Positions 1 to 64,000 of a DNA stretch of 64,000 nucleotides are shown in pieces (within the stretch, counting starts at the first letter, position 1; the number at the start of each line of letters is the position of its first letter). The notes beneath the pieces are model-generated. The model was given only the letters and a program-made list of their open reading frames with translations. It was not told the DNA's origin and searched no databases. A program made the translations under genes and the position numbers. Source of the stretch: Cryptosporangium arvum DSM 44712 (GTDB taxonomy: Bacteria > Actinomycetota > Actinomycetes > Mycobacteriales > Cryptosporangiaceae); assembly GCF_000585375.1 (NCBI RefSeq), contig NZ_KK073874.1, forward strand, positions 6,726,894-6,790,893. Reading direction: 5' to 3'.

Positions 1-841
1 CGTCCACCGGGGCATGCTCGACGTGCGGAACCAGACCGTGCCGATCTCGCGGATCCAGGCGGTGCGGATCCGGCGGCCGCTGCTGTGGCGGCCGTTCGGC
101 TGGGTGCGGATCGAGATCGACGTCGCCGGGTACGGCGAGGGCGGGCAGCAGGAGAGCGGACGCAGCGCGCTCGTGCCGGTCGCGTCGGCCGAGGAGGCGT
201 TCGCGGTGCTGCACGCCGTGCTCCCGGCGGTGCCGGCGGCCGGGCCGGACGCGCTCGGGCTCACGCCGGCGCCGCCGCGGGCCCGCAAGCGCGCACCGTT
301 CCAGCACCGCCGCCTCGCGTACGCGATCACCGACGTCGCGCTGGTGACGCGGTCCGGGTGGCTGACCGCGCGGCACGACGTCGCGCTGTTCGCCCGCGCG
401 CAGAGCGTCCGGATCTCACAGGGGCCATGGCAGCGGTCGCTGGATCTGGCTTCGGTGCACCTCGACCCGGCCGGCGGTCACACCACGCCGACGGTGCTCC
501 ACCAGGCCACCGCGGACGCCGGGTACGTCGCGACCCGGCTGGTGGACCTGGCCAGGGCCCACCGCACCCCCGCCCCGGTGACGGCAACCCCGGCCGAGCC
601 CCCGTCCCCGGCCACCGCCGTGGCGAGCCCCACCCCCGCGGAGCCCGCCACGAACCCGGAGCCCACGGAACAGTCCGCGCCTCCCGAGCCCACGGAACAG
701 CCCGCGCCCGCGGAGTCGGCCGGACCCGATCGGAACGGCGCAGCCGGGGAACCTGCCGCACCCACGATCCCCGAGGGGTCCGCCGAGCCCGCTGCGGCCG
801 ATCGGGATTCGGCCGCGGAGCCTCCGACCGCGTCGCGCTGA
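1..841 (+). CDS. PH-domain (bPH2/DUF304-like) protein, 5'-truncated by the window edge
   Basis: The reading frame is already open at base 2, and the first ATG (14) lies inside a conserved block, so the true start is outside the window. Two short blocks resemble bacterial PH (bPH2, YdbS/YdbT-like) domains: one around QTVPISRIQAVRI near the left edge and one around residues 100-150 (RRLAYAITDVALVTRSGW). The last 90 or so residues are a Pro/Ala/Glu-rich, probably disordered tail with PEPTEQ repeats. Family members are usually membrane-anchored through helices upstream, which would be lost here. Function unknown; membrane or envelope association is inferred from the family only. Confidence 0.6.
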   Translation, partial: VHRGMLDVRNQTVPISRIQAVRIRRPLLWRPFGWVRIEIDVAGYGEGGQQESGRSALVPVASAEEAFAVLHAVLPAVPAAGPDALGLTPAPPRARKRAPFQHRRLAYAITDVALVTRSGWLTARHDVALFARAQSVRISQGPWQRSLDLASVHLDPAGGHTTPTVLHQATADAGYVATRLVDLARAHRTPAPVTATPAEPPSPATAVASPTPAEPATNPEPTEQSAPPEPTEQPAPAESAGPDRNGAAGEPAAPTIPEGSAEPAAADRDSAAEPPTASR

Positions 842-920
842 GCCGGAGCTCGATCAGGGTCGTCGCCGGGCCGGTCGCGCCCGTGCGACGCCGGCCACCC
901 CCGGACGGGTGCGAGGCGCG

Positions 921-2087
921 TCAGTCCGTAGTGGAGCGTTTGACCGGGTCGGCGGTCTCCGCCCGCGGAGCGGCAGTCTCCTCGTGGGGGATCGCCGGGG
1001 CGGCGCCCACCTCGGCCGCCGCGGCGTCCGCGGACACCGCGTCGCTCGCGGCCGGAGCAGCCGGAGCCGCCGCCCGGAGCAGGGACTCGGCCGCCTCCCC
1101 GACCCGGCGCCCGCTGCGCCGGGCCCACCACCGCTCGCCGAGCCACACCACCAGGTACACGATCCCGACGTACGCGTACCCGACGATCGCGTCGATGATG
1201 TAGTGCTCACCGGTGTACACGAGCGTCAACGACATCAGCACCGGGTACGCCAGCAGCAGCGGGATCCAGCGCTTCTTCACGCGGGTCAGGAAGAACGCCA
1301 CCGCGCACATCGCGAACGCCGAGTGCAGCGACGGCATCGCCGCGACCGGGTTCGACATCGACTGCCCGACCGCCAGCAGCTTCGAGCCGCCGTGCAGGCC
1401 GATGGCCTCCCAGCCCCGCCCGGACATCCGGACGACCTCCTGGGCGATGTACCCGTGCTCGTGCGCCCACCACGGCGGCGCGGCCGGATAGACGAAGTAC
1501 GTGATTAGCCCGGCGGCGGTGAGCGTGAACCAGCGACGCATGAACGCGGCCCACCGCGGCCGGCTGCGGAACCACAGCACGGCCGCGATCGTCAGGCACA
1601 CCACGAAGTGCGAGAAGTACGTGAACGACGCCAGGACGTCCCACCAGTGGATCTGGTCGGCGTCGTAGAGGTGCTCCTGCGCCCAGAGCGTCGGCAGGGT
1701 GCCGCCGAACAGCCACTCGTCGGCGTGGATCATCTCGGTGACGTGCGGCGCCGTGCCGTTGTCGGCCAGGCCGCGGCTGAAGTCGTACGCGACGAGCAGC
1801 AGGACGATCGGGATCCAGTCCCGCGCGAACCCGAGGTGGTAGCGCCACGGCTGCTCGGGCCGGAACGCGATCGTGCCCATCCAGAGCCAGATCGCGGCGA
1901 GCATCGGGTCGGTGGGCAACCCGACGAAGTACCAGTACACCGCGAACGCGACGACGAACACGGGCACCGACACCCGGCGGCTGGAGAACAACTCCCGCAG
2001 ACGACTCCTCGTCTCGGGTTTCGGCTCCGGCGGCTGGGTGGCGGTGTCCTCCAAGATCACCCGGACGAGGGTACAGCCGCCCGGCAC
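921..2087 (-). CDS. PAP2-superfamily membrane phosphatase / inositolphosphotransferase-like protein
   Basis: Polytopic membrane protein of up to 388 aa with about six hydrophobic helices. PAP2 signature residues are visible: PSLHS (residues 252-256) and, after a helix, YTGEHYIID (about 291-299), matching the second and third catalytic motifs with His255 and His295. The layout (hydrophobic N-terminal half, PSLHS rather than PSGH) resembles the AUR1/IPT1-like branch acting on lipid phosphates or phosphoinositides; the substrate is not predictable. Start uncertain: GTG at 2087 or GTG at 2060. The gene lies 19 bp downstream of the sirtuin gene on the same strand, so they may be co-transcribed. 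Confidence 0.8.
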   Translation of the reverse strand: MPGGCTLVRVILEDTATQPPEPKPETRSRLRELFSSRRVSVPVFVVAFAVYWYFVGLPTDPMLAAIWLWMGTIAFRPEQPWRYHLGFARDWIPIVLLLVAYDFSRGLADNGTAPHVTEMIHADEWLFGGTLPTLWAQEHLYDADQIHWWDVLASFTYFSHFVVCLTIAAVLWFRSRPRWAAFMRRWFTLTAAGLITYFVYPAAPPWWAHEHGYIAQEVVRMSGRGWEAIGLHGGSKLLAVGQSMSNPVAAMPSLHSAFAMCAVAFFLTRVKKRWIPLLLAYPVLMSLTLVYTGEHYIIDAIVGYAYVGIVYLVVWLGERWWARRSGRRVGEAAESLLRAAAPAAPAASDAVSADAAAAEVGAAPAIPHEETAAPRAETADPVKRSTTD

Positions 2088-2106
2088 CTCACCGGACGGC
2101 CGGAGT

Positions 2107-2889
2107 TCACCCCGCGGACGCCGCCCGGGACGATCCGCCCCCGACCAGACGCGGGAGCAGCGTGCCGAGCGGCTCGGACAGCTTCGCGTCCGCGACCTCG
2201 TCGTACGGGGTCGGTTCCGCGTTCAGGATCACGATCTTCGCGCCCTGTTTCTTGGCGACGTCGATCAACCCGGCGACCGGCTGCACCGACAGCGAGGTAC
2301 CGATCGCGAGGAAGAGATCACAGTCCGCGGCCGCGGCCCGGGCTTTCGCGAACACCTCGGGTACCAGCGGCTGACCGAACGAGATCGTGCCCGCCTTGAG
2401 AATGCCGCCGCAGCGCAGGCAGGCCGGGTCCTCGTCGCCGCCGGCCACGCGCTCGAGCGTGTCGGACATCGCGAACCGGGAGCCGCAGGAGAGGCATTCC
2501 ACCTCGTAGAGCGACCCGTGCACCTCGATCACCAGGTCTTCGCTGGTGCCGGCGAGCTGGTGCAGCCCGTCGATGTTCTGAGTGATCACCGCGCGTAGCC
2601 GACCGCCGGCCTCCAGATCGACGAGCGCGTAGTGCGCCGCGTTCGGTCTGGCCGTCCAGGCGGCGTGCGCCCGGCGGATCTGCCAGGCCTCCCGCCGGAT
2701 ATCGGGATCGGACACATAGTCCCGCAACGTAAACAGGCGCTGAGCGCCCGGATTGCGGGTCCACAAACCGTTTGGTCCACGAAAGTCTGGAATGCCGCTA
2801 TCGGTACTGATTCCCGCACCTGTCAGTGCGGTCACCCGATTTGCGTCCGCGATCCAGCCCGCGACCGCCTGCCCGTCCCTCATGCGCAC
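2107..2889 (-). CDS. NAD-dependent protein deacylase, Sir2 family
   Basis: Complete sirtuin fold signatures. The NAD-binding GAGIST is at residues 24-29 followed by SGIPDFRG; TQNID is at 103-107; the catalytic His is H124 in EVHGSLY. A four-cysteine zinc site is formed by C132/C135 and C157/C160, and GTSL (197-200) closes the Rossmann part. It should remove acyl groups from protein lysines using NAD in the cytoplasm. At 260 aa it is normal length. GTG at 2889 is used here, but an ATG two codons in (2883) is equally possible and neither has a clear Shine-Dalgarno. Target specificity (acetyl versus longer acyl) cannot be read from sequence. Confidence 0.9.
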   Translation of the reverse strand: MRMRDGQAVAGWIADANRVTALTGAGISTDSGIPDFRGPNGLWTRNPGAQRLFTLRDYVSDPDIRREAWQIRRAHAAWTARPNAAHYALVDLEAGGRLRAVITQNIDGLHQLAGTSEDLVIEVHGSLYEVECLSCGSRFAMSDTLERVAGGDEDPACLRCGGILKAGTISFGQPLVPEVFAKARAAAADCDLFLAIGTSLSVQPVAGLIDVAKKQGAKIVILNAEPTPYDEVADAKLSEPLGTLLPRLVGGGSSRAASAG

Positions 2890-3049
2890 AAACGCTATGC
2901 GTACACGACGCCGAGGGCCAGCCGTACGTGCGTGTCCGGTGGACGTCAGTCACCGAAATTTCTGTGCGGAGACTACTCCGGACGCCGCGCGGGACCGAGC
3001 ACCCGCCTCCCGCGGGTCGCCGGCCGGCCCACCGAATAGGCTTCGCGGC

Positions 3050-3541
3050 ATGTACCTGCCGCTGGGGCTGACCGGTCGTGCCGCACTCACGGTGACCGAC
3101 GCCGACACCGCGGCGGCCGTCGGGTCCGGTGACGTCCCGGTGCTCGCGACGCCCCGGCTGCTCGCGCTGGCCGAGGCCGCCACCGTCGACGCTCTCCGGG
3201 AGGCCCTGCCGGCGGAGACGACGTCGGTCGGCGTCCGGGTGGAGCTCTCCCACCGGCTGCCGACGCCGATCGGCGCGACGGCGACCGCGACCGCGACGCT
3301 GGAGACGGTCGACGGCCGGGCACTGCGGTTCGCCGTGGTGGTCCACGACGACGTCGAGGCCGGGTACCCCGACGACCAGGGCGACGCTCCGGACGGGCGG
3401 GTCGTCGCCGAGGTCGCGGTGGAGCGCGCGGCGGTCGACCGCGCCCGGTTCCTGGCCCGGCTCCCGGTGGCCGGGCGCTCCGACGATCAGGATCCGGCCG
3501 GCCGCGGCGCGGTCCCGGCCACGGACGAGGGAGTGCGATGA
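3050..3541 (+). CDS. FlK-like hot-dog thioesterase
   Basis: 163-aa protein matching the fluoroacetyl-CoA thioesterase (FlK) family. The candidate catalytic residues Thr34, Glu42 and His68 keep the spacing of the FlK triad (8 then 26 residues). The surrounding pattern VLATPRLLALAE, TTSVGVRVELSH and PTPIG is typical. It probably hydrolyses a small acyl-CoA; the real substrate is unknown and fluoroacetyl-CoA should not be assumed. The C-terminal 30 residues are low-complexity. Its stop overlaps the next gene's ATG (ATGA), indicating translational coupling with the metallo-hydrolase. Start chosen at the ATG just before the conserved domain. Confidence 0.78.
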   Translation: MYLPLGLTGRAALTVTDADTAAAVGSGDVPVLATPRLLALAEAATVDALREALPAETTSVGVRVELSHRLPTPIGATATATATLETVDGRALRFAVVVHDDVEAGYPDDQGDAPDGRVVAEVAVERAAVDRARFLARLPVAGRSDDQDPAGRGAVPATDEGVR

Positions 3542-4353
3542 CCGACTGGGTCGAGGTGGCCGACCGGGTGCTGGTGTGGCGCCAGCCCGTGCTGGACGTC
3601 AACGCGGTGCTCGTGGTCGGCGGCGCGGGCGCGCTCGTCGTCGACACGCTCTCGACGCACGCGCAGGCGCGGGAGCTGGCCGACGCCGTCCGCCGCGTCA
3701 CCCCGCTGCCCTGGCGGGTCGTCAACACCCACCACCACTTCGACCACTGCTACGGCAACGCGGTGCTGGCCCCGGACGCCGGCACCGAGATCTGGGCCCA
3801 CACCGAGTGCGTCGCCCGGTACGAGCGCTGGATCGCCGCCGACGGGGGCGCGGCCCGGGTGGCCGAGGTGGCCGCCGAGTACGCGTCGATCCCGGACGTG
3901 GGCGGGGTCACGCTGCGCGGCCCGAACCGTCAGGTCTCCGGCGAAGCCACGCTCGACCTCGGCGACCGTGCCGTGGGCCTGCGCCACCTCGGCCGCGCCC
4001 ACACCGACAACGACCTGGTGATCGTGGTGCCCGACGCCGACGTGGTGGTGGCCGGCGACATCGTGGAGAACGGCGCGCCGCCCTCGTTCGACGACTCGTG
4101 GCCGCTGGAGTGGGCCGGTACGGTCGCCGCGCTCGTGGAGCTGGCGCCCGGCACGGTGGTTCCCGGCCACGGCGTCGCGATGAGCCTGGCCGAGGTCCGG
4201 GCCCAGCACGCCGACCTGACCGCGCTCGAGTGGGCCTGCCGGGATGGTTGGCGCGACCACGCGCCCGCCGCCGAGGTGGCCGCGAAGGCGCCCTTCGGGT
4301 CCGAGCTGGCCGTCCAGCGTGCCTACGACTTCCTGAACGGCCAGCTGCAGTGA
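3538..4353 (+). CDS. MBL-fold metallo-hydrolase
   Basis: 271-aa metallo-beta-lactamase-fold protein. The HxHxDH zinc motif is at residues 65-70 (HHHFDH), with further ligands expected at the GRAHTDND and VVPGHGV blocks. This subgroup (quinoprotein-relay/hydroxyacylglutathione-hydrolase-like) usually cleaves thioesters, esters or lactones. Coupling by a 4-nt overlap to a FlK-like thioesterase suggests both act on the same acyl or thioester intermediate (inference). It ends one base before the convergent asnB gene, leaving no room for a dedicated terminator. Confidence 0.82.
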   Translation: MTDWVEVADRVLVWRQPVLDVNAVLVVGGAGALVVDTLSTHAQARELADAVRRVTPLPWRVVNTHHHFDHCYGNAVLAPDAGTEIWAHTECVARYERWIAADGGAARVAEVAAEYASIPDVGGVTLRGPNRQVSGEATLDLGDRAVGLRHLGRAHTDNDLVIVVPDADVVVAGDIVENGAPPSFDDSWPLEWAGTVAALVELAPGTVVPGHGVAMSLAEVRAQHADLTALEWACRDGWRDHAPAAEVAAKAPFGSELAVQRAYDFLNGQLQ

Positions 4354-4354
4354 G

Positions 4355-6286
4355 TTAGCGCTGGCGCACGGCCCGCTTGGTCAGCAGGGCGGACTCGGCG
4401 GGCGCCGGGCGGGGGTCGATGCGTCCCTCGACGAAGATCGAGTGCCAGACGCAGAACACCAGCACGGTCCACACCTTGCGCGAGTTGTCGGCCTCCCCCG
4501 CCCGGTGCGCCTGCAGCAGCTGGTCGACGTACTGCAGGTCGAGCAGGTCGTCGGCCTTGGAGTCGGCCAGGATGCCGCGGGCCCAGTCGTACATGACGCC
4601 CTTGAGCCACACCCGCGTCGGCACCGGGAAGCCCAGCTTCGGCCGGTTGACGATCTGCGGCGGCACGACCTGCTCGAGCGCCTGCCGCAGCGCGAACTTC
4701 CGGATGCCCTTGCTGGTGACCTTCAGCTCCTGCGGGATCTTCCGCGCGACGTCGAACACGCCGATGTCCAGGAACGGCACGCGGCCCTCGAGCGAGTGGG
4801 CCATCGTCATCCGGTCGGCCTTGACCAGGATGTCGCCGCGCAGCCAGGTGAACAGGTCGATGTACTGCATCTGGGTGACCTCGTCGAGGTACGCCGCGTC
4901 CCGGTAGTGCTGCTCGGTGACGTCGGTGTACTGGAACGCCGGGTCGTAGTGGCGCATGAGCTTCTGCTTCTCGGCCTCGGTGAACATCCGCGCGTTGCCG
5001 TAGTAGCGCTCGGCCAGCGGCGTCGTGCCGCGCTCCAGGAAGCTCTTGCCCTTCACGCCCTCGGGGATCACCTTGCTGACCGCGCGCAGGCCCTTCTGCA
5101 GCGGATCGGGCAGCGACGTGATCGGCTTGAGCGAGAGCGGTTCGCGGTAGATGCCGTAACCGCCGAAGAACTCGTCCGCGCCCTCGCCGGAGAGCACGAC
5201 CGTCACGTGCTCGGAGGCTTTCTTGGCGACGAAGTACAGCGGCACCAGCGCCGGGTCGGCGACCGGGTCGTCGAGGTGCCAGACGATCCGCGGCAGCGAG
5301 TCCATCATGTCGTTCGCGGTGATCAGCGCGGGGATGTTGCGCACGCCGAGCCACTTGGCCGACTGCTCGGCGACCGTGATCTCGGAGTACCCGTCGACCT
5401 CGTAGCCGGCCGTGAACGTCAGGATGTCGGGCTTGTGCTCGCGGGCCAGCGCGACGATCGCGGTCGAGTCGATGCCGCTGGACAGGAACGACCCGACCGG
5501 CACCTCACTCTGCAGGTGCAGGCCGACCGATTCGCGCAGCACGTCCCGGATCTCGGCGTAGAGCCGCTCGGGGCTGTCGGTCGGCGTCGGCCGGAAGTCG
5601 GGCTTGAAGTAGCGGTTGCGGGTGACCGGCTGCCCGGGCTTCCAGGTCAGCGACTCGCCGCACTCCAGCCGCTGGATGTCCTTGTGCAGGGTGCCGGGCT
5701 CCGGCACGTACTGCAGCGTCAGGTAGTAGGAGAGCCCGGCCGGGTCGAGACCGCTGTCGCCCGACGCCGCGGCGTGCGAGAACGGCAGCAGCGCCTTCTT
5801 CTCACTGGACACGTAGATGCCGGTCTCGGCCGTGATGTAGTGCAGCGGCTTGATACCGAACTGGTCGCGGGCGGCGAACGCGGTGCGCTCGAACCGGTCC
5901 CAGATGATGAACGCGAACATGCCGCGCAACTTGCCGACGAACTCCGGGCCCCAGTAGTGGTACGCGGCGACGATCGCCTCGGTGTCGCCCTCGGTGGCGA
6001 AGCTCGCGCCGACCTCGGACAGCTGCTTGCGCAGGTCGAGGTAGTTGTAGATCTCGCCGTTGAACGTGATGACGTACCGGCCGTCCGCGTATTCGAGCGG
6101 CTGGTGGGAGTTCTCGACGTCGATGATCGAGAGGCGCTTGAAGCCGAGGACGACGTCGTCGCCGGAGACCACGACGCCGGTCTCGTCGGGCCCGCGGTGG
6201 TGGATGCTCTCCAGCGCACTGGCGAGGCCGTTGCGGCGATGGGAGGCGTCGCCACAGGCGCTGACGTAGGTGAGCAGTCCGCACAT
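4355..6286 (-). CDS. asnB: Asparagine synthetase B (glutamine-hydrolysing)
   Basis: 643-aa class-II amidotransferase making asparagine from aspartate, glutamine and ATP. The start is set at the ATG at 6286 because it exposes Cys2 (MCGLLTYV), the glutaminase nucleophile; longer versions of the frame are not functional. The GATase-II domain occupies about residues 1-210. The synthetase domain carries the pyrophosphate-binding loop LSSGIDST (SGxDS type) and the downstream LSGEGADEFFGGYG block. It is cytoplasmic. It is divergent from the aminopeptidase gene with 88 bp between starts. A role in modifying a secondary metabolite or the cell wall is possible for paralogues, but no such context is present. 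Confidence 0.95.
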   Translation of the reverse strand: MCGLLTYVSACGDASHRRNGLASALESIHHRGPDETGVVVSGDDVVLGFKRLSIIDVENSHQPLEYADGRYVITFNGEIYNYLDLRKQLSEVGASFATEGDTEAIVAAYHYWGPEFVGKLRGMFAFIIWDRFERTAFAARDQFGIKPLHYITAETGIYVSSEKKALLPFSHAAASGDSGLDPAGLSYYLTLQYVPEPGTLHKDIQRLECGESLTWKPGQPVTRNRYFKPDFRPTPTDSPERLYAEIRDVLRESVGLHLQSEVPVGSFLSSGIDSTAIVALAREHKPDILTFTAGYEVDGYSEITVAEQSAKWLGVRNIPALITANDMMDSLPRIVWHLDDPVADPALVPLYFVAKKASEHVTVVLSGEGADEFFGGYGIYREPLSLKPITSLPDPLQKGLRAVSKVIPEGVKGKSFLERGTTPLAERYYGNARMFTEAEKQKLMRHYDPAFQYTDVTEQHYRDAAYLDEVTQMQYIDLFTWLRGDILVKADRMTMAHSLEGRVPFLDIGVFDVARKIPQELKVTSKGIRKFALRQALEQVVPPQIVNRPKLGFPVPTRVWLKGVMYDWARGILADSKADDLLDLQYVDQLLQAHRAGEADNSRKVWTVLVFCVWHSIFVEGRIDPRPAPAESALLTKRAVRQR

Positions 6287-6374
6287 GGCGGCTATTTTTC
6301 CACTGTCCGCCCACTCCGTCCGCGCGCGGGCACGGGCTACTCGATCGCCGCAGGTGCACGGTACTTTCGAGGGC

Positions 6375-7844
6375 ATGACCGAGAATCAACTCGAGGGCGA
6401 GCTGGCCGAGACCGACCCGGCGGTCACCACCGCGAGCCACGATCTCCCGGTCCCCGAGCGGCTGGCGGAGTTCATGCGCACCGGGTGGGCCGATCCGGTC
6501 GCCGGTCCGCGCGAACCCGACGCCGCCGCCGCGTTCACCGCCGCGCGCCGCGCCCGGCTGGCCGAGCGCTTCCCGGGCGAGACGCTCGTCGTACCGAGCG
6601 GCACCGCGAAGGTCCGCAGCAACGACTCCTCCTACGAGTTCCGCCCCGGCTCCGACCTGGCCTGGCTCACCACCTGCTACGAGCAGGACGCGGTCCTGGT
6701 CGCCGGCCCGGGCGGCGCGACGCTCTACGTCCGGGTCCGGGCGTCGCGGGAGTCCGACGAGTTCTTCCGCAGCCGCGGCGGTGAGCTCTGGGTCGGGGGG
6801 CGCCGGACGGCCGGCGAGTGGTCGGCCGCGCTCGGCGTGGAGACCGTGTCGCTCGACGGGCTCGACAAAGCGTTGCGCGAGCTCGATCCCGCCACCACCC
6901 GGGTGGTGCGCGGCTACGACGCTCAGGTCGACGCCGCCGTGGCCGCCACCGACGACGGGCTGCGTGACGGGCAGCTGGTCGCCGCGCTCAACGAGCTGCG
7001 GCTGGTGAAGGACGAGTGGGAGATCACCCAGCTCCGGGACGCCGTCGACGCGACCGTCCGCGGCTTCGCCGACGTCGTGCGCGCGCTGCCGGCCGACCGC
7101 GAGTCCTCCGAGCGCCTGGTCGACGGCGTGTTCGGGTTGCGTGCCCGGCACGACGGCAACACGATCGGGTACGGCACGATCGCCGCCGCCGGCGCGCACG
7201 CCTGCACGCTGCACTGGTGGCGCAACGACGGCGTCTGCCGCCCCGGTGAGCTGCTGCTGCTCGACGCCGGTGTCGAGAACCGGCACCTCTACACCGCCGA
7301 CGTCACCCGCACCCTGCCGGTGAGCGGGCGGTTCTCGCCGGTCCAGCGCCGGGTCTACGACACCGTGCTGGCCGCGCAGGAGGCCGGGATCGCGGTGATC
7401 CGTCCGGGTGTGTCCTGGCGGGAGATCCACCGGGCGTGCATGCGGGTGATCGCGGGCGCGCTCGCCGACTGGGGGCTGCTGCCGGTACCGGCGGCCGAGT
7501 CGCTCGACGACGAGGTGGGGCTGCACCGCCGCTGGACGCTGCACAGCTCCGGGCACATGCTCGGGCTCGACGTCCACGACTGCGCGAAGGCGCGGGCCGA
7601 GACCTATCTGGATGGTGTGCTGGCCGAGGGCAACGTCCTCACCGTGGAACCGGGCCTCTACTTCCAGCCCGACGACCTGACCGTGCCGGCGGAGTACCGC
7701 GGCATCGGCGTCCGCATCGAGGACGACGTGCTGGTGACCGCGGACGGCGCGGAAGTGCTCTCGGCGGGGCTGCCCCGGGCGGCCGACGACGTCGAGGCGT
7801 GGATGGCGTCCGAGCGGGCCGCCGGGGTCCGTCTGCCCGGTTGA
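6375..7844 (+). CDS. pepP: Xaa-Pro aminopeptidase (aminopeptidase P, M24B)
   Basis: 489-aa two-domain M24B peptidase releasing N-terminal residues that precede proline. The N-terminal AMP_N domain is near residues 40-170. The C-terminal pita-bread domain shows the expected dimetal ligands in order: Asp in LLLLDAGVE, Asp in TADVTRTLP, His in SSGHMLGLDVHD, Glu in TVEPGLYF and Glu in GVRIEDDVLVT. The length fits the actinobacterial form. The ATG at 6375 is the first start before the domain. It stands alone, divergent from asnB. Confidence 0.93.
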   Translation: MTENQLEGELAETDPAVTTASHDLPVPERLAEFMRTGWADPVAGPREPDAAAAFTAARRARLAERFPGETLVVPSGTAKVRSNDSSYEFRPGSDLAWLTTCYEQDAVLVAGPGGATLYVRVRASRESDEFFRSRGGELWVGGRRTAGEWSAALGVETVSLDGLDKALRELDPATTRVVRGYDAQVDAAVAATDDGLRDGQLVAALNELRLVKDEWEITQLRDAVDATVRGFADVVRALPADRESSERLVDGVFGLRARHDGNTIGYGTIAAAGAHACTLHWWRNDGVCRPGELLLLDAGVENRHLYTADVTRTLPVSGRFSPVQRRVYDTVLAAQEAGIAVIRPGVSWREIHRACMRVIAGALADWGLLPVPAAESLDDEVGLHRRWTLHSSGHMLGLDVHDCAKARAETYLDGVLAEGNVLTVEPGLYFQPDDLTVPAEYRGIGVRIEDDVLVTADGAEVLSAGLPRAADDVEAWMASERAAGVRLPG

Positions 7845-7917
7845 CCGACGGGTTCCAGGTTAAGGATGGCGTAGGAACCCGCACAGGATGGGGTCTGCGA
7901 GCCCCGGACGTGGTCAG

Positions 7918-8355
7918 ATGGAGAACGTGCGTGCCACGTCCTGGGCCCTTCCGGTCCTCTCCGTAGTCTCCCTGCTCGTGATCGGCGGTTCGGTCGCCTA
8001 CGCGGAGGCGACAAATGCCAAACCGCACGTCACCGAGGCGGCGGCCGACGCCGAGGACGCCTCGGAGGCCGATCCCGCGGCGGGTGACCCGGCTGCGGCC
8101 GCGTCGTTTCAGCTCTGCGCGACCGGCAAGTACGCCACCTACGTCGTGCTGCCCGACGACGGCAACAAGAAGAGCGCGACCGCGCAGCCCGGCAAGTGCG
8201 TGACGCAGGCCCTCGCGGACGAGGAGGAGCACAGCGTCAAGATCTACGGCCTCGAGGGCACGACGCCGTTCGAGGTCGGCGAGGACGAGATCGGCGCGGA
8301 CGGCAAGGTCACCGCGATCGGCACGATCGAATCGCCCGATTACACGGTGGAATAA
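7918..8355 (+). CDS. Secreted or membrane-anchored protein of unknown function, paralogue of the next gene
   Basis: 145 aa. A hydrophobic N-terminal segment (about residues 9-28, ending AYA) reads as a signal peptide or anchor, followed by an Ala/Asp/Glu-rich linker. A compact C-terminal domain begins FQLCATGKYATYVVLP and includes PGKC. The two cysteines are placed to form a disulfide. The same domain recurs in the lipoprotein encoded 36 bp downstream (FTLCARGSYASYAVF, then PGKC), so these are tandem duplicates. I do not recognise the family. Extracytoplasmic location is inferred from the signal sequence. Confidence 0.65.
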   Translation: MENVRATSWALPVLSVVSLLVIGGSVAYAEATNAKPHVTEAAADAEDASEADPAAGDPAAAASFQLCATGKYATYVVLPDDGNKKSATAQPGKCVTQALADEEEHSVKIYGLEGTTPFEVGEDEIGADGKVTAIGTIESPDYTVE

Positions 8356-8391
8356 ACGTTCATTGGTGTATGAAACGGGCACGCTGATGGT

Positions 8392-8796
8392 GTGCGTACC
8401 TGTGCTCTGCTGACCGTGCTGGTGCTCGCGGCGTGCTCGTCGACCCCGCGGGAGGCTCCGGAGCCGTCGTCGGCCGCTCAGCAGCAGATCTCGGCGTCCG
8501 CGTCGGCCTCCCCGACCGGAACCCGGTACGGGAGTCGGTTCACGCTCTGCGCCCGGGGCTCGTACGCGAGCTACGCGGTGTTCCGCGACAGGTCCCGCTC
8601 CCAGACGGTGACGCCCGGAAAGTGCACGACGAAGGCTTTCGCCCTGGAGGACGGCCCGCACCGCGCCTATCTCTACGGCATCGACGCAGGCCTGGACCGC
8701 GCGTTCCTGATCGGCACCGACTGGTTCGGCAGCGACTACGACGCCAACCTCCAGACCACCGGCACCCCCGCCGACCCCGACTGGTCCGAGTTCTGA
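8392..8796 (+). CDS. Small lipoprotein of unknown function, paralogue of the preceding gene
   Basis: 134 aa starting at GTG. The N-terminus has a textbook lipobox (VLAAC, Cys15), so the protein is predicted to be lipidated and held on the outer face of the membrane. A Ser/Pro/Ala linker leads to a domain of about 85 residues homologous to that of the upstream protein, with the two cysteines in LCARGSYASY and PGKC conserved and an aromatic C-terminus. No catalytic motif is visible. The pair looks like a membrane-tethered and a secreted or anchored version of one binding domain (inference). Confidence 0.65.
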   Translation: MRTCALLTVLVLAACSSTPREAPEPSSAAQQQISASASASPTGTRYGSRFTLCARGSYASYAVFRDRSRSQTVTPGKCTTKAFALEDGPHRAYLYGIDAGLDRAFLIGTDWFGSDYDANLQTTGTPADPDWSEF

Positions 8797-8852
8797 CCCC
8801 TCGACGGGGTGGCGGCGGCCGCTGCGCCGAACGAGCGGGCGTCCGGCCCGAG

Positions 8853-8930
8853 CGGGAGATCCGCCGACGACCCGGGCCCCGCCGACCCGTCGGCACGGTG
8901 CGGCACGCGACCTTCCGGGCGGATCTCCCG
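8853..8930. repeat. Inverted repeat, 13-bp arms, 52-bp spacer
   Basis: CGGGAGATCCGCC at 8853-8865 is matched perfectly by its reverse complement GGCGGATCTCCCG at 8918-8930. The spacer is GC-rich and itself able to fold. There is no T-tract, so this is not a standard intrinsic terminator. It might be a structured 3' end of the lipoprotein transcript, a regulatory fold or a relic; I cannot decide. Confidence 0.5.
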
Positions 8931-9145
8931 TGGCCCGTCGAGGCGATCGGGAGCGCCCGGGCGCCGTGACCGGGCGCGAGGCGCGCTCGGTCGCCACGAC
9001 GGTGGAGCGGGACGACTCGGCCCGGGCCGGCACGCGTCGGACGCGGACGGGCCGGGCTCCCGCCCGGTCGGCGTAATCATCGCGGTGAACCGACAGAAGC
9101 CAGGTCGAGTGGGTAAGCCGAATACAAGACGTCGGCCGCATCGGG

Positions 9146-9171
9146 TACTATGCAAGACGGACGTACGGTTT
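9146..9171 (+). promoter_or_regulatory. Candidate acnA promoter/AcnR operator
   Basis: TACTAT (9146-9151) fits an actinobacterial -10. Immediately downstream, GACGTACGGTTT (9160-9171) matches 11 of 12 bases of GACGTACGGATT at 12111-12122 in the acnR promoter. AcnR in Corynebacterium binds upstream of acn at a partly palindromic GTAC-containing site, so a shared operator with a CGTACG core is plausible. The -35 is not obvious. Confidence 0.4.
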
Positions 9172-9251
9172 TAATGCCAGAGGCCAGCCGCCTGCAGCGG
9201 AGCGTGACCGGTAGGCGAGACTGGCGACGAGAACCGACGAAGGAGTGCGAC

Positions 9252-12056
9252 GTGTCAGAGGGCTCCCCCCCGCGCATCGACAGTTTCGGGTCGGCCGGCT
9301 CGCTCACGGTCGGCGACGAGAATTATGAGATCTTCCGGCTCAGCGCCGTCGAAGGTCTCCAGGACAAGATCGCGAAGCTTCCGTACTCGCTGAAGGTCCT
9401 GCTCGAGAACCTGCTGCGGACCGAGGACGGCGCGAACGTCACCGCCGATCACATCCGCGCGCTGGCGAACTGGGATCCGCAGGCCGAGCCGGACACCGAG
9501 ATCCAGTTCACGCCCGCCCGGGTCGTGATGCAGGACTTCACCGGCGTTCCGTGCGTGGTGGACCTCGCCACGATGCGCGAGGCCGTCGCGGAGCTCGGCG
9601 GCGACCCGGCGAAGATCAACCCGCTGGCGCCGGCCGAGCTGGTCATCGACCACTCGGTGATCGCCGACGTGTTCGGCGCGCCGGACGCGTTCGCGCGCAA
9701 CGTCGATCTGGAGTACCAGCGCAACCTCGAGCGCTACCAGTTCCTGCGCTGGGGCCAGGGCGCGTTCAACGAGTTCAAGGTCGTGCCGCCGGGCACCGGC
9801 ATCGTGCACCAGGTGAACATCGAGCACCTGGCGCGCGTGGTCATGGTCCGCGGCGAGGCGAAGACCGCCTACCCCGACACCTGCGTCGGCACCGACTCGC
9901 ACACCACGATGGTCAACGGGCTGGGCGTCCTGGGCTGGGGCGTCGGTGGCATCGAGGCCGAGGCCGCGATGCTCGGCCAGCCGGTGAGCATGCTGATCCC
10001 GCGGGTCGTCGGCTTCAAGCTGAACGGCGAGCTGCCCGAGGGCACCACCGCCACCGACCTGGTGCTGACGATCACCGAGATCCTGCGCAAGCACGGTGTG
10101 GTCGGCAAGTTCGTCGAGTTCTACGGCGAGGGTGTCACCGCGGTGCCGCTGGCCAACCGGGCCACGATCGGCAACATGAGCCCCGAGTTCGGCTCCACCG
10201 CCGCGATCTTCCCCATCGACGCCGAGACCGTGAACTACCTGCGGCTGACCGGGCGTCCGGAGCAGCAGCTGAAGCTGGTCGAGGCCTACGCCCGCGAGCA
10301 GGGCATGTGGCACGACCCGTCGGTCGAGCCGGTGTTCTCCGAGTACCTCGAGCTGGACCTGGCGACGGTCGTCCCGTCGATCGCCGGCCCGAAGCGCCCG
10401 CAGGACCGGATCGTGCTGGCCGAGGCGAAGTCCCAGTGGCGCGGCGACATCCGCACCTACGTCGACGACGTCGCGCAGTACGGCCCGGCCGACGAGGCCT
10501 CCGAGGAGTCTTTCCCGGCGTCGGACTCGCCGGCGAACGGGCGCAACACCGAGGCCGACAAGCCGCACCACGGCGCACCGGGGTCGGAGCGCCCCTCGAA
10601 GAAGACCTCGGTCACGATGGCCGACGGCACCACGTTCGAACTCGACCACGGCGCGGTGACGATCGCCGCGATCACGTCGTGCACGAACACCTCGAACCCG
10701 TCGGTGATGATCGGCGCGGCGCTGCTGGCCAAGAAGGCCGTCGAGCGCGGCCTGACCCGCAAGCCGTGGGTGAAGACGACGCTGGCCCCGGGTTCGAAGG
10801 TCGTCAGCGACTACTACGACCGCGCCGGGCTCACGCCGTACCTCGACAAGATCGGGTTCAACCTGGTCGGTTACGGGTGCACGACGTGCATCGGCAACTC
10901 GGGCCCGCTGCAGGACGAGATCTCCGCGGCGATCAACGAGGCCGACCTCGCGGTGTCCGCGGTGCTCTCCGGCAACCGTAACTTCGAAGGCCGGATCAAC
11001 CCCGACATCAAGATGAACTACCTGGCGTCGCCGCCGCTGGTCGTGGCGTACGCGCTGGCCGGTTCGATGGACATCGACATCACCACCGAGCCGCTGGGAA
11101 CGGGGTCGGACGGCAAGCCGGTGTACCTGAGCGACATCTGGCCCTCGCCGCAGGAGGTCGAGGAGGTCATCGCCTCCGCGATCCACAGCGAGATGTTCTC
11201 GCGTGACTACGCCGACGTGTTCGCGGGTGACGAGCGCTGGCAGAACCTGCCGACGCCGACCGGCAACACGTTCGAGTGGGACACCGAGTCGACGTACGTC
11301 CGCAAGCCCCCGTACTTCGAGGGCATGCCGGAGAAGCCGACGCCGGTGACCGACATCGACGGCGCCCGGGTGCTGCTGAAGCTCGGCGACTCGGTGACGA
11401 CCGACCACATCTCCCCCGCCGGGGCGATCAAGGCGGATTCGCCGGCCGGTAAGTACCTCACCGAGCACGGCGTCGAGCGGCGCGACTTCAACTCGTACGG
11501 ATCGCGGCGCGGTAACCACGAGGTGATGATCCGCGGCACGTTCGCGAACATCCGGCTGCGCAACCAGATCGCTCCCGGCACCGAGGGTGGTTTCACCCGG
11601 GACTTCTCCGCCGACGGCTCGGTGACGACCGTGTACGACGCCGCGCAGAACTACGCGTCGGCCGGTACGCCGCTGGTCGTGCTGGCGGGCAAGGAGTACG
11701 GCTCGGGGTCCTCGCGTGACTGGGCGGCCAAGGGCACGGCGCTGCTCGGCGTGCGTACCGTCATCGCCGAGTCGTACGAGCGCATCCACCGCTCGAACCT
11801 GATCGGCATGGGTGTGCTGCCGCTGCAGTTCCCGGCCGGGGAGTCGGCCGAGTCGCTCGGGCTGACCGGCGAGGAGACGTTCTCGGTCGCCGGCGTGACG
11901 GCCCTGAACGACGGCTCGACGCCGCGCACGGTGAAGGTCACCACCGACACCGGCGTGGAGTTCGACGCGGTCGTGCGGATCGACACGCCCGGCGAGGCCG
12001 ACTACTACCGGCACGGCGGCATCATGCAGTACGTGCTCCGCAGCCTGCTCGGCTGA
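9252..12056 (+). CDS. acnA: Aconitate hydratase
   Basis: 934-aa aconitase A of the TCA cycle, interconverting citrate and isocitrate. The [4Fe-4S] ligands are seen in SCTNTSNP and in [17 protein letters not shown] and the swivel domain follow at the C-terminus. A charged insert of about 40 residues (near 415-455, with SEESFPASD) is of the kind seen in actinobacterial enzymes. GTG at 9252 is chosen because AAGGAG lies 7 nt upstream and MutS-like longer starts run into intergenic sequence. The adjacent acnR gene is its likely repressor; the cluster would be supplied by the SUF operon at 34.5-41 kb. Confidence 0.97.
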
Positions 12057-12068
12057 TCGTCTTTACTG

Positions 12069-12097
12069 GAGGGGCCCCGCCGTCGGCGGGGTCCCTC
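12069..12097 (+). terminator. Hairpin terminator after acnA
   Basis: CCCCGCC (12075-12081) pairs with GGCGGGG (12085-12091) around a GTC loop, and the stem extends outward through GAGGGG/TCCCTC with one G-T pair. The following bases (GCTTTGT) are only weakly T-rich. It lies 13 bp after the acnA stop. Confidence 0.75.
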
Positions 12098-12110
12098 GCT
12101 TTGTAAACCA

Positions 12111-12122
12111 GACGTACGGATT
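12111..12122 (+). promoter_or_regulatory. Candidate AcnR operator before acnR
   Basis: GACGTACGGATT lies 34-45 bp upstream of the acnR start and repeats the element found upstream of acnA. A regulator site shared by the target gene and the regulator gene suggests autoregulation. This is inference from two copies only. Confidence 0.35.
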
Positions 12123-12155
12123 GCAAGAATTCGAGTCGGCTGTCACGATCGGTTC

Positions 12156-12728
12156 ATGCCCAAGGTCAGCCAGCTGCACCTCGACGCCCGACGGCAGGAG
12201 ATCCTCGCCGGCGCCAGGGCCTGCTTCGCCCGCCACGGGTACGAGGGCGCGACCGTGCGGCGCCTGGAGGAGGAGACCGGTCTCTCCCGGGGCGCGATCT
12301 TCCACCACTTCCGCGACAAGGAATCGCTGTTCCTCGCGGTCGCCGAGGACGACGCCGCCGAGATGGCCGCGGTCGTCGCCGAGCAGGGTCTCGTGCAGGT
12401 GATGCGCAACCTGCTCGACGACGAGTTCAGCCCCGAGCAGGCGGGGTGGCTCGGCACGCAGCTCGAGGTCTCCCGGCGCCTGCGCACCGACAAGGACTTC
12501 GCGGCGCGCTGGGCGGCCCGGTCCGAGGCGATCTCCCAGGCCACCCACGACCGCCTGGTACGCCAGCGCGAGGCCGGCGTCCTGCGCGAGGACGTGGACC
12601 TGCAGACGCTCCAGCGGTTCCTGGAGCTCGCCCTCGACGGCCTGGTGCTCCACCTGGCCATGGGCCGTCCCGCCGGCGAGCTGGGCACGGTCCTGGACCT
12701 CGTGGAAGAGGCCGTCCGGCGCCGTTAG
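12156..12728 (+). CDS. acnR: TetR-family regulator AcnR (aconitase repressor)
   Basis: 190 aa. The N-terminal TetR DNA-binding domain (residues 10-58) has the AcnR-like run GYEGATVRRLEEETGLSRG followed by AIFHHFRDKESLF. The C-terminal ligand-binding domain is all-helical. In corynebacteria AcnR represses acn and its activity responds to citrate/Mg and iron status. Here the gene directly follows acnA on the same strand after a terminator, the same neighbour relationship. ATG at 12156 gives a normal N-terminus. It overlaps the convergent methyltransferase gene by 4 bp. Confidence 0.88.
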   Translation: MPKVSQLHLDARRQEILAGARACFARHGYEGATVRRLEEETGLSRGAIFHHFRDKESLFLAVAEDDAAEMAAVVAEQGLVQVMRNLLDDEFSPEQAGWLGTQLEVSRRLRTDKDFAARWAARSEAISQATHDRLVRQREAGVLREDVDLQTLQRFLELALDGLVLHLAMGRPAGELGTVLDLVEEAVRRR

Positions 12729-13453
12729 CGGCGCGCCTGGATCACCGGTCCCCCGACGTCCAGGCCGTCCTTGACGACGAAGCCCGCGTCGGTGAGCTCT
12801 TCGCGGAGCTCGTCGGGCGTCACCGGCCAGGTGTAGAACTCGGTCTCGGCCTCGGAGACGACCTCACCCTCGGCGTCGAGCACCGTGTACCGGTACTCCC
12901 ACCACTGCCGCTGGCCGGCGGGCTCTCCGCGCACCGACCCGACGACCGTGTGCGTCCCCACGGTGGCCCGGCCGAGCTCACGCGGCTGCTGCACGACCGG
13001 CTCGGTCAGCCGCGGCTCGTCGAGCAGGAACAACCCACCGGGGACGAGCGCGTCACGCACCCGCTCCCAGATGTCGGGCCGGTACGGCGGCGGGAACGCC
13101 GGGCTGGTGTCGAGGCAGACGGCCAGGTCGGCGAACTCCGCGACCGTGAAGCGCTCGGCGTTCTCCGGCAGCACGGTGGTGCGTGCGCGCAGGGCCGGAT
13201 CCGCCGCCAGCCGGGCGTAGAGCGCCGTGCGCATCCCCACCGACGGCTCCACCGCCACGATCGGTACCTCGGGCACCTCGGCGGCCAGCGCGGCCAACGC
13301 CGACCCGGTGCCGGCGCCCAGGTCGAGGACACCGTGGGTGACCTCGCTCCCGACCGCCGCGAGCAACGCCGACGCCCTGGCGGCCGACCGCTCCGCGTGC
13401 AGCAGGTCGTAGTACTGCGCCGCAGCCGCGTACCCGTCCACCCCGGCCCCCAC
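12725..13453 (-). CDS. Class I SAM-dependent methyltransferase
   Basis: Up to 242 aa. Motif I of the Rossmann SAM-binding fold is VLDLGAGTGSALAAL (about residues 42-56), an acidic VAVEPS follows strand 2, and AVCLDTS and GLFLLDEPRL mark later strands. Substrate unknown. GTG at 13453 is listed; a second GTG at 13441 has a GAAGGG Shine-Dalgarno at good spacing and may be the real start. It converges on acnR with a 4-bp overlap, so transcription of each may run into the other. Confidence 0.8.
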   Translation of the reverse strand: MGAGVDGYAAAAQYYDLLHAERSAARASALLAAVGSEVTHGVLDLGAGTGSALAALAAEVPEVPIVAVEPSVGMRTALYARLAADPALRARTTVLPENAERFTVAEFADLAVCLDTSPAFPPPYRPDIWERVRDALVPGGLFLLDEPRLTEPVVQQPRELGRATVGTHTVVGSVRGEPAGQRQWWEYRYTVLDAEGEVVSEAETEFYTWPVTPDELREELTDAGFVVKDGLDVGGPVIQARR

Positions 13454-13656
13454 CCTTCAGCTTCGACCCATCTGTGCGGACCCTAAGCGCAGCGTGCGGC
13501 CCGGCGGCAGGCCCGATCCCAAATCTTGAGGCAGTCATAGGGCTGCCCGCCCGATTCGTCCGGTTGTCGTGACGCTCGGTGAGCACACGGGAGTGCGACG
13601 GGTGCGTGACCGCCGTTCGGTTCAGCCCGCACCCGTCCGGCGCCGACGAGGTCACC

Positions 13657-15003
13657 GTGACGATCTCGACGACTCGCCGCCGTGTCCGTGCCCTCGGAGC
13701 CGCGCTCGCCCTGTCCGTGGCCACCGGCCTGGGCGTCGCCCCGGTCGCCGCGGCCGCCGCGACGCCGGCCGCGAAGACCCCGGCCGCGCCGGCGAGCCTG
13801 CCGACCGGCATCGAGGCCCTGGCGCCGTACGTGGCGCAGTCGTCCTGCGAGTGGGTCGACAAGCCCGGCTCGATCGCGCTCGGCACGCTGCTCAAGACCA
13901 CGTACCCCGACACGTCGTACGGCGTCACGCGCGGCTGCACCGGGACGATGAACAGCGAGCACTACGACGGTCGCGCCGTCGACTGGATGAACTCGATCCG
14001 CAAGCCGACCCAGGCCGCGCAGGCCACCGCGGTGCTCGACTGGCTGTTCGCCACCGACGCCGCCGGCAACAAGTTCGCGAACGCCCGCCGGCTCGGCGTC
14101 ATGTACGTCATCTGGGACGGGAAGATCTGGGGCAGCTACAACCAGGTCTGGAAGCCGTACTCGACCTGCGCGTCGCACCCCGAGGCCGGGTGGGACACCA
14201 CGTGCCACCGCGACCACGTGCACTTCAGCCTCTCCTGGGCCGGCGCGATGAAGCGGACCTCGTACTGGACCGGGTCGGTCGCGGCGAACGACTACGGGCC
14301 GTGCCGGACGTCGGACCTCAACTACGCGGCGCCCTACCGTGGAGTCAACCCGACCCGGTGCGCCTCGTACGCGAAGCTGACCGCTCCCGCGGGGTCGGGC
14401 GCCGCCTACGCCGGCCTGGTCAAGTTCTCCGGCGCGCAGTTGCAGGCCGGTGCGAGCGGCAACGCGGTGAAGGCACTGCAGACCGGGCTGGGGCTCAGCG
14501 CCGACGGGTCGTTCGGAGCGAGCACGACCGAGGCCGTGACGCAGTTCAAGTCGACGCACGGGCTGCCGGCCAACGGTGTGGTCGACGCGGCGACCTGGCG
14601 CGTGCTGCTGGCCGCGCTCAAGCCCGGCGCCCCGGCCGCCAAGCCCACCACGCCGGTGGCCCCGGCGACGCCCGCGGCAAGCCCTCCGAAGCCCGCCGCG
14701 AGCCCCGCGAAGCCCGTCTCGAGCCCCGCGAAGCCCGTCTCGAGCCCCGCGAAGCCCGCCGCGAAGCCTGCCGCGGGCCCGGCGAAGCCCGCCAACGCGC
14801 TCGCCCAGTACCGGAACACGACGCTGAAGGTCGGCTCGAGGGGTGCGGCCGTGACCGCGCTGCAGCGGCGGCTGAAGCTGCCCACCGTGACCGGCACGTT
14901 CGCCACCAAGACCCAGAACGCGGTGAAGATCTTCCAGCGGACGCACCGCCTGCCGGTGACCGGCGTCGTCAACCGGGCCACCTGGATCGCCCTCGGCGCG
15001 TAG
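13657..15003 (+). CDS. Secreted LAS-type metallopeptidase-like protein with two peptidoglycan-binding domains
   Basis: 448 aa. The N-terminus is a signal peptide with a twin-Arg-like basic run and an Ala-rich cleavage zone (to about residue 36). Residues about 60-235 form a domain with SEHYDGRAVDW (His102, Asp109) and DHVH (His187, His189), the ligand pattern of LAS/VanY-type zinc peptidases. Two PG_binding_1 domains follow (about 257-320 and 389-448), joined by a Ser/Pro/Ala/Lys linker with SPAKPVS repeats. It probably cleaves or binds peptidoglycan outside the cell. GTG at 13657 is chosen for the GAGG box 5 nt upstream; a longer in-frame start exists at 13579. Confidence 0.75.
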   Translation: MTISTTRRRVRALGAALALSVATGLGVAPVAAAAATPAAKTPAAPASLPTGIEALAPYVAQSSCEWVDKPGSIALGTLLKTTYPDTSYGVTRGCTGTMNSEHYDGRAVDWMNSIRKPTQAAQATAVLDWLFATDAAGNKFANARRLGVMYVIWDGKIWGSYNQVWKPYSTCASHPEAGWDTTCHRDHVHFSLSWAGAMKRTSYWTGSVAANDYGPCRTSDLNYAAPYRGVNPTRCASYAKLTAPAGSGAAYAGLVKFSGAQLQAGASGNAVKALQTGLGLSADGSFGASTTEAVTQFKSTHGLPANGVVDAATWRVLLAALKPGAPAAKPTTPVAPATPAASPPKPAASPAKPVSSPAKPVSSPAKPAAKPAAGPAKPANALAQYRNTTLKVGSRGAAVTALQRRLKLPTVTGTFATKTQNAVKIFQRTHRLPVTGVVNRATWIALGA

Positions 15004-15109
15004 TACGTCACTCAGGGTAGCGAAAGTCGATCCGTCCGGACGTATCAGGCCTCCGAACAGCTAGCGGCACGGCACCGGAATGACGAGGAGTAGCGCACCT
15101 TAACGGTAA

Positions 15110-15129
15110 GCTGACGAGGATATGTCAGC
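15110..15129. repeat. Short inverted repeat in the 15004-15219 intergenic region
   Basis: GCTGAC (15110-15115) and GTCAGC (15124-15129) are separated by 8 bp, about 95 bp upstream of the small membrane protein gene. It could be an operator; nothing else in this intergenic stretch is recognisable apart from the -10 just before the next gene. Confidence 0.3.
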
Positions 15130-15206
15130 ATTCGGATCCGAGCGGGTGACGGTTTTGGGCGCTTTGTTAAGCCTGTGAGTCCGATTAGCACGGTTCATCA
15201 CGCTTC

Positions 15207-15212
15207 TAGGCT
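15207..15212 (+). promoter_or_regulatory. -10 hexamer of a leaderless promoter
   Basis: TAGGCT (TANNNT class) is followed by exactly 7 nt and then the ATG at 15220, and no Shine-Dalgarno is present. Transcription would therefore begin at or next to the start codon. The same arrangement occurs before the genes at 21398, 23293 and 24446. Confidence 0.5.
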
Positions 15213-15219
15213 TGATCCC

Positions 15220-15441
15220 ATGGACCGCACTGAACTACTCACCGTCACTCATGGCCCCGTCTTCGTGGACAGCTCCGGGCGCCGTGCCCGCCGGTTACGG
15301 ATCCTCGCGGTGGTGCTCTGCCTGGCCTTCGTCGCCGCGTTCGGCGTGCTGGCCGGCGGGCTGTTCGGCTCGTCGGTCGACCTCTCGACCGCGATGCCGA
15401 CGCCCACCGCGTCGGTGACCGCGAGCGCGACCGCGAGGTAG
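15220..15441 (+). CDS. Small single-pass membrane protein carrying the PVFxD juxtamembrane motif
   Basis: 73 aa. A short N-terminal tail ends in PVFVDSSGRRARRLR (residues 13-27), directly followed by one hydrophobic helix (28-50) and a short Thr/Ser/Ala outer tail. The basic run before the helix predicts N-in, C-out topology. The same motif immediately precedes the single helix in three other proteins of this window. The gene lies 51 bp upstream of the deacetylase/glycosyltransferase gene and may be co-expressed with it. In Streptomyces, MatA is encoded next to the MatB polysaccharide synthase; I cannot claim homology at this length. Confidence 0.7.
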   Translation: MDRTELLTVTHGPVFVDSSGRRARRLRILAVVLCLAFVAAFGVLAGGLFGSSVDLSTAMPTPTASVTASATAR

Positions 15442-15492
15442 CCCGGGCCCGGGTGTGGCGGCCGTGACCCGCCCGCCGACCGAAGGACTGCG

Positions 15493-17838
15493 ATGCCCCG
15501 GTCCGACCGCCTCGACCCCGCCGAGCCGTCCGGCCCGTCCGGCCCGGACGGCCCGGACTCAGCCGGCGCAGCCGCCACACCCGGCGCAGCCGGCGCAGCC
15601 GGCGCACCGAACGTGTCAGGCGCCGGGGAACCGCGGCCGCCCGCGGCGTGGCGGTTCCGGCGCGGGCGCAGGAACCGGAACCCCAGCCCGCACGAGGAGA
15701 AGCGCGGCGAGCGCAAAGCGCGCGGACGCGTGCCGCTCGTCGTCATCCTTCTGGTCTTTCTCTGCGCGATCCTGTTCCTGAACGCGGTCGCCACCGCCTC
15801 GGTCGGCGCGTCCAGCACCGTCCACGAGGCCGGCAGCTCCACCGACGTGCCGGATCAGATCACCGACGGCGGTCCGGTGATCGACACGACGCTCGGCCGG
15901 ACGACCTCCTCCTTCCGCATGAAGGAGAAGACGATCGCGCTGACGTTCGACGACGGCCCGGACCCGACCTGGACCCCGCAGATCCTCGACGTGCTGAAGA
16001 AGCACGACGTCGACGCCACGTTCTTCATGGTGGGCGCCCGCATAACCGAGGACCCGTCGATGGTCGAGCGGGTGCACCGCGAGGGCAACGAGATCGGGAT
16101 CCACACGTTCACCCACCGGGACATGTCGACGATCGGCGCCTGGGAGCGGCGCCTGCAGTACTCGGCGACCCAGATGGCCGTGGTCGGCGCGACCGGCGAC
16201 ACCACCTCGCTGCTGCGCTTCCCGTACTCCTCCACCGCCGACGCGATCGACAACACCTACTGGCCGATCATCAAGGAAGCCGGTGGCCTGGGGTACGTGA
16301 CGGTCGTCGCGGACGTGGACGGCGAGGACTGGGCCCGCCCGGGGGTGCGGAAGATCGTCGAGAACGCCACCCCCGAGGGCACCAAGGGCGCGGCCGTCCT
16401 CATGCACGACGCCGGCGGCAACCGGGCCGAGACCGTCGCCGCGCTCGACATCTACATCCCGACGATGAAGAAGCTCGGGTACTCGTTCACGACGCTCTCC
16501 CGAGGCATCGACTTCGGCGACGCCGAGGTCACCGCCGACGTGCACCGGACCGCGGACGGCAGCGAGGTGCTGCGCGGCCGCGCGGTGCTCTACGGCATCT
16601 GGCTGGCCCACCAGTTCGTGCTCTGGTGCACGGTGCTGATCCTGATCGTCGGCGTGCTGACGATCGGCCGGCTGGCGCTGATGCTGCTGCTGACCGTCCG
16701 GCACCTGGTCAAGCGCCGCAAGGGCTACCCGACGCCGGTGACGCTGCCGGTGACGGTCGTGGTGCCGGCCTACAACGAGAGCGCCGGGATCGAGGCGGCC
16801 GTGCGATCGCTCGTCGCGAGCGACTACGTCGGCCGCGACGCGGACGGGAACGAGGTGCCGGTCAAGGTCGTCGTCGTCGACGACGGCTCCACCGACCGCA
16901 CGGCCGACCTGGTCGAGGCCCTCCGGTTCCCGAACGTGAAGGTCATCCGGGTGGCGAACGGCGGCAAGGCGCGCGCGCTGAACATCGGCGCCGCCGAGAC
17001 CGACTACCCGATCGTCGTGATGGTCGACGGCGACACCCTGTTCGAGCCGGGTTCGATCAGCGCGCTCGCCCGGCCGTTCGCCGACCCGGCGGTGGGCGCG
17101 GTGGCCGGGAACGTGAAGGTCGGCAACCGGCGCAGCCTGCTCGGCCGCTGGCAGCACATCGAGTACGTCACCGGGTTCGCGGTGGACCGCCGGGCCTACG
17201 AGATCATGCGCTGCATGCCGACGGTGCCCGGCGCGATCGGCGCGTTCCGGCGCGAGGCGCTGGCGCAGGTCGGTGGCGTCAGCGACGACACGCTCGCCGA
17301 GGACACCGACCTGACGATGGCGCTGAGCCGGGCCGGATGGCACGTCGTCTACCAGGACCAGGCACGCGCCTGGACCGAGACCCCGGCCACGATCGGGCAG
17401 CTGGCCACCCAGCGCTACCGGTGGACCTACGGGACGATGCAGGCGATGTGGAAGCACCGCCGCGCGTTCCTCGACCGCGGGCCGTCCGGCCGCTTCGGAC
17501 GGATCGGGCTGCCGTTCCTGGCGCTGTTCGGCGTGGTGCTGCCCCTGCTGGCGCCGCTCATCGACATCTTCCTGGTCTACGGCCTGCTCTACTACGACGC
17601 GGCGCTGACCGTCCTCGGGTGGCTGGGCATGCTGGCCGTGCAGCTGGTCATCGCGGTGGTGGCGTTCCGGCTCGACAAGGAACCGCTGCGGCCACTGTGG
17701 GCGTTCCCGCTGCAGCAGATCGTCTACCGGCAGCTGATGTACGTCGTGCTGATCCAGTCCGTGGCGACGGCGCTCACCGGCGCCCGGCTGCGCTGGCAGA
17801 AGCTACGTCGCACTGGGAACGTGAGCACCGCCGGCTGA
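15493..17838 (+). CDS. Fused polysaccharide deacetylase (NodB) and GT2 glycosyltransferase, MatB-like
   Basis: 781 aa. Disordered Pro/Gly/Ala head (1-75), helix at 80-100, then an extracytoplasmic NodB domain with TFDDGPD (151-157), HTFTH (204-208) and LMHDAGG (303-309). Helices near 360-405 lead to a cytoplasmic GT2 domain with DDGS (463-466), DGD (512-514), EDTD (603-606) and QRYRW (640-644), followed by C-terminal helices. The order resembles MatB-type synthases that make a poly-N-acetylglucosamine-like extracellular glycan in Streptomyces. It probably polymerises and then partly deacetylates a beta-linked amino-sugar polymer. The GAAGG box 6 nt upstream supports the ATG at 15493. The 3' end overlaps the convergent ABC gene by 36 bp. 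Confidence 0.9.
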   Translation: MPRSDRLDPAEPSGPSGPDGPDSAGAAATPGAAGAAGAPNVSGAGEPRPPAAWRFRRGRRNRNPSPHEEKRGERKARGRVPLVVILLVFLCAILFLNAVATASVGASSTVHEAGSSTDVPDQITDGGPVIDTTLGRTTSSFRMKEKTIALTFDDGPDPTWTPQILDVLKKHDVDATFFMVGARITEDPSMVERVHREGNEIGIHTFTHRDMSTIGAWERRLQYSATQMAVVGATGDTTSLLRFPYSSTADAIDNTYWPIIKEAGGLGYVTVVADVDGEDWARPGVRKIVENATPEGTKGAAVLMHDAGGNRAETVAALDIYIPTMKKLGYSFTTLSRGIDFGDAEVTADVHRTADGSEVLRGRAVLYGIWLAHQFVLWCTVLILIVGVLTIGRLALMLLLTVRHLVKRRKGYPTPVTLPVTVVVPAYNESAGIEAAVRSLVASDYVGRDADGNEVPVKVVVVDDGSTDRTADLVEALRFPNVKVIRVANGGKARALNIGAAETDYPIVVMVDGDTLFEPGSISALARPFADPAVGAVAGNVKVGNRRSLLGRWQHIEYVTGFAVDRRAYEIMRCMPTVPGAIGAFRREALAQVGGVSDDTLAEDTDLTMALSRAGWHVVYQDQARAWTETPATIGQLATQRYRWTYGTMQAMWKHRRAFLDRGPSGRFGRIGLPFLALFGVVLPLLAPLIDIFLVYGLLYYDAALTVLGWLGMLAVQLVIAVVAFRLDKEPLRPLWAFPLQQIVYRQLMYVVLIQSVATALTGARLRWQKLRRTGNVSTAG

Positions 17839-19671
17839 GTACAGCGTCGCGTAGAGGCCGCCGGCGGCGAGCAGCGACTCGTGCGTGCCGCGTTCGACGA
17901 TCCGGCCGTCGTCGACGACGAGGATCAGGTCGGCGCCGCGCACGGTGGACAGGCGGTGGGCGATGACCAGCGCGGTGCGATCGGCCAGCGCCTCGTCGAG
18001 CGCCTGCTGCACGGCCCGCTCGGAGTCGGTGTCGAGGTGGGCGGTCGCCTCGTCCAGAATGACGACGCCGGGCGCCTTGAGCAGCAGCCGGGCGATCGCG
18101 AGCCGCTGCTTCTCCCCGCCCGACAGCCGGTGGCCACGCTCTCCGACGACCGTGTCGAGCCCGTCCGGGAGCGAACGCACGAGCGGCTCGATACGGGCCC
18201 GGCGCAGCGCATCCCAGAGCTGGTCCTCGGCCGCGCCGGGCCGGGCGAACAGCAGGTTGGCCCGGATCGTGTCGTGGAAGAGGTGCGCCTCCTGCGTGAC
18301 GACGCCGACCGCGTTGCGCAACGACGCCGTCGTCGCGTCACGCACGTCGACCCCGCCGACCAGCACCGCGCCGGAATCCACGTCGTACAGGCGCGGTACC
18401 AGCGACGAGATCGTGGTCTTCCCGGCCCCGGACGGGCCGACCAGCGCGACCAGCTGCCCCGGCCGGGCCTCGAAGTCGATGTCGTGCAGCACCGGGGTGC
18501 GCGGGGCCGTGTCCAGCACGGCGACGTCCTCGAGCGAGGCGAGCGACACCTCGTCGGCGGCCGGGTAACTGAACGACACCCCGCGGAACTCGACGCTGCG
18601 CGCGCCGTCCGGAATCGTCGCCGAACCCGGGGTGAGGGCCGGTTCGAGGTCCAGCACCTCGAAGACCCGGTCGAAGCTCACCAGCGCGCTCGCGACGTCG
18701 AGCTGGACGTTCGACAGCGCCGTCAGCGGGCCGTAGAGGCGGGTGAGCAGCAGCGCCAGGCTGACCACGGTGCCGGCCGACAGGCCTCCGGCCAGCGCCA
18801 GCCAGCCGCCCGCCCCGTAGACCAGCGCCGTGGCCAGCGCGGCGACGAGCGTCAGCGCCGCGAAGAACGCCCGGGAGTAGACCGCGGAGAGCACGCCGAC
18901 GTCACGCACGCGGGCGGCGCGACGCCCGAACGCCTCCTCCTCGTCCTCGGGGCGGCCGAACAGCTTGACCAGCATCGCGCCGGCGACGTTGAACCGCTCG
19001 GTCATCGTCGTGTTCATCGACGCGTTGAGCTCGGCCGCCTCCCGGGTGATCCCGGCCAGCCGCCGCCCGACCCGCCGTGCGGGCAGGACGAACACCGGCA
19101 GGAGCACGAGCGCGGCCAGCGTGATCGGCCACGACAGCGTCAGCATGACCGCGAGCGTCAGCACCAGCGCGATGACGTTCGACACCACGCCCGACAGCGT
19201 CGAGGTGAACGCTCGCTGCGCCCCGATCACGTCGTTGTTCAACCGGCTGACCAGCGCGCCGGTCTGCGTCCGGCTGAAGAACGCGACCGGCATGCGCTGC
19301 ACGTGGGCGAAGACCCGGGTCCGCAGCGAGAGGATGATGCCCTCGCCGATCCGGGACGAGAACCAGCGCCCGACCATCGAGAGCACGGTGTCGACCACGG
19401 CCAGCCCGGCGATCACCAGCGCCACCGTGACGACGGCGCTGCGGGGCCCGCCGCGGTTGATCGCGTCCACGACGCGGCCGGCCAGCACCGGCGTCACGAC
19501 CGCGATCACGCTCGAGACCACGGTCGCGGTCAGGAACACCGCGATGTCGCGCCGGTAGGGCTGCGCGAACGCCAGGATGCGCTTCCAGGTGCCCGGTGGG
19601 AGCTTGCGCTGATCGCCACGGTCGCGACGCAGCGACCGCATCATCTCCATCGCGGCCATCGGTTGGGTCAT
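17803..19671 (-). CDS. ABC exporter, fused membrane and ATPase domains
   Basis: About 622 aa half-transporter. An N-terminal type-IV exporter membrane domain (six helices, about residues 40-330) is followed by an ATPase domain with Walker A GPSGAGKTT, signature LSGGEKQRLAIARL and Walker B VVILDEATAHLD, then the H-loop HRLST. It would work as a homodimer or with another half-transporter to export a lipid, drug or peptide; the substrate is unknown. The start is uncertain among several Met codons (19671, 19659 and others) with no clear Shine-Dalgarno. It converges with and overlaps the glycan synthase gene. Confidence 0.88.
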   Translation of the reverse strand: MTQPMAAMEMMRSLRRDRGDQRKLPPGTWKRILAFAQPYRRDIAVFLTATVVSSVIAVVTPVLAGRVVDAINRGGPRSAVVTVALVIAGLAVVDTVLSMVGRWFSSRIGEGIILSLRTRVFAHVQRMPVAFFSRTQTGALVSRLNNDVIGAQRAFTSTLSGVVSNVIALVLTLAVMLTLSWPITLAALVLLPVFVLPARRVGRRLAGITREAAELNASMNTTMTERFNVAGAMLVKLFGRPEDEEEAFGRRAARVRDVGVLSAVYSRAFFAALTLVAALATALVYGAGGWLALAGGLSAGTVVSLALLLTRLYGPLTALSNVQLDVASALVSFDRVFEVLDLEPALTPGSATIPDGARSVEFRGVSFSYPAADEVSLASLEDVAVLDTAPRTPVLHDIDFEARPGQLVALVGPSGAGKTTISSLVPRLYDVDSGAVLVGGVDVRDATTASLRNAVGVVTQEAHLFHDTIRANLLFARPGAAEDQLWDALRRARIEPLVRSLPDGLDTVVGERGHRLSGGEKQRLAIARLLLKAPGVVILDEATAHLDTDSERAVQQALDEALADRTALVIAHRLSTVRGADLILVVDDGRIVERGTHESLLAAGGLYATLYSAGGAHVPSAT

Positions 19672-19728
19672 GGCTGCTGCAACGCTGTAATCAGCGGGCT
19701 GATTCCGCCGCGCTGGCAGGATGGGGGC

Positions 19729-20514
19729 GTGCGCCTGGCGACCTGGAACGTGAACTCCGTGACCGCGCGGCTCCCCCGGCTGCTCGAGTGGCTCGCGGAG
19801 ACCGAGCCGGACGTGTTGTGCCTGCAGGAGATCAAGACCACGACCGAAGCGTTCCCGGCCGAGGCGGTCGCCGAACTCGGCTACGAGACCGCGGCCCACG
19901 GCGACGGACGGTGGAACGGGGTGGCGCTGCTGTCCCGCGTCGGGCTGGCCGACGTCACCCGGGAGCTGATCGACCAGCCCGGGTTCCCCGGCCCCGAGCC
20001 CAGGGCGATCGGCGCGACCTGCGGCGGCGTCCGGGTCTGGTCGATCTACGTGCCGAACGGCCGCGAACCGGAGAACCCGCACTACCAGTACAAGCTGGCC
20101 TGGCTCGAGGCGCTGCAGCGCACCGTGAAGTCCGAGCTCGGCGCGGGCCCGTTCGTCGTCACCGGCGACTTCAACGTCGCGCCGACCGACGACGACGTCT
20201 GGGATCCCGCCGTCTTCGTCGGCGCGACGCACGTCACCCCGCCGGAGCGGGCCGCGCTGGCCGCGCTGCGCGAGGCGGGCCTGGTCGACGTCTTCCCGCG
20301 GCCGTTGAAGTACGACCACCCGTTCACCTACTGGGACTACCGCGCCGGGGCCTTCCCCAACAACAAGGGCATGCGGATCGACCTCTTCTACGCCGACGCC
20401 ACGCTGGCGGGCGCGGTGACCGACGCGTACGTGGACCGCAACGCGCGCAAGGGCAAAGGCCCCTCGGACCACGCGCCGGTCGTCGTGGACGTCTCTTTGC
20501 CGCCGCGAGGTTAG
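19729..20514 (+). CDS. xthA: Exodeoxyribonuclease III / AP endonuclease
   Basis: 261 aa, the expected length for the ExoIII (EEP) family. Motifs in order: LATWNVNS at the N-terminus, CLQEIK with the metal-binding Glu, YVPNG, VVTGDFNVAP, RIDLFYAD and SDHAPVVVDV with the catalytic His. It acts in base excision repair, cutting abasic sites and removing 3' blocks. GTG at 19729 is chosen because the family starts exactly at MRLATWN. It is divergent from the ABC exporter with 57 bp between. Confidence 0.93.
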   Translation: MRLATWNVNSVTARLPRLLEWLAETEPDVLCLQEIKTTTEAFPAEAVAELGYETAAHGDGRWNGVALLSRVGLADVTRELIDQPGFPGPEPRAIGATCGGVRVWSIYVPNGREPENPHYQYKLAWLEALQRTVKSELGAGPFVVTGDFNVAPTDDDVWDPAVFVGATHVTPPERAALAALREAGLVDVFPRPLKYDHPFTYWDYRAGAFPNNKGMRIDLFYADATLAGAVTDAYVDRNARKGKGPSDHAPVVVDVSLPPRG

Positions 20515-20518
20515 GGCT

Positions 20519-20534
20519 CCCCGCCGACGCGGGG
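20519..20534 (+). terminator. Hairpin after xthA
   Basis: CCCCGC (20519-20524) and GCGGGG (20529-20534) flank a CGAC loop 4 bp after the xthA stop; a second, imperfect GGGCTCCCCGCCG block follows at 20540-20552. It sits between two converging genes. No T-tract, so moderate support. Confidence 0.45.
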
Positions 20535-20567
20535 TGCAGGGCTCCCCGCCGCCGCGCGGTTGAGGGC

Positions 20568-21260
20568 TCAGCCGGGGTCGAGGCCGCGGGCCCGGCGCGC
20601 GAACGAGCCGCGTTCGGCGGCGGCGCCCGGGGCCGCGAACAGGGCCTTGGTCTCGGCGAGGACGGCGCGGTCGGTCGCGAGGAGACCGGCGACCAGGTCG
20701 TCGGTCGCGGCCCGGAGATCCGAGCCCGGGACCACCCGGGTCGCCAGACCGAGCCGCTCCGCCTCGGCGGCGGTCACCGGGCGGCCGGTCAGCGCGAGTT
20801 CGGCGGCCCGGCCGGACCCGATGAGCGCGACGAGCCGATCGGTCACCCCGAGTAGCGGCGGGCCACCGAGCGTCACCGACACGTCGTGCGCGAACACCCG
20901 GAGGTCGCAGCTGAGCGCGAGGTCGACGGCGGGCCCGGAGAGCGGGCCCCGGGCGGCGGCCACCGAGACCGTGTCGGCCCGGCGCAACCACGCCACCGCG
21001 TCCTGGTAGCCGGCGAGTACGGCGTCGCACTCCGCTTCGGACAGATCGACCAACCCGCTCCGCACACTCTCCGTAGTGGATCGAGCGCCTGTCGTGATCG
21101 ACCCGTCGAGCACCAGGACGACCACCCGAACGGCCCCGGTGAGCTCGCGCCCGGTGGCCGCGAGCACGTCCAGGACCTGGACCGCCTGTTCGTCCCAGCG
21201 CGAGACGTTGCCGACGACAACGGTCCTGACCCCCGGCCGGTCGACGTCCACCCAGCTCAC
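20568..21260 (-). CDS. Enoyl-CoA hydratase/isomerase family protein
   Basis: 230-aa crotonase-fold protein. The oxyanion-hole segments are recognisable around VVVLVLDGS and AAARGPLSGPAVDLALSCDLRV, and the C-terminal TGRPVTAAEAERLGLATRVV block is typical. The usual catalytic Glu of true hydratases is not clearly present, so activity may be isomerase-like or degenerate. The residues after LDGS are irregular for the family. GTG at 21260 has an AGGTGGG stretch just upstream. Metabolic role unknown. Confidence 0.72.
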   Translation of the reverse strand: MSWVDVDRPGVRTVVVGNVSRWDEQAVQVLDVLAATGRELTGAVRVVVLVLDGSITTGARSTTESVRSGLVDLSEAECDAVLAGYQDAVAWLRRADTVSVAAARGPLSGPAVDLALSCDLRVFAHDVSVTLGGPPLLGVTDRLVALIGSGRAAELALTGRPVTAAEAERLGLATRVVPGSDLRAATDDLVAGLLATDRAVLAETKALFAAPGAAAERGSFARRARGLDPG

Positions 21261-21384
21261 CCCACCTGATCGCCGCTGTCCGGGTCGAGACTACGCACCG
21301 TCGGGGCTGAGCGAACGTCGCTGGTTGACCGGCCGAACGGACCGAACTGTCACCACCAGATCGTGAGCCGCACACCGAACGCTT

Positions 21385-21390
21385 TACCCT
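21385..21390 (+). promoter_or_regulatory. -10 hexamer of a leaderless promoter
   Basis: TACCCT is followed by 7 nt and the ATG at 21398, without a Shine-Dalgarno. A CGTGAG at 21362-21367 stands 17 bp upstream and could be a degenerate -35. Confidence 0.45.
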
Positions 21391-21397
21391 GAAAGCC

Positions 21398-23185
21398 ATG
21401 GCTCCCGGCTATCGGTATGACGACGCCCGCTCCAGCGGTGGGACGTACGACCTTCCCCGCGGTGCGGACGCTGACGCGACGGCCTACCGTCAGGCGCGTT
21501 CGTCCGAGGGTGACGCGTACCGTCCGCGCGGCCGTTCCAGCTCCGAGCCGACCCGGCAAGCTCCGCCCCGTCCACCGGCCCCACCCGCACCACCGACCCC
21601 GCCGGCACCGCCGCAGGCCCGTCCGTCGCGGGAGCGGTACTCCGACGACGAGTTCTCCGACCGCCGTCACGAGACCGGCCGTCGCGGGGACGACCGGTAC
21701 GACGAGCGGAGCGGCCGCGGTGCCCGCGACTCGCGGGACGGGTACGACGACCGGAGCTCCCGGGACGACCGGGGGGCGGACGACCGCGGCGGATACGACC
21801 AGCGCGGCGGATACGACGACCGGGGCTCTCGCGACGACCGGGGCTCTCGCGACGACCGGGGCTCTCGCGACGACCGGGGTTCCTACGACGACGGTGGCCG
21901 GGACGGGTACGACGACCGGGGCCGGTACGACGACCGCGGGTACGAGGGTCGCGGCCGTGGTGGCCGGGACGACCGCGGGTACGACGACCGGGCCCGCTAC
22001 GACGACCGCGGCTCCCGGGACGACCGGGGTCCCCGCGACGACCGTGGTCCCCGCGACGACCGGGGCGGGTACGACGACCGAAGCCCCCGGGACGACCGCG
22101 GCGGGTACGACGACCGCGGCCGGGGACGCCGGGACGACTACGGCGACCGGGGACGCGGTCGCGGCGACGACCGTGGTTACGACGAGCGCGGTTACGACGA
22201 GCGCGGTTACGACGAGCGCGGCCGTCGCGGCGGTTACGACGACGACGCGGAGCAGGCCACTCGACGCGTCCGCCCGGACGAACTCGGTCTCCCGTCGCTC
22301 GGCCCGGGCGCGGGCCCGGAAACCCGCCCGATCCCGGCCGCCCGCCCGCCCGCGGACGGCCCGCCGCCGCGCCGCGATCTCCCGGCGCCCCCGCCGGACA
22401 TCGACTCCGAGTCGACGATGATCCTGCCGAAGGCCGGCGACCGCTCCCCCCTCGACCGCGCGTTACGCGACGAGGACGACCAGGCCACGCAGATGTTCGT
22501 CCCGCGGCCGTCGTCCGGCGCCGCCGGTGGTCCCCCGCCGCCCGGCCTCGGCGCCACCCGGGTCGGCGGCCCGCCCGCCAACGACGCCGCCACCCAGATG
22601 ATCCGGCGCCCGGAAGAGATGCCGCTGATCGAAGGCCTGCCGGCCGGTAGCGACGACCAGGCCACGCAGATGTTCTCCCGGCCCGACGACCTGCGGCCGG
22701 TGTTCGTGGACGGCAGCGGCAAGCGGCAGAAGCGCATCAAGTTGCTCTTCCGCCTGGTCGGTGTCATCGCGCTGCTGTTCCTGATCGGCATCGTCATCAG
22801 CCTCATGGCCGGCCCGGACGTCATGAAGAGCACGATCGGCGAGAAGGACGAGAAGACGCCCTCACCGTCGGCGTCGGCGTCGGTGGCGCCCCCGAAGAAG
22901 CAGCCGTCCGCGTCGGCCAGCGCCGGGGGCCCGGCCGCCGAGCCCACCCGCCGGAGCGGCCAGGACACCGACCCGGTCGCTCCGACGAAAGCGGCTCCCC
23001 CGCCCGCGGCGGAGGAGGAAGAGCCCACCGAGCCCAGCGAGCCCGCGCCGACCCGCACGCGCACCCGCAGCGCGTCGCCCGACGCGAGCCCGAGCGCGGG
23101 CGACCCGAGCGACCCGGACACCGGCGGCAACGGAAACGGGAACGGGAATGGGAATGGCAATGGGAACGGCAACGGGCGAGGCTGA
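21398..23185 (+). CDS. Single-pass membrane protein with Asp-Arg-Gly repeats and ATQM motifs
   Basis: 595 aa, unrecognised. Residues 1-80 are low-complexity with a Pro run. About 100-275 is a repetitive YDDRG/RDDRG/YDERG array of strongly alternating charge. About 285-430 is disordered with three near-identical motifs, DDQATQMF (360-367), NDAATQMI (395-402) and DDQATQMF (419-426). Then PVFVDGSGKRQKR (434-446) abuts one membrane helix (about 450-471), and the outer tail is Ser/Pro/Thr-rich, ending in NG repeats. Positive-inside charge puts the repeats and ATQM motifs in the cytoplasm. These motifs resemble phosphothreonine docking sites of kinase/FHA systems (speculative). It may be an assembly or condensate-forming scaffold at the membrane. 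Confidence 0.7.
   Translation: MAPGYRYDDARSSGGTYDLPRGADADATAYRQARSSEGDAYRPRGRSSSEPTRQAPPRPPAPPAPPTPPAPPQARPSRERYSDDEFSDRRHETGRRGDDRYDERSGRGARDSRDGYDDRSSRDDRGADDRGGYDQRGGYDDRGSRDDRGSRDDRGSRDDRGSYDDGGRDGYDDRGRYDDRGYEGRGRGGRDDRGYDDRARYDDRGSRDDRGPRDDRGPRDDRGGYDDRSPRDDRGGYDDRGRGRRDDYGDRGRGRGDDRGYDERGYDERGYDERGRRGGYDDDAEQATRRVRPDELGLPSLGPGAGPETRPIPAARPPADGPPPRRDLPAPPPDIDSESTMILPKAGDRSPLDRALRDEDDQATQMFVPRPSSGAAGGPPPPGLGATRVGGPPANDAATQMIRRPEEMPLIEGLPAGSDDQATQMFSRPDDLRPVFVDGSGKRQKRIKLLFRLVGVIALLFLIGIVISLMAGPDVMKSTIGEKDEKTPSPSASASVAPPKKQPSASASAGGPAAEPTRRSGQDTDPVAPTKAAPPPAAEEEEPTEPSEPAPTRTRTRSASPDASPSAGDPSDPDTGGNGNGNGNGNGNGNGNGRG
21815..21868 (+). repeat. Three perfect 18-bp tandem repeats inside the Asp-Arg-Gly array
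   Basis: The unit GACGACCGGGGCTCTCGC occurs at 21815-21832, 21833-21850 and 21851-21868, encoding DDRGSR three times; a partial fourth copy follows. The DNA identity points to recent slippage or unequal exchange, so the copy number may vary between strains. Confidence 0.85.
22175..22219 (+). repeat. Three perfect 15-bp tandem repeats
   Basis: GGTTACGACGAGCGC is repeated at 22175-22189, 22190-22204 and 22205-22219, encoding GYDER units at the end of the repeat array. Confidence 0.85.
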
Positions 23186-23190
23186 CGGCC

Positions 23191-23217
23191 GTTGGGGGCA
23201 CGACGAATGCCCCCAAC
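23191..23217 (+). terminator. Hairpin terminator
   Basis: GTTGGGGGCA (23191-23200) pairs perfectly with TGCCCCCAAC (23208-23217) around a 7-nt loop, 5 bp after the preceding stop codon. It separates the gene ending at 23185 from the next motif-bearing gene. Confidence 0.75.
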
Positions 23218-23280
23218 GAAAGTAATCGATAAGTAGGACATATCCGGTTACGTGGAGCCGTGGGGCCTCGCCCCAGCGCA

Positions 23281-23286
23281 TAGCCT
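23281..23286 (+). promoter_or_regulatory. -10 hexamer of a leaderless promoter
   Basis: TAGCCT followed by 6 nt and the ATG at 23293; no Shine-Dalgarno upstream. Confidence 0.45.
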
Positions 23287-23292
23287 GGGACC

Positions 23293-24219
23293 ATGCCTCT
23301 CGTCCCGACCGACGACACCGCAGGCGTCGCTCCGGCGTTCTGGACCCCTTCGATCGCGAAGTCCCCCGGCGACAGCGACGAAGTGCGGGACACCAGCGCC
23401 GGCTCCCGTCCGGAGCCACCGGCCGCCGACACCCGACCGGCCACGGCCCCTTCGCCGACACTCTCGCCGGCCCTCTCCCCGGCCACGGCCCCTTCACCGG
23501 CCCCCTCGCCGGCCACCGACACCTGGGCCGACACCTGGGCCGACACCTGGGCCGACGCTCGGGCCGACGCCCGGGCCGACGCCCAGACCGACGCTCGGGC
23601 CAACGCCCAGGCCGACGCCCGCGCCCGCGCCCGCGCCGAACCCGAGGTGAACCCGACCGCGGACACCCAGGCGCTGCGCAGCATCGGCGACGACGCCTTA
23701 CCCGTCTTCCTCGACACGACCGGTCGTCGCCGTCGCCGCGTCCGCGCGTTGCTCTGGCTGGTCAGCCTGGCCGGTCTCACCTACGCCGCGGTGCTCGTGC
23801 TGAGCCTCCTCTCCGGCCACGACTCGCAGTCGCTCGGCGCCCCCGAATACCGGCCGGGCAACCGTTCCCCGGCCGCCACCGGAGCCCCGGTCGCCAGCAC
23901 CAAGGCCGTGATCCCCCGCACCACCGCCGCCGCCGACGCCGACGCCGCCGCCGCCAAGCGCCCGGTCGCACCCGGCACCGGACCGGACACCCGCCGGGCC
24001 GGGACACCGCGCGCGGACGCGCCTCGTTCCCGGGCCGCCTCCCCCAGCGCCCCCGCCGCAGCCGCTCCGGCCACGTCGTCACCCCCGTCGGCCCCGGCCG
24101 CCACCTCCGCGCCCGCGAACCCGGCGAACCCGGCCCAACCGTCCACACCGGCCACGTCCCCGTCGGCCGGCGATCAGGGCGGAATCGTCGACCGTCTGCT
24201 CGACACACTGTTCCCCTGA
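23293..24219 (+). CDS. Single-pass membrane protein with PVFLD motif and Ala/Asp-rich repeats
   Basis: 308 aa, unrecognised. The N-terminal half is Pro/Ser/Ala-rich, with an 8-residue-spaced LSPA/PSPA section and then DTWADTWADTWAD grading into ADARAD/AQADAR repeats (about 76-116), which could be helical and mildly coiled. PVFLDTTGRRRRRVR (137-151) is followed by one hydrophobic helix (about 152-174). The outer tail is Ala/Pro/Ser/Thr-rich, with an amphipathic end GGIVDRLLDTLF. Topology N-in, C-out is predicted. It shares the motif, topology and promoter style with the genes at 15220, 21398 and 24446. Confidence 0.68.
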   Translation: MPLVPTDDTAGVAPAFWTPSIAKSPGDSDEVRDTSAGSRPEPPAADTRPATAPSPTLSPALSPATAPSPAPSPATDTWADTWADTWADARADARADAQTDARANAQADARARARAEPEVNPTADTQALRSIGDDALPVFLDTTGRRRRRVRALLWLVSLAGLTYAAVLVLSLLSGHDSQSLGAPEYRPGNRSPAATGAPVASTKAVIPRTTAAADADAAAAKRPVAPGTGPDTRRAGTPRADAPRSRAASPSAPAAAAPATSSPPSAPAATSAPANPANPAQPSTPATSPSAGDQGGIVDRLLDTLFP

Positions 24220-24445
24220 GCCCGGTAAATCACCTATCGCAAGTGGTCAGACACTCTCAGTAACCATGTGTCACACACCCGACACAAATCAACTGTGAGT
24301 TACCAGATAGCCAATCTCGTTATCCCATCTCGGCTTTGTCCGGACTTAGTGCGGATTGGCGGCGAAATCTGTCCGGATACCACCCTGATTGCCCCTTACT
24401 AAGCGTGAGCCCAGCCCACTCCAAACAGTCATTACTCTCGAATTC
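24220..24445 (+). promoter_or_regulatory. AT-richer promoter region before the fourth motif-bearing gene
   Basis: This 226-bp gap is visibly richer in A and T than its surroundings. It contains GACAC at 24250-24254 and 24281-24285 and the reverse GTGTC at 24268-24272; GACAC is the core recognised by WhiA-type regulators, but this is a short word. TACTCT at 24433-24438 is followed by 7 nt and the GTG at 24446, giving the leaderless layout. Confidence 0.4.
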
Positions 24446-25021
24446 GTGAACCCTGTCGCCCCCTCCGACGTCACGCAGCGTCTCGAACCGGTCGGTGATG
24501 AACTCACCTCCAACGCACCGGTCTTTCTCGACACCACCGGCCGACGCCGGCGCCGTGTCCGCTTCGTCGGCGTCGTCGTTTCCAGCGCCTGTCTCCTCTA
24601 CATCGGACTCCTGGCGTTCAGCCTCTTCACCGGGAGCTCGGTCGGCCTGAACACGCTCTTCCCCGACGGGCAGCGCGCGGTCGGCGCCGATGCCTCGGCC
24701 GAGCCGTCCCCGTCGGCCTCCGCGTCGCGGTCGACGTCGGGCAACCTGACTCGCCGCACCTCGCCGTCGGAGGAGAGCAGCAGCCAGCCGGTGACCGCCG
24801 GTAGCGCCGCGCCGCGCGCGGCCGCAGCCCCGAAGCCGACCCCGACGAAGGCCGCGGCACCGAGTGCCGCACCGACGACGGCCGCCCCCACCACGGCACC
24901 GACGACCGCACCGACGACCGCCGCGCCCACCACGGCACCGACGACCGCTCCCATGCCGTCCACGGCGCCCTCGGGCGGCAGCAACGACGCTCCGGGCGTC
25001 GGAGCCGGCACCACCCCGTAA
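24446..25021 (+). CDS. Single-pass membrane protein with PVFLD motif and Thr/Ala/Pro-rich outer domain
   Basis: 191 aa from GTG. A short cytoplasmic head (1-24, with VTQRLEPVGDEL) leads to PVFLDTTGRRRRRVR (25-39) and a single helix (about 40-61). The outer region is Ser/Thr/Pro/Ala-rich with repeated APTTAPTTA units, the composition of wall-spanning or O-glycosylated stalks. The motif is identical over 14 residues to that of the gene at 23293, although the other domains are unrelated. No catalytic domain. The start is set by the -10 and by lack of other suitable codons; a TTG upstream (24389) is less likely. Confidence 0.66.
   Translation: MNPVAPSDVTQRLEPVGDELTSNAPVFLDTTGRRRRRVRFVGVVVSSACLLYIGLLAFSLFTGSSVGLNTLFPDGQRAVGADASAEPSPSASASRSTSGNLTRRTSPSEESSSQPVTAGSAAPRAAAAPKPTPTKAAAPSAAPTTAAPTTAPTTAPTTAAPTTAPTTAPMPSTAPSGGSNDAPGVGAGTTP
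24891..24950 (+). repeat. Degenerate tandem repeat coding for APTTAPTTA units
   Basis: CCACCACGGCACCGACGACC-like units recur within the outer stalk region of the gene starting at 24446. The repeats are imperfect at DNA level, unlike the 18-bp array at 21815. Confidence 0.6.
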
Positions 25022-25045
25022 GCAACCGGGCGACGGCTCACGCGA

Positions 25046-25077
25046 AAGGGCTCCTACCCCGCGGGGTAGGAGCCCTT
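25046..25077. terminator. Strong bidirectional terminator
   Basis: AAGGGCTCCTACCCC (25046-25060) and GGGGTAGGAGCCCTT (25063-25077) form a perfect 15-bp stem around GC. It lies between converging genes and can serve both. Confidence 0.9.
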
Positions 25078-25091
25078 CGTCGTCGGCCGGC

Positions 25092-26693
<1,602 letters not shown>

Positions 26694-26883
26694 GGTGAAG
26701 ATTCCTCGCAGACGGACGGGCCGGACGGACACAAGGCGAGGGTCGGTCTACGAGCGCACAGAGCCAGTCTACCCGGCCGCCCCGAGCGAGTTCCGAGGCC
26801 GCGGCCGGAGTAGGTTGGCACGGCCTCCGGCGGGGTACCGGATCGGCGGCGGACAGGCTGGCTTCGGTAGGACGGTGCGAACG

Positions 26884-27765
26884 ATGGACTTCGACGACGA
26901 CGCCAACCTTGACCTCTCCAAGGTCGAAGACGGACGGGGAGGCGGAGGTGGCTTCGGTGGCCCGATGGTCGTCGGCGGGGGCGCGCTCGGGCTGATCGTC
27001 ACCGTGGTGCTGGCGCTGCTCGGCTACAACACGCTCGGAAGCGACTCGTCGAGCCCGGCGCCCAGCGGCTCGGCGAACCTCGCGCAGGAGTGCGCGGCGA
27101 CGAACGAGAAGCGGTTCGATCTCGTCCAGTGCCGGCAGGTCGCGGTCTTCGACGACCTGCGCGACTACTGGGGCACCGACGGCGCACCGGCCCTGAACGC
27201 GAAGTACAGCGACCCCACGCTGCGGTTCTTCACCCAGGGTGTGAACACCGCGTGCGGTCAGGCCACGTCGGCCGTCGGGCCGTTCTACTGCCCCGGTGAC
27301 CAGCGCATCTACATCGATCTGGGGTTCTACGACGAGCTCGCGAAGCGGTTCGGGGCACCCGGCGAGTTCGCCCAGGCCTACGTGCTGGCGCACGAGTTCG
27401 GGCACCACGTGCAGTACCTGACCGGGTTCGAGGGCGAGGTCCGGAAGCTGCAGCAGCAGAACCCCGGCAAGGCCAACCAGTACTCGATCGCGCTGGAGTT
27501 GCAGGCCGACTGTTACGCCGGGGTGTGGACGGCGAACGCGACCGGCGGAGCCCAGAGCCTCGTCGAGGGCGTCTCCCAGGAGGACATCAAGTCCGCTCTC
27601 GGGGCCGCCGGTGCGGTCGGTGACGACCGGATCCAGGAGCAGTCCGGGGGCCAGGTCAACCCGGAGACGTGGACGCACGGTTCGGCCGCCCAGCGCGAGC
27701 AGTGGTTCGACGTCGGCCGCAACAGCGGTGACCCGCAGTCCTGCACCACGCTCAAGCGGGCATGA
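26884..27765 (+). CDS. Membrane-anchored neutral zinc metallopeptidase (YpfJ family)
   Basis: 293 aa. An acidic head and Gly-rich stretch precede one helix (about 28-48). The extracytoplasmic domain carries the zinc motif HEFGH (residues 170-174) and a downstream ELQADC, the pattern of the YpfJ/KPN_02809 putative neutral zinc metallopeptidases. Cysteines in the domain may form disulfides outside the cell. Substrate unknown. ATG at 26884 puts the acidic head at the N-terminus, as in relatives. It is divergent from the ABC-F gene. Confidence 0.88.
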   Translation: MDFDDDANLDLSKVEDGRGGGGGFGGPMVVGGGALGLIVTVVLALLGYNTLGSDSSSPAPSGSANLAQECAATNEKRFDLVQCRQVAVFDDLRDYWGTDGAPALNAKYSDPTLRFFTQGVNTACGQATSAVGPFYCPGDQRIYIDLGFYDELAKRFGAPGEFAQAYVLAHEFGHHVQYLTGFEGEVRKLQQQNPGKANQYSIALELQADCYAGVWTANATGGAQSLVEGVSQEDIKSALGAAGAVGDDRIQEQSGGQVNPETWTHGSAAQREQWFDVGRNSGDPQSCTTLKRA

Positions 27766-27854
27766 CAAACCTCATGGGTCGGCCGTGAGCCGCACCCGAA
27801 AGGTCGTGTAACCGCGCACGGGCCCGGAGCCGGGATCGCCACCAGGCTTGAGTC

Positions 27855-28094
27855 ATGGCCAACAACGCGCTGTCGAACTACCTCGCCGACTCGATGTCGC
27901 TCACCTCGGCTCCCACCGTGCGCCGGGAGCTGGCGGTCACGATCACCACGCTGGCCCTCCTCGGGGGAGCGTGGCTGATCGTCGACAACCAGCGGTTCCT
28001 CACGATCTTCAGCTTCGCGATGGGCGCCTACATCGTGACCCGCCTGGTCCTGGCGGCCCGCACGCAGGCCTCGGCCACCCGGAACCCGCGATGA
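27855..28094 (+). CDS. Small two-helix membrane protein
   Basis: 79 aa with two predicted membrane helices (about 27-44 and 47-67). I do not recognise it. Its stop overlaps the ATG of the ABC ATPase gene (ATGA), so it is the first gene of the ABC/two-component operon and may be an accessory subunit or a regulator of the sensor kinase. Confidence 0.6.
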   Translation: MANNALSNYLADSMSLTSAPTVRRELAVTITTLALLGGAWLIVDNQRFLTIFSFAMGAYIVTRLVLAARTQASATRNPR

Positions 28095-29026
28095 ACGCGG
28101 TCGACGTCCGCGACCTCACCCGGACCTACAAGTCCGGCGCCGAGGCCGTCCGGGGCATCAGCTTCCAGGTGGCGCCCGGCCAGGTGTTCGGCCTGCTCGG
28201 CACGAACGGCGCCGGCAAGACCTCCACGATGGACGTCGTCGCCGGCCTCGCCGCGCCGACGTCCGGAACCGTGCGGGTGCTGGGCCACGACCCGATCCGG
28301 GAGCGCCGGGCCGTCCGGCACCGCACCGGGGTCGTGCTGCAGTCCGGCGGCTTACCGGGCGAGCTGACCGTTGGCGAGGCCGTGCGCATGTGGGCCGGAA
28401 CGATGCGCGCGCCCCGGCCGGCCGACGAGGCGATCGAGGCCGTCGACCTGGCCGACCGGATGGGCGTGCCGATCAAGAGCCTCTCCGGCGGCGAGCGCCG
28501 CCGGCTGGACCTCGCGGTCGCGCTGCTCGGCCGCCCCGACCTGCTGATGCTGGACGAGCCGACGACCGGCCTGGACGCCGAGAGCCGCCGCCGGATCTGG
28601 ACGCTGATCCGCGCGCTCGTCGACGCCGGCACGGCAGTGCTGCTCACCACCCACCATCTGGAGGAGGCCGAGGAGCTCTCGGACGCACTCGCGATCCTGC
28701 ACCGCGGCCGGATCGTCGCCGAGGGCACGCTCGACGAGGTCGTCGCCACCTACCGGGCCGAGATCCGCTGGGGCGACACCGTAGGCCGACCCCCGGCCGG
28801 AGTCCTCGACGCCGGTGAGGCCGTGGAGGTCGAGGGCAGGCACGTCGTGGTGCGTACCGGCAGCCTGCAGCGCACGCTCAGCCGCGTGCTGCGCTGGGCC
28901 GACGACACCGGGATCGCGCTGCCCGAACTGCGCGCCACCCCGGCGTCGCTGGAGACCGCGTTCCTCGCCTTGGCCCGCAGCACCGACGACCCCGCCCCCC
29001 GTGAGCTCGAGGAGATCGCCCGATGA
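28091..29026 (+). CDS. ABC-2 type transporter, ATP-binding protein
   Basis: 311 aa. Walker A is GTNGAGKTS, signature LSGGERRRLDLAVAL, Walker B LLMLDEPTTGLD and H-loop TTHHLEE; the C-terminal 80 residues form the extension typical of DrrA-like drug exporters. It pairs with the ABC-2 permease encoded next, overlapping by 4 nt. The operon also encodes a histidine kinase and a response regulator, which probably sense a membrane-active compound or membrane state and control this exporter. Confidence 0.92.
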   Translation: MNAVDVRDLTRTYKSGAEAVRGISFQVAPGQVFGLLGTNGAGKTSTMDVVAGLAAPTSGTVRVLGHDPIRERRAVRHRTGVVLQSGGLPGELTVGEAVRMWAGTMRAPRPADEAIEAVDLADRMGVPIKSLSGGERRRLDLAVALLGRPDLLMLDEPTTGLDAESRRRIWTLIRALVDAGTAVLLTTHHLEEAEELSDALAILHRGRIVAEGTLDEVVATYRAEIRWGDTVGRPPAGVLDAGEAVEVEGRHVVVRTGSLQRTLSRVLRWADDTGIALPELRATPASLETAFLALARSTDDPAPRELEEIAR

Positions 29027-29775
29027 CTGCCGTACTGCACCGGACCTACTCGCTCGGACGCGCCGAGGTGCTGCTGCTGCGCCGCAACAAGACGCTGCTG
29101 TTCACCGCGGTGCTGGTGCCGCTGGGGCTGGTCGCCGCGCTCGCGTCCGCGCAGGACGGCCGGACCGACGACAACGCCGCGGCCGGCATGGTCAGCCTGT
29201 TCACCGGCATGGTGCTGCTGTTCGTCGTCTACTACACGGTGCTGAGCGCGTCGGTGGCGCGGCGGGAGGAAGGTGTCCTGCAGCGCCTGCGCACCGGTGA
29301 GGCCGGCGACGCGGAGATCCTGAGCGCGCTCGCGCTGCCCGGCACCGTGGTCGCGATCGCCCAGGTGGTGCTGTTCGGGGTGGTCGGGGCGCTGGCACTC
29401 GGCCTGCCCGCGCCGGGCAACCCGCTCGTCGTGCTGGTCGCGCTGCTGCTCGGCGCGGTGATGCTGTCGGTCGTCGCACTGCTCACCGCGGTGATCTCGA
29501 AGACCGTCGAGTCGGTGCAGATCACCAGCCTGCCGGTGCTCGCGATCTGCCTGTTCGGCGGCGGCCTGGCCGTGCCGATCGACTCGATGCCGGAGAACCT
29601 GGCGCGGGTCGCGCAGTTCACCCCGCTGGCCCCGGTGCTCGAACTGGCGCGCACCGGGTGGCTCGGCACCGCCGAACTGGCCGGCACCGCGGGGCAGATC
29701 GGGATCCTGCTGGGCTGGATCGTCCTGGGATCCCTGCTGGTCCGGACGTCGTTCCGCTGGTCGCCCCGGGCATGA
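29023..29775 (+). CDS. ABC-2 type transporter permease
   Basis: 250 aa with six predicted helices and the ABC-2 pattern (early RNKTLLFTAVLVPLGL, late PIDSMPENLARVAQFTPLAPV and LARTGW). It forms the membrane channel for the ATPase encoded upstream. Its stop overlaps the start of the kinase gene. Substrate unknown; drug or lipid efflux is typical for the family. Confidence 0.9.
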   Translation: MTAVLHRTYSLGRAEVLLLRRNKTLLFTAVLVPLGLVAALASAQDGRTDDNAAAGMVSLFTGMVLLFVVYYTVLSASVARREEGVLQRLRTGEAGDAEILSALALPGTVVAIAQVVLFGVVGALALGLPAPGNPLVVLVALLLGAVMLSVVALLTAVISKTVESVQITSLPVLAICLFGGGLAVPIDSMPENLARVAQFTPLAPVLELARTGWLGTAELAGTAGQIGILLGWIVLGSLLVRTSFRWSPRA

Positions 29776-30986
29776 TCGGACGCATGAACCCATGGCGGTG
29801 GTGGCAGAGCACCGACGACCTCGGCCGGGTGACGCTCTACACCCGGTCCTCGATCCTCCCGCTGTTGGTCGTCGGCCCGCTGGTCATCGCGTCGGTGCCG
29901 GCCGTGCAGCGGGGCGAGATCAGCGAGCCGGTGGTGATCACGCTCGTCGCCACCGTGGTCGGGATGTCGCTGCTGGCCGCGTTCCTCGTCGATCGGCAGG
30001 TGATCGGCCGGGCGCTGGGCCGGCCGCACCTGACGCTGCTGGCTGGAGCCGCGCTGGTCGCCACCGTGATCGTGAGCCTGCTCCCGATCGGGAACATTCG
30101 CGGGCCCGCGCTGCTGACGGTCGCGGCGTTCACGATGGCTCCGATCGGCGCCTTCGGCTCGCGGTTCTACGTACCGATCGGCCTGGCGTTCGCCGGCGCG
30201 ATCGCGCTGCAGTCGAACGTGCGGGACCAACCGGAACAGCTCGTCCCACTGACCGTGCAGATGGTTCTGCTCCTGTACGTGGTCGCGGGCACGGCGCAGC
30301 TGTCGGTCTGGCTGGTCAACGTGGTGCGTCGGCTGGCGGACGCGGATCGGACCCGGGCCGAGCTCGCGGTGGCCGAGGAGCGGCTGCGGTTCGCGCGTGA
30401 CCTGCACGACATCGTCGGGCGCGACCTGTCGGCGATCGCGGTCACCAGCGACCTGGTCGCCGAGCTCGCCCGGCGCGGTCGTCCGGAGGCGGCCGAGCGG
30501 GCCGAGGAGGTGCGCACGATCGCGCAGGAGTCGCTGCGTCAGGTGCGCGAGGCCGTCCGCGGGTACCGGACGATCGACCTGCGGACCGAGCTGGAAGGCT
30601 CGGCGGCGCTGCTGCGCTCGGCCGGGGTGAAGAGCCGGATGAGCGCCGACGTCGGCACGCTGCCGGACGACGTCCGGACCGCGACGGCCTGGGTCGTGCG
30701 CGAAGGCGTGACGAACGTGGTGCGGCACTCGAACGCCACGCTGTGCCGGATCGAGGTACGGGAAGAAGGGGGCACGGTGCACGTGCGGCTGGAGAACGAC
30801 GGCGTGAGCGGGCCGCTCGGGCAGGGGTCCGGGCTGGTCGGGTTGGCCGAGCGGCTCCGCCCGCTCGGGGGTGAGCTCACGTCCGAGCAACGCGACGGGT
30901 CGTTCGTGCTGCGCGCCGAGATACCGGCGGCGGGTGCCCCGGCGGCGGTCTCGGGGGCCGACGGTGGGCGGGAGGTGCGCGCGTGA
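29772..30986 (+). CDS. DesK-type sensor histidine kinase
   Basis: 404 aa. Five or six helices occupy residues 20-190, a coiled linker follows (LADADRTRAELAVAEERLRFARD), and the HisKA_3 motif RDLHDIVGRDLSAIA contains the phospho-accepting His. The HATPase domain has VREGVTNVVRHS (N-box) and GSGLVGLAERL (G-box). Absence of a large sensor domain and the multi-helix N-terminus resemble DesK, so it may sense the membrane or a membrane-active drug. The start is ATG 29772, overlapping the permease stop; ATG 29784 is an alternative. Confidence 0.9.
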   Translation: MIGRMNPWRWWQSTDDLGRVTLYTRSSILPLLVVGPLVIASVPAVQRGEISEPVVITLVATVVGMSLLAAFLVDRQVIGRALGRPHLTLLAGAALVATVIVSLLPIGNIRGPALLTVAAFTMAPIGAFGSRFYVPIGLAFAGAIALQSNVRDQPEQLVPLTVQMVLLLYVVAGTAQLSVWLVNVVRRLADADRTRAELAVAEERLRFARDLHDIVGRDLSAIAVTSDLVAELARRGRPEAAERAEEVRTIAQESLRQVREAVRGYRTIDLRTELEGSAALLRSAGVKSRMSADVGTLPDDVRTATAWVVREGVTNVVRHSNATLCRIEVREEGGTVHVRLENDGVSGPLGQGSGLVGLAERLRPLGGELTSEQRDGSFVLRAEIPAAGAPAAVSGADGGREVRA

Positions 30987-31588
30987 TCCGGGTGTTGCTG
31001 GCCGACGACGAGAACCTCGTGCGCAGCGCCATCGCCGGCCTGCTCGACCTGCAGGACGACCTGCTGATCGTGGCCCAGGCGGCGTCCGGAACCGAGGCGG
31101 TCGCGATGGCGAGCAAGGAGCTGCCCGACGTCGCGGTGCTCGACCTGCAGATGCCGGGCGCCGACGGGCTCGCCGCGGCCACGCAGATCCACGCCGCCGT
31201 GCCCGGCTGCGCGACGATGGTGCTGACCAGCCACGGCCGGCCCGGCTACCTCAAGCGGGCGCTGGAGATCGGCGTGCGGGGGTTCCTGCCGAAGACCTCG
31301 TCCGGGTCGGTGCTGGCCGCCGCGATCCGCACCGTGGCCGGCGGCGGCCGGTACGTCGACCCCGAACTCGCCGCGGACGCGATCGCCGCCGGCGAGAGCC
31401 CGCTCACCCCCCGCGAGGCCGACGTTCTGGAGCTCGCCGCCGACGGCGCGACGGTCGAGGAGATCGCGGTGCGCATCTCGCTCTCGCCGGGCACCGTGCG
31501 CAACCACCTGTCGTCGGCGACCGGCAAACTCGGCGCAGCCAACCGCCACGAGGCCGTCGCCGCCGCCCGCCGCTCCGGCTGGATCTGA
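30983..31588 (+). CDS. NarL/FixJ-type response regulator
   Basis: 201 aa. The receiver domain has the acidic pair D8/D9, phospho-acceptor D54 in VLDLQMPG, and Lys in FLPKTSS. The C-terminal LuxR-type HTH is recognisable in LTPREADVLELAADGATVEEIA and GTVRNHLSSATGKL. GTG start overlapping the kinase stop. It is the likely transcriptional regulator of the preceding ABC operon. Confidence 0.93.
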   Translation: MIRVLLADDENLVRSAIAGLLDLQDDLLIVAQAASGTEAVAMASKELPDVAVLDLQMPGADGLAAATQIHAAVPGCATMVLTSHGRPGYLKRALEIGVRGFLPKTSSGSVLAAAIRTVAGGGRYVDPELAADAIAAGESPLTPREADVLELAADGATVEEIAVRISLSPGTVRNHLSSATGKLGAANRHEAVAAARRSGWI

Positions 31589-31592
31589 CCGC

Positions 31593-31621
31593 TTGACAAC
31601 GGAGACCACCTTATCGAATAT
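31593..31621 (+). promoter_or_regulatory. Promoter of the DUF2975-HTH operon
   Basis: A perfect TTGACA -35 (31593-31598), a 17-bp spacer and GAATAT (31616-31621) as a candidate -10. The -10 lies inside the palindromic operator described next, so a bound regulator would block RNA polymerase. Confidence 0.65.
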
Positions 31622-31644
31622 CGATGTTATCGACTTTCGATAAG
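31610..31644. promoter_or_regulatory. Palindromic operator built from four ATCGA boxes
   Basis: CTTATCGA (31610-31617) and TCGATAAG (31637-31644) are perfect inverted copies; the flanking base pairs extend the outer arms to 9. Between them lie ATCGAT (31620-31625) and ATCGA (31629-31633), giving an overall imperfect 35-bp dyad with four ATCGA-type elements. It overlaps the -10 and ends 10 bp before the DUF2975 ATG. Probable binding site of the HTH protein encoded two genes down. Confidence 0.7.
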
Positions 31645-31654
31645 GGAGACGGCC

Positions 31655-32227
31655 ATGCGACGACGAGGGCACCTCGGGGAGTTCGAGATCCTGCTGATCG
31701 TGGCGCTCGCGGCCTGCGGCGTGGGACTGATCGCGGGAGCCTGGCAGCTCGTCGCCCGCGTGCCGATCACGGTCGCGGTCCAGGGCACGCCGACGCTGTC
31801 CGGCCTGGCGCCGGGGGTCCGCCCCGAGCAGGCCGGTCCGGTGGCGGTGATCGTGGACGACCCGACCGGGTCGCAGGTCGCGTGGGAAGCGCTACGCACC
31901 GCGCCCTGGTTCGCGCTCATCGTGTTCACGCTGGTGATGCTCCTGCTGGTGGTGCGTTCCGCGCGCCGGGGCGAGCCGTTCTCGGACGCGAACATCCAGC
32001 GGCTCGCGCTGACCGGCTGGGTGCTGCTGGTGGGGAGCGCGCTGGCGTTCGTGCTCGAACTGATCGCCGTGACCGAGCTGTCGGAGAGCGTGTCCGTGTC
32101 CGGGGCGCTCAGCGGAGGCGCGACCTACTCGTTCGTCTGGGCGTTCTCGAGCCTCGGGTTCCTGGCCGTGGCCGAGGTGCTGAAGCGGGGACGGGCGATC
32201 CAGGCCGACCTCGCCGGGGTGGTGTGA
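31655..32227 (+). CDS. DUF2975 family membrane protein
   Basis: 190 aa with four predicted helices, separated by a Pro/Gly loop and the conserved SARRGEPFSDANIQRLALTGW segment characteristic of DUF2975. An AAGGGAG Shine-Dalgarno precedes the ATG. DUF2975 genes are commonly paired with a small XRE-type regulator, as here. Function unknown; by the pairing it could be a sensor or immunity-like protein that controls the regulator (inference). Confidence 0.83.
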   Translation: MRRRGHLGEFEILLIVALAACGVGLIAGAWQLVARVPITVAVQGTPTLSGLAPGVRPEQAGPVAVIVDDPTGSQVAWEALRTAPWFALIVFTLVMLLLVVRSARRGEPFSDANIQRLALTGWVLLVGSALAFVLELIAVTELSESVSVSGALSGGATYSFVWAFSSLGFLAVAEVLKRGRAIQADLAGVV

Positions 32228-32457
32228 TGCCGCCGGACGAGCAGCACCGCGTCGACGTGCACATCGACCGGTTGCTCGCCGAGCGGGGCATGACGCTCAC
32301 GGAGCTGGCGGGCAAGGTCGGCATCACGCTGGCGAACCTGTCGATCCTGAAGAACGGGCGGGCGCGAGCGATCCGGTTCAGCACGCTGACCGCGCTCTGC
32401 GAGGTGCTCGACTGCCAGCCCGGCGACCTCTTCACCGTCCCGGCGACGCCACCCTGA
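32227..32457 (+). CDS. XRE-family HTH regulator paired with DUF2975
   Basis: 76 aa, almost entirely one helix-turn-helix domain (MTLTELAGKVGITLANLSIL) plus the ALCEVLDCQPGDLF tail typical of the YozG-like subgroup. Its start overlaps the DUF2975 stop by one base (TGATG). Autoregulation through the palindrome at 31610-31644 is likely. Confidence 0.88.
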   Translation: MPPDEQHRVDVHIDRLLAERGMTLTELAGKVGITLANLSILKNGRARAIRFSTLTALCEVLDCQPGDLFTVPATPP

Positions 32458-32462
32458 GTGGA

Positions 32463-33113
32463 CTACGGCGCCACCCGGATGCGGGCCGCGCGGAACGCCT
32501 CCGGGGTGGCTTCGAGGATCGTGCGGCGGGGGTCGGGGACGGTGAGGAAGCGCTCGACCGCCAGCTGACGCAGCGGCGCCAGCGTGCGGTTCTCGAGCGT
32601 GGTGTCGACCGCGGCCCGGTCGCCGCCGAGCACGACCGCGTCGAGCGTGCCCGCTTCGGGGAGGAGCACGCGCTCGGCGACGGCCGCCGCCGCCTCGGTG
32701 AGCTGGCGCGCCTGCCCCTCGCGACGCCGGGCGAACCGCTGCTGCGACCAGCCGCCGGCCTTGTTGCGGCCGTGCACCGGCCGGGTGTCGACCTTCGACA
32801 CGACCAACCGCGTGCCCTCGAAGATCCCGGCCGCGTAGCCACCGAGCCGCACCAGCAGCACCCCGACCCGCCGGTCGGTCGCGGTGTGCGTCACCAGCGC
32901 CTCGAGCGGGTCGCGCACGCCGATCACCAACGGTGGGAACGGGGCGTGGCACTCGGCGATCGCGCCGTCGGCCCCGTGCACGGTGACGACGTCCGCCGCG
33001 ACGTCGGTGCGGCCCTCGCCGTGGCGTTCGGTGAAGCCGGCCAGCCAGCGCTCCAGGCGCTCGGGCGGGACCTCGACCCAGCGTCCGCCGCCGGCGGCCG
33101 GCTTTCCTCCCAT
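32463..33113 (-). CDS. acVLRF1 family peptidyl-tRNA hydrolase (Vms1-like release factor)
   Basis: 216 aa, eRF1-like fold restricted to actinobacteria. The catalytic GxxQ-type loop is visible as HGRNKAGGWSQQRFARRRE (about residues 122-140). The downstream GGDRAAVDTTLENRTL segment is conserved in Vms1/VLRF1 proteins. By analogy with Vms1/ANKZF1 it should release nascent chains from peptidyl-tRNA on stalled ribosomes. Its ATG (33113) lies just beside the remnant of a LuxR-type gene, so its upstream region was reshaped by a deletion. Confidence 0.85.
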   Translation of the reverse strand: MGGKPAAGGGRWVEVPPERLERWLAGFTERHGEGRTDVAADVVTVHGADGAIAECHAPFPPLVIGVRDPLEALVTHTATDRRVGVLLVRLGGYAAGIFEGTRLVVSKVDTRPVHGRNKAGGWSQQRFARRREGQARQLTEAAAAVAERVLLPEAGTLDAVVLGGDRAAVDTTLENRTLAPLRQLAVERFLTVPDPRRTILEATPEAFRAARIRVAP

Positions 33114-33114
33114 G

Positions 33115-33210
33115 TCAGGTCACCCTACGGTTGCCGAGGAAGGCCAGCACGGCCAGGACACGGCGGTGGTGCTCACCGGTGTCGGCGACCCCGAGCTTGC
33201 CGACGATGAT
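33115..33210 (-). pseudogene. C-terminal remnant of a LuxR-type response regulator
   Basis: On the minus strand, about 30 in-frame codons end in a TGA (33115-33117). They read KLGVADTGEHHRRVLAVLAF and then LGNRRVT. The KLG...D.HRRVLAVLAFL pattern is the end of the LuxR HTH in a common class of actinobacterial response regulators. The frame has no upstream continuation on this strand within the gap, so only the tail survives. It is too short to function. Confidence 0.6.
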
Positions 33211-33304
33211 CTACGGGCTGGGCCTCGGCCCGGTGGCGCTCGGGGCCCGGCTGCGGGCACGCCGTGAGGGCCGCCGGACCGCGCCGGTCGGGTTGGCCGG
33301 GTAA
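33206..33304 (+). pseudogene. Short membrane-protein-like fragment
   Basis: An ATG-started frame of about 32 codons (MIYGLGLGPVALGARLRARR, ending in TAA) reads like the last transmembrane turn and basic tail of a polytopic membrane protein. It abuts the LuxR remnant and has no Shine-Dalgarno. Either a second truncated gene at a deletion junction or a chance frame. Confidence 0.3.
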
Positions 33305-33319
33305 TTCGCTTGCCGTCCG

Positions 33320-34549
33320 GTGTCTCCTGGCGCTGTGGCGGCTTACCGGGTGTACCTCGGGATCTCGTTCGCGCTCGCGGCGACCACCGGGCTCGTGTAC
33401 ACGACGATCGTCGTCTACCGGGTGGAGGCCGCCGGGCTGGACCCGTTGCAGCTCGTGCTGGTCGGGACGGCGCTCGAGGCCGCGTACTTCACGTTCCAGC
33501 TGCCCACCGGCGTGCTCGCCGACCTCGGCAGCAGCCGGACGTGTGTGGTGCTGGGGGTCGCTGTCCTGGGCGTCGGGCTGGTGGTGGAGGGCTCGCTACC
33601 GACCTTCGCCGGCGTCCTGGCCGCGCAGGTGGTCGGCGCGCTGGGGTACGCGCTGGTGAGCGGAGCGTTGGAAGCCTGGATCGCCGGGGAGGTCGGCACC
33701 GGCGACCTCACCCGGGTGTACCTGCGTGGGTCCCAGGCCGGGCTGGTCGGCACGCTGCTGGGCACCGCGGTGAGCGGCGTGGTGGCCGCGCGGCGCCTCG
33801 ATCTGCCGCTGCTGGCCGGCGGTGGCCTGCTGCTCGCGACCGCGGCGTCGCTCGTCGTCGTCATGCCCGCACGGACGCGCGCCCGCGTCCCGGCCGAGGG
33901 TGATCTCTCGGCGCTGGGGACGGTGCGGGCGGCCTGGGCGCTGATCGTGCGGCGGCCGGCGTTCCTGCTGGTGTTCGGCGTGGTCGCGCTCGTCGGGGGG
34001 TGGAGCGAGGCGATCGACCGGCTCTGGGGCGCGCATCTCCTGGAGAACTTCCGGCTCCCCGGCCCCGACGCCACCCTCTGGTTCAGCGTCCTGGGTGTGG
34101 CCGCGACCCTGCTCGGGCTCGCCGTCACCCAGTCGCTCGCCACCCGGACCGGCGACACCATGCGGACGCTGCTCGTCGTCGTCGCCGCGCTGCTCGTCAC
34201 CACGATCGTGTTCGGACTGGCCACGAACGTCTGGGTGGCGATAGGCGCCGCGCTGGCGCTCTCGGCCGCGCGCACCGCGTTCGCCCCGGTGCTGAGCGCC
34301 TGGCTGGTCGAACGCACCGATCCCGGCGTCCGCGCGACCGTGCTCTCGGCCCGGGACATGTTCGACGCCACGGGTCAGGTCGCCGGTGGCCCCGCTCTCG
34401 GCGCCCTCGGCACCTGGTGGTCCCTGCGCGCCGCCCTCGTCGTCGGCTCCACCGCGCTGGCCCCCGCCGCGGCCCTCCTGGTCGTGGCCCGGCGCCGCCT
34501 CCGGACCGCGGCCGCCGGGAACACGAACTCCCCGCCACCCGGAGGGTGA
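33320..34549 (+). CDS. Major facilitator superfamily transporter
   Basis: About 409 aa with twelve predicted helices. The signature after helix 2 is GVLADLGSSRTCVVLG, matching the MFS GxLaDrxGrr loop, and a second repeat begins near residue 210. Substrate unknown; relatives include drug and sugar effluxers. GTG at 33320 is listed; another GTG at 33335 would also keep helix 1. The operon context was lost upstream (see the remnant at 33115). Confidence 0.87.
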   Translation: MSPGAVAAYRVYLGISFALAATTGLVYTTIVVYRVEAAGLDPLQLVLVGTALEAAYFTFQLPTGVLADLGSSRTCVVLGVAVLGVGLVVEGSLPTFAGVLAAQVVGALGYALVSGALEAWIAGEVGTGDLTRVYLRGSQAGLVGTLLGTAVSGVVAARRLDLPLLAGGGLLLATAASLVVVMPARTRARVPAEGDLSALGTVRAAWALIVRRPAFLLVFGVVALVGGWSEAIDRLWGAHLLENFRLPGPDATLWFSVLGVAATLLGLAVTQSLATRTGDTMRTLLVVVAALLVTTIVFGLATNVWVAIGAALALSAARTAFAPVLSAWLVERTDPGVRATVLSARDMFDATGQVAGGPALGALGTWWSLRAALVVGSTALAPAAALLVVARRRLRTAAAGNTNSPPPGG

Positions 34550-34556
34550 CGGGGAG
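34528..34556. terminator. Bidirectional hairpin at the MFS/sufT junction
   Basis: CTCCCCGCCACCC (34528-34540) pairs with GGGTGACGGGGAG (34544-34556) with one mismatch around GGA. It contains the MFS stop codon and sits 15 bp past the sufT stop on the other strand, so it can end both transcripts. Confidence 0.75.
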
Positions 34557-34571
34557 CTCGCGAGGCGATCG

Positions 34572-34925
34572 TCAGACGTTGAAGCCCAGAGCGCGGAGCT
34601 GCTCGCGGCCGTCGTCGGTGATCTTGTCCGGGCCCCACGGGGGCATCCAGACCCAGTTGACCCGGAAGTCCTCAACCAGGCCACCGCTGACCAGCGCGGC
34701 CCGGGTCTGGTCCTCGATCACGTCGGTGAGCGGACACGCCGCGGACGTGAGCGTCATGTCGATCGTGGCGATGTTCGTGTCGTCGACGTGGATGCCGTAG
34801 ACGAGCCCGAGGTCGACCACGTTGATCCCGAGCTCCGGGTCGACCACGTCACGCATGGCCTCTTCGACGTCGTCGATCTTGGCGATGTCCAGGGCGGCAC
34901 CGCCGCCGGCTACCGGCTCAGTCAT
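34572..34925 (-). CDS. sufT: SufT-like Fe-S assembly factor (MIP18/DUF59)
   Basis: 117 aa. MIP18 family core with DPELGINVVDLGLVYGI and MTLTSAACPL, and the terminal block typical of SufT. It helps mature specific Fe-S proteins. Last gene of the suf operon; its start overlaps the sufU stop by 4 nt, indicating tight coupling. ATG at 34925. Confidence 0.92.
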   Translation of the reverse strand: MTEPVAGGGAALDIAKIDDVEEAMRDVVDPELGINVVDLGLVYGIHVDDTNIATIDMTLTSAACPLTDVIEDQTRAALVSGGLVEDFRVNWVWMPPWGPDKITDDGREQLRALGFNV

Positions 34926-35383
34926 GCCTCAGCCCCTTCTTTTGAGACGGCCTGCGCCGTCGCGTCCTTGAACGCCATCCACGCGAGCAGAGCGCACTTC
35001 ACCCGCGCCGGGTACTTGGCGACGCCGGCGAACGCGATCGCGTCCTCCAGCACTTCCTCGTCGGGCTCGATCTGCCCGCGCGACTGGAGCAGCTCGACGA
35101 ACGTGTCGACGGTGCTGAACGCGCCCTCGACCGACTTCCCCACGATCAACTCGTGCAGCACCGACGCCGACGCCTGGCTGATCGAGCACCCGGCGCCGTC
35201 GTACGAGACGTCGGCCACCGAGTCACCGGACAGGTGGACCCGCAGCGTCACCTCGTCACCACAGGTCGGGTTGACGTGATGCACCTGCGCCTCGAACGGG
35301 TCACGCAGACCGCGCCCGTGCGGGTGCTTGTAGTGGTCCAGGATGATCTCCTGGTACATCGCGTCCCCGAACAAGCCACTCAT
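34922..35383 (-). CDS. sufU: Fe-S cluster assembly scaffold/zinc sulfurtransferase SufU
   Basis: 153 aa. The three conserved cysteines are in NPTCGDE, GAGCSIS and ARVKCALLAW, with the Asp in CGDE, which together bind zinc and receive sulfur from SufS. SufU stimulates SufS by accepting persulfide sulfur. It lies between sufS and sufT, 13 bp after sufS. Confidence 0.95.
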   Translation of the reverse strand: MSGLFGDAMYQEIILDHYKHPHGRGLRDPFEAQVHHVNPTCGDEVTLRVHLSGDSVADVSYDGAGCSISQASASVLHELIVGKSVEGAFSTVDTFVELLQSRGQIEPDEEVLEDAIAFAGVAKYPARVKCALLAWMAFKDATAQAVSKEGAEA

Positions 35384-35396
35384 ACGAAAAACTCCA

Positions 35397-36671
35397 TCAC
35401 CCGAAGAACCGGACTACCTGGTGCAACCCATCGACGAGCGCGTCAATTTCCGCTTCGGTCGTGTACAGGTAGAACGAGGCGCGCGTGGTGGCCGGAACCC
35501 CGAACCGGACGCAGGTCGGGCGGGCGCAGTGGTGCCCCACCCGGACCGCGATACCCAGCTCGTCCAGGTACTGGCCGATGTCGTGCGGGTGGATCTCCCC
35601 GAGCGAGAACGAGATCGTGCCGCCCCGGGCCTCGGTGGTGTCGGGCCCGACGATCGTCAGGCCCGGAACCGACTTCAGGCGCGGCAGCGCGTACTCCACC
35701 AGCCGGTGCTCGTGCGCCTGGATGTTCTCCAGGCCCAGCTCGGTCAGGTACCGCACGGCGGCACCGAGCCCGACGGCCTCGGCGATCATCGGCGTACCGG
35801 CCTCGAACCGGTGCGGGATCCCGGCGAACGTCGAGCCCTCCATCGAGACGGTCTCGATCATCTCGCCGCCACCGAGGAACGGCGGCATCGAGTTGAGCAG
35901 ATCCGCCCGGCCCCAGAGCACGCCGATGCCGGTCGGCCCGACCATCTTGTGCCCGGTGAACGCGATGAAGTCGACGCCGAGGTCGGCCACGTTCACCGGC
36001 ATGTGCGGCACCGACTGCGACGCGTCGAGCATCACCAGCGCGCCCACCTGGCGGGCCCGCGCCACGATCGGCTCGACCGGGTTCTGGGTGCCGAGGATGT
36101 TCGACTGGTGGACGTAGGAGACGAACCGCGTCCGCTCGTTGATCAGCGTGTCGAGTTCGGACAGGTCCAGCCGGCCGTCGTCGGTGATCCCGAACCACCG
36201 CAGCGTCGCGCCGGTGCGCTCGCAGAGCAGCTGCCACGGCACGATGTTGGAGTGGTGCTCCATCTCCGAGATCACGATCTCGTCGCCCGGGCCCACCAGC
36301 GGGAACGCCGTGCCGGCGGGACGACCGGCGGTGTTGCCGAGCGAGTACGCGACGAGGTTGAGCGCCTCGGACGAGTTCTTCGTGAAGATGACCTCGTTGC
36401 GGCTCGGCGCGTGGATCAGGCCGGCCACCGCGTCCCGGGCCGCCTCGTAGGCCAGCGTCGCCTCCGAGCCGAGCGTGTGCACGGCCCGGGCGACGTTGGC
36501 GTTGTGGCGGGCGAGGTGCTCGCTCATCGCGTCGATGACGGCCTGGGGCTTCTGCGAAGTGTTCGCGGAGTCCAGGTAGATCACCGGGACGCCTTCGCCG
36601 CCGCCCTCGGTGTGCAGGCGACGCGAGAGGATCGGGAAGTCCTTCCGGATCAGCTCGACGTCATAACTCAT
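35397..36671 (-). CDS. sufS: Cysteine desulfurase SufS
   Basis: 424 aa, PLP-dependent class V aminotransferase fold. The PLP Lys is in FTGHKMVGPTG, the HH pair in EMEHHSN stacks on PLP, and the catalytic Cys is in the VRVGHHCARPTC loop. It mobilises sulfur from cysteine for Fe-S assembly with SufU. Its ATG overlaps the sufC stop by 4 nt. Confidence 0.96.
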   Translation of the reverse strand: MSYDVELIRKDFPILSRRLHTEGGGEGVPVIYLDSANTSQKPQAVIDAMSEHLARHNANVARAVHTLGSEATLAYEAARDAVAGLIHAPSRNEVIFTKNSSEALNLVAYSLGNTAGRPAGTAFPLVGPGDEIVISEMEHHSNIVPWQLLCERTGATLRWFGITDDGRLDLSELDTLINERTRFVSYVHQSNILGTQNPVEPIVARARQVGALVMLDASQSVPHMPVNVADLGVDFIAFTGHKMVGPTGIGVLWGRADLLNSMPPFLGGGEMIETVSMEGSTFAGIPHRFEAGTPMIAEAVGLGAAVRYLTELGLENIQAHEHRLVEYALPRLKSVPGLTIVGPDTTEARGGTISFSLGEIHPHDIGQYLDELGIAVRVGHHCARPTCVRFGVPATTRASFYLYTTEAEIDALVDGLHQVVRFFG

Positions 36672-37435
36672 GAGACAGCCCCCGCGGCGGTGATGAACCG
36701 CTCGTAGCCCGAGGCCTCCAGCTCGTCGGCGAGCTCCGGGCCGCCCTCCTGGACGATGCGGCCGCCGACGAACACGTGCACGAAGTCGGGCTGGATGTAG
36801 CGCAGGATCCGCGTGTAGTGGGTGATCAGCAGCGTGCCGATGTCGCCGTTCGCCCGCGCCCGGTTGACGCCCTCGGAGACCGACTTGAGCGCGTCGATGT
36901 CGAGGCCGGAGTCGGTCTCGTCGAGGATCGCGATCTTCGGCTTGAGCAGCTCGAGCTGGAGGATCTCGTGCCGCTTCTTCTCACCGCCGGAGAAGCCCTC
37001 GTTGACGTTGCGCTCGGCGAACGACTGGTCGACGCCGAGCGTCTCCATCGCGGTCTTGACTTCCTTGACCCAGAGGCGGAGCTTCGGCGCCTCGCCGCGG
37101 ACCGCGGTGGCCGCGGTGCGCAGGAAGTTCGACACCGAGACACCGGGCACCTCGACCGGGTACTGCATCGCGAGGAACAGGCCGGCGCGGGCCCGCTCGT
37201 CGACGCTCATCGCGAGGACGTCCTCGCCGTCGAGCAGCACGGTGCCGCTGGTGACCGTGTACTTGGGGTGGCCGGCGATCGAGTAGGCCAGCGTGGACTT
37301 GCCGGAGCCGTTCGGCCCCATGATCGCGTGCGTCTCCCCCGACTTCACGGTGAGGTCGACCCCGCGCAGGATCGGCTTCGCATCGTCGCCGGTCAGGACG
37401 CTGACGTGCAGGTCGCGGATCTCGAGCGTGCTCAC
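36668..37435 (-). CDS. sufC: Fe-S assembly ATPase SufC
   Basis: 255 aa. Walker A MGPNGSGKST, signature FSGGEKKRHEILQL and Walker B AILDETDSGLD are typical of SufC; it drives the SufBCD scaffold. GTG at 37435 starts the conserved STLEIRDL; the frame upstream belongs to the Rieske gene region. It overlaps the Rieske stop by 4 nt and the sufS start by 4 nt. Confidence 0.96.
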   Translation of the reverse strand: MSTLEIRDLHVSVLTGDDAKPILRGVDLTVKSGETHAIMGPNGSGKSTLAYSIAGHPKYTVTSGTVLLDGEDVLAMSVDERARAGLFLAMQYPVEVPGVSVSNFLRTAATAVRGEAPKLRLWVKEVKTAMETLGVDQSFAERNVNEGFSGGEKKRHEILQLELLKPKIAILDETDSGLDIDALKSVSEGVNRARANGDIGTLLITHYTRILRYIQPDFVHVFVGGRIVQEGGPELADELEASGYERFITAAGAVS

Positions 37436-37761
37436 TGGGGGGACTCCTGGTTCGTGTTCAGAGATACGAGAACGTCGTCGCCGTCGACCCGGACCGGGTA
37501 GACGGGCACCGGTTTGGTCGCCGGCAGGCCGGTGGGTTTGCCCGACCGCAGATCGAAGCGGGATCCGTGCAGCCAGCACTCGATCGCGCAGTCCTCCACG
37601 TCGCCTTCGGAGAGCGGAACGATCGCGTGCGAGCACTCGTCGCGGATCGCGAAGAATTCGCCGTTCGACCGCACGACCGCGACCGGCTCACCGTCGACCT
37701 CGACGGCGAGGACTCCTTCCTCCTCGACGTCGTTCACGGCGCAGACCCGGGTGTACGTCAT
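37432..37761 (-). CDS. Rieske [2Fe-2S] ferredoxin in the suf operon
   Basis: 109 aa. Rieske ligands: ECSHAIVPLSEGD contributes Cys-X-His and ECWLHGSRFDL contributes Cys-X2-His. Size and sequence match the ferredoxin subunits of non-haem oxygenases. Placed inside the operon between sufD and sufC with overlaps on both sides, it most likely supplies electrons or serves as a client for cluster assembly (inference). This gene is an insertion relative to the simplest sufR-B-D-C-S-U-T order. Confidence 0.9.
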   Translation of the reverse strand: MTYTRVCAVNDVEEEGVLAVEVDGEPVAVVRSNGEFFAIRDECSHAIVPLSEGDVEDCAIECWLHGSRFDLRSGKPTGLPATKPVPVYPVRVDGDDVLVSLNTNQESPQ

Positions 37762-38939
37762 TACGCGCCCGCCTTGGCCAGCCGCGCGTCGATCGTGGAG
37801 GTGATGGCCTCGACCAGCTCCGGGTTGCCGATCTTCTGGGTGATCTCGGCGAAGAAGCCACGGACCACCAGGCGCCGGGCCTCGTCGGCCGGGATGCCCC
37901 GGGACTGCAGGTAGAACAGCTGCTCGTCGTCGAAGCGGCCGGTGGCGCTGGCGTGCCCGGCGCCGACGATCTCGCCGGTCTCGATCTCCAGGTTGGGCAC
38001 CGAGTCGGCGCGGGCGCCGTCGGTGAGCACCAGGTTGCGGTTGATCTCGTACGTGTCGGTGCCGCTGGCTTCGTCCTGGATCAGCACGTCGCCGACCCAG
38101 ACCGTGTGGGCGTCCGCGCCCTGCAGCGCGCCGCGGTAGACGACGTTCGAGCGGCAGTCGGGCACCGAGTGGTCGACGAACAGCCGGTGCTCGAGGTGCT
38201 GACCGGCGTCGGCGAAGTAGATGCCGTACGCGTCGATCTCGCCGCCGCGGCCGGTGAACTCCACCGACGTGTACTGGCGGACCAGGTCGCCGCCGAGCGT
38301 CACCGCGATGTGGGTGATCCGCGCGTCGCGGCCGAGCTTCACCCGCTGGTGCTGCAGCTGGACCGAGTCGGCCGACCAGTCGGTGCGGGTCACGAACGTG
38401 AGGCTCGCGTTGTCACCGACGAGGATCTCGACGTTGTCGGCCAGCGCGACGTTACCGGCCTGGTCGAGCAGGATCTTGGCCTCGGCGTTGGGCTTGATGT
38501 CGAGGACGAGGTGGCCGTGGCTGGCGCCGTTGGCGTCCCGGCCGGTGCGGTCGATGACCACGTACTCGCGGACGACGTCGGTCACCGTGACGACGGTGGC
38601 GGCCTTCACCTTGCCGTACGCGTCCGCGGAGGGACGGTCGAACGGTGTCAGCGCGCTCCCGACCCGCGGGTCGTCCGTTCCCACGTGCTCGACGCGGACG
38701 CCCTCCGCGGTGCCGACGCGCTCGTCGAGCGCGTCGGCGGCCGGCTCGGCGCTGCTGTCGTGCAGGCCGCGGAGCCGGTCGAGCGGCGTGAACCGCCACT
38801 CTTCCTCCCGGCCGGTGAGCCGGGGGAAGTCGGCCACGTCGTAGGAGCGCAGCGCCTCGGCCTTGCTGGCCGGCGGCTTGCCGTCGGCCGGGCCACCGTG
38901 GCTGTGCGCTCCGGCGAGCACAGGAGCATCGCTAGACAC
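37761..38939 (-). CDS. sufD: Fe-S assembly protein SufD
   Basis: 392 aa. C-terminal SufBD beta-helix with LVLDIKPNAEAKILLDQAGN and the terminal ASATGRFDDEQLFYLQSRG block; the N-terminal region is low-complexity. Forms the SufBCD scaffold with SufB and SufC. ATG at 38939; 34 bp after the sufB stop. Its stop overlaps the Rieske start by one base. Confidence 0.95.
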   Translation of the reverse strand: MSSDAPVLAGAHSHGGPADGKPPASKAEALRSYDVADFPRLTGREEEWRFTPLDRLRGLHDSSAEPAADALDERVGTAEGVRVEHVGTDDPRVGSALTPFDRPSADAYGKVKAATVVTVTDVVREYVVIDRTGRDANGASHGHLVLDIKPNAEAKILLDQAGNVALADNVEILVGDNASLTFVTRTDWSADSVQLQHQRVKLGRDARITHIAVTLGGDLVRQYTSVEFTGRGGEIDAYGIYFADAGQHLEHRLFVDHSVPDCRSNVVYRGALQGADAHTVWVGDVLIQDEASGTDTYEINRNLVLTDGARADSVPNLEIETGEIVGAGHASATGRFDDEQLFYLQSRGIPADEARRLVVRGFFAEITQKIGNPELVEAITSTIDARLAKAGA

Positions 38940-38973
38940 TTGCTTTTACCTCTTATCGCTGTTCGAACGGGGA

Positions 38974-40440
38974 CTAACCGACTGCGCCTTCCATCTGCAG
39001 TTCGATCAGGCGGTTGAGCTCGAGCGCGTACTCCATCGGGAGCTCGCGGGCGATCGGCTCGACGAAGCCGCGGACGATCATCGCCATCGCCTCGTCCTCG
39101 GTCAGCCCTCGGCTCATCAGGTAGAACAGCTGGTCGTCGCTGATCTTGGAGACCGTGGCCTCGTGCCCCATCGCGACGTCGTCCTCGCGGACGTCGACGT
39201 AGGGGTAGGTGTCGGAGCGGGAGACCGTGTCGACGAGCAGCGCGTCGCACTTCACCGTCGACTTCGAGCCGACCGCACCGTCGAGCACCTGCACCAGGCC
39301 GCGGTACGAGGTGCGGCCGCCGCCGCGGGCCACCGACTTGCTGACGATCGTCGACGACGTGTTCGGCGCGGCGTGCACCATCTTGGCGCCGGCGTCCTGG
39401 TGCTGGCCCTCGCCCGCGAACGCGATCGAGAGGACCTCGCCCTTGGCGTGCTCGCCGGTCATGAAGACGGCCGGGTACTTCATCGTCACCTTGGAGCCGA
39501 TGTTGCCGTCGATCCACTCCATGGTGGCGCCCTCGTGGCAGACGGCGCGCTTGGTGACCAGGTTGTACACGTTGTTCGACCAGTTCTGGATCGTCGTGTA
39601 CCGGCACCGGGCGTTCTTCTTCACGATGATCTCGACGACCGCGGAGTGCAGCGAGTCCGACGAGTAGATCGGCGCCGTGCAGCCCTCGACGTAGTGCACG
39701 TACGCGCCCTCGTCGACGATGATCAGCGTCCGCTCGAACTGGCCCATGTTCTCGGTGTTGATCCGGAAGTAGGCCTGCAGCGGGATCTCGACGTGCACGC
39801 CCTTCGGCACGTAGATGAACGAGCCGCCGGACCAGGTGGCGGTGTTCAGCGCGGCGAACTTGTTGTCGCCGACCGGGATCACCGAACCGAAGTACTCCTT
39901 GAAGATGTCCTCGTGCTCGCGCAGCGCGGTGTCGGTGTCCATGAACACCACGCCCTGCTCCTCGAGGTCCTCACGGATCTTGTGGTAGACGACCTCGGAC
40001 TCGTACTGGGCCGCGACACCGGAGACCAGCCGCTGCTTCTCCGCCTCCGGGATGCCCAGCTTGTCGTAGGTGTTCTTGATGTCCTCGGGAAGCTCTTCCC
40101 AGCTCGCCGCCTGCTTCTCGGTCGAGCGGACGAAGTACTTGATGTTGTCGAAGTCGATGCCGCCGAGGTCGGCGCCCCAGTCGGGCATCGGCTTCTTGCC
40201 GAACAGCGTCAACCCGCGCAGGCGGCGGCGGAGCATCCACTCGGGTTCGCTCTTCTTCGCCGAGATGTCCCGGACGACGGCTTCGTTGATTCCGCGCTGC
40301 GCGGCGGCGCCGGCGACGTCGGAGTCGGACCAGCCGAACGCATAGTTGCCCAGCGCCGCGATCTGCTCGTCCTGCGTGAGGGGCACGGTCGCGACGGGCG
40401 CGCCGGCCTCCGAGCGGTTCTCGGGCGTGATGGCGGTCAT
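38974..40440 (-). CDS. sufB: Fe-S assembly protein SufB
   Basis: 488 aa. SufB core with [20 protein letters not shown] (Cys near the cluster-forming surface), [18 protein letters not shown] and the terminal [20 protein letters not shown]. Start at 40440: a GGGAGG box lies 9 nt upstream in GGGAGGACGTCCTC, and the head MTAITPEN is normal for the family. The longer frame toward 40659 is not used. It follows sufR by 37 bp. Confidence 0.96.
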
Positions 40441-40477
40441 GAGGACGTCCTCCCGGGACGGGTGTGGGTCAGGTGGT

Positions 40478-41182
40478 TCAAACTGCTTTGCGCACCGGTA
40501 TGTGCGTCGTACAGACGCCGTCTCCGTGCGCGATCGTCGCGAGCCGTTGGACGTGGCTGCCGAGCAACCGGGAAATGACCGCGGTCTCGGCTTCGCAGAG
40601 TTCCGGGAACTCGGCCGCGACCTGGGCCACCGGGCAGTGGTGCTGACACAGCTGGCCACCCCCGGCCAGCGCCGACGCGCTGGCAGCGTAGCCCTCCGCG
40701 GAGAGCGCCCCGGCCAGGGCCTCGGCCCGGGCGAGCGGATCGTCCCCGGCGTCGGCCATCGCCGTCCGGCAGCGCTCCTCGAGTACCCGGACGCGTTCGG
40801 CGGCGAACGTCGCCACCGCGTCCTGCCCGTGGAGGCGGGCCAGGAACCGGAGCACCTCGGCGGCCAGGTCGTCGTACGTGTGCGGGAACGTCTGCCGGCC
40901 GGCGTCGGTGAGCACGAACTCCTTGGCCGGGCGCCCGCGGCCGCGCGGACCGCGGCCGGGCTTCTCCCGGCTCTCGACCGCCCCTTCGGCCAGCAGGGCG
41001 TCGAGGTGGCGGCGGACCGCGGCCGCGGTGAGGCCGAGCCGTTCGCTCAGATGCGTCGCGGTGGCGCCGCCGTCTTCCAACAGCATGCGGGTGATCCGGT
41101 CGCGGGTTTTCACGTCGGAGCCCAGCCGGACGTCGGCACCCTGGGTGGGTGCCGCCGTGGCGGGCGTCTCGACGTTTTTCAC
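40478..41182 (-). CDS. sufR: SufR, Fe-S-sensing repressor of the suf operon
   Basis: 234 aa. N-terminal winged helix ([31 protein letters not shown]) and a C-terminal domain with the cysteine cluster CQHHC, FPELC and a final Cys, matching SufR ligands for a [4Fe-4S] cluster. Holo-SufR represses suf genes when Fe-S supply is adequate. GTG at 41182 is the start; the upstream sequence is out of frame and no Shine-Dalgarno is visible. It heads the operon and is divergent from the AAC(3)-like gene. Confidence 0.92.
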
Positions 41183-41195
41183 AACATCATTGTTG
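41182..41195. promoter_or_regulatory. CAAC-N6-GTTG element over the sufR start codon
   Basis: CAAC (41182-41185), ATCATT, GTTG (41192-41195). This is the exact arm-and-spacing pattern of the SufR operator described in cyanobacteria. It overlaps the first base of the sufR GTG and extends upstream, so bound SufR could block transcription initiation or a leaderless start. Whether the site is real in this organism is inference. Confidence 0.6.
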
Positions 41196-41254
41196 CGGAT
41201 ATCTGACCGACCGGCCAGCTGAGGTCACGAGGGCATCGCAGTGAACAGGATCAC

Positions 41255-41273
41255 GCAGGGTAGCCTTACCTGA
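41255..41273. promoter_or_regulatory. Candidate IdeR/DtxR iron box
   Basis: GCAGGGTAGCCTTACCTGA matches 14 of 19 positions of the classical iron-box consensus (TTAGGTTAGCCTAACCTAA), including the AGG, TAGCCT and ACCT cores. It lies 73 bp upstream of sufR and 44 bp upstream of the chosen AAC(3)-like start, so it could act on either gene. Confidence 0.5.
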
Positions 41274-41316
41274 TCGCGAGACCTCCGTTATTGCCGTGAT
41301 CTGGGGGGATTCCCGC

Positions 41317-42222
41317 GTGGCGCTCGCGTGCACCGTTCGCTCCCACGGCACGATGGCCCCCGTGATCGTCCCGTCGAATTTCGCAACATCGCCGGCCGTG
41401 GACCGCGAGGCCGAGGTCGTGGCCCGCACGCCGGCCCCGCGGACGCGCCGGACGCTCGCCGACGACCTGCGCGCGCTCGGGGTGGAACCGGGCGACGTCC
41501 TGCTGGTGCACACCGCGCTGTCGGCGCTCGGCTGGGTGGCCGGGCGCGAGCAGGCGGTCATCCTGGCCCTGCAGGACGCGGTCGGGCCGACCGGCACGCT
41601 GGTCGTGCCGACGCAGACCGGCAGCAACTCCGACCCCGCCGAGTGGCACGCGCCGGCCGTCCCGGCGCCGTGGTGGGACGCGATCCGCGACGGGTTGCCG
41701 GCGTTCGACCCGGCCCGCACCCCGTCCGACGGCATGGGCTGGCTGCCCGAGACGTTGCGTTCCTGGCCCGGGGCGATCCGCAGCGGGCACCCGCAGACGT
41801 CGTTCGCCGCGCTCGGTCCGGCGGCGTCGGCCCTGCTGCGCCGCCACGACCTGGACTGCCGGTTCGGGGACCGCTCGCCGCTCTCGGCGCTGGCCGCGGC
41901 CGGGGCCAGGGTGCTGCTGCTCGGCGCCGGCTACGACACCTGCACGGCGTTCCACCTGGGCGAGGCCCGCTCGGCCGGGGCGCCCCGGGAGCGCCTGTCG
42001 TGCGCGGCGCTGGACTCCGACGGCGAACGCCGCTGGGTGCGCTACGTGGACGTGGTGGCCGACGAACGCGACTTCGGTGCCCTGGGCGAGGCGTTCGAGG
42101 CCACCGGCGCGGTCGCCTCCGGCCCGGTGGGCAGCGCCCGGGCTCACCTCTTCGACCTGGAGACCGCCGCCCGCTTCGCGTCGACGTGGATCCCGGCCAA
42201 CCGGGCGGGGTGGAGCGGCTAG
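41317..42222 (+). CDS. AAC(3)-family aminoglycoside N-acetyltransferase-like protein
   Basis: About 301 aa. The AAC(3) fold pattern is visible: HTALSALGWVAG early, GTLVVPTQT, PSDGMGWLPETLRSWPGAIRS and a His in SGHPQTSFAALG, the usual catalytic neighbourhood. These enzymes use acetyl-CoA to acetylate the 3-amino group of aminoglycosides; relatives with other substrates exist. The start is uncertain: GTG 41317 is chosen because GGGGGGA lies 7 nt upstream, but GTG 41296 and ATG 41353 are in frame. Confidence 0.82.
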   Translation: MALACTVRSHGTMAPVIVPSNFATSPAVDREAEVVARTPAPRTRRTLADDLRALGVEPGDVLLVHTALSALGWVAGREQAVILALQDAVGPTGTLVVPTQTGSNSDPAEWHAPAVPAPWWDAIRDGLPAFDPARTPSDGMGWLPETLRSWPGAIRSGHPQTSFAALGPAASALLRRHDLDCRFGDRSPLSALAAAGARVLLLGAGYDTCTAFHLGEARSAGAPRERLSCAALDSDGERRWVRYVDVVADERDFGALGEAFEATGAVASGPVGSARAHLFDLETAARFASTWIPANRAGWSG

Positions 42223-42260
42223 GCCGTTTTTCCAGGCCGTCGTGGGCGTGGAAACCGGGG

Positions 42261-43121
42261 CTAGTCGAAGACGACCGTGCGGTCGCCGTTGAGGAGCACC
42301 CGGTGCTCCGCGTGCCACCGCACCGCCCGGGAGAGCGCCAGGCACTCCACGTCCCGGCCCACCGCGACCATCTCGTCGGGGCTGTCGGTGTGGTCGACCC
42401 GGGCGACCTCCTGCTCGATGATCGGGCCTTCGTCGAGCGCACCGGTGACGTAGTGGGCGGTCGCGCCGATCAGCTTGACGCCGCGCGCGTGCGCCTGGTG
42501 GTACGGGCGGGCACCCTTGAAGCTCGGCAGGAACGAGTGGTGGATGTTTATCGCCCGCCCGGCCAGGTGCCGGCACAGGTCGTCGGAGAGCACCTGCATG
42601 TAGCGGGCGAGCACGACCAGGTCGATCCGCTGCTCCTCGACCAGCGCACGCAGCTTCTCCTCCTGCTCCGGCTTCGTGTCGGGCGTCACCGGCAGGTGGT
42701 GGAACGGCACGTTGTGCCAGCGGGCGAGCGCGGCGAAGTCGGGGTGGTTGGACACGATCGCCGGCACGTCGATCTTCAGCGCCCCGGTCTCGCGGCGGAA
42801 CAGCAGGTCGTTGAGGCAGTGCCCCTGCTTGCTGACGAGGATCAGCACCCGCGGGCGCACGGCCAGGTCGTGCACCGCCCACTCCATGCCGAACTCGGCC
42901 GCGGTCGCGGCGAACTCCTCGCGCAACGCCGCGACGCCCGAGCCGGCCGGCCCGCTGATGTGCACCCGCATGAAGAAGCGGCCGGTGAACGGGTCGCCGA
43001 ACTGCTGGCTCTCCTGGATGTTGCACCCGGCGCCGGCCAGGCGGCCGGCGACCGCGTGGACGATGCCGGGACGATCAGCGCAGGAAAGCGTCAGGACGTA
43101 CTGGGGGGACGATTCGGGCAC
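42261..43121 (-). CDS. purU: Formyltetrahydrofolate deformylase
   Basis: 286 aa. An N-terminal ACT domain (DRPGIVHAVAG) precedes the formyltransferase-like domain with NIHHSFLPSFKGARPYHQA and GALDEGPII, giving the Asn/His/Asp catalytic set. It releases formate from 10-formyl-THF, balancing one-carbon pools. GTG at 43121. Stands alone between convergent and divergent neighbours. Confidence 0.96.
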   Translation of the reverse strand: MPESSPQYVLTLSCADRPGIVHAVAGRLAGAGCNIQESQQFGDPFTGRFFMRVHISGPAGSGVAALREEFAATAAEFGMEWAVHDLAVRPRVLILVSKQGHCLNDLLFRRETGALKIDVPAIVSNHPDFAALARWHNVPFHHLPVTPDTKPEQEEKLRALVEEQRIDLVVLARYMQVLSDDLCRHLAGRAINIHHSFLPSFKGARPYHQAHARGVKLIGATAHYVTGALDEGPIIEQEVARVDHTDSPDEMVAVGRDVECLALSRAVRWHAEHRVLLNGDRTVVFD

Positions 43122-43195
43122 GAGGTGCAGGCTACTCGGCGAGGCCGCCGATGCCGTTCTCGGGGAGAACGTCTACAGCCCATAGAATGCCCGCC

Positions 43196-44152
43196 ATGAG
43201 CACCGCGACCGCGCGATCCTCGGCAGCCCAGCCCCCGACCCCGTCGGCCCCGCCCCGGGAGCCGGGGCGGCTCGACCGGCTGCGCGACGCACCGAAGCTC
43301 GTGCGGTGGCTCGCGTTCGGCACGATCGTCGGCAACGTCGTCGTCGTGCTCACCGGGGTCGCGGTGCGGCTGTCCGGGTCGGGCCTCGGGTGCCCCACCT
43401 GGCCCAAGTGCACCGACGACAGCTACACGAACACACCCGAGTACGGCATCCACGGGTACATCGAGTTCGGCAACCGGCTGCTGACGTTCGTCCTCGCGGC
43501 GATCGTCGGCGCGGCGATCATCCTGGTCTGGCTCCAGCGGCGGCGCCGCCGGTCGCTGGTCTGGCTGTCGCTGGCCCAGTTCGGCGGCATCGTCGCGCAG
43601 GCGGTGGTCGGCGGGGTCACGGTGCTCACCGGACTCAACCCGTGGACGGTGTCCGCGCACTTCCTCGTCTCGATGGTCCTGATCTACGCCGGCTACGTGT
43701 TCTGGCACCGCACCGGCGAGGGCGACGGGCCGCGCGAGTGGCGCGTCGGGGTGCCGCTGCGGTGGCTGGCCCGGGCGATCACGATCGCGGCCGGGCTCAC
43801 GATCGTGGTCGGCACCGTGGTCACCGGCAGCGGCCCGCACTCCGGCGACGGTGACGCCCCGCGCACCGGGTTCGACCCGGCCCTGGTCAGCCAGCTCCAC
43901 GCCGACGCGGTGTTCCTGCTGATCGGGTTGACGATCGGCGGGGTGTTCGCGTTCCGCGCGGTACCGGTGGCACGCAACGCCGTGCTCGCGCTGCTCGTCG
44001 TCGAGCTGGCGCAGGGGCTGGTCGGGTACGTGCAGTACTTCACCCACCTGCCGGTGCTGCTGGTCGCGCTGCACGTGCTCGGCGCGGCCGTGCTGTGGGT
44101 GTACGCGGTGCGGGTGCTGTTCACGGTGCGGGAGCGTCCTACTCTCGCGTAG
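43196..44152 (+). CDS. ctaA: Haem A synthase (COX15/CtaA)
   Basis: 318 aa with eight helices. Conserved features are GLGCPTWPKC after helix 1, IEFGNRLLTF, WTVSAHFLVSM and LHADAVFLLIG, contributing haem-ligand histidines. It oxidises haem O to haem A for cytochrome c oxidase. CtaB, which makes haem O, is encoded 1.9 kb downstream on the other strand. ATG at 43196. It is followed with a one-base overlap by a membrane protein gene. Confidence 0.95.
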   Translation: MSTATARSSAAQPPTPSAPPREPGRLDRLRDAPKLVRWLAFGTIVGNVVVVLTGVAVRLSGSGLGCPTWPKCTDDSYTNTPEYGIHGYIEFGNRLLTFVLAAIVGAAIILVWLQRRRRRSLVWLSLAQFGGIVAQAVVGGVTVLTGLNPWTVSAHFLVSMVLIYAGYVFWHRTGEGDGPREWRVGVPLRWLARAITIAAGLTIVVGTVVTGSGPHSGDGDAPRTGFDPALVSQLHADAVFLLIGLTIGGVFAFRAVPVARNAVLALLVVELAQGLVGYVQYFTHLPVLLVALHVLGAAVLWVYAVRVLFTVRERPTLA

Positions 44153-44721
44153 TGGAGTTAAGACCCGAACAGGGTGGCCGGGGGCGCGGCGTCGCGGCGG
44201 TCATCGAAGGTTTCTTCGGCGCGATGTGGTTCGGCTGGGCCACCAGCGACGCGCCGGGCTGGCTGCTGCCGGTGCTGATCGCCGGTTCGGTCGCGGGCCT
44301 GGCCGTGGTGGTGCTGGGCGTCGTGCTCGCGAAACGCAGCCCCGCCGGCTCGTCGCCGATGGCCGACCCCGCGGTACGCAAGCGCTACAACATCATCGTC
44401 GCGATCGAGTTCGGGCTGATCTTCGCCGGCGCCGCGGTACTCGGGCAGGTCGCCGAGGACTACATCGCGGCCTGGATCGCGCTGATCGTCGGGCTGCACT
44501 TCGTGCCGCTCGGCCGCGTCTTCGCCCAGCGGCTGCTCGAGGTCGCGGGCTGGGTGATCACCGCCGCCGCGATCGTGGCCGGGGTGGTCGCGCTGACCAC
44601 GGACGCCGACACCAGCACGGTCGCCGGCGTGGGAGCGGGCACCACGCTCGTGGTCACCGGCGTGCTGACCGTCCTGGGCGTCCGCGTGTTCGCCGACCGT
44701 CAGCCGGTCACGGGAAGCTGA
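44152..44721 (+). CDS. Conserved membrane protein of unknown function
   Basis: 189 aa with six predicted helices and no recognised domain. GTG at 44152 overlaps the ctaA stop, so it is translated with ctaA. The first cytoplasmic residues are basic; [13 protein letters not shown] and [13 protein letters not shown] are the most conserved-looking parts. Co-transcription could mean a role in haem or oxidase biogenesis, but that is a guess. Confidence 0.65.
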
Positions 44722-45628
44722 CGCCGGTGGCGCGCTCGGAGATGTCCCAGAGCCGCCGGGCGAGCGTCTCGTCGTACCCGGTCGCGGTGTAACGCACCCG
44801 CACCGGGTGGCCGCGGTACTCCCCCGGCCCGGACGGCCCGTAGTACTCGCCACCCCCGACGGCCGGGTCGGTCGCCGCACGCAGCGTCGACAGCGCCCCG
44901 ACCCGGTCGGACTGCCCGAGCACCTTCGTCGCCGCGCTCGACACCCGGGTCCAGAGCGTCGCTCCGTCCGCGCCCGGCCCCGTGGTGACCAGGTTGGTGT
45001 CGGTGTACCCGGGGTGCGCGCCGACGCTCAGCGACGCCGCGCCGGCCGCACGCAGCCGCCGGTCGAGCTCGAGCGTGAACCACGCGTTCGCGAGCTTGGA
45101 GAAGCTGTACGCGCCGGTCGCGGAGTACGACTGCTCGCTCTGCGGGTCGTCGAGCTGCGCGGCCCGGCCGAACCGGTGCATCACGCTGCTCACCGTCACC
45201 ACCCGGGCGCCCTCGCGGTCACGCAGTCGTGGCAGCAGCAGGCCGGTCAGCGCGAAGTGACCGAGGTGGTTGGTGCCGAACTGCAGTTCGAAGCCCTGCG
45301 CGGTGGTGTGCCGGCTCGGGACGTGCATGATCCCGGCGTTGTTGACGAGCAGGTCGACGTCGTCCGGCGTGGCCGCGGCGAACGCGCGGACCGAGTCGAG
45401 GTCGGCCAGGTCGAGCGCGCGCACCTCGGCCGACGCGTCCGGCACCGCCGCGCGCAGGCGCGCGAGCGCCTCGGCACCGCGGCCGGCGTTCCGGACGGCG
45501 AGCACCACCGACGCCCCGGCGCGGGCCAGCCCCTCCGCGGTGCGGTAGCCCAGCCCGCTGTTCGCGCCGGTGACGATCGCCACCCGACCGGTCTGGTCGG
45601 GCACGTCGGCTGCGGTCCAGCGGGCCAT
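44708..45628 (-). CDS. Short-chain dehydrogenase/reductase
   Basis: 306 aa. Rossmann signature [12 protein letters not shown] near the N-terminus, NNAGIMHVP, catalytic YSFSK and a downstream substrate loop; length and GANSGLG motif fit the retinol-dehydrogenase-like or WWOX-like SDR class. Substrate unknown. ATG at 45628 with GGAGG 7 nt upstream. Its 3' end overlaps the convergent membrane protein gene by 14 bp. Confidence 0.92.
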
Positions 45629-45639
45629 GGCCGGCCTCC

Positions 45640-45978
45640 TCAGCGCGAGCCGCCGCCACGCGGTGTCCGGTGGCCACCCATGTAGTCCCACTCGTACGAG
45701 CCGGTCTTGATGCCGGTAACCAGGTCGCGCTCCCACTCGTCCCGGACCGTGACCCCGGCCTCGGCGCACGCCGCGCGCGCGGCGTCGACGCCCCCGGCGA
45801 CGACCTGGTCGCCCCACCGTCCGTCATCCCCGACGAGAACGATGCGTGCGCCCTTCTGCCCGAGGTACTCCACCACCGCGGTGGCCCCGCCGTGTGCGCC
45901 CGCGAAACTCTTCAGGCGCTTGACGATCGGCCCGATCTTGGGTTGGGGGGTGGTGGTCTCTTCCACGGTCTCCGCCAT
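45640..45978 (-). CDS. Conserved actinobacterial protein of unknown function
   Basis: 112 aa, apparently soluble. The N-terminus is acidic with Thr; the rest has an alpha/beta feel with [16 protein letters not shown] and [13 protein letters not shown] know no domain for it. It lies upstream of the SDR by 11 bp and downstream of ctaB by 37 bp on the same strand, so it may be part of one transcript. Confidence 0.65.
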
Positions 45979-46015
45979 GGACGCATGTTACCGACCGGTA
46001 CAGCGAAAAGGCACG

Positions 46016-46930
46016 TTACGACAGCAGAGCATCGACGGCGACGGCGACGAACAACACGGTGAGGTACGTGATCGAGAGGTGGAACAGCCGCATCGGCTTG
46101 ACCTTGAGTTCACGCCGCACCTGCGAGTGGAGCCGGTGGGCCTCGAGCAGGAACACCCCGCCGACGACGAGCGCGGTGCCGCCGTAGATCCAGCCGGTGG
46201 CCAGCGGCCAGAGCAGCAGCGAGCACACCACCATCGCCCACGAGTACGCGAGGATCTGTCCGGTCACGACCTTGGGCGCGGCCACCACCGGGAGCATCGG
46301 CACGCCGGCCTTCGCGTAGTCGTCGCGGAACTTCATCGCCAGCGGCCAGTAGTGCGGCGGCGTCCAGAAGAAGATGACGCCGAACAGCACCAGCGGCGCC
46401 CAGTCCAGCGAGTTCGTGACCGCGGCCCAGCCGATCAGCACCGGCATGCAGCCGGCCGCCCCGCCCCAGACGATGTTCTGGCTGGTACGCCGCTTGAGTA
46501 CGGCGGTGTAGACGAGGACGTAGAACAGGATCGCGGCGAGCGCGAGCCCGGCCGCGAGCGCGTTGGTCTGCCACCAGAGGAAGCCGACCGCGACGACGCC
46601 GAGCAGGATGCCGAAGATCAGCGCGTTACGCGGCTCGACGGTGTGCTGGGCCAGCGGGCGACGCTTCGTCCGGGACATCTTCTCGTCGATGTCGCGGTCG
46701 AGGTAGCAGTTGAGCGCGTTGGCGCTACCGGCGGCGAGCGTGCCGCCGAGGACGGTCGCCACGATCAGCCAGAGCGAGGGCATGCCCTGCTCGGCCAGGA
46801 GCATCGTCGGCACCGTGGAGACGAGCAGCGTCTCGATGATGCGGGGCTTGGTGAGCGCGATGTACGCCTTGACGACGCCCAGCGGCTTCAGCCGCTTCGA
46901 GCCACGTGGCCGCTCGAGCTGAACAGTCAC
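46016..46930 (-). CDS. ctaB: Protohaem IX farnesyltransferase (haem O synthase)
   Basis: 304 aa, UbiA-type prenyltransferase with nine helices. The first Asp-rich motif is [20 protein letters not shown]; the second, DDYAKAG, follows [11 protein letters not shown]. It farnesylates haem B to haem O, the substrate of CtaA. GTG at 46930 is chosen because AGGAG lies 6 nt upstream; the longer frame is intergenic. Divergent from tkt. Confidence 0.96.
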
Positions 46931-47239
46931 GATGACTCCTGGATGCGGGGGGTCACAGCAGACCGTCCACCTTCCGATCGTTCCAGCCGCGCTCCGCCGA
47001 AAAACCGGGCAACTGGCCGGGCACTGTCGCGCCTGGGTCATGGTAGACCGCGCCGAATCGTCTACACGCTGTGGGTGGGTGGGACGCGCCGAACGCGGGT
47101 CCTTCATTCACACGACACCAACCAGAGACGCGTCGTTACTTACTGGGTGGGTAGGGTTTTCAGAGGAGCCGGTCGCGGAACTCCCCCGGCCGGAACGGCA
47201 TTCCGTCCTGAGAAGGACAATCGGACGAGGGACAAGCCT
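46931..47239. other. Divergent ctaB-tkt intergenic region
   Basis: 309 bp with no gene that I can support. It should hold the outward promoters of ctaB and tkt. The sequence around TTACTTACTGGG (about 47138-47149) is locally AT-richer and may be part of the tkt promoter; no operator or riboswitch fold is recognisable. The tkt Shine-Dalgarno-like GAGGGA is at 47227-47232. Confidence 0.45.
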
Positions 47240-49369
47240 GTGAGCAGCTCGGAGAACGACGCAGTACTGGACTGGAACGATCAGGACGGCCGAGCGGTCG
47301 ACACCGTCCGCCTCCTGGCCGCCGACGCCGTCCAGAAGTCGGGCAACGGCCACCCGGGCACCGCGATGAGCCTGGCCCCGCTGGCCTACCTGTTGTTCAA
47401 CAAGGTGCTCAAGCACGACCCGACGGACCCCAACTGGACCGGCCGCGACCGTTTCGTGCTGAGCGCCGGGCACTCGAGCCTGACGCTCTACATCCAGCTC
47501 TTCCTGTCGGGCTACCCGCTGACGCTGGACGACCTGAAGTCGCTGCGCCAGTGGGGCAGCCAGACCCCGGGTCACCCGGAGCACGGCCACACGCCGGGCG
47601 TCGAGACCACCACCGGCCCGCTCGGCCAGGGTGTCGGCAACGCGGTCGGCATGGCGATGGCCGCCCGCCGCGAGCGCGGCCTGTTCGACCCGGACGCCCC
47701 GGCCGGTCAGAGCCCGTTCGACCACAACATCTGGGCGATCGCCTCCGACGGCGACCTGGAAGAGGGCATCAGCGGCGAGGCGTCGTCGATCGCCGGCACC
47801 CAGCAGCTGGGCAACCTGACGCTGATCTGGGACGACAACAAGATCTCGATCGAAGACGACACGAACATCGCGTTTACCGAGGACGTGGCCAAGCGCTACG
47901 AGGCCTACGGCTGGCACGTCCAGACGATCGACTGGGCCGCAGGCGACAAGTACCACGAGGACGTCGAGGCGCTCTGGAACGCGCTGCAGGCGGCCAAGGC
48001 CGAGACCAGCCGCCCGTCGTTCATCCAGCTGCGCACGATCATCGGCTGGCCGGCACCCAAGCTGCAGGGCACCGGTAAGGCGCACGGCGCCGCGCTGGGC
48101 GAGGACGAGGTCAAGGCCACCAAGGAGATCCTGGGCTTCGACCCGGCGCAGTCGTTCGCGGTGCCCGAGGCCGCGCTCGAGCGGGCCCGCGAGGTCGTGG
48201 CCCGCGGCCGGGCGAACCACGAGGCCTGGGACACCGAGTTCGCGAAGTGGGCCGAGGCCAACCCGGAGCGCAAGGCGCTGTTCGACCGGATGGCCACCCG
48301 CACGCTGCCCGAGGGCTGGGCCGACAAGCTGCCGTCGTTCCCGGCCGACGCCAAGGGCGTCGCCACCCGCAAGGCGTCCGGTGACGTGCTCACCGCGATC
48401 GCGCCGTCGCTGCCGGAGCTGTGGGGCGGTTCGGCCGACCTGGCCGAGTCCAACCTCACCACGCCCAAGGGCGAGCCGTCGTTCCTGCCGCCCGACCGCC
48501 AGACCAAGATGTTCAGCGGCGGCCCGTTCGGCCGGGTGCTCCACTTCGGCATCCGCGAGCACGCGATGGGCTCGATCCTCAACGGCATCGCGCTGCACGG
48601 CGGCACCCGCCCCTACGGCGGCACGTTCCTGGTCTTCAGCGACTACATGCGACCGGCGGTCCGGCTCGCGGCGCTGATGAAGCTCCCGACGATCTACGTC
48701 TGGACGCACGACTCGATCGGTCTCGGCGAGGACGGCCCGACGCACCAGCCGGTCGAGCACCTCACCGCCCTGCGGGCGATCCCGGGCCTCGACGTCGTCC
48801 GCCCGGCGGACGCCAACGAGACGGTCATCGCGTGGAAGCAGGCGCTGGAGCACACCGACCGGCCGACCGCGCTGGCGCTGTCACGGCAGAACCTGCCGAC
48901 GTTCGACCGCACCAACGGCGAGTACGCGCCGGTGGAGAACGCCGCGAAGGGCGCCTACGTGCTGGCCGAGGCCAGCGGCGGCACCCCGAAGGTGATCCTG
49001 CTGGCCACCGGTTCCGAGGTGTCGATCGCCGACGAGGCCCGCAAGCGCCTGGAGGCCGAGGGCACCCCGACGCGGCTGGTGTCGGTGCCCTGCATGGAGT
49101 GGTTCGAGGCGCAGGACGAGTCCTACCGCGAGTCCGTGGTGCCGCGGGGCGTCAAGGCCCGGGTCAGCGTCGAGGCCGGCATCGCGATGTCGTGGCGCGG
49201 CCTGATCGGCGAGTCCGGTGAGTCGGTCTCGATCGAGCACTTCGGGGCCAGCGCGCCGTACACCGTGCTCTACGAGCAGTTCGGTTTCACCCCCGACCGC
49301 GTCGTCGCGGCCGCGCACGCCAGCCTCACCAAGGTCGGCGCCATCACCGGCAGCCCGACCGGTAACTGA
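47240..49369 (+). CDS. tkt: Transketolase
   Basis: 709 aa, TPP-dependent. N-terminal domain with SGNGHPGTAMSLAPLAY, GPLGQGVGNAVGMA and the TPP motif GDGDLEEG...N-type region; pyrimidine-binding DSIGLGEDGPTHQPVEHL follows, and a C-terminal transketolase domain closes. It moves two-carbon units in the pentose phosphate pathway. GTG at 47240 has GAGGGA 7 nt upstream. Starts the tkt-tal operon. Confidence 0.97.
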   Translation: MSSSENDAVLDWNDQDGRAVDTVRLLAADAVQKSGNGHPGTAMSLAPLAYLLFNKVLKHDPTDPNWTGRDRFVLSAGHSSLTLYIQLFLSGYPLTLDDLKSLRQWGSQTPGHPEHGHTPGVETTTGPLGQGVGNAVGMAMAARRERGLFDPDAPAGQSPFDHNIWAIASDGDLEEGISGEASSIAGTQQLGNLTLIWDDNKISIEDDTNIAFTEDVAKRYEAYGWHVQTIDWAAGDKYHEDVEALWNALQAAKAETSRPSFIQLRTIIGWPAPKLQGTGKAHGAALGEDEVKATKEILGFDPAQSFAVPEAALERAREVVARGRANHEAWDTEFAKWAEANPERKALFDRMATRTLPEGWADKLPSFPADAKGVATRKASGDVLTAIAPSLPELWGGSADLAESNLTTPKGEPSFLPPDRQTKMFSGGPFGRVLHFGIREHAMGSILNGIALHGGTRPYGGTFLVFSDYMRPAVRLAALMKLPTIYVWTHDSIGLGEDGPTHQPVEHLTALRAIPGLDVVRPADANETVIAWKQALEHTDRPTALALSRQNLPTFDRTNGEYAPVENAAKGAYVLAEASGGTPKVILLATGSEVSIADEARKRLEAEGTPTRLVSVPCMEWFEAQDESYRESVVPRGVKARVSVEAGIAMSWRGLIGESGESVSIEHFGASAPYTVLYEQFGFTPDRVVAAAHASLTKVGAITGSPTGN

Positions 49370-49384
49370 AGGAAGGACGCCCAC

Positions 49385-50494
49385 ATGTCCGATGCACTCG
49401 CTGACCTGTCCGCCGCCGGCGTGGCAGTGTGGCTCGACGACATCTCCCGCCAGCGACTCGTCAGCGGAAGCCTGGCGAAGCTGGTCGAGGAGAAGCACGT
49501 CGTCGGGGTCACGAGCAACCCGACGATCTTCGCCAAGGCGCTCGAGGACATCGACACCTACTCCGAGACGCTGACCGACCTCAAGGCCCGCAAGGTCTCG
49601 GTCGACGAAGCGATCCGGATGGTCACCGCCACCGATATCCGCGACGGTGCCGACCTGCTGCGCCCGGTCTACGACGCCACCGACGGCGTCGACGGCCGCG
49701 TCTCGCTCGAGGTCGACCCGCGCCTGGCGCACGACACCACGGCGACGATCGCCGAGGCCAAGGCCCTCTGGTGGCTCGTCGACCGGCCGAACGTGCTGAT
49801 CAAGATCCCGGCCACGAAGGCCGGTCTGCCGGCCATCACCGCCGCGCTCGCCGAGGGCATCAGCGTCAACGTCACGCTGATCTTCAGCCTCGAGCGGTAC
49901 GGCGAGGTCATGGAGGCGTTCGTCGCCGGCGTCGAGAAGGCCAAGGAGAACGGTCACGACCTGACGAAGCTCGCGTCGGTCGCGTCGTTCTTCGTGTCCC
50001 GGGTCGACTCCGAGATCGACAAGCGCCTGGACAAGCTCGGCTCCGACGAGGCCAAGGCGCTGCGCGGCAAAGCCGCGATCGCGAACGCGCGCCTGGCCTA
50101 CCGCGACTACGAGCAGGTCTTCTCCACCGACCGGTGGAAGGCGCTCGCGGAGGCCGGCGCGAAGCCGCAGCGTCCGCTGTGGGCCTCCACCGGCGTCAAG
50201 GACCCGGCCTACGACGACACGCAGTACGTCGTCGAGCTGGTCGCCCCCGGCACCGTGAACACGATGCCGGAGGCCACCCTCAAGGCCGTCGACGACCACG
50301 GTGTGGTCCGCGGCGACACGATCACGCCGTACTACGCCGAGGCCCAGGCCACGCTCGACGCGCTGGCCGGCATCGGCGTCGACTACGACGAGGTCGTGAA
50401 CCTCCTCGAGAAGGAGGGCGTCGAGAAGTTCGAGCAGTCCTGGACCGAGTTGCTCGACTCGGTGAAGAAGCAGCTCTCCGCGGTAGATGCCTGA
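49385..50494 (+). CDS. tal: Transaldolase
   Basis: 369 aa, the longer actinobacterial type. Schiff-base Lys is in [27 protein letters not shown] near residue 40 and [17 protein letters not shown] in the C-terminal half are conserved. It transfers a three-carbon unit in the pentose phosphate pathway. It follows tkt by 15 bp with AAGGAAGG upstream of the ATG. Hairpins follow its stop. Confidence 0.96.
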
Positions 50495-50515
50495 GTTCAG
50501 ACGTTCCACCGCCGG

Positions 50516-50544
50516 CCCCGGCACGCGCGAGTCGCGTGCCGGGG
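50516..50544 (+). terminator. Hairpin 1 after tal
   Basis: CCCCGGCACGCG (50516-50527) and CGCGTGCCGGGG (50533-50544) form a perfect 12-bp stem with a 5-nt loop, 22 bp after the tal stop. Confidence 0.75.
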
Positions 50545-50566
50545 TCGACGTCACGCTCGCCCCCTC

Positions 50567-50592
50567 GCCGGCCGCTGCGGCCGGCACCTTTT
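50567..50592 (+). terminator. Hairpin 2 after tal, with T-tract
   Basis: GCCGGCC (50567-50573) and GGCCGGC (50579-50585) are followed by ACCTTTT. With the first hairpin this makes a double terminator and separates tkt-tal from zwf-opcA-pgl. Confidence 0.75.
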
Positions 50593-50677
50593 CGGACCCG
50601 GGCGGCCGCCCGCGTGTCCGGCTTCACCTCGCCGACCGGGCCGCCGGCCCGGCCCAGCTCCTTTCCGAGGCGGTGCG

Positions 50678-52393
50678 ATGACCAAACCGGCCGCGGACGC
50701 ACCCGAGGCGTCCGCCACGACTCCCGAGACCATTGACGCCGGGGCACCGCCGCCCGGCACGCCCGCCGAGGGCTCCCCGGCGACGAACACGGCTCCACCC
50801 GGAGAGCTCGCCGAGAGCTCCACCGCCACCGACCCGATCCCGCCGGGGCAGCTCACCGCCACGCCCGGCGGCCGCGCGGCCAACCCGCTGCGTGACGCGG
50901 CCGACCGGCGCCTCCCGCGGGTACCGGAGCCGTGCGCGCTGGTGATCTTCGGCGTCACCGGAGACCTGTCCCGCAAGAAGCTCATCCCGGCGATCTACGA
51001 CCTCGCCAACCGCGACCTGCTGCCGCCCGGCTTCGTCGTCCTCGGGTTCGCCCGGCGCGACTGGGGCGACGGGGAGTTCGAGGAGGTCGCCCGCGAGTGG
51101 GCCAAGAACGGCGCCCGGACGCAGTGGCGTGAAGACGCCTGGGAGCGCCTGAGCGAGAACATCAAGTTCGTCGCGGGTTCGTTCGACGACGACGACGCGT
51201 TCGACCAGCTGCACGCCACGCTCAAGGAACTGCACGACGAGCACGGCATCCTCGGCAACGCCGCCTTCTACCTGTCGATCCCGCCGTCGCTGTTCCCGGT
51301 CGTGCTCAACCAGATCGAGCGCACGAAGATGGCCGACACCACGACCGACGGCGGCTGGCGTCGCGTCGTCGTGGAGAAGCCGTTCGGCCACGACGTCGAG
51401 TCGTCGAAGGAACTCAACCGCCTGGTCGACAACGTCTTCTCGCCCGAGAACGTCTTCCGCATCGACCACTACCTGGGCAAGGAGACGGTTCAGAACCTGC
51501 TGGCGCTGCGCTTCGCCAACCAGCTGTTCGAGCCGATCTGGAACGCCCACTACGTGGACTCGGTGCAGATCACGATGGCCGAGGACGTCGGCATCGGTAC
51601 CCGCGCCGGGTTCTACGACAAGACCGGCACGGCCCGCGACGTCATCCAGAACCACCTGCTGCAGCTGCTCGCGCTGGCCGCGATGGAAGAGCCGGTGAGC
51701 TTCACCGCCGACGCGATCCGCACCGAGAAGCTCAAGGTGCTGCACGCGACGAAGCCCCCGGCCGACCTGGAGCACGACGCGATCCGCGGCCAGTACGAAC
51801 AGGGCTGGCTGGCCGGTCAGCGGGTGCCGGGCTACCTCCAGGAGAAAGACATCCCGGAGGACTCCACCACCGAGACCTACGCGGCGATCAAGCTGGGCAT
51901 CCACACCCGGCGCTGGGCCGGCGTGCCGTTCTACGTCCGGGCCGGCAAGCGGCTGCCGCGCCGCGTCACCGAGATCGCGGTGCTGTTCAAGAAGGCGCCG
52001 CACCTGCCGTTCGCGAACACCGACACCGAGGCGCTCGGCCGCAACCAGCTGGTGATCAAGGTCCAGCCGGACGAGGGCATGACGCTGAAGTTCGGCTCGA
52101 AGGTGCCCGGCTCGGCGATGGAGGTCCGCGACGTCGCGATGGACTTCCTCTACGGCGAGGCGTTCACCGAGTCCTCGCCCGAGGCCTACGAGCGGTTGAT
52201 CCTCGACGTCCTGGTGGGCGACTCGACGCTGTTCCCGAACGCCGACGAGGTCGAGGCCAGCTGGGTCGTCATCGACGCGCTGGAAGACTTCTGGCAGGGC
52301 ACGACACCGCACAGGTACCGGGCCGGAGAGTGGGGCCCGCGGGCCGCGGACGAGATGCTGGAGCGCGAAGGCCGGAACTGGAGGCGACCGTGA
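50678..52393 (+). CDS. zwf: Glucose-6-phosphate 1-dehydrogenase
   Basis: 571 aa, entry enzyme of the oxidative pentose phosphate pathway. NADP-binding VIFGVTGDLSRKKLIPA begins only near residue 88 and the substrate site RIDHYLGKE follows. Residues 1-80 are an extra Ala/Pro/Thr/Glu-rich head rare in the core family. ATG at 50678 has a GAGG box 7 nt upstream. OpcA, its allosteric partner in actinobacteria, is encoded next with a 4-nt overlap. Confidence 0.96.
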   Translation: MTKPAADAPEASATTPETIDAGAPPPGTPAEGSPATNTAPPGELAESSTATDPIPPGQLTATPGGRAANPLRDAADRRLPRVPEPCALVIFGVTGDLSRKKLIPAIYDLANRDLLPPGFVVLGFARRDWGDGEFEEVAREWAKNGARTQWREDAWERLSENIKFVAGSFDDDDAFDQLHATLKELHDEHGILGNAAFYLSIPPSLFPVVLNQIERTKMADTTTDGGWRRVVVEKPFGHDVESSKELNRLVDNVFSPENVFRIDHYLGKETVQNLLALRFANQLFEPIWNAHYVDSVQITMAEDVGIGTRAGFYDKTGTARDVIQNHLLQLLALAAMEEPVSFTADAIRTEKLKVLHATKPPADLEHDAIRGQYEQGWLAGQRVPGYLQEKDIPEDSTTETYAAIKLGIHTRRWAGVPFYVRAGKRLPRRVTEIAVLFKKAPHLPFANTDTEALGRNQLVIKVQPDEGMTLKFGSKVPGSAMEVRDVAMDFLYGEAFTESSPEAYERLILDVLVGDSTLFPNADEVEASWVVIDALEDFWQGTTPHRYRAGEWGPRAADEMLEREGRNWRRP

Positions 52394-53376
52394 CGACACT
52401 CTGGGACACCACCGGCACCGACGTGGTGAGGGCACTCGGCGAGTCGCGGCGGGCCGCCGGGTTCGTCGCGAGCGGCGTCGCGCTGACGCTCGTCGTCGTG
52501 GCGAACGAGAAGCACGTCTCGGCCGCCGAGGAGGCCGCCAGCGTGGCGGCCGCCGCGCACCCCTGCCGCCTGCTGATCGTCGTGCGGCGCCAGATCGACG
52601 CCCCGATGCCCCGCCTGGACGCCGAGATCTCGGTGGGCGGGCGGCTGGGCCCCGGTGAGGCCGTCGTGATGCGGATGTACGGCCGGCTGGCGCTGCACGC
52701 CGAGTCGGTCACGCTGCCGCTGCTCGCGCCGGACGTCCCGGTCGTGACCTGGTGGCACGGCGAGCCGCCGGAGAGGATCGCGTACGACCCGCTCGGCGTG
52801 TTCGCCGACCGCAGGGTCACCGACTCCCGCGAGTCGGCCGACCCGATGAACTGCCTGCACGCGCGGGCCGAGGACTACGCCCCCGGCGACACCGACCTGG
52901 GCTGGTCGCGCACCACGCCCTGGCGGACGCTGCTGGCCGGTGCGTTCGACACGGTCACCGGGCGCCCGAAGTCGGTGACCGTGGTCGCCGCGCCGAAGAA
53001 CGTCACCGCGACGCTGCTGGTCGGCTGGCTGAAGGCCCGGCTCGGGCTGCCGGTCGACGTGCAGGAGACCGCGAAGCGCGGGATCGGCGAGGTCACGATC
53101 GAGATCGACGACGGCACCCGGATCCAGGTGACGCGGCAGGACAGCAACCACGCGGTCCTGCGCCGCACCGGTGTCCCCGACCGGATCCAGCCGCTGGCCC
53201 GCCGCACGCTCGGCGAGCAGCTCGCCGAGGAGATCAAGCGGCTCGACCCCGACCAGCCCTACGGCGAGGCACTCGGCGCGGCCACCGGCCTGACCGGGCT
53301 CAACAACCGCTCGCCGTTCCGTTCCCACGTCTGGAAGGACCCGATGCCCACCGCCGCCCCCGCCACCCCCTCGTGA
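52390..53376 (+). CDS. opcA: Glucose-6-phosphate dehydrogenase assembly protein OpcA
   Basis: 328 aa. OpcA-type pattern: TLWDTTGTDVVRAL at the N-terminus, HPCRLLIVV and LPLLAPDVPVVTWWHGE centrally. It promotes assembly and activity of Zwf and links it to redox control. GTG start overlaps the zwf stop. Confidence 0.95.
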   Translation: MTTLWDTTGTDVVRALGESRRAAGFVASGVALTLVVVANEKHVSAAEEAASVAAAAHPCRLLIVVRRQIDAPMPRLDAEISVGGRLGPGEAVVMRMYGRLALHAESVTLPLLAPDVPVVTWWHGEPPERIAYDPLGVFADRRVTDSRESADPMNCLHARAEDYAPGDTDLGWSRTTPWRTLLAGAFDTVTGRPKSVTVVAAPKNVTATLLVGWLKARLGLPVDVQETAKRGIGEVTIEIDDGTRIQVTRQDSNHAVLRRTGVPDRIQPLARRTLGEQLAEEIKRLDPDQPYGEALGAATGLTGLNNRSPFRSHVWKDPMPTAAPATPS

Positions 53377-53455
53377 CCGTGTACCCCGGCACCCTCCTCC
53401 GCTCCGCTCCTCGGTCGCCAGGGCTCCCTGCGATGCTCACTTCGGAGGGCGCCTC

Positions 53456-54223
53456 ATGACGGTCGGCGAACTGTCCGTCGTCGTCCACCGCGACGCCGAG
53501 GTCCTGGCCGCCGCGGCGGCGGCGCGGCTGATGGTGCGGATCGTCGACGCGCAGCACGCCCGTGGCCGCGCGTCGATCGTGCTGACCGGGGGTGGCGTCG
53601 GCATCGGCACGTTGAAGGCGCTGAACGCGAGCCCGGCCCGGCACGCGATCGACTGGGGCGCTCTCGACATCTGGTGGGGTGACGAGCGGTTCGTCGCGCC
53701 CGGCGACCCGGAACGCAACGAGCGGCAGGCCGACGAGGCGCTGCTCGACCACGTCCCGGTGGACCCGGCGCGGGTGCACCGGATGCCCGCCGACACCGGC
53801 GGATCGCCGGAGAGCGCGGCCGAGCAGTACGCGGACGAACTCTCGAAGGCCGCCCGCGCCGGGGCCGACCTCCCCCGGTTCGACGTGCTGATGCTCGGCG
53901 TCGGGCCGGAGGGTCACGTCGCGTCGATCTTCCCGGAGTCCCCGGCGGCCTACGACGAGGGCCTGGTCACCGCGGTGCGCAACTGCCCGAAGCCGCCGCC
54001 GACCCGGGTCTCGCTGACGTTCGGCACGATCACCAGCGCGGACGAGGTGTGGCTGCTGGCCGCGGGCGAGGGCAAGGCCGAAGCGGTCGGGCTCGCGCTG
54101 GCCGGCGCCGGGCGCGTGCAGATACCGGCGGCGGGGGCGCGCGGCGGCGTCCGCACGCTGTGGCTGGTGGACGAGGCCGCGGCCGTGAACGTGCCGCCGG
54201 AGCTGCGTCTACGCCGGTCCTGA
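53456..54223 (+). CDS. pgl: 6-phosphogluconolactonase
   Basis: 255 aa, DevB/SOL family. GGVGIGTLKAL, WWGDERFVAP, and GVGPEGHVASIFP with the catalytic His are present. It hydrolyses the product of Zwf. The gap from opcA is 79 bp, and GGAGG lies 8 nt before the ATG. Ends the zwf-opcA-pgl operon. Confidence 0.95.
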   Translation: MTVGELSVVVHRDAEVLAAAAAARLMVRIVDAQHARGRASIVLTGGGVGIGTLKALNASPARHAIDWGALDIWWGDERFVAPGDPERNERQADEALLDHVPVDPARVHRMPADTGGSPESAAEQYADELSKAARAGADLPRFDVLMLGVGPEGHVASIFPESPAAYDEGLVTAVRNCPKPPPTRVSLTFGTITSADEVWLLAAGEGKAEAVGLALAGAGRVQIPAAGARGGVRTLWLVDEAAAVNVPPELRLRRS

Positions 54224-54227
54224 AACG

Positions 54228-54259
54228 GAGAACCCCCGCCCGGAAGGGCGGGGGTTCTC
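54228..54259. terminator. Bidirectional terminator between pgl and rbpA
   Basis: GAGAACCCCCGCCC (54228-54241) and GGGCGGGGGTTCTC (54246-54259) form a perfect 14-bp stem around GGAA, between two converging genes. Confidence 0.9.
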
Positions 54260-54266
54260 GGTTGGA

Positions 54267-54608
54267 TCATTCGCCGCGGCGCGCGCGGACCTTGGCCAGA
54301 GCCTCTTCGAGGATCGCCTCGCCGTCCGCATCGCTACGCCGTTCACGCACGTAGGCCAGGTGCGTTTTGTACGGCTCGTTACGCGGAGCCGCCGGAGGAG
54401 CTTCCCGGTTCTTCCCGGCGGGCAGCCCGCAGCGCGGACAATCCCAGTGCTCCGGCTCCGCCGCCTCGACCGCGAACGACACACGGGTCATGTGCCCGTT
54501 CGCGCAGTAAAAGGGGATGTGACGGCGGGGCGCTGATTCCCCCCGCTCCGCCTCACCCATCGGCCCCGCACCGACGCGGGTACCTCGGATGGCATTTCCA
54601 CCAGCCAC
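54267..54608 (-). CDS. rbpA: RNA polymerase-binding protein RbpA
   Basis: 113 aa. Characteristic GGNAIRGTRVGAGPMGEAE head, zinc-like cysteines in FYCANGH and WDCPRCGLPAG, and the sigma-interacting end NEPYKTHLAYVRERRSD. RbpA activates the housekeeping sigma holoenzyme in actinobacteria. GTG at 54608: the preceding in-frame codons are not usual starts and a GGAG box lies upstream. Next gene on this strand is secG. Confidence 0.95.
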   Translation of the reverse strand: MAGGNAIRGTRVGAGPMGEAERGESAPRRHIPFYCANGHMTRVSFAVEAAEPEHWDCPRCGLPAGKNREAPPAAPRNEPYKTHLAYVRERRSDADGEAILEEALAKVRARRGE

Positions 54609-54685
54609 GGTTACAGCGCTCCGTTCCTTCCCAGAGGGGGTGGGGGTGGGTTGATCGCTGTCGACGGACCGACCGCAGCCCGGAC

Positions 54686-54928
54686 TCAGGCGCCGGCGGT
54701 CGACTTCAGCAGCAACCCGAGCGTGATGATGCACGCCAACCAGATCACGCCGGTAGCGATCGTGATCCGGTCGAGGTTCTTCTCCGCGATCGAGGAGCCG
54801 GAGAGGTTCGAGGACACCCCGCCGCCGAACATGCTGGACAGGCCTCCACCCTTACCGCGGTGGAGCAAAATCAGCAGAATCAGCGCCAAGCTCGTCAGGA
54901 CGAGCACGGTCGACACGGCGATGGTCAT
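54686..54928 (-). CDS. secG: Preprotein translocase subunit SecG
   Basis: 80 aa with two helices and the SecG loop LLHRGKGGGLSSMFGGG. Part of SecYEG. The usual upstream neighbours gap-pgk-tpiA are not present here; a two-component system follows instead. Confidence 0.95.
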   Translation of the reverse strand: MTIAVSTVLVLTSLALILLILLHRGKGGGLSSMFGGGVSSNLSGSSIAEKNLDRITIATGVIWLACIITLGLLLKSTAGA

Positions 54929-55125
54929 TGCGGGTGGAGGTTCCTCTCGCTCTCGCGGGGGTCGTCAACACAGGCCCGGTTCTCCGGAGTGCCGCGCTGG
55001 GGCCGCAGCACCACTCGCACAGGATAACTGCCGCGACGGCGGAGACGCGCCATGGTCACCATCCACCCCGTTTTTCCACCGACGATGCAGCCGTTTTCGG
55101 GTTCGGACCACCCGATGGGTTGAGT

Positions 55126-56388
55126 TCAGCGGGGCTGGGGCCGAGCCACCCCGCGCACGCGTGCCGGGGCGGGCTCGCGGGCCGGAGCGGTGAGCGTGGC
55201 CGCGACCGCCGGATCGGCCGCCGGGATCAACACGGTCACCTCCAGGCCGCCTCCGGGCCGGGCGACCGCCTGCACGGTGCCGCCGTGCGCACCGGCCACC
55301 GCGCGCACGATCGACAGGCCCAGGCCGGCTCCGCGCGTCCCGGTACGTTCCACCCCGCCGCGCCGGAACGGCTCGAACAGCCCCGGGACCTCGCGCTGGT
55401 CCAGTTCCGGCCCGTCGTTGGCCACCACCAGCCAGGCCTGCCTGCCGTCACCGCCGGTGCGCACGTTCAAGACGCCGTGGGTGACGTTGTAGCGCACGGC
55501 GTTCTCGACGAGGTTGCCGGCCAGGCGCTCCAGCAGGCTGGGGTCCCCGATCACGACGGCCGGGGCGAAATCCGTGCTGACCTGCAGCGAGAGCCGCTCG
55601 GACTCGGCCTTCACGGCGGCCAGGGTCGAGGGCACGCCGCGCGCGAGGTCGACCGGGACCTGCTTGGCCAGCCGCCCGGTCTGCGCCTCCGTGCGGGCCA
55701 GCAGCAGCAACGCCTCGATCAGCTCGTTCGCCCGGCTGGACGCGTCACGCACGACCGTGCCCATCCGGCGCAGGTCGTCGACGGTCGCGTCCGGGTCGGC
55801 CATCGTCACGTCGATCTCGGTGCGCATGACCGCGAGCGGCGTCCGCAGCTCGTGGCTGGCGTTGGCGACGAATCTCTTCTGGCTGCCGAACGCGGCCGAC
55901 AGCCGGTCGAGCATGCTGTCGAACGTATCGGCGAGCTCCTTGACCTCGTCGTCGGGGCCGGTGTGGTGCAGCCGGTGGTCGAGCGTCTCGGTGGACAGCC
56001 GCCGCGCGGTGGCGGTGACCTGGTGCAGCGGACGCAGGGCCCGGCCGGTCAGCAGGTGGCCGCCGACGACGCCGGCGACCCCGATCGCCAGCAGCGCCAG
56101 GAAGCCCTTCACCATCAGCTCGGTCGTCGTGGTGGACGCCATGCTCGCCTGCCACGCGGTGGCGCTCTCGGTGTGCGTGCTGCCGTCGGCGTCGACGAGC
56201 GTGACGCTGGAGCCCGGCGCGAGCTGGTCGGTGGACATCAGCTGGTCGCGGACCAGGAGCCAGGCCAGGACGAGCAGCAGCAGGCCCGCACCGAAGAGCA
56301 GGACGCCGTTGAGCAGCGTCAGCCGCAGCCGCAGCGTCGGCCGCAGCCGCGCCGGCGCCGGGCCGGTCGTGGCGCCGTAGACCGTCAT
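55126..56388 (-). CDS. Membrane sensor histidine kinase
   Basis: 420 aa. Two helices (about 24-48 and 93-113) frame a short extracytoplasmic loop; HAMP follows, then HisKA with H179 in ASHELRTPLAVMRTEID and HATPase boxes LAGNLVENAVRYN and GAGLGLSIV. It overlaps its response regulator gene by 4 nt. The stimulus is unknown; the loop is about 45 residues with no known domain. Confidence 0.92.
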   Translation of the reverse strand: MTVYGATTGPAPARLRPTLRLRLTLLNGVLLFGAGLLLLVLAWLLVRDQLMSTDQLAPGSSVTLVDADGSTHTESATAWQASMASTTTTELMVKGFLALLAIGVAGVVGGHLLTGRALRPLHQVTATARRLSTETLDHRLHHTGPDDEVKELADTFDSMLDRLSAAFGSQKRFVANASHELRTPLAVMRTEIDVTMADPDATVDDLRRMGTVVRDASSRANELIEALLLLARTEAQTGRLAKQVPVDLARGVPSTLAAVKAESERLSLQVSTDFAPAVVIGDPSLLERLAGNLVENAVRYNVTHGVLNVRTGGDGRQAWLVVANDGPELDQREVPGLFEPFRRGGVERTGTRGAGLGLSIVRAVAGAHGGTVQAVARPGGGLEVTVLIPAADPAVAATLTAPAREPAPARVRGVARPQPR

Positions 56389-57065
56389 CTCGGGGTCACC
56401 CGGTAGCCGGCACCGACCACCGTCTCGATCAGCGGCGGGTCACCGAGCTTCTTGCGCAGCGTCATCATCGTCACCCGCACGGTCGTGGTGAACGGGTCGG
56501 CGTTGGCGTCCCAGACGCGTTCCAGCAGTTCCTCGCTGGAGACGACCGCTCCCCGCGCGGAGAGCAGCACCTCGAGGACGCCGAACTCCTTGCGGGTGAG
56601 GTCGACCGGGCGGCCGGCCCGGCTGACCACTCTGCGGGCCGGGTCGAGCTCGACGTCGCCGACGGTCAGCACCGGGGGCGCCGGCGGCGTGGCCCTGCGC
56701 CCGAGCGCACGCACCCGGGCCACCAGCTCCTCGAACGCGAACGGCTTGGCCAGGTAGTCGTCGGCGCCGATACCGAGACCCTCGACGCGGTCGGCGACCG
56801 TCCCGCTGGCGGTGAGCATCAGCACGCGGGTGAGCGACCCGGAGGCCGCCAGCTCGGTGCAGATCACGTCGCCGTGGACGCCGGGCAGGTCGCGGTCGAG
56901 CACGACGACGTCGTAGCGGGTGACGGTGGCCATCTCCTGGCCGTCGGTGCCGTTGTACGCGGTGTCGACGGCCATTCCCTCACGGCGCAGCCCGCGCGCC
57001 ACCGCGTCGGCCAGGTTGCGCTCGTCCTCGATCACCAGCACCCGCACGTCCGTGCCCCTCACCAT
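56385..57065 (-). CDS. OmpR-family response regulator
   Basis: 226 aa. Receiver with D57 in VVLDRDLPG, Lys in DYLAKPFAFEE, and a winged-helix C-terminus ending GDPPLIETVVGAGYRV. ATG at 57065; an alternative GTG six codons in would trim the head to VRVLVIE. Partner of the kinase encoded just downstream. Confidence 0.93.
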   Translation of the reverse strand: MVRGTDVRVLVIEDERNLADAVARGLRREGMAVDTAYNGTDGQEMATVTRYDVVVLDRDLPGVHGDVICTELAASGSLTRVLMLTASGTVADRVEGLGIGADDYLAKPFAFEELVARVRALGRRATPPAPPVLTVGDVELDPARRVVSRAGRPVDLTRKEFGVLEVLLSARGAVVSSEELLERVWDANADPFTTTVRVTMMTLRKKLGDPPLIETVVGAGYRVTPR

Positions 57066-57135
57066 CGTTCAGAACTTCCGTCACGACGGTAAGCGGTCGG
57101 GTCACGCCGCGGCCAGGATGCCGCGGCGTGACCAC

Positions 57136-57789
57136 TCAATTACCCGGTGGTTCGAGCACGATCGTGGTGCCGGGTCCGCCGGCCACCTGCAGCGTGCGCA
57201 GGTGCAGCAGTGCCGGGTGCTCCTCGAGCAGCCGGGCGGTGTTCGCCAGCGCGCGCAGCGCCGCCGCCTCGCCCCGGGCCCGCTCGAGGTCGGCGCGGGC
57301 CCGCTCGGTGGCGAGGGCCGTCTCGGCGTACGCGCGCCGCAGCTCCGCCCCGAGCATGAGGTCCTTGACGTCCACCGCGTCGACCGTGACGCCGAGCGGC
57401 TCGGTGGCCGCGGCCACCGTCGCCGTCAGACCCTCGCCGAGGGCCGCACGATCGCGCAGGGCGTCCGCGAGGGCCAGGACGGTCACCCGGTCGCGCAGCG
57501 CCGCCTGCACGGCCGCGTAGAGCATCTGAAGGGCGTCGGTGGCGGCCGCGTGGAACGCCGCCGGGTCGGCCACCCGCCACCGGACCGTCGCGCTCACCTT
57601 CACGGCCAGCCCGTCGGCGGTGAGCAGTTCCTGGCCGGGCACGGTCAGCAGCTGCGGCCGCAGGTCGACCGGGAACAGCTGGGTCCGGCGGCGCCGGTAG
57701 GTGTGCCGCCCCGGCCCGAGCACCGGGCCGGCCACACCGTCCCGATAGGTGACCACACGCTCGTACTCCATCACGGTGACCTTGGCCAT
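57136..57789 (-). CDS. Small SPFH/Band 7 (slipin-like) protein
   Basis: 217 aa, unusually short. The SPFH core is present (VVTYRDGVAGPVLGPGRH, TADGLAVKVSATVRWRVADP) and a predicted coiled-coil (ALATERARADLERARGEAAA) follows, but no N-terminal membrane helix is obvious. SPFH proteins form membrane scaffolds. An AAGGAGG box precedes the ATG at 57789; the long upstream frame is not genic. Confidence 0.8.
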   Translation of the reverse strand: MAKVTVMEYERVVTYRDGVAGPVLGPGRHTYRRRRTQLFPVDLRPQLLTVPGQELLTADGLAVKVSATVRWRVADPAAFHAAATDALQMLYAAVQAALRDRVTVLALADALRDRAALGEGLTATVAAATEPLGVTVDAVDVKDLMLGAELRRAYAETALATERARADLERARGEAAALRALANTARLLEEHPALLHLRTLQVAGGPGTTIVLEPPGN

Positions 57790-58177
57790 CGTCGCCTCCT
57801 TCGGCCGGTGTGGACACGGGCCCGCGACCTCCGACGCGGTGGTGGGGGCATTCGCCTGTGGAGCGAGCCCGCAGGACCACCGAACCGGGGGTTCGGCCAC
57901 GGACCCGTGCCGGGATGGGGTTGAACCCCTGCTGGGTGTTATGAGCACCTGGAGAGGAGCGCCTACCCGCGGGACGAGGCCGGTGATACCGGTTCGCCGC
58001 TGGCCACCCCGGAATGACGGTAAGCCGGACCGGGCGAAGCGGCAATTGATAAACGGTGCATCACGACTTCGCACGGGCCCCACGACGTATGCCCGATACG
58101 TCCACGTTGGACATCGTCTGTCGCCGACCGTGCGTGAAGCGGCGTCGGCGCGGTGTGGTATCGATCGCGGGGTGCGC
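57790..58177. other. Intergenic region with no recognisable gene
   Basis: 388 bp between divergent genes. Open frames in both strands lack domain resemblance and have no good starts. No tRNA, riboswitch or strong hairpin found by eye. Presumably holds the promoters of the SPFH and HEAT-like genes. Confidence 0.45.
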
Positions 58178-59128
58178 ATGCTGTCGACTCCCCCACCACC
58201 GCCCCCATCGACCCCGACACCACTCGTGGGCCTCGATGCGGTCCCGTGGAACCGGCTGCACCACGCCTACGGTTCCGCCACGGACGTCCCCGGGCACCTG
58301 CGATCGTTGCGGTCGAGCGACCCCGACGTCCGGCAGAACGCCTGCGCGGCGCTGCTCGGCACCGTCTACCACCACGGGACCCGCTGGCAGGCGACCCGTT
58401 ACGTGGTGCAGTTCGTCGTCGGGCTGGTGGAGGCGCGGGACACCCCCGACCGCGCGGTGCTGATCGGCCTGCTGCGCGCGCTGTCGGTCGGCGACCGCGA
58501 GGACGGCGAACTCCCGTTCTCGTCCGCGGCCGCGTTCGCGGCGGCGAGCGGCGTCACGTCGGAGACCGAGCGCACGGTGCTCACCTGGCTCTACGACGAG
58601 GAGACCCGTCCCGACGAGGCGCAGCTCGCCGCCACCGACGCGGTGGCCGCCTACTGGGCCCAGGCGGCCTACGAGGCCGGCGCACGGCACGGCTACCGGT
58701 ACCTCAACTGGCTCTCCGACCCCGACCCCGCGGTCGCCGCCGGCGCCGCCGAGCTGCTGGTCTGGTTCCCCGAGACGCCCGGCATCGTGCCGTCACTGCT
58801 GGCCGTCCCGGCCGACGACGCGCACGCGCTCGCCCGCTCGTCGGCGAACCTGAGCCTCGGGCACCTGGCCCGCAGCGCCGAGGGCGGGAACGTCGAGATC
58901 GACTCCCGGCTGGTCGACCTCCTCGGCGCACCGCACGTCACGGTCTCGCTGACGGCCGCCGTGGCACTGGCCTACCGGCACGGCACCTCGCTGCCGCCCG
59001 GGGCGCTCCAGGTGCTCCAGAACGCCCGCAACCACAAGGTGGGGCGTCGCGAATGGGCCGACAGCTGGCCCTGGGACCGGCCGCCGGCCGCGTTCGCCGA
59101 ACTAGCCCTCCGCCGGGCGACCCGCTGA
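58178..59128 (+). CDS. HEAT-repeat-like protein
   Basis: 316 aa of repeated helical pairs. [24 protein letters not shown] and [16 protein letters not shown] look like HEAT or armadillo units; the rest is similarly Ala/Leu-rich. Binding scaffold is expected; partner unknown. ATG at 58178 or GTG at 58172. The 3' end overlaps dxs by 27 bp on the opposite strand. Confidence 0.75.
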
Positions 59129-61036
59129 GAACGACTCGTCGGTGGGTTGCTCGGCCAGGGAGGCCACCCACTCGGTGATCCGGCGGGCGACGTCCTGCGC
59201 GGTGAGCCCCAGGTCGGCCAGGATCTCCGAGCGGGAACCGTGCGGGTGCCACGCGGCGGGCACGCCGATGTCGCGCACCGGCACCGACACCCCGGCGTCG
59301 GAGAGGGCCTGCACCAGCGCGGTGCCGACGCCCCCGGCGCGGACGCCGTCCTCCAGCGACACGACCAGGGCCGCGTCCTTCGCGAGCGTCACGAGCGCGT
59401 CGTCGACCGGGCGCACCCAGCGCGGGTCGACCACGGTGACGCGGATCCCGTGCTCGGCGGCCCGCGCGGCGACCTCGACCGCGGTGTGCGCGAACGCGCC
59501 GACCGAGACCAGCAGCACATCGGGCTTCCGGCCGGCGTCGACGAGCACGTCGACCCCGCCGACGCGCGCCACCGCGGGCAGGTCGACCGGCACCGCGCCG
59601 GTCGGGAACCGCACCACGGTCGGTCCGTCGGAGACCGCCACGGCCTCGCGGAACTCCTCGCGCAGGGTCGCGGCGTCACGCGGGGCCGCCACCCGGATCC
59701 CGGGCACCACGCCGAGGATCGACAGGTCCCAGATGCCGTAGTGGCTCGGCCCGTCGGGGCCGGTGATGCCGGCCCGGTCCAGCACGAACGTCACCGGCAG
59801 GCCGTGCATCGCGACGTCGAGCAGCGTCTGGTCGAACGCGCGGTTGAGGAACGTGGCGTACACCGCCACCACCGGGTGCATGCCGCCCATCGCCAGGCCG
59901 GCGGCGGAGGTCACCGCGTGCTGCTCGGCGATGCCGACGTCGAACGCCCGCTCCGGGTACTTCTCCGCGATCCGGTTGATGCCGGTCGGGATCGCCATCG
60001 CGGCCGTGATGCCGACGACGTCCGGCCGCTCGTCGGCGACCGCGACCAACTCCTCGGCGAAGACCTTCGTCCACTTCAGCGCCGGAGCCGCGAGCGGCGT
60101 GCCGGTCGCCGGGTCGAACGCGCCGGGCCCGTGGAAGTTGTCGGCCTCGTCGGCCTCGGCCGGCGCGTACCCGAAGCCCTTGCGGGTGACCGTGTGCACG
60201 ATCACCGGGCCGCCGAACGACTTGGCCCGGCGCAGCGCCGACTCGAGCGCGCCCAGGTCGTGCCCGTCGACCGGGCCGACGTACTTGAGGCCGAGGTCCT
60301 CGAACATGCCCTGCGGGCTGATCGCGTCCTTCAGGCCCCTCTTGACGCCGTGCAGCGCGTCGTAGAGCGGCGCACCGACCAGCGGGGTGCGCGAGAGCGA
60401 GTCACGCACCAGGTCGAGCACGCGCTCGTACCCGGGGTTGAGGCGCAGCGTCGCGAGGTGGTTGGCCAGGCCGCCGATCGTCGGCGCGTAGGAGCGGCCG
60501 TTGTCGTTGACCACGATGACGACCTGCCGGTCCTTGCCCGCGGCGATGTTGTTGATCGCCTCCCAGCACATACCGCCGGTGAGCGCGCCGTCACCGACGA
60601 CCGCGACCACCGCCCGCTTCTCCTCACGCAGCGCGAACGCCTTGGCCAGGCCGTCGGCGTAGGAGAGCGCGGTGGAGGCGTGCGAGTTCTCGATCAGGTC
60701 GTGCGGCGACTCCGCCCGGCTGGGGTAGCCGGAGAGGCCACCGCGCTGGCGCAGCTTCTCGAAGTCCTGCCGACCGGTGAGCAGCTTGTGCACGTAGGCC
60801 TGGTGACCGGTGTCGAACAGGATCTTGTCGGTCGGCGAGTCGAACACCCGGTGCAGCGCGATCGTCAGCTCGACCGCACCGAGGTTGGGGCCGAGGTGAC
60901 CTCCGGTGCGTGACACCTTGGCCACCAGGAAGTCACGGATCTCCGCGGCCAGCGTGGGCAAGGCCTCCGCGGGCAGGGCCCGCAGGTCCTCAGGAGTGGA
61001 CACGCTGGCCAGCAGCTCATGGGCCTGGTCGGTCAC
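59102..61036 (-). CDS. dxs: 1-deoxy-D-xylulose-5-phosphate synthase
   Basis: 644 aa, first step of the MEP isoprenoid pathway. TPP motif [16 protein letters not shown], pyrimidine-binding [15 protein letters not shown] and C-terminal domain ending [17 protein letters not shown] are complete. GTG at 61036. Isoprenoids from this route feed menaquinone and the farnesyl group used by CtaB. Confidence 0.97.
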
Positions 61037-61165
61037 GGTGGCGGCAACTCCTCGCGCTGCGGGGTGTGGGGGGCGAGGTTTTCGAGTCTAGCTACGCCCT
61101 GCTCATCTGCATCTCGAGCCCGGTGACGCGCACAGAAACTTCACAAAACGAAAGGCCTCGGGCCG

Positions 61166-62266
61166 TCACTGCAGGCCGGCCGCCTTGCAGGCCGCCGCGT
61201 AGTCGGCGGTGCAGATCTGCGCCACCGTGTAGAACTGGTCGTTGACCACGGTGTTCTTGATGTTGTCCTTGGTGACCGCGATCGGGGTCAGCAGCACCGA
61301 CGGCACCTGCTTGGCGCCGTTGTCGACCTTCGAGTCGGCGCCGACGACGTCACTGCCCAGGACCAGGGCCACCGCCATCTCGGCGGCTTTCTCGGCCTCC
61401 GGCTGGATCGCCTTGTACACGGTCATGTACTGGTCGCCGTTGATGATCCGCTGGATCGCGGCGAGCTCGGCGTCCTGGCCGGTGACCGGCGGGAGCGGGC
61501 TGACGCCGGCGGCCTTCATGGCGGCGATCGCGCCACCGGCGGTGCCGTCGTTCGCGGCGTAGACGCCGACGAAGCCGTCCTTGCCCAGCGTGGAGATCTG
61601 GCCGTCCATGAACGTCTGGGCGTTCTCCGGCTTCCACTCCGGCGTGAAGTAGTCGTCGGTGGGCCGGAGCGTGAAGCCCGACGTGCTCAGCACCGACTTC
61701 GCGCCCTTGTTGAACAGCCGCGCGTTGTTGTCGGTCGGCGAACCGTTGATCATGACGACGGTGCCGCTCGTCGTGCCGTCTTCCTTGAGCTTGTCGACGA
61801 GCGAGGTGGCCTGCAGGGCACCGACCTTCTCGTTGTCGAACGAGATGTAGTAGTCGACGTCCGCGCCGGTGACGAGCCGGTCGTAGGAGATGACCGGGAC
61901 CTTCTTGGCCTTGGCCGCGCGGACGATGGTGGCGGCCGCGGCCCCGTCGACCGGGTCGAGGACGAGCACCTTGGCGTCGTCGTTCAGCGCGGACTCGGCC
62001 TGCTGCTGCTGCGTGTCGGTCTGCTGGTTGGCGTTGCTGTACACGACCTCGCAGCGGGCGCAGAGCGCCTTGACCTTCGCCTCGAAGAGCGGCTTGTCGA
62101 ACTGCTCGTACCGGGTCGTCTGCGATTCCGGGAGCAACAGGGCGATTTTGGCGGTGTCGCTGCTCCGGTCCGAGTCGGAGCCCTCGTCCGAGCTCTCGCA
62201 GGCCGTCGTGCCGAGCGCCAGCAGCACGGCGGCGGCAACAGCGACGCCGCGACGCAGAGTGAACAC
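61166..62266 (-). CDS. Sugar-binding lipoprotein (XylF-like ABC substrate-binding protein)
   Basis: 366 aa. Signal sequence with lipobox GTTAC, then the periplasmic-binding fold I (SBP_2, XylF-like) with KIALLLPES, VPVISYDRLV and TGQDAE. GTG at 62266 has GGGAGG 6 nt upstream. No ATPase or permease follows, so its transporter is elsewhere or absent. Divergent from a ROK regulator, which may respond to the same sugar. Confidence 0.85.
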   Translation of the reverse strand: MFTLRRGVAVAAAVLLALGTTACESSDEGSDSDRSSDTAKIALLLPESQTTRYEQFDKPLFEAKVKALCARCEVVYSNANQQTDTQQQQAESALNDDAKVLVLDPVDGAAAATIVRAAKAKKVPVISYDRLVTGADVDYYISFDNEKVGALQATSLVDKLKEDGTTSGTVVMINGSPTDNNARLFNKGAKSVLSTSGFTLRPTDDYFTPEWKPENAQTFMDGQISTLGKDGFVGVYAANDGTAGGAIAAMKAAGVSPLPPVTGQDAELAAIQRIINGDQYMTVYKAIQPEAEKAAEMAVALVLGSDVVGADSKVDNGAKQVPSVLLTPIAVTKDNIKNTVVNDQFYTVAQICTADYAAACKAAGLQ

Positions 62267-62469
62267 CAATCCTCCCGATGGGAACGCCACGGTAACACCG
62301 GATCGACGCGCAGGGCCGATGGTCTGCACCTTTCGCTTCGGACGCGGGTTCCGTCAAGGAGCACCCATAACGGTTTGGTTTCGTCACAGACCCGACAGTC
62401 AGCTGGATCGATAAAGGCGGCGAATGCCTCTAATCTCGCAGTTGAAGCCGCAGGGAGTGACCGGGTTTT

Positions 62470-62506
62470 GTGTCGCGTTGACAGAACTGACGACACGCCC
62501 GAATAT
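62470..62506 (+). promoter_or_regulatory. Promoter and dyad of the ROK gene
   Basis: TTGACA (62478-62483), 17-bp spacer and GAATAT (62501-62506). GTGTCG (62470-62475) and CGACAC (62491-62496) flank the -35 as a perfect 6-bp dyad. The predicted transcription start falls at or next to the ATG (62513), so the mRNA may be leaderless. Confidence 0.5.
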
Positions 62507-62512
62507 TCCTCC

Positions 62513-63694
62513 ATGACTGACCAGGTGTCCGGTGTCATCGCGCTGGGCGGAAACCAACGCCGCCTCGCCGATGCCCTGCGGGCGATGGGACCGAGTACCC
62601 GAGCGGATCTGGCCGCGGCGACCGGTCTCTCCAGAGCCACCGTCTCGACTACGCTGAGTGATCTCGCGGACGTCGGCCTGGTCGTCGAACCCGGGGGCAC
62701 CGCACCCGCCGGGCCCGCCGGTGGGCGGCCCGCGGCCGTCGTCCAGCTCGCGCCCGGAGCGGGCGTCGTCGCCGGGGTGGACATCGGGCGGCGGCACGTG
62801 AACGTCGCCGTCGCCGACCTCGCGCACACCGTCATCGCCGAGCGTGGCGAGCGACTCGCGCCCGACGGGGAACCCACCGCCGAGCACACGCTCGACCTCG
62901 CCGCGTCGCTCGTCGTCGCGGCGGTGGAGGAGTCCGGCCACCGCATGGCCGACGTCATCGGCGTCGGCCTCGGTCTGCCGGCTCCGGTCGTGAGCGGCAC
63001 CGGGCTGCTCGGCGCGTCGAACATACTGCCCGCGTGGGCCGGGCTGGCCCCGTCACTCGAGCTCGGGCGGCGTCTCGCCCTCCCCGTCCACGTCGAGAAC
63101 GACGCCAACCTGGGCGCGCTCTCCGAGCACACCTGGGGCGCCGGGCGTGGCAGCGAAGCACTCGTCTACCTGAAGCTCGGCACCGGGATCGGCGGCGGGC
63201 TCGTCGTCGGCGGCCGGTTGTTCCGCGGTATCTCCGGCACCGCCGGGGAGATCGGCCACCTGAGCCTGGACGCGGCCGGCGACGTGTGCCGGTGCGGCAA
63301 CCGCGGCTGCCTCGAGCTGGTGGCCGGCGGGGCGGCGCTGGTCTCGGTGCTGGGACGCGGGCGACCGGAGGTGCGGACGCTGGCCGACGTCGTCCGGCTG
63401 GTCGCCGACGGTGACGCCCCGTGCCGGCGGATCGTCTCGGACGCCGGCACCGCGATCGGCATCGCGCTCGGCGGCCTGGTCAACCTGCTCAACCCGGACC
63501 GGGTCGTGGTGGGCGGCGAGCTGGCCGCCACCGGCCGCGTCCTGCTCGATCCGCTGCGCCACGCGCTGGGCCGCAGCGCGGTGCCGTCGGCCGTCGACGC
63601 GGTGGACGTGGTGCAGGGCACCCTGGGCGGGCGCGCCGAAGCCCTGGGCGCGGTGGCCCTGGTCCTGCGCGAACCCTCCCCCGCCGTCCCCTGA
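62513..63694 (+). CDS. ROK-family transcriptional regulator
   Basis: 393 aa. N-terminal winged HTH (STRADLAAATGLSRATVSTTL), then the actin-like ROK domain with GVDIGRRHVNVAVAD, EIGHLSL and the zinc motif CRCGNRGCLE. Usually a sugar-responsive repressor. Divergent from the sugar-binding lipoprotein, so that gene is the likely target (inference). ATG at 62513. Confidence 0.9.
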   Translation: MTDQVSGVIALGGNQRRLADALRAMGPSTRADLAAATGLSRATVSTTLSDLADVGLVVEPGGTAPAGPAGGRPAAVVQLAPGAGVVAGVDIGRRHVNVAVADLAHTVIAERGERLAPDGEPTAEHTLDLAASLVVAAVEESGHRMADVIGVGLGLPAPVVSGTGLLGASNILPAWAGLAPSLELGRRLALPVHVENDANLGALSEHTWGAGRGSEALVYLKLGTGIGGGLVVGGRLFRGISGTAGEIGHLSLDAAGDVCRCGNRGCLELVAGGAALVSVLGRGRPEVRTLADVVRLVADGDAPCRRIVSDAGTAIGIALGGLVNLLNPDRVVVGGELAATGRVLLDPLRHALGRSAVPSAVDAVDVVQGTLGGRAEALGAVALVLREPSPAVP

Positions 63695-63697
63695 GCG

Positions 63698-64000
63698 CTA
63701 CCCGCCCGCGGGGACGAGCGTGCCGACGCACTCCACGTGGTGGGTCATCGGGAACGCGTCGAACGCACGCACCCGGGTGAGCACGTACCCCTCCTCGGCG
63801 AAGGTCGCGACGTCGCGGGCGAACGCCGCCGGGTCGCACGCCACGTAGGCGACGGCCCGGGGGGTTCGTGCCGCCACCTCGCGCACCACCGCGGCGCCCG
63901 CTCCGGACCGGGGCGGGTCGAGCACCACCAGGTCGTGCTCGCCGGCCAGCCCGCCGTCCAGCGCCTTGTCGACCCGCGCGGTGACGACCTCGACGTTGGC
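63698..64000 (-). CDS. RNA (uracil-C5) methyltransferase, 3' part only
   Basis: The last 100 codons of a TrmA/RlmD-type class I methyltransferase whose start is outside the window. LVVLDPPRSGAG, then VAYVACDPAAFARD with the catalytic Cys, and the terminal FPMTHHVECVG are typical. It makes 5-methyluridine in tRNA or rRNA; which one cannot be told from this part. Truncated by the right edge. Confidence 0.85.
   Translation of the reverse strand, partial: ANVEVVTARVDKALDGGLAGEHDLVVLDPPRSGAGAAVVREVAARTPRAVAYVACDPAAFARDVATFAEEGYVLTRVRAFDAFPMTHHVECVGTLVPAGG

Follow-up and report, generated by a model that had tools for sequence, protein, structure and literature searches.

A conserved paired dyad, probably an autoregulatory operator, precedes DUF2975-HTH_26 gene pairs

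The window analyzed here, which is the entire 64-kb stretch of DNA, carries two overlapping genes that the preliminary description had read as encoding a membrane protein and a minimal HTH protein. Profile matches assign each of them to a family. The first gene (31655-32227, + strand) encodes a 190-aa protein with four predicted membrane helices, of which residues 82-190 match DUF2975 (PF11188, E 1.8e-10; 41.3 bits compared with a curated cut-off of 27). The second gene (32227-32457, + strand) encodes a 76-aa Cro/C1-type protein that matches HTH_26 (PF13443, E 1.8e-21; 76.6 bits, curated cut-off 22). The HTH_26 gene adjoins the DUF2975 gene on the same strand, which is the arrangement of the conserved two-gene module. 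The stop codon of the DUF2975 gene overlaps the ATG of its neighbor (TGATG, 32225-32229), and this overlap suggests that translation of the two proteins is coupled.

An AlphaFold2 model of the DUF2975 protein (mean pLDDT 83.2) has helices at residues 7-28, 72-104, 111-145 and 160-189. An alignment of 32 relatives keeps a GxPF...RL motif after helix 2 and a C-terminus resembling GxxMRxDLEGxV, and the segment joining helices 1 and 2 is variable in both length and sequence. By the positive-inside rule, the conserved parts would be on the cytoplasmic side, the same side as the HTH protein. Foldseek comparison of the model to the PDB gave no match at E ≤ 0.001 (the best was 0.18). A second structural comparison gave a Z score of 8.5 at best, to TARP auxiliary subunits; this lies below the level that is telling for helical bundles, and no fold is proposed.

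Genes for an ABC transporter, a histidine kinase and a response regulator stand in a row on the same strand just upstream of the pair (28.1-31.6 kb of the window). The last of these, the response regulator gene (30983-31588), ends 4 bp before a TTGACA hexamer. Downstream, a gene on the opposite strand (32466-33113) that is convergent with the HTH_26 gene encodes an acVLRF1-type release-factor-like protein (PF18859, E 3.6e-47). The ABC transporter and two-component genes were rejected as parts of the system, since at E 1e-8 they do not accompany the module in other loci. In tblastn searches of 83 loci at E ≤ 1e-8, the window's histidine kinase is matched in none and its response regulator only in L031, which is from the same genus. 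Matches to the ABC ATPase occur in 16 loci and reflect a very common family.

The TTGACA hexamer at 31593-31598 (+ strand) is the perfect -35 element that had been proposed from the letters. A putative -10 element, GAATAT, lies 17 bp past it (31616-31621, +), and a likely Shine-Dalgarno sequence, GGGAGA, is found at 31644-31649 (+). The composite dyad CTTATCGAATATCGATGTTATCGACTTTCGATAAG occupies 31610-31644, and 28 of its 35 positions are symmetric. Its outer arms, CTTATCGAA (31610-31618) and TTCGATAAG (31636-31644), are perfect over 9 bp. With up to three mismatches, the 64-kb window has a single occurrence of both arms at their own spacing and 100 shuffled versions have none, and a repeat search returned 17-nt arms (31609-31625 and 31629-31645) that are 88% complementary. 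The 35-bp, four-box dyad of the preliminary description is thereby confirmed. Its further claim, that the dyad lies over the -10 element, concerns a putative -10. GAATAT matches TATAAT at only three of six positions, which is weak, and a promoter scan of the region called no promoter, so it is the 17-bp spacing that places the dyad over the -10.

The same four boxes can alternatively be described as two tandem 17-bp dyads of the form TTATCG-N5-CGATAA whose starts, 31611 and 31627, are 16 bp apart. Putative operator site 1, TTATCGAATATCGATGT (31611-31627), has two mismatches to this pattern and contains the putative -10. Putative operator site 2, TTATCGACTTTCGATAA (31627-31643), is perfect and abuts the ribosome-binding site. 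Two matches to the shorter pattern in the window are only mildly unusual by themselves, as 2 of 100 shuffles also reach two. The weight of the dyad comes from the joint arrangement and its conservation, rather than from two short matches.

DUF2975 genes are present in 17 of 61 near-relative genomes (counting the window's own) and, across the class, in 102 of 296 genomes, and related HTH proteins appear in 241 plasmid records. An HTH_26-like frame accompanies 119 of the 123 DUF2975 loci that were fetched. Leaving the window itself out, 118 loci were scored, each over at most 420 bp lying between 850 and 430 bp upstream of the HTH domain. The preliminary description had made its proposal depend on the presence of the dyad at orthologous loci. 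The window's TTATCG-N5-CGATAA pattern (≤ 2 mismatches) recurs in 61 of these 118 upstream stretches. The corresponding counts are 0 of 114 for downstream controls of equal length and 11 of 2360 for shuffled sequences. A more general form, YTATYG-N5-CRATAR (≤ 1 mismatch), is found in 101 of 118, versus 0 of 114 and 8 of 2360, but of the two tests only that with the window's dyad is free of circularity because the general pattern was drawn after the loci were seen.

Both counts are defined by the fixed stretch, and four loci that are tallied as lacking a site (L078, L083, L139 and L099) have sites elsewhere in the locus. The operator is further upstream than usual in L078, L083 and L139. The L083 region has two DUF2975 matches before the HTH gene, suggesting that tandem copies of DUF2975 share a single operator. 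No site was found anywhere in L077. L114 and L124, DUF2975 loci that lack a neighboring HTH gene, have no site within two mismatches. L116, in which the profile recognizes no HTH protein, nonetheless has two sites with a 21-bp spacing.

Among named relatives (the best 80 of 594 loci), the general site with at most one mismatch is present in 52 of 80, compared with 2 of 78 controls. When these best 80 are sorted into groups assigned from record titles, sites are found in 14 of 14 loci of Bacillota (with one Halobacteroidaceae), 3 of 3 of Bacteroidota, and the single loci of Chloroflexota and Patescibacteria (1/1 each), as well as in 9 of 15 Alphaproteobacteria and 24 of 46 Actinomycetota. The frame taken as the upstream gene in this cross-phylum comparison is not DUF2975 in some loci, for example, L161. 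Fourteen of the best 80 have no site within two mismatches in the scanned stretch. Of ten plasmid loci, five (L141, L142, L147, L149 and L150) have a site with at most two mismatches in the 200 bp that precede DUF2975 and the other five do not.

On a Paraclostridium bifermentans plasmid (L144, 1508-2491), two adjoining annotated DUF2975 genes, one of them short (300 bp), precede a single HTH gene. On a Streptococcus salivarius plasmid (L149), a gene with the annotation class III lanthipeptide follows the DUF2975-HTH pair at a distance of about 2.3 kb. This neighborhood is a hint that some DUF2975-HTH pairs may respond to peptides.

Paired sites occur in two layouts. For 83 loci whose HTH proteins have the helix motif N-x-(A/S)-V-L-K-N, a second site 21 bp away is the best or tied-best in 67, and a spacing of 16 bp is so in none. 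For 36 loci with the motif N-L-S-x-L-K, which is the window's HTH type, the second site is 16 bp away in 24 and 21 bp away in 2. Spacing is not set by the helix motif alone, because in Bacillota, Bacteroidota, Chloroflexota and Patescibacteria it is mostly 21 bp and yet their helix reads NLS. A pattern for window-type HTH proteins, which also captures those of Alphaproteobacteria, is fitted by 91 examined loci. Forty-six of these pass the threshold for a 16-bp pair and have counterparts of the composite dyad, with the consensus.TATCGtTtaTCGATA.tATCGAtaatCGATA., and perfect 15-bp arms are present in L064, L068 and L071. Two relatives differ in spacing: a locus from the same family (L016) has a 16-bp pair, and one from the same genus (L019) has sites 15 bp apart, not 16. 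Site pairs at a fixed distance of 16 or 21 bp are the rule, which fits binding by two dimers.

The first and last bases of the site also vary with HTH type, with C first in 76 of 81 cases and T first in 18 of 32. This relationship is suggestive of a specificity code, but it is not counted as evidence of binding because only about two clades are involved. Common descent could account for the way in which both spacing and end base correlate with HTH type. The 46 of 91 loci indicate that a class of relatives shares the four-box dyad, but much of its symmetry follows from having two tandem palindromes. In the 16-bp class, spacers match as inverted copies at 135 of 230 positions, compared with 114.9 (standard deviation 6.3) in mispaired controls, and 6 of 2000 controls reach 135. 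An excess is seen also in the 21-bp actinobacterial class (167 of 340 versus 151.1; 18 of 2000), and none is seen in the Bacillota-like class (36 of 90 versus 39.5). The composite palindrome was set aside as a separately selected feature and is retained as a description only, because shared descent can produce the spacer match and tandem palindromes are largely symmetric anyway.

Promoter elements accompany the sites in both layouts. In 22 of 46 loci of the 16-bp class, TTGAC stands in the 35 bp that precede the first site, at varying distances from it, versus 12 of 920 control stretches. In the 21-bp class, TTGAC is inside the first site in 25 of 66 loci. Many of these latter loci have a start codon directly after the second site, suggesting that their transcripts are leaderless. 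As read from these sequences, sites in the 16-bp and 21-bp layouts alike cover predicted core promoter elements.

Within genomes, the site is closely tied to DUF2975 genes. The 9.2-Mb genome from which the window is taken has two exact matches to YTATYG-N5-CRATAR, one before each of its two DUF2975-HTH pairs, and operator site 2 of the window is one of them. The second pair, at G000:C1:4773124-4773501 (L001 and L033), also encodes an HTH_26 protein and is of the 21-bp type, and the -35 lies within its first site, CTATTGACTTTCGATAG. The two putative repressors of this genome might engage in cross-talk. A broad regulon was considered and rejected, as allowing one mismatch gives 11 places in this genome compared with 13 for the reversed pattern, which is no excess. 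One of the one-mismatch sites, at 523360, has no HTH_26 match (E ≤ 0.01) nearby.

In 20 genomes chosen among DUF2975 carriers (about 142 Mb in total), there are 20 exact places, of which 14 are within approximately 0.3 kb before a DUF2975 match. The remaining six equal the six given by the reversed-pattern control. Four of the remaining sites were fetched, and no HTH_26 match (E ≤ 0.01) lies near any of them. Five of the 20 genomes lack an exact site, and their DUF2975 loci have sites with one mismatch. Because at this stringency an excess of sites exists only at DUF2975 genes, the element looks like a dedicated autoregulatory operator rather than part of a broad regulon.

Paired dyads over the core promoter of a regulator's own operon are seen in the window, and this arrangement is conserved. 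On comparative evidence, which supports the operator that had been proposed for this locus, the dyad is most probably the operator of an autoregulated operon, at which two HTH_26 dimers would bind to repress the DUF2975 and HTH_26 genes. We infer that the HTH protein is the binder, that binding represses, and that the two dimers bind together. The 76-aa protein would occupy the two adjacent 17-bp sites as two dimers, and the bound sites would span the DNA from the -10 region to the ribosome-binding site such that transcription of both genes is repressed. Sites with starts 16 bp apart would present their dimers on opposite faces of the DNA, since this distance corresponds to roughly one and a half turns of the helix. 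A spacing of 21 bp would put the dimers on the same face.

Among PDB chains, 3tyr (E 4.1e-6), which we take to be VanUG, comes nearest to the HTH profile of the window. VanUG of the vanG locus, the best studied parallel, is reported to be an Xre-family repressor of its own promoter that acts at two adjacent imperfect palindromes and gives a two-step gel shift (PMC4405338). The likeness is that of a small Xre-type autorepressor with two adjacent imperfect palindromes over a promoter. In contrast to the window's HTH protein, VanUG is encoded with VanR/VanS and has no membrane protein partner in that account (PMC4405338). Its sites are described there as 14-bp repeats, and they are likened to the window's operator by description, not by sequence (PMC4405338).

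The main rival to repression by the HTH protein is an RNA element. The transcribed inverted repeat could form a hairpin, with its 3' arm pairing into the GG of the ribosome-binding site, that controls translation or ends read-through from upstream. The predicted fold of 31604-31660 is indeed stable (-19.9 kcal/mol, z -3.65), and none of 200 shuffles is as good. However, an RNA fold is expected of any perfect DNA dyad, the region 31400-31800 yielded no terminator call, and transcription from this promoter would start near the middle of the dyad so that only half of it would be transcribed. The hairpin also fits the relatives poorly. The letters of TTATCG and CGATAA are kept across phyla, although an RNA stem could change in pairs, and the first site of the 21-bp class must lie upstream of the transcription start in those 25 of 66 loci where the -35 is inside it. 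An RNA element is accordingly an improbable explanation.

It is similarly improbable that a different protein binds the dyad, either a global one or the response regulator encoded just upstream, and that the HTH protein acts elsewhere. The response regulator gene does lie immediately before the -35, and VanUG and VanRG are reported to have a common target promoter (PMC4405338). However, the tblastn searches above found no histidine kinase in 83 loci and a response regulator only in L031, while the dyad is kept, and exact sites outside DUF2975 loci are no commoner than the reversed control, which argues against a global regulator. Slightly less probable still is a reading in which the HTH protein does bind the dyad, but as an activator of the operon, or as both activator and repressor depending on occupancy. 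A weak -10 is a property of activated promoters, but the sites here extend from the -10 to the ribosome-binding site, and those of the other class take in the -35 in 25 of 66 loci. Sites placed over the core promoter usually repress. VanUG is likewise described as a repressor (PMC4405338).

If the HTH_26 protein is the repressor, the membrane protein may determine when repression is relieved. DUF2975, via its conserved cytoplasmic loop and C-terminal helix, might hold or release the HTH protein upon a signal at the envelope. This more speculative step is drawn by analogy to CylR1/CylR2 of Enterococcus faecalis, a proposed phosphorelay-free two-component system in which a membrane protein signals to a DNA-bound repressor (PMC3709268). 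As in the window, a membrane protein and a small HTH repressor are encoded together (PMC3709268). CylR1 has three predicted membrane helices compared with the four predicted for the window's DUF2975 protein, and CylR2 represses a divergent neighboring operon, its own genes being transcribed from an overlapping promoter (PMC3709268). Here, by contrast, exact matches in the window's genome show no target beyond the two DUF2975-HTH operons. The likeness drawn here is one of gene adjacency and membrane topology. Of the 24 PDB sequences that match the window's HTH profile at E ≤ 1, none is an entry named CylR2.

The proteins YoaS and YozG are presumably DUF2975 and HTH_26 proteins, respectively. 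In the accessible part of a survey of toxin-antitoxin systems, Makarova et al. (2009) list a 'YoaS-like, a membrane protein, likely permease' beside Xre 32 times, and exclude the pair from such systems on the grounds that the partner is a membrane protein (PMC2701414). The Xre/YoaS-like pair is very likely the same gene pair, for which that part of the survey gives neither operator nor mechanism (PMC2701414). Among open PubMed Central papers, DUF2975 appears in two, in the passages found only as an annotation. No description of this operator was found in the open papers searched. Within the open papers, a widely conserved operator seems to be undescribed.

Taken together, these observations allow a broader proposal that we offer tentatively and regard as somewhat doubtful. 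DUF2975-HTH_26 pairs may constitute a pan-bacterial transmembrane signaling module without a phosphorelay that uses one operator code, YTATYG-N5-CRATAR, from Actinomycetota to Bacillota, Bacteroidota and Alphaproteobacteria. This code would come in two geometries, 21 bp with dimers on the same face and, in the window's branch, a 16-bp four-box palindrome with dimers on opposite faces. The membrane partner, which has an added extracellular loop in the window's branch, would set the level of free repressor.

The proposed mechanism of repression is itself ordinary, and the interest lies in how widely one operator code precedes a family of unknown function. A conserved operator makes the unstudied DUF2975 family testable. 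A reporter based on this operator could be screened for the signal to which the membrane protein answers.
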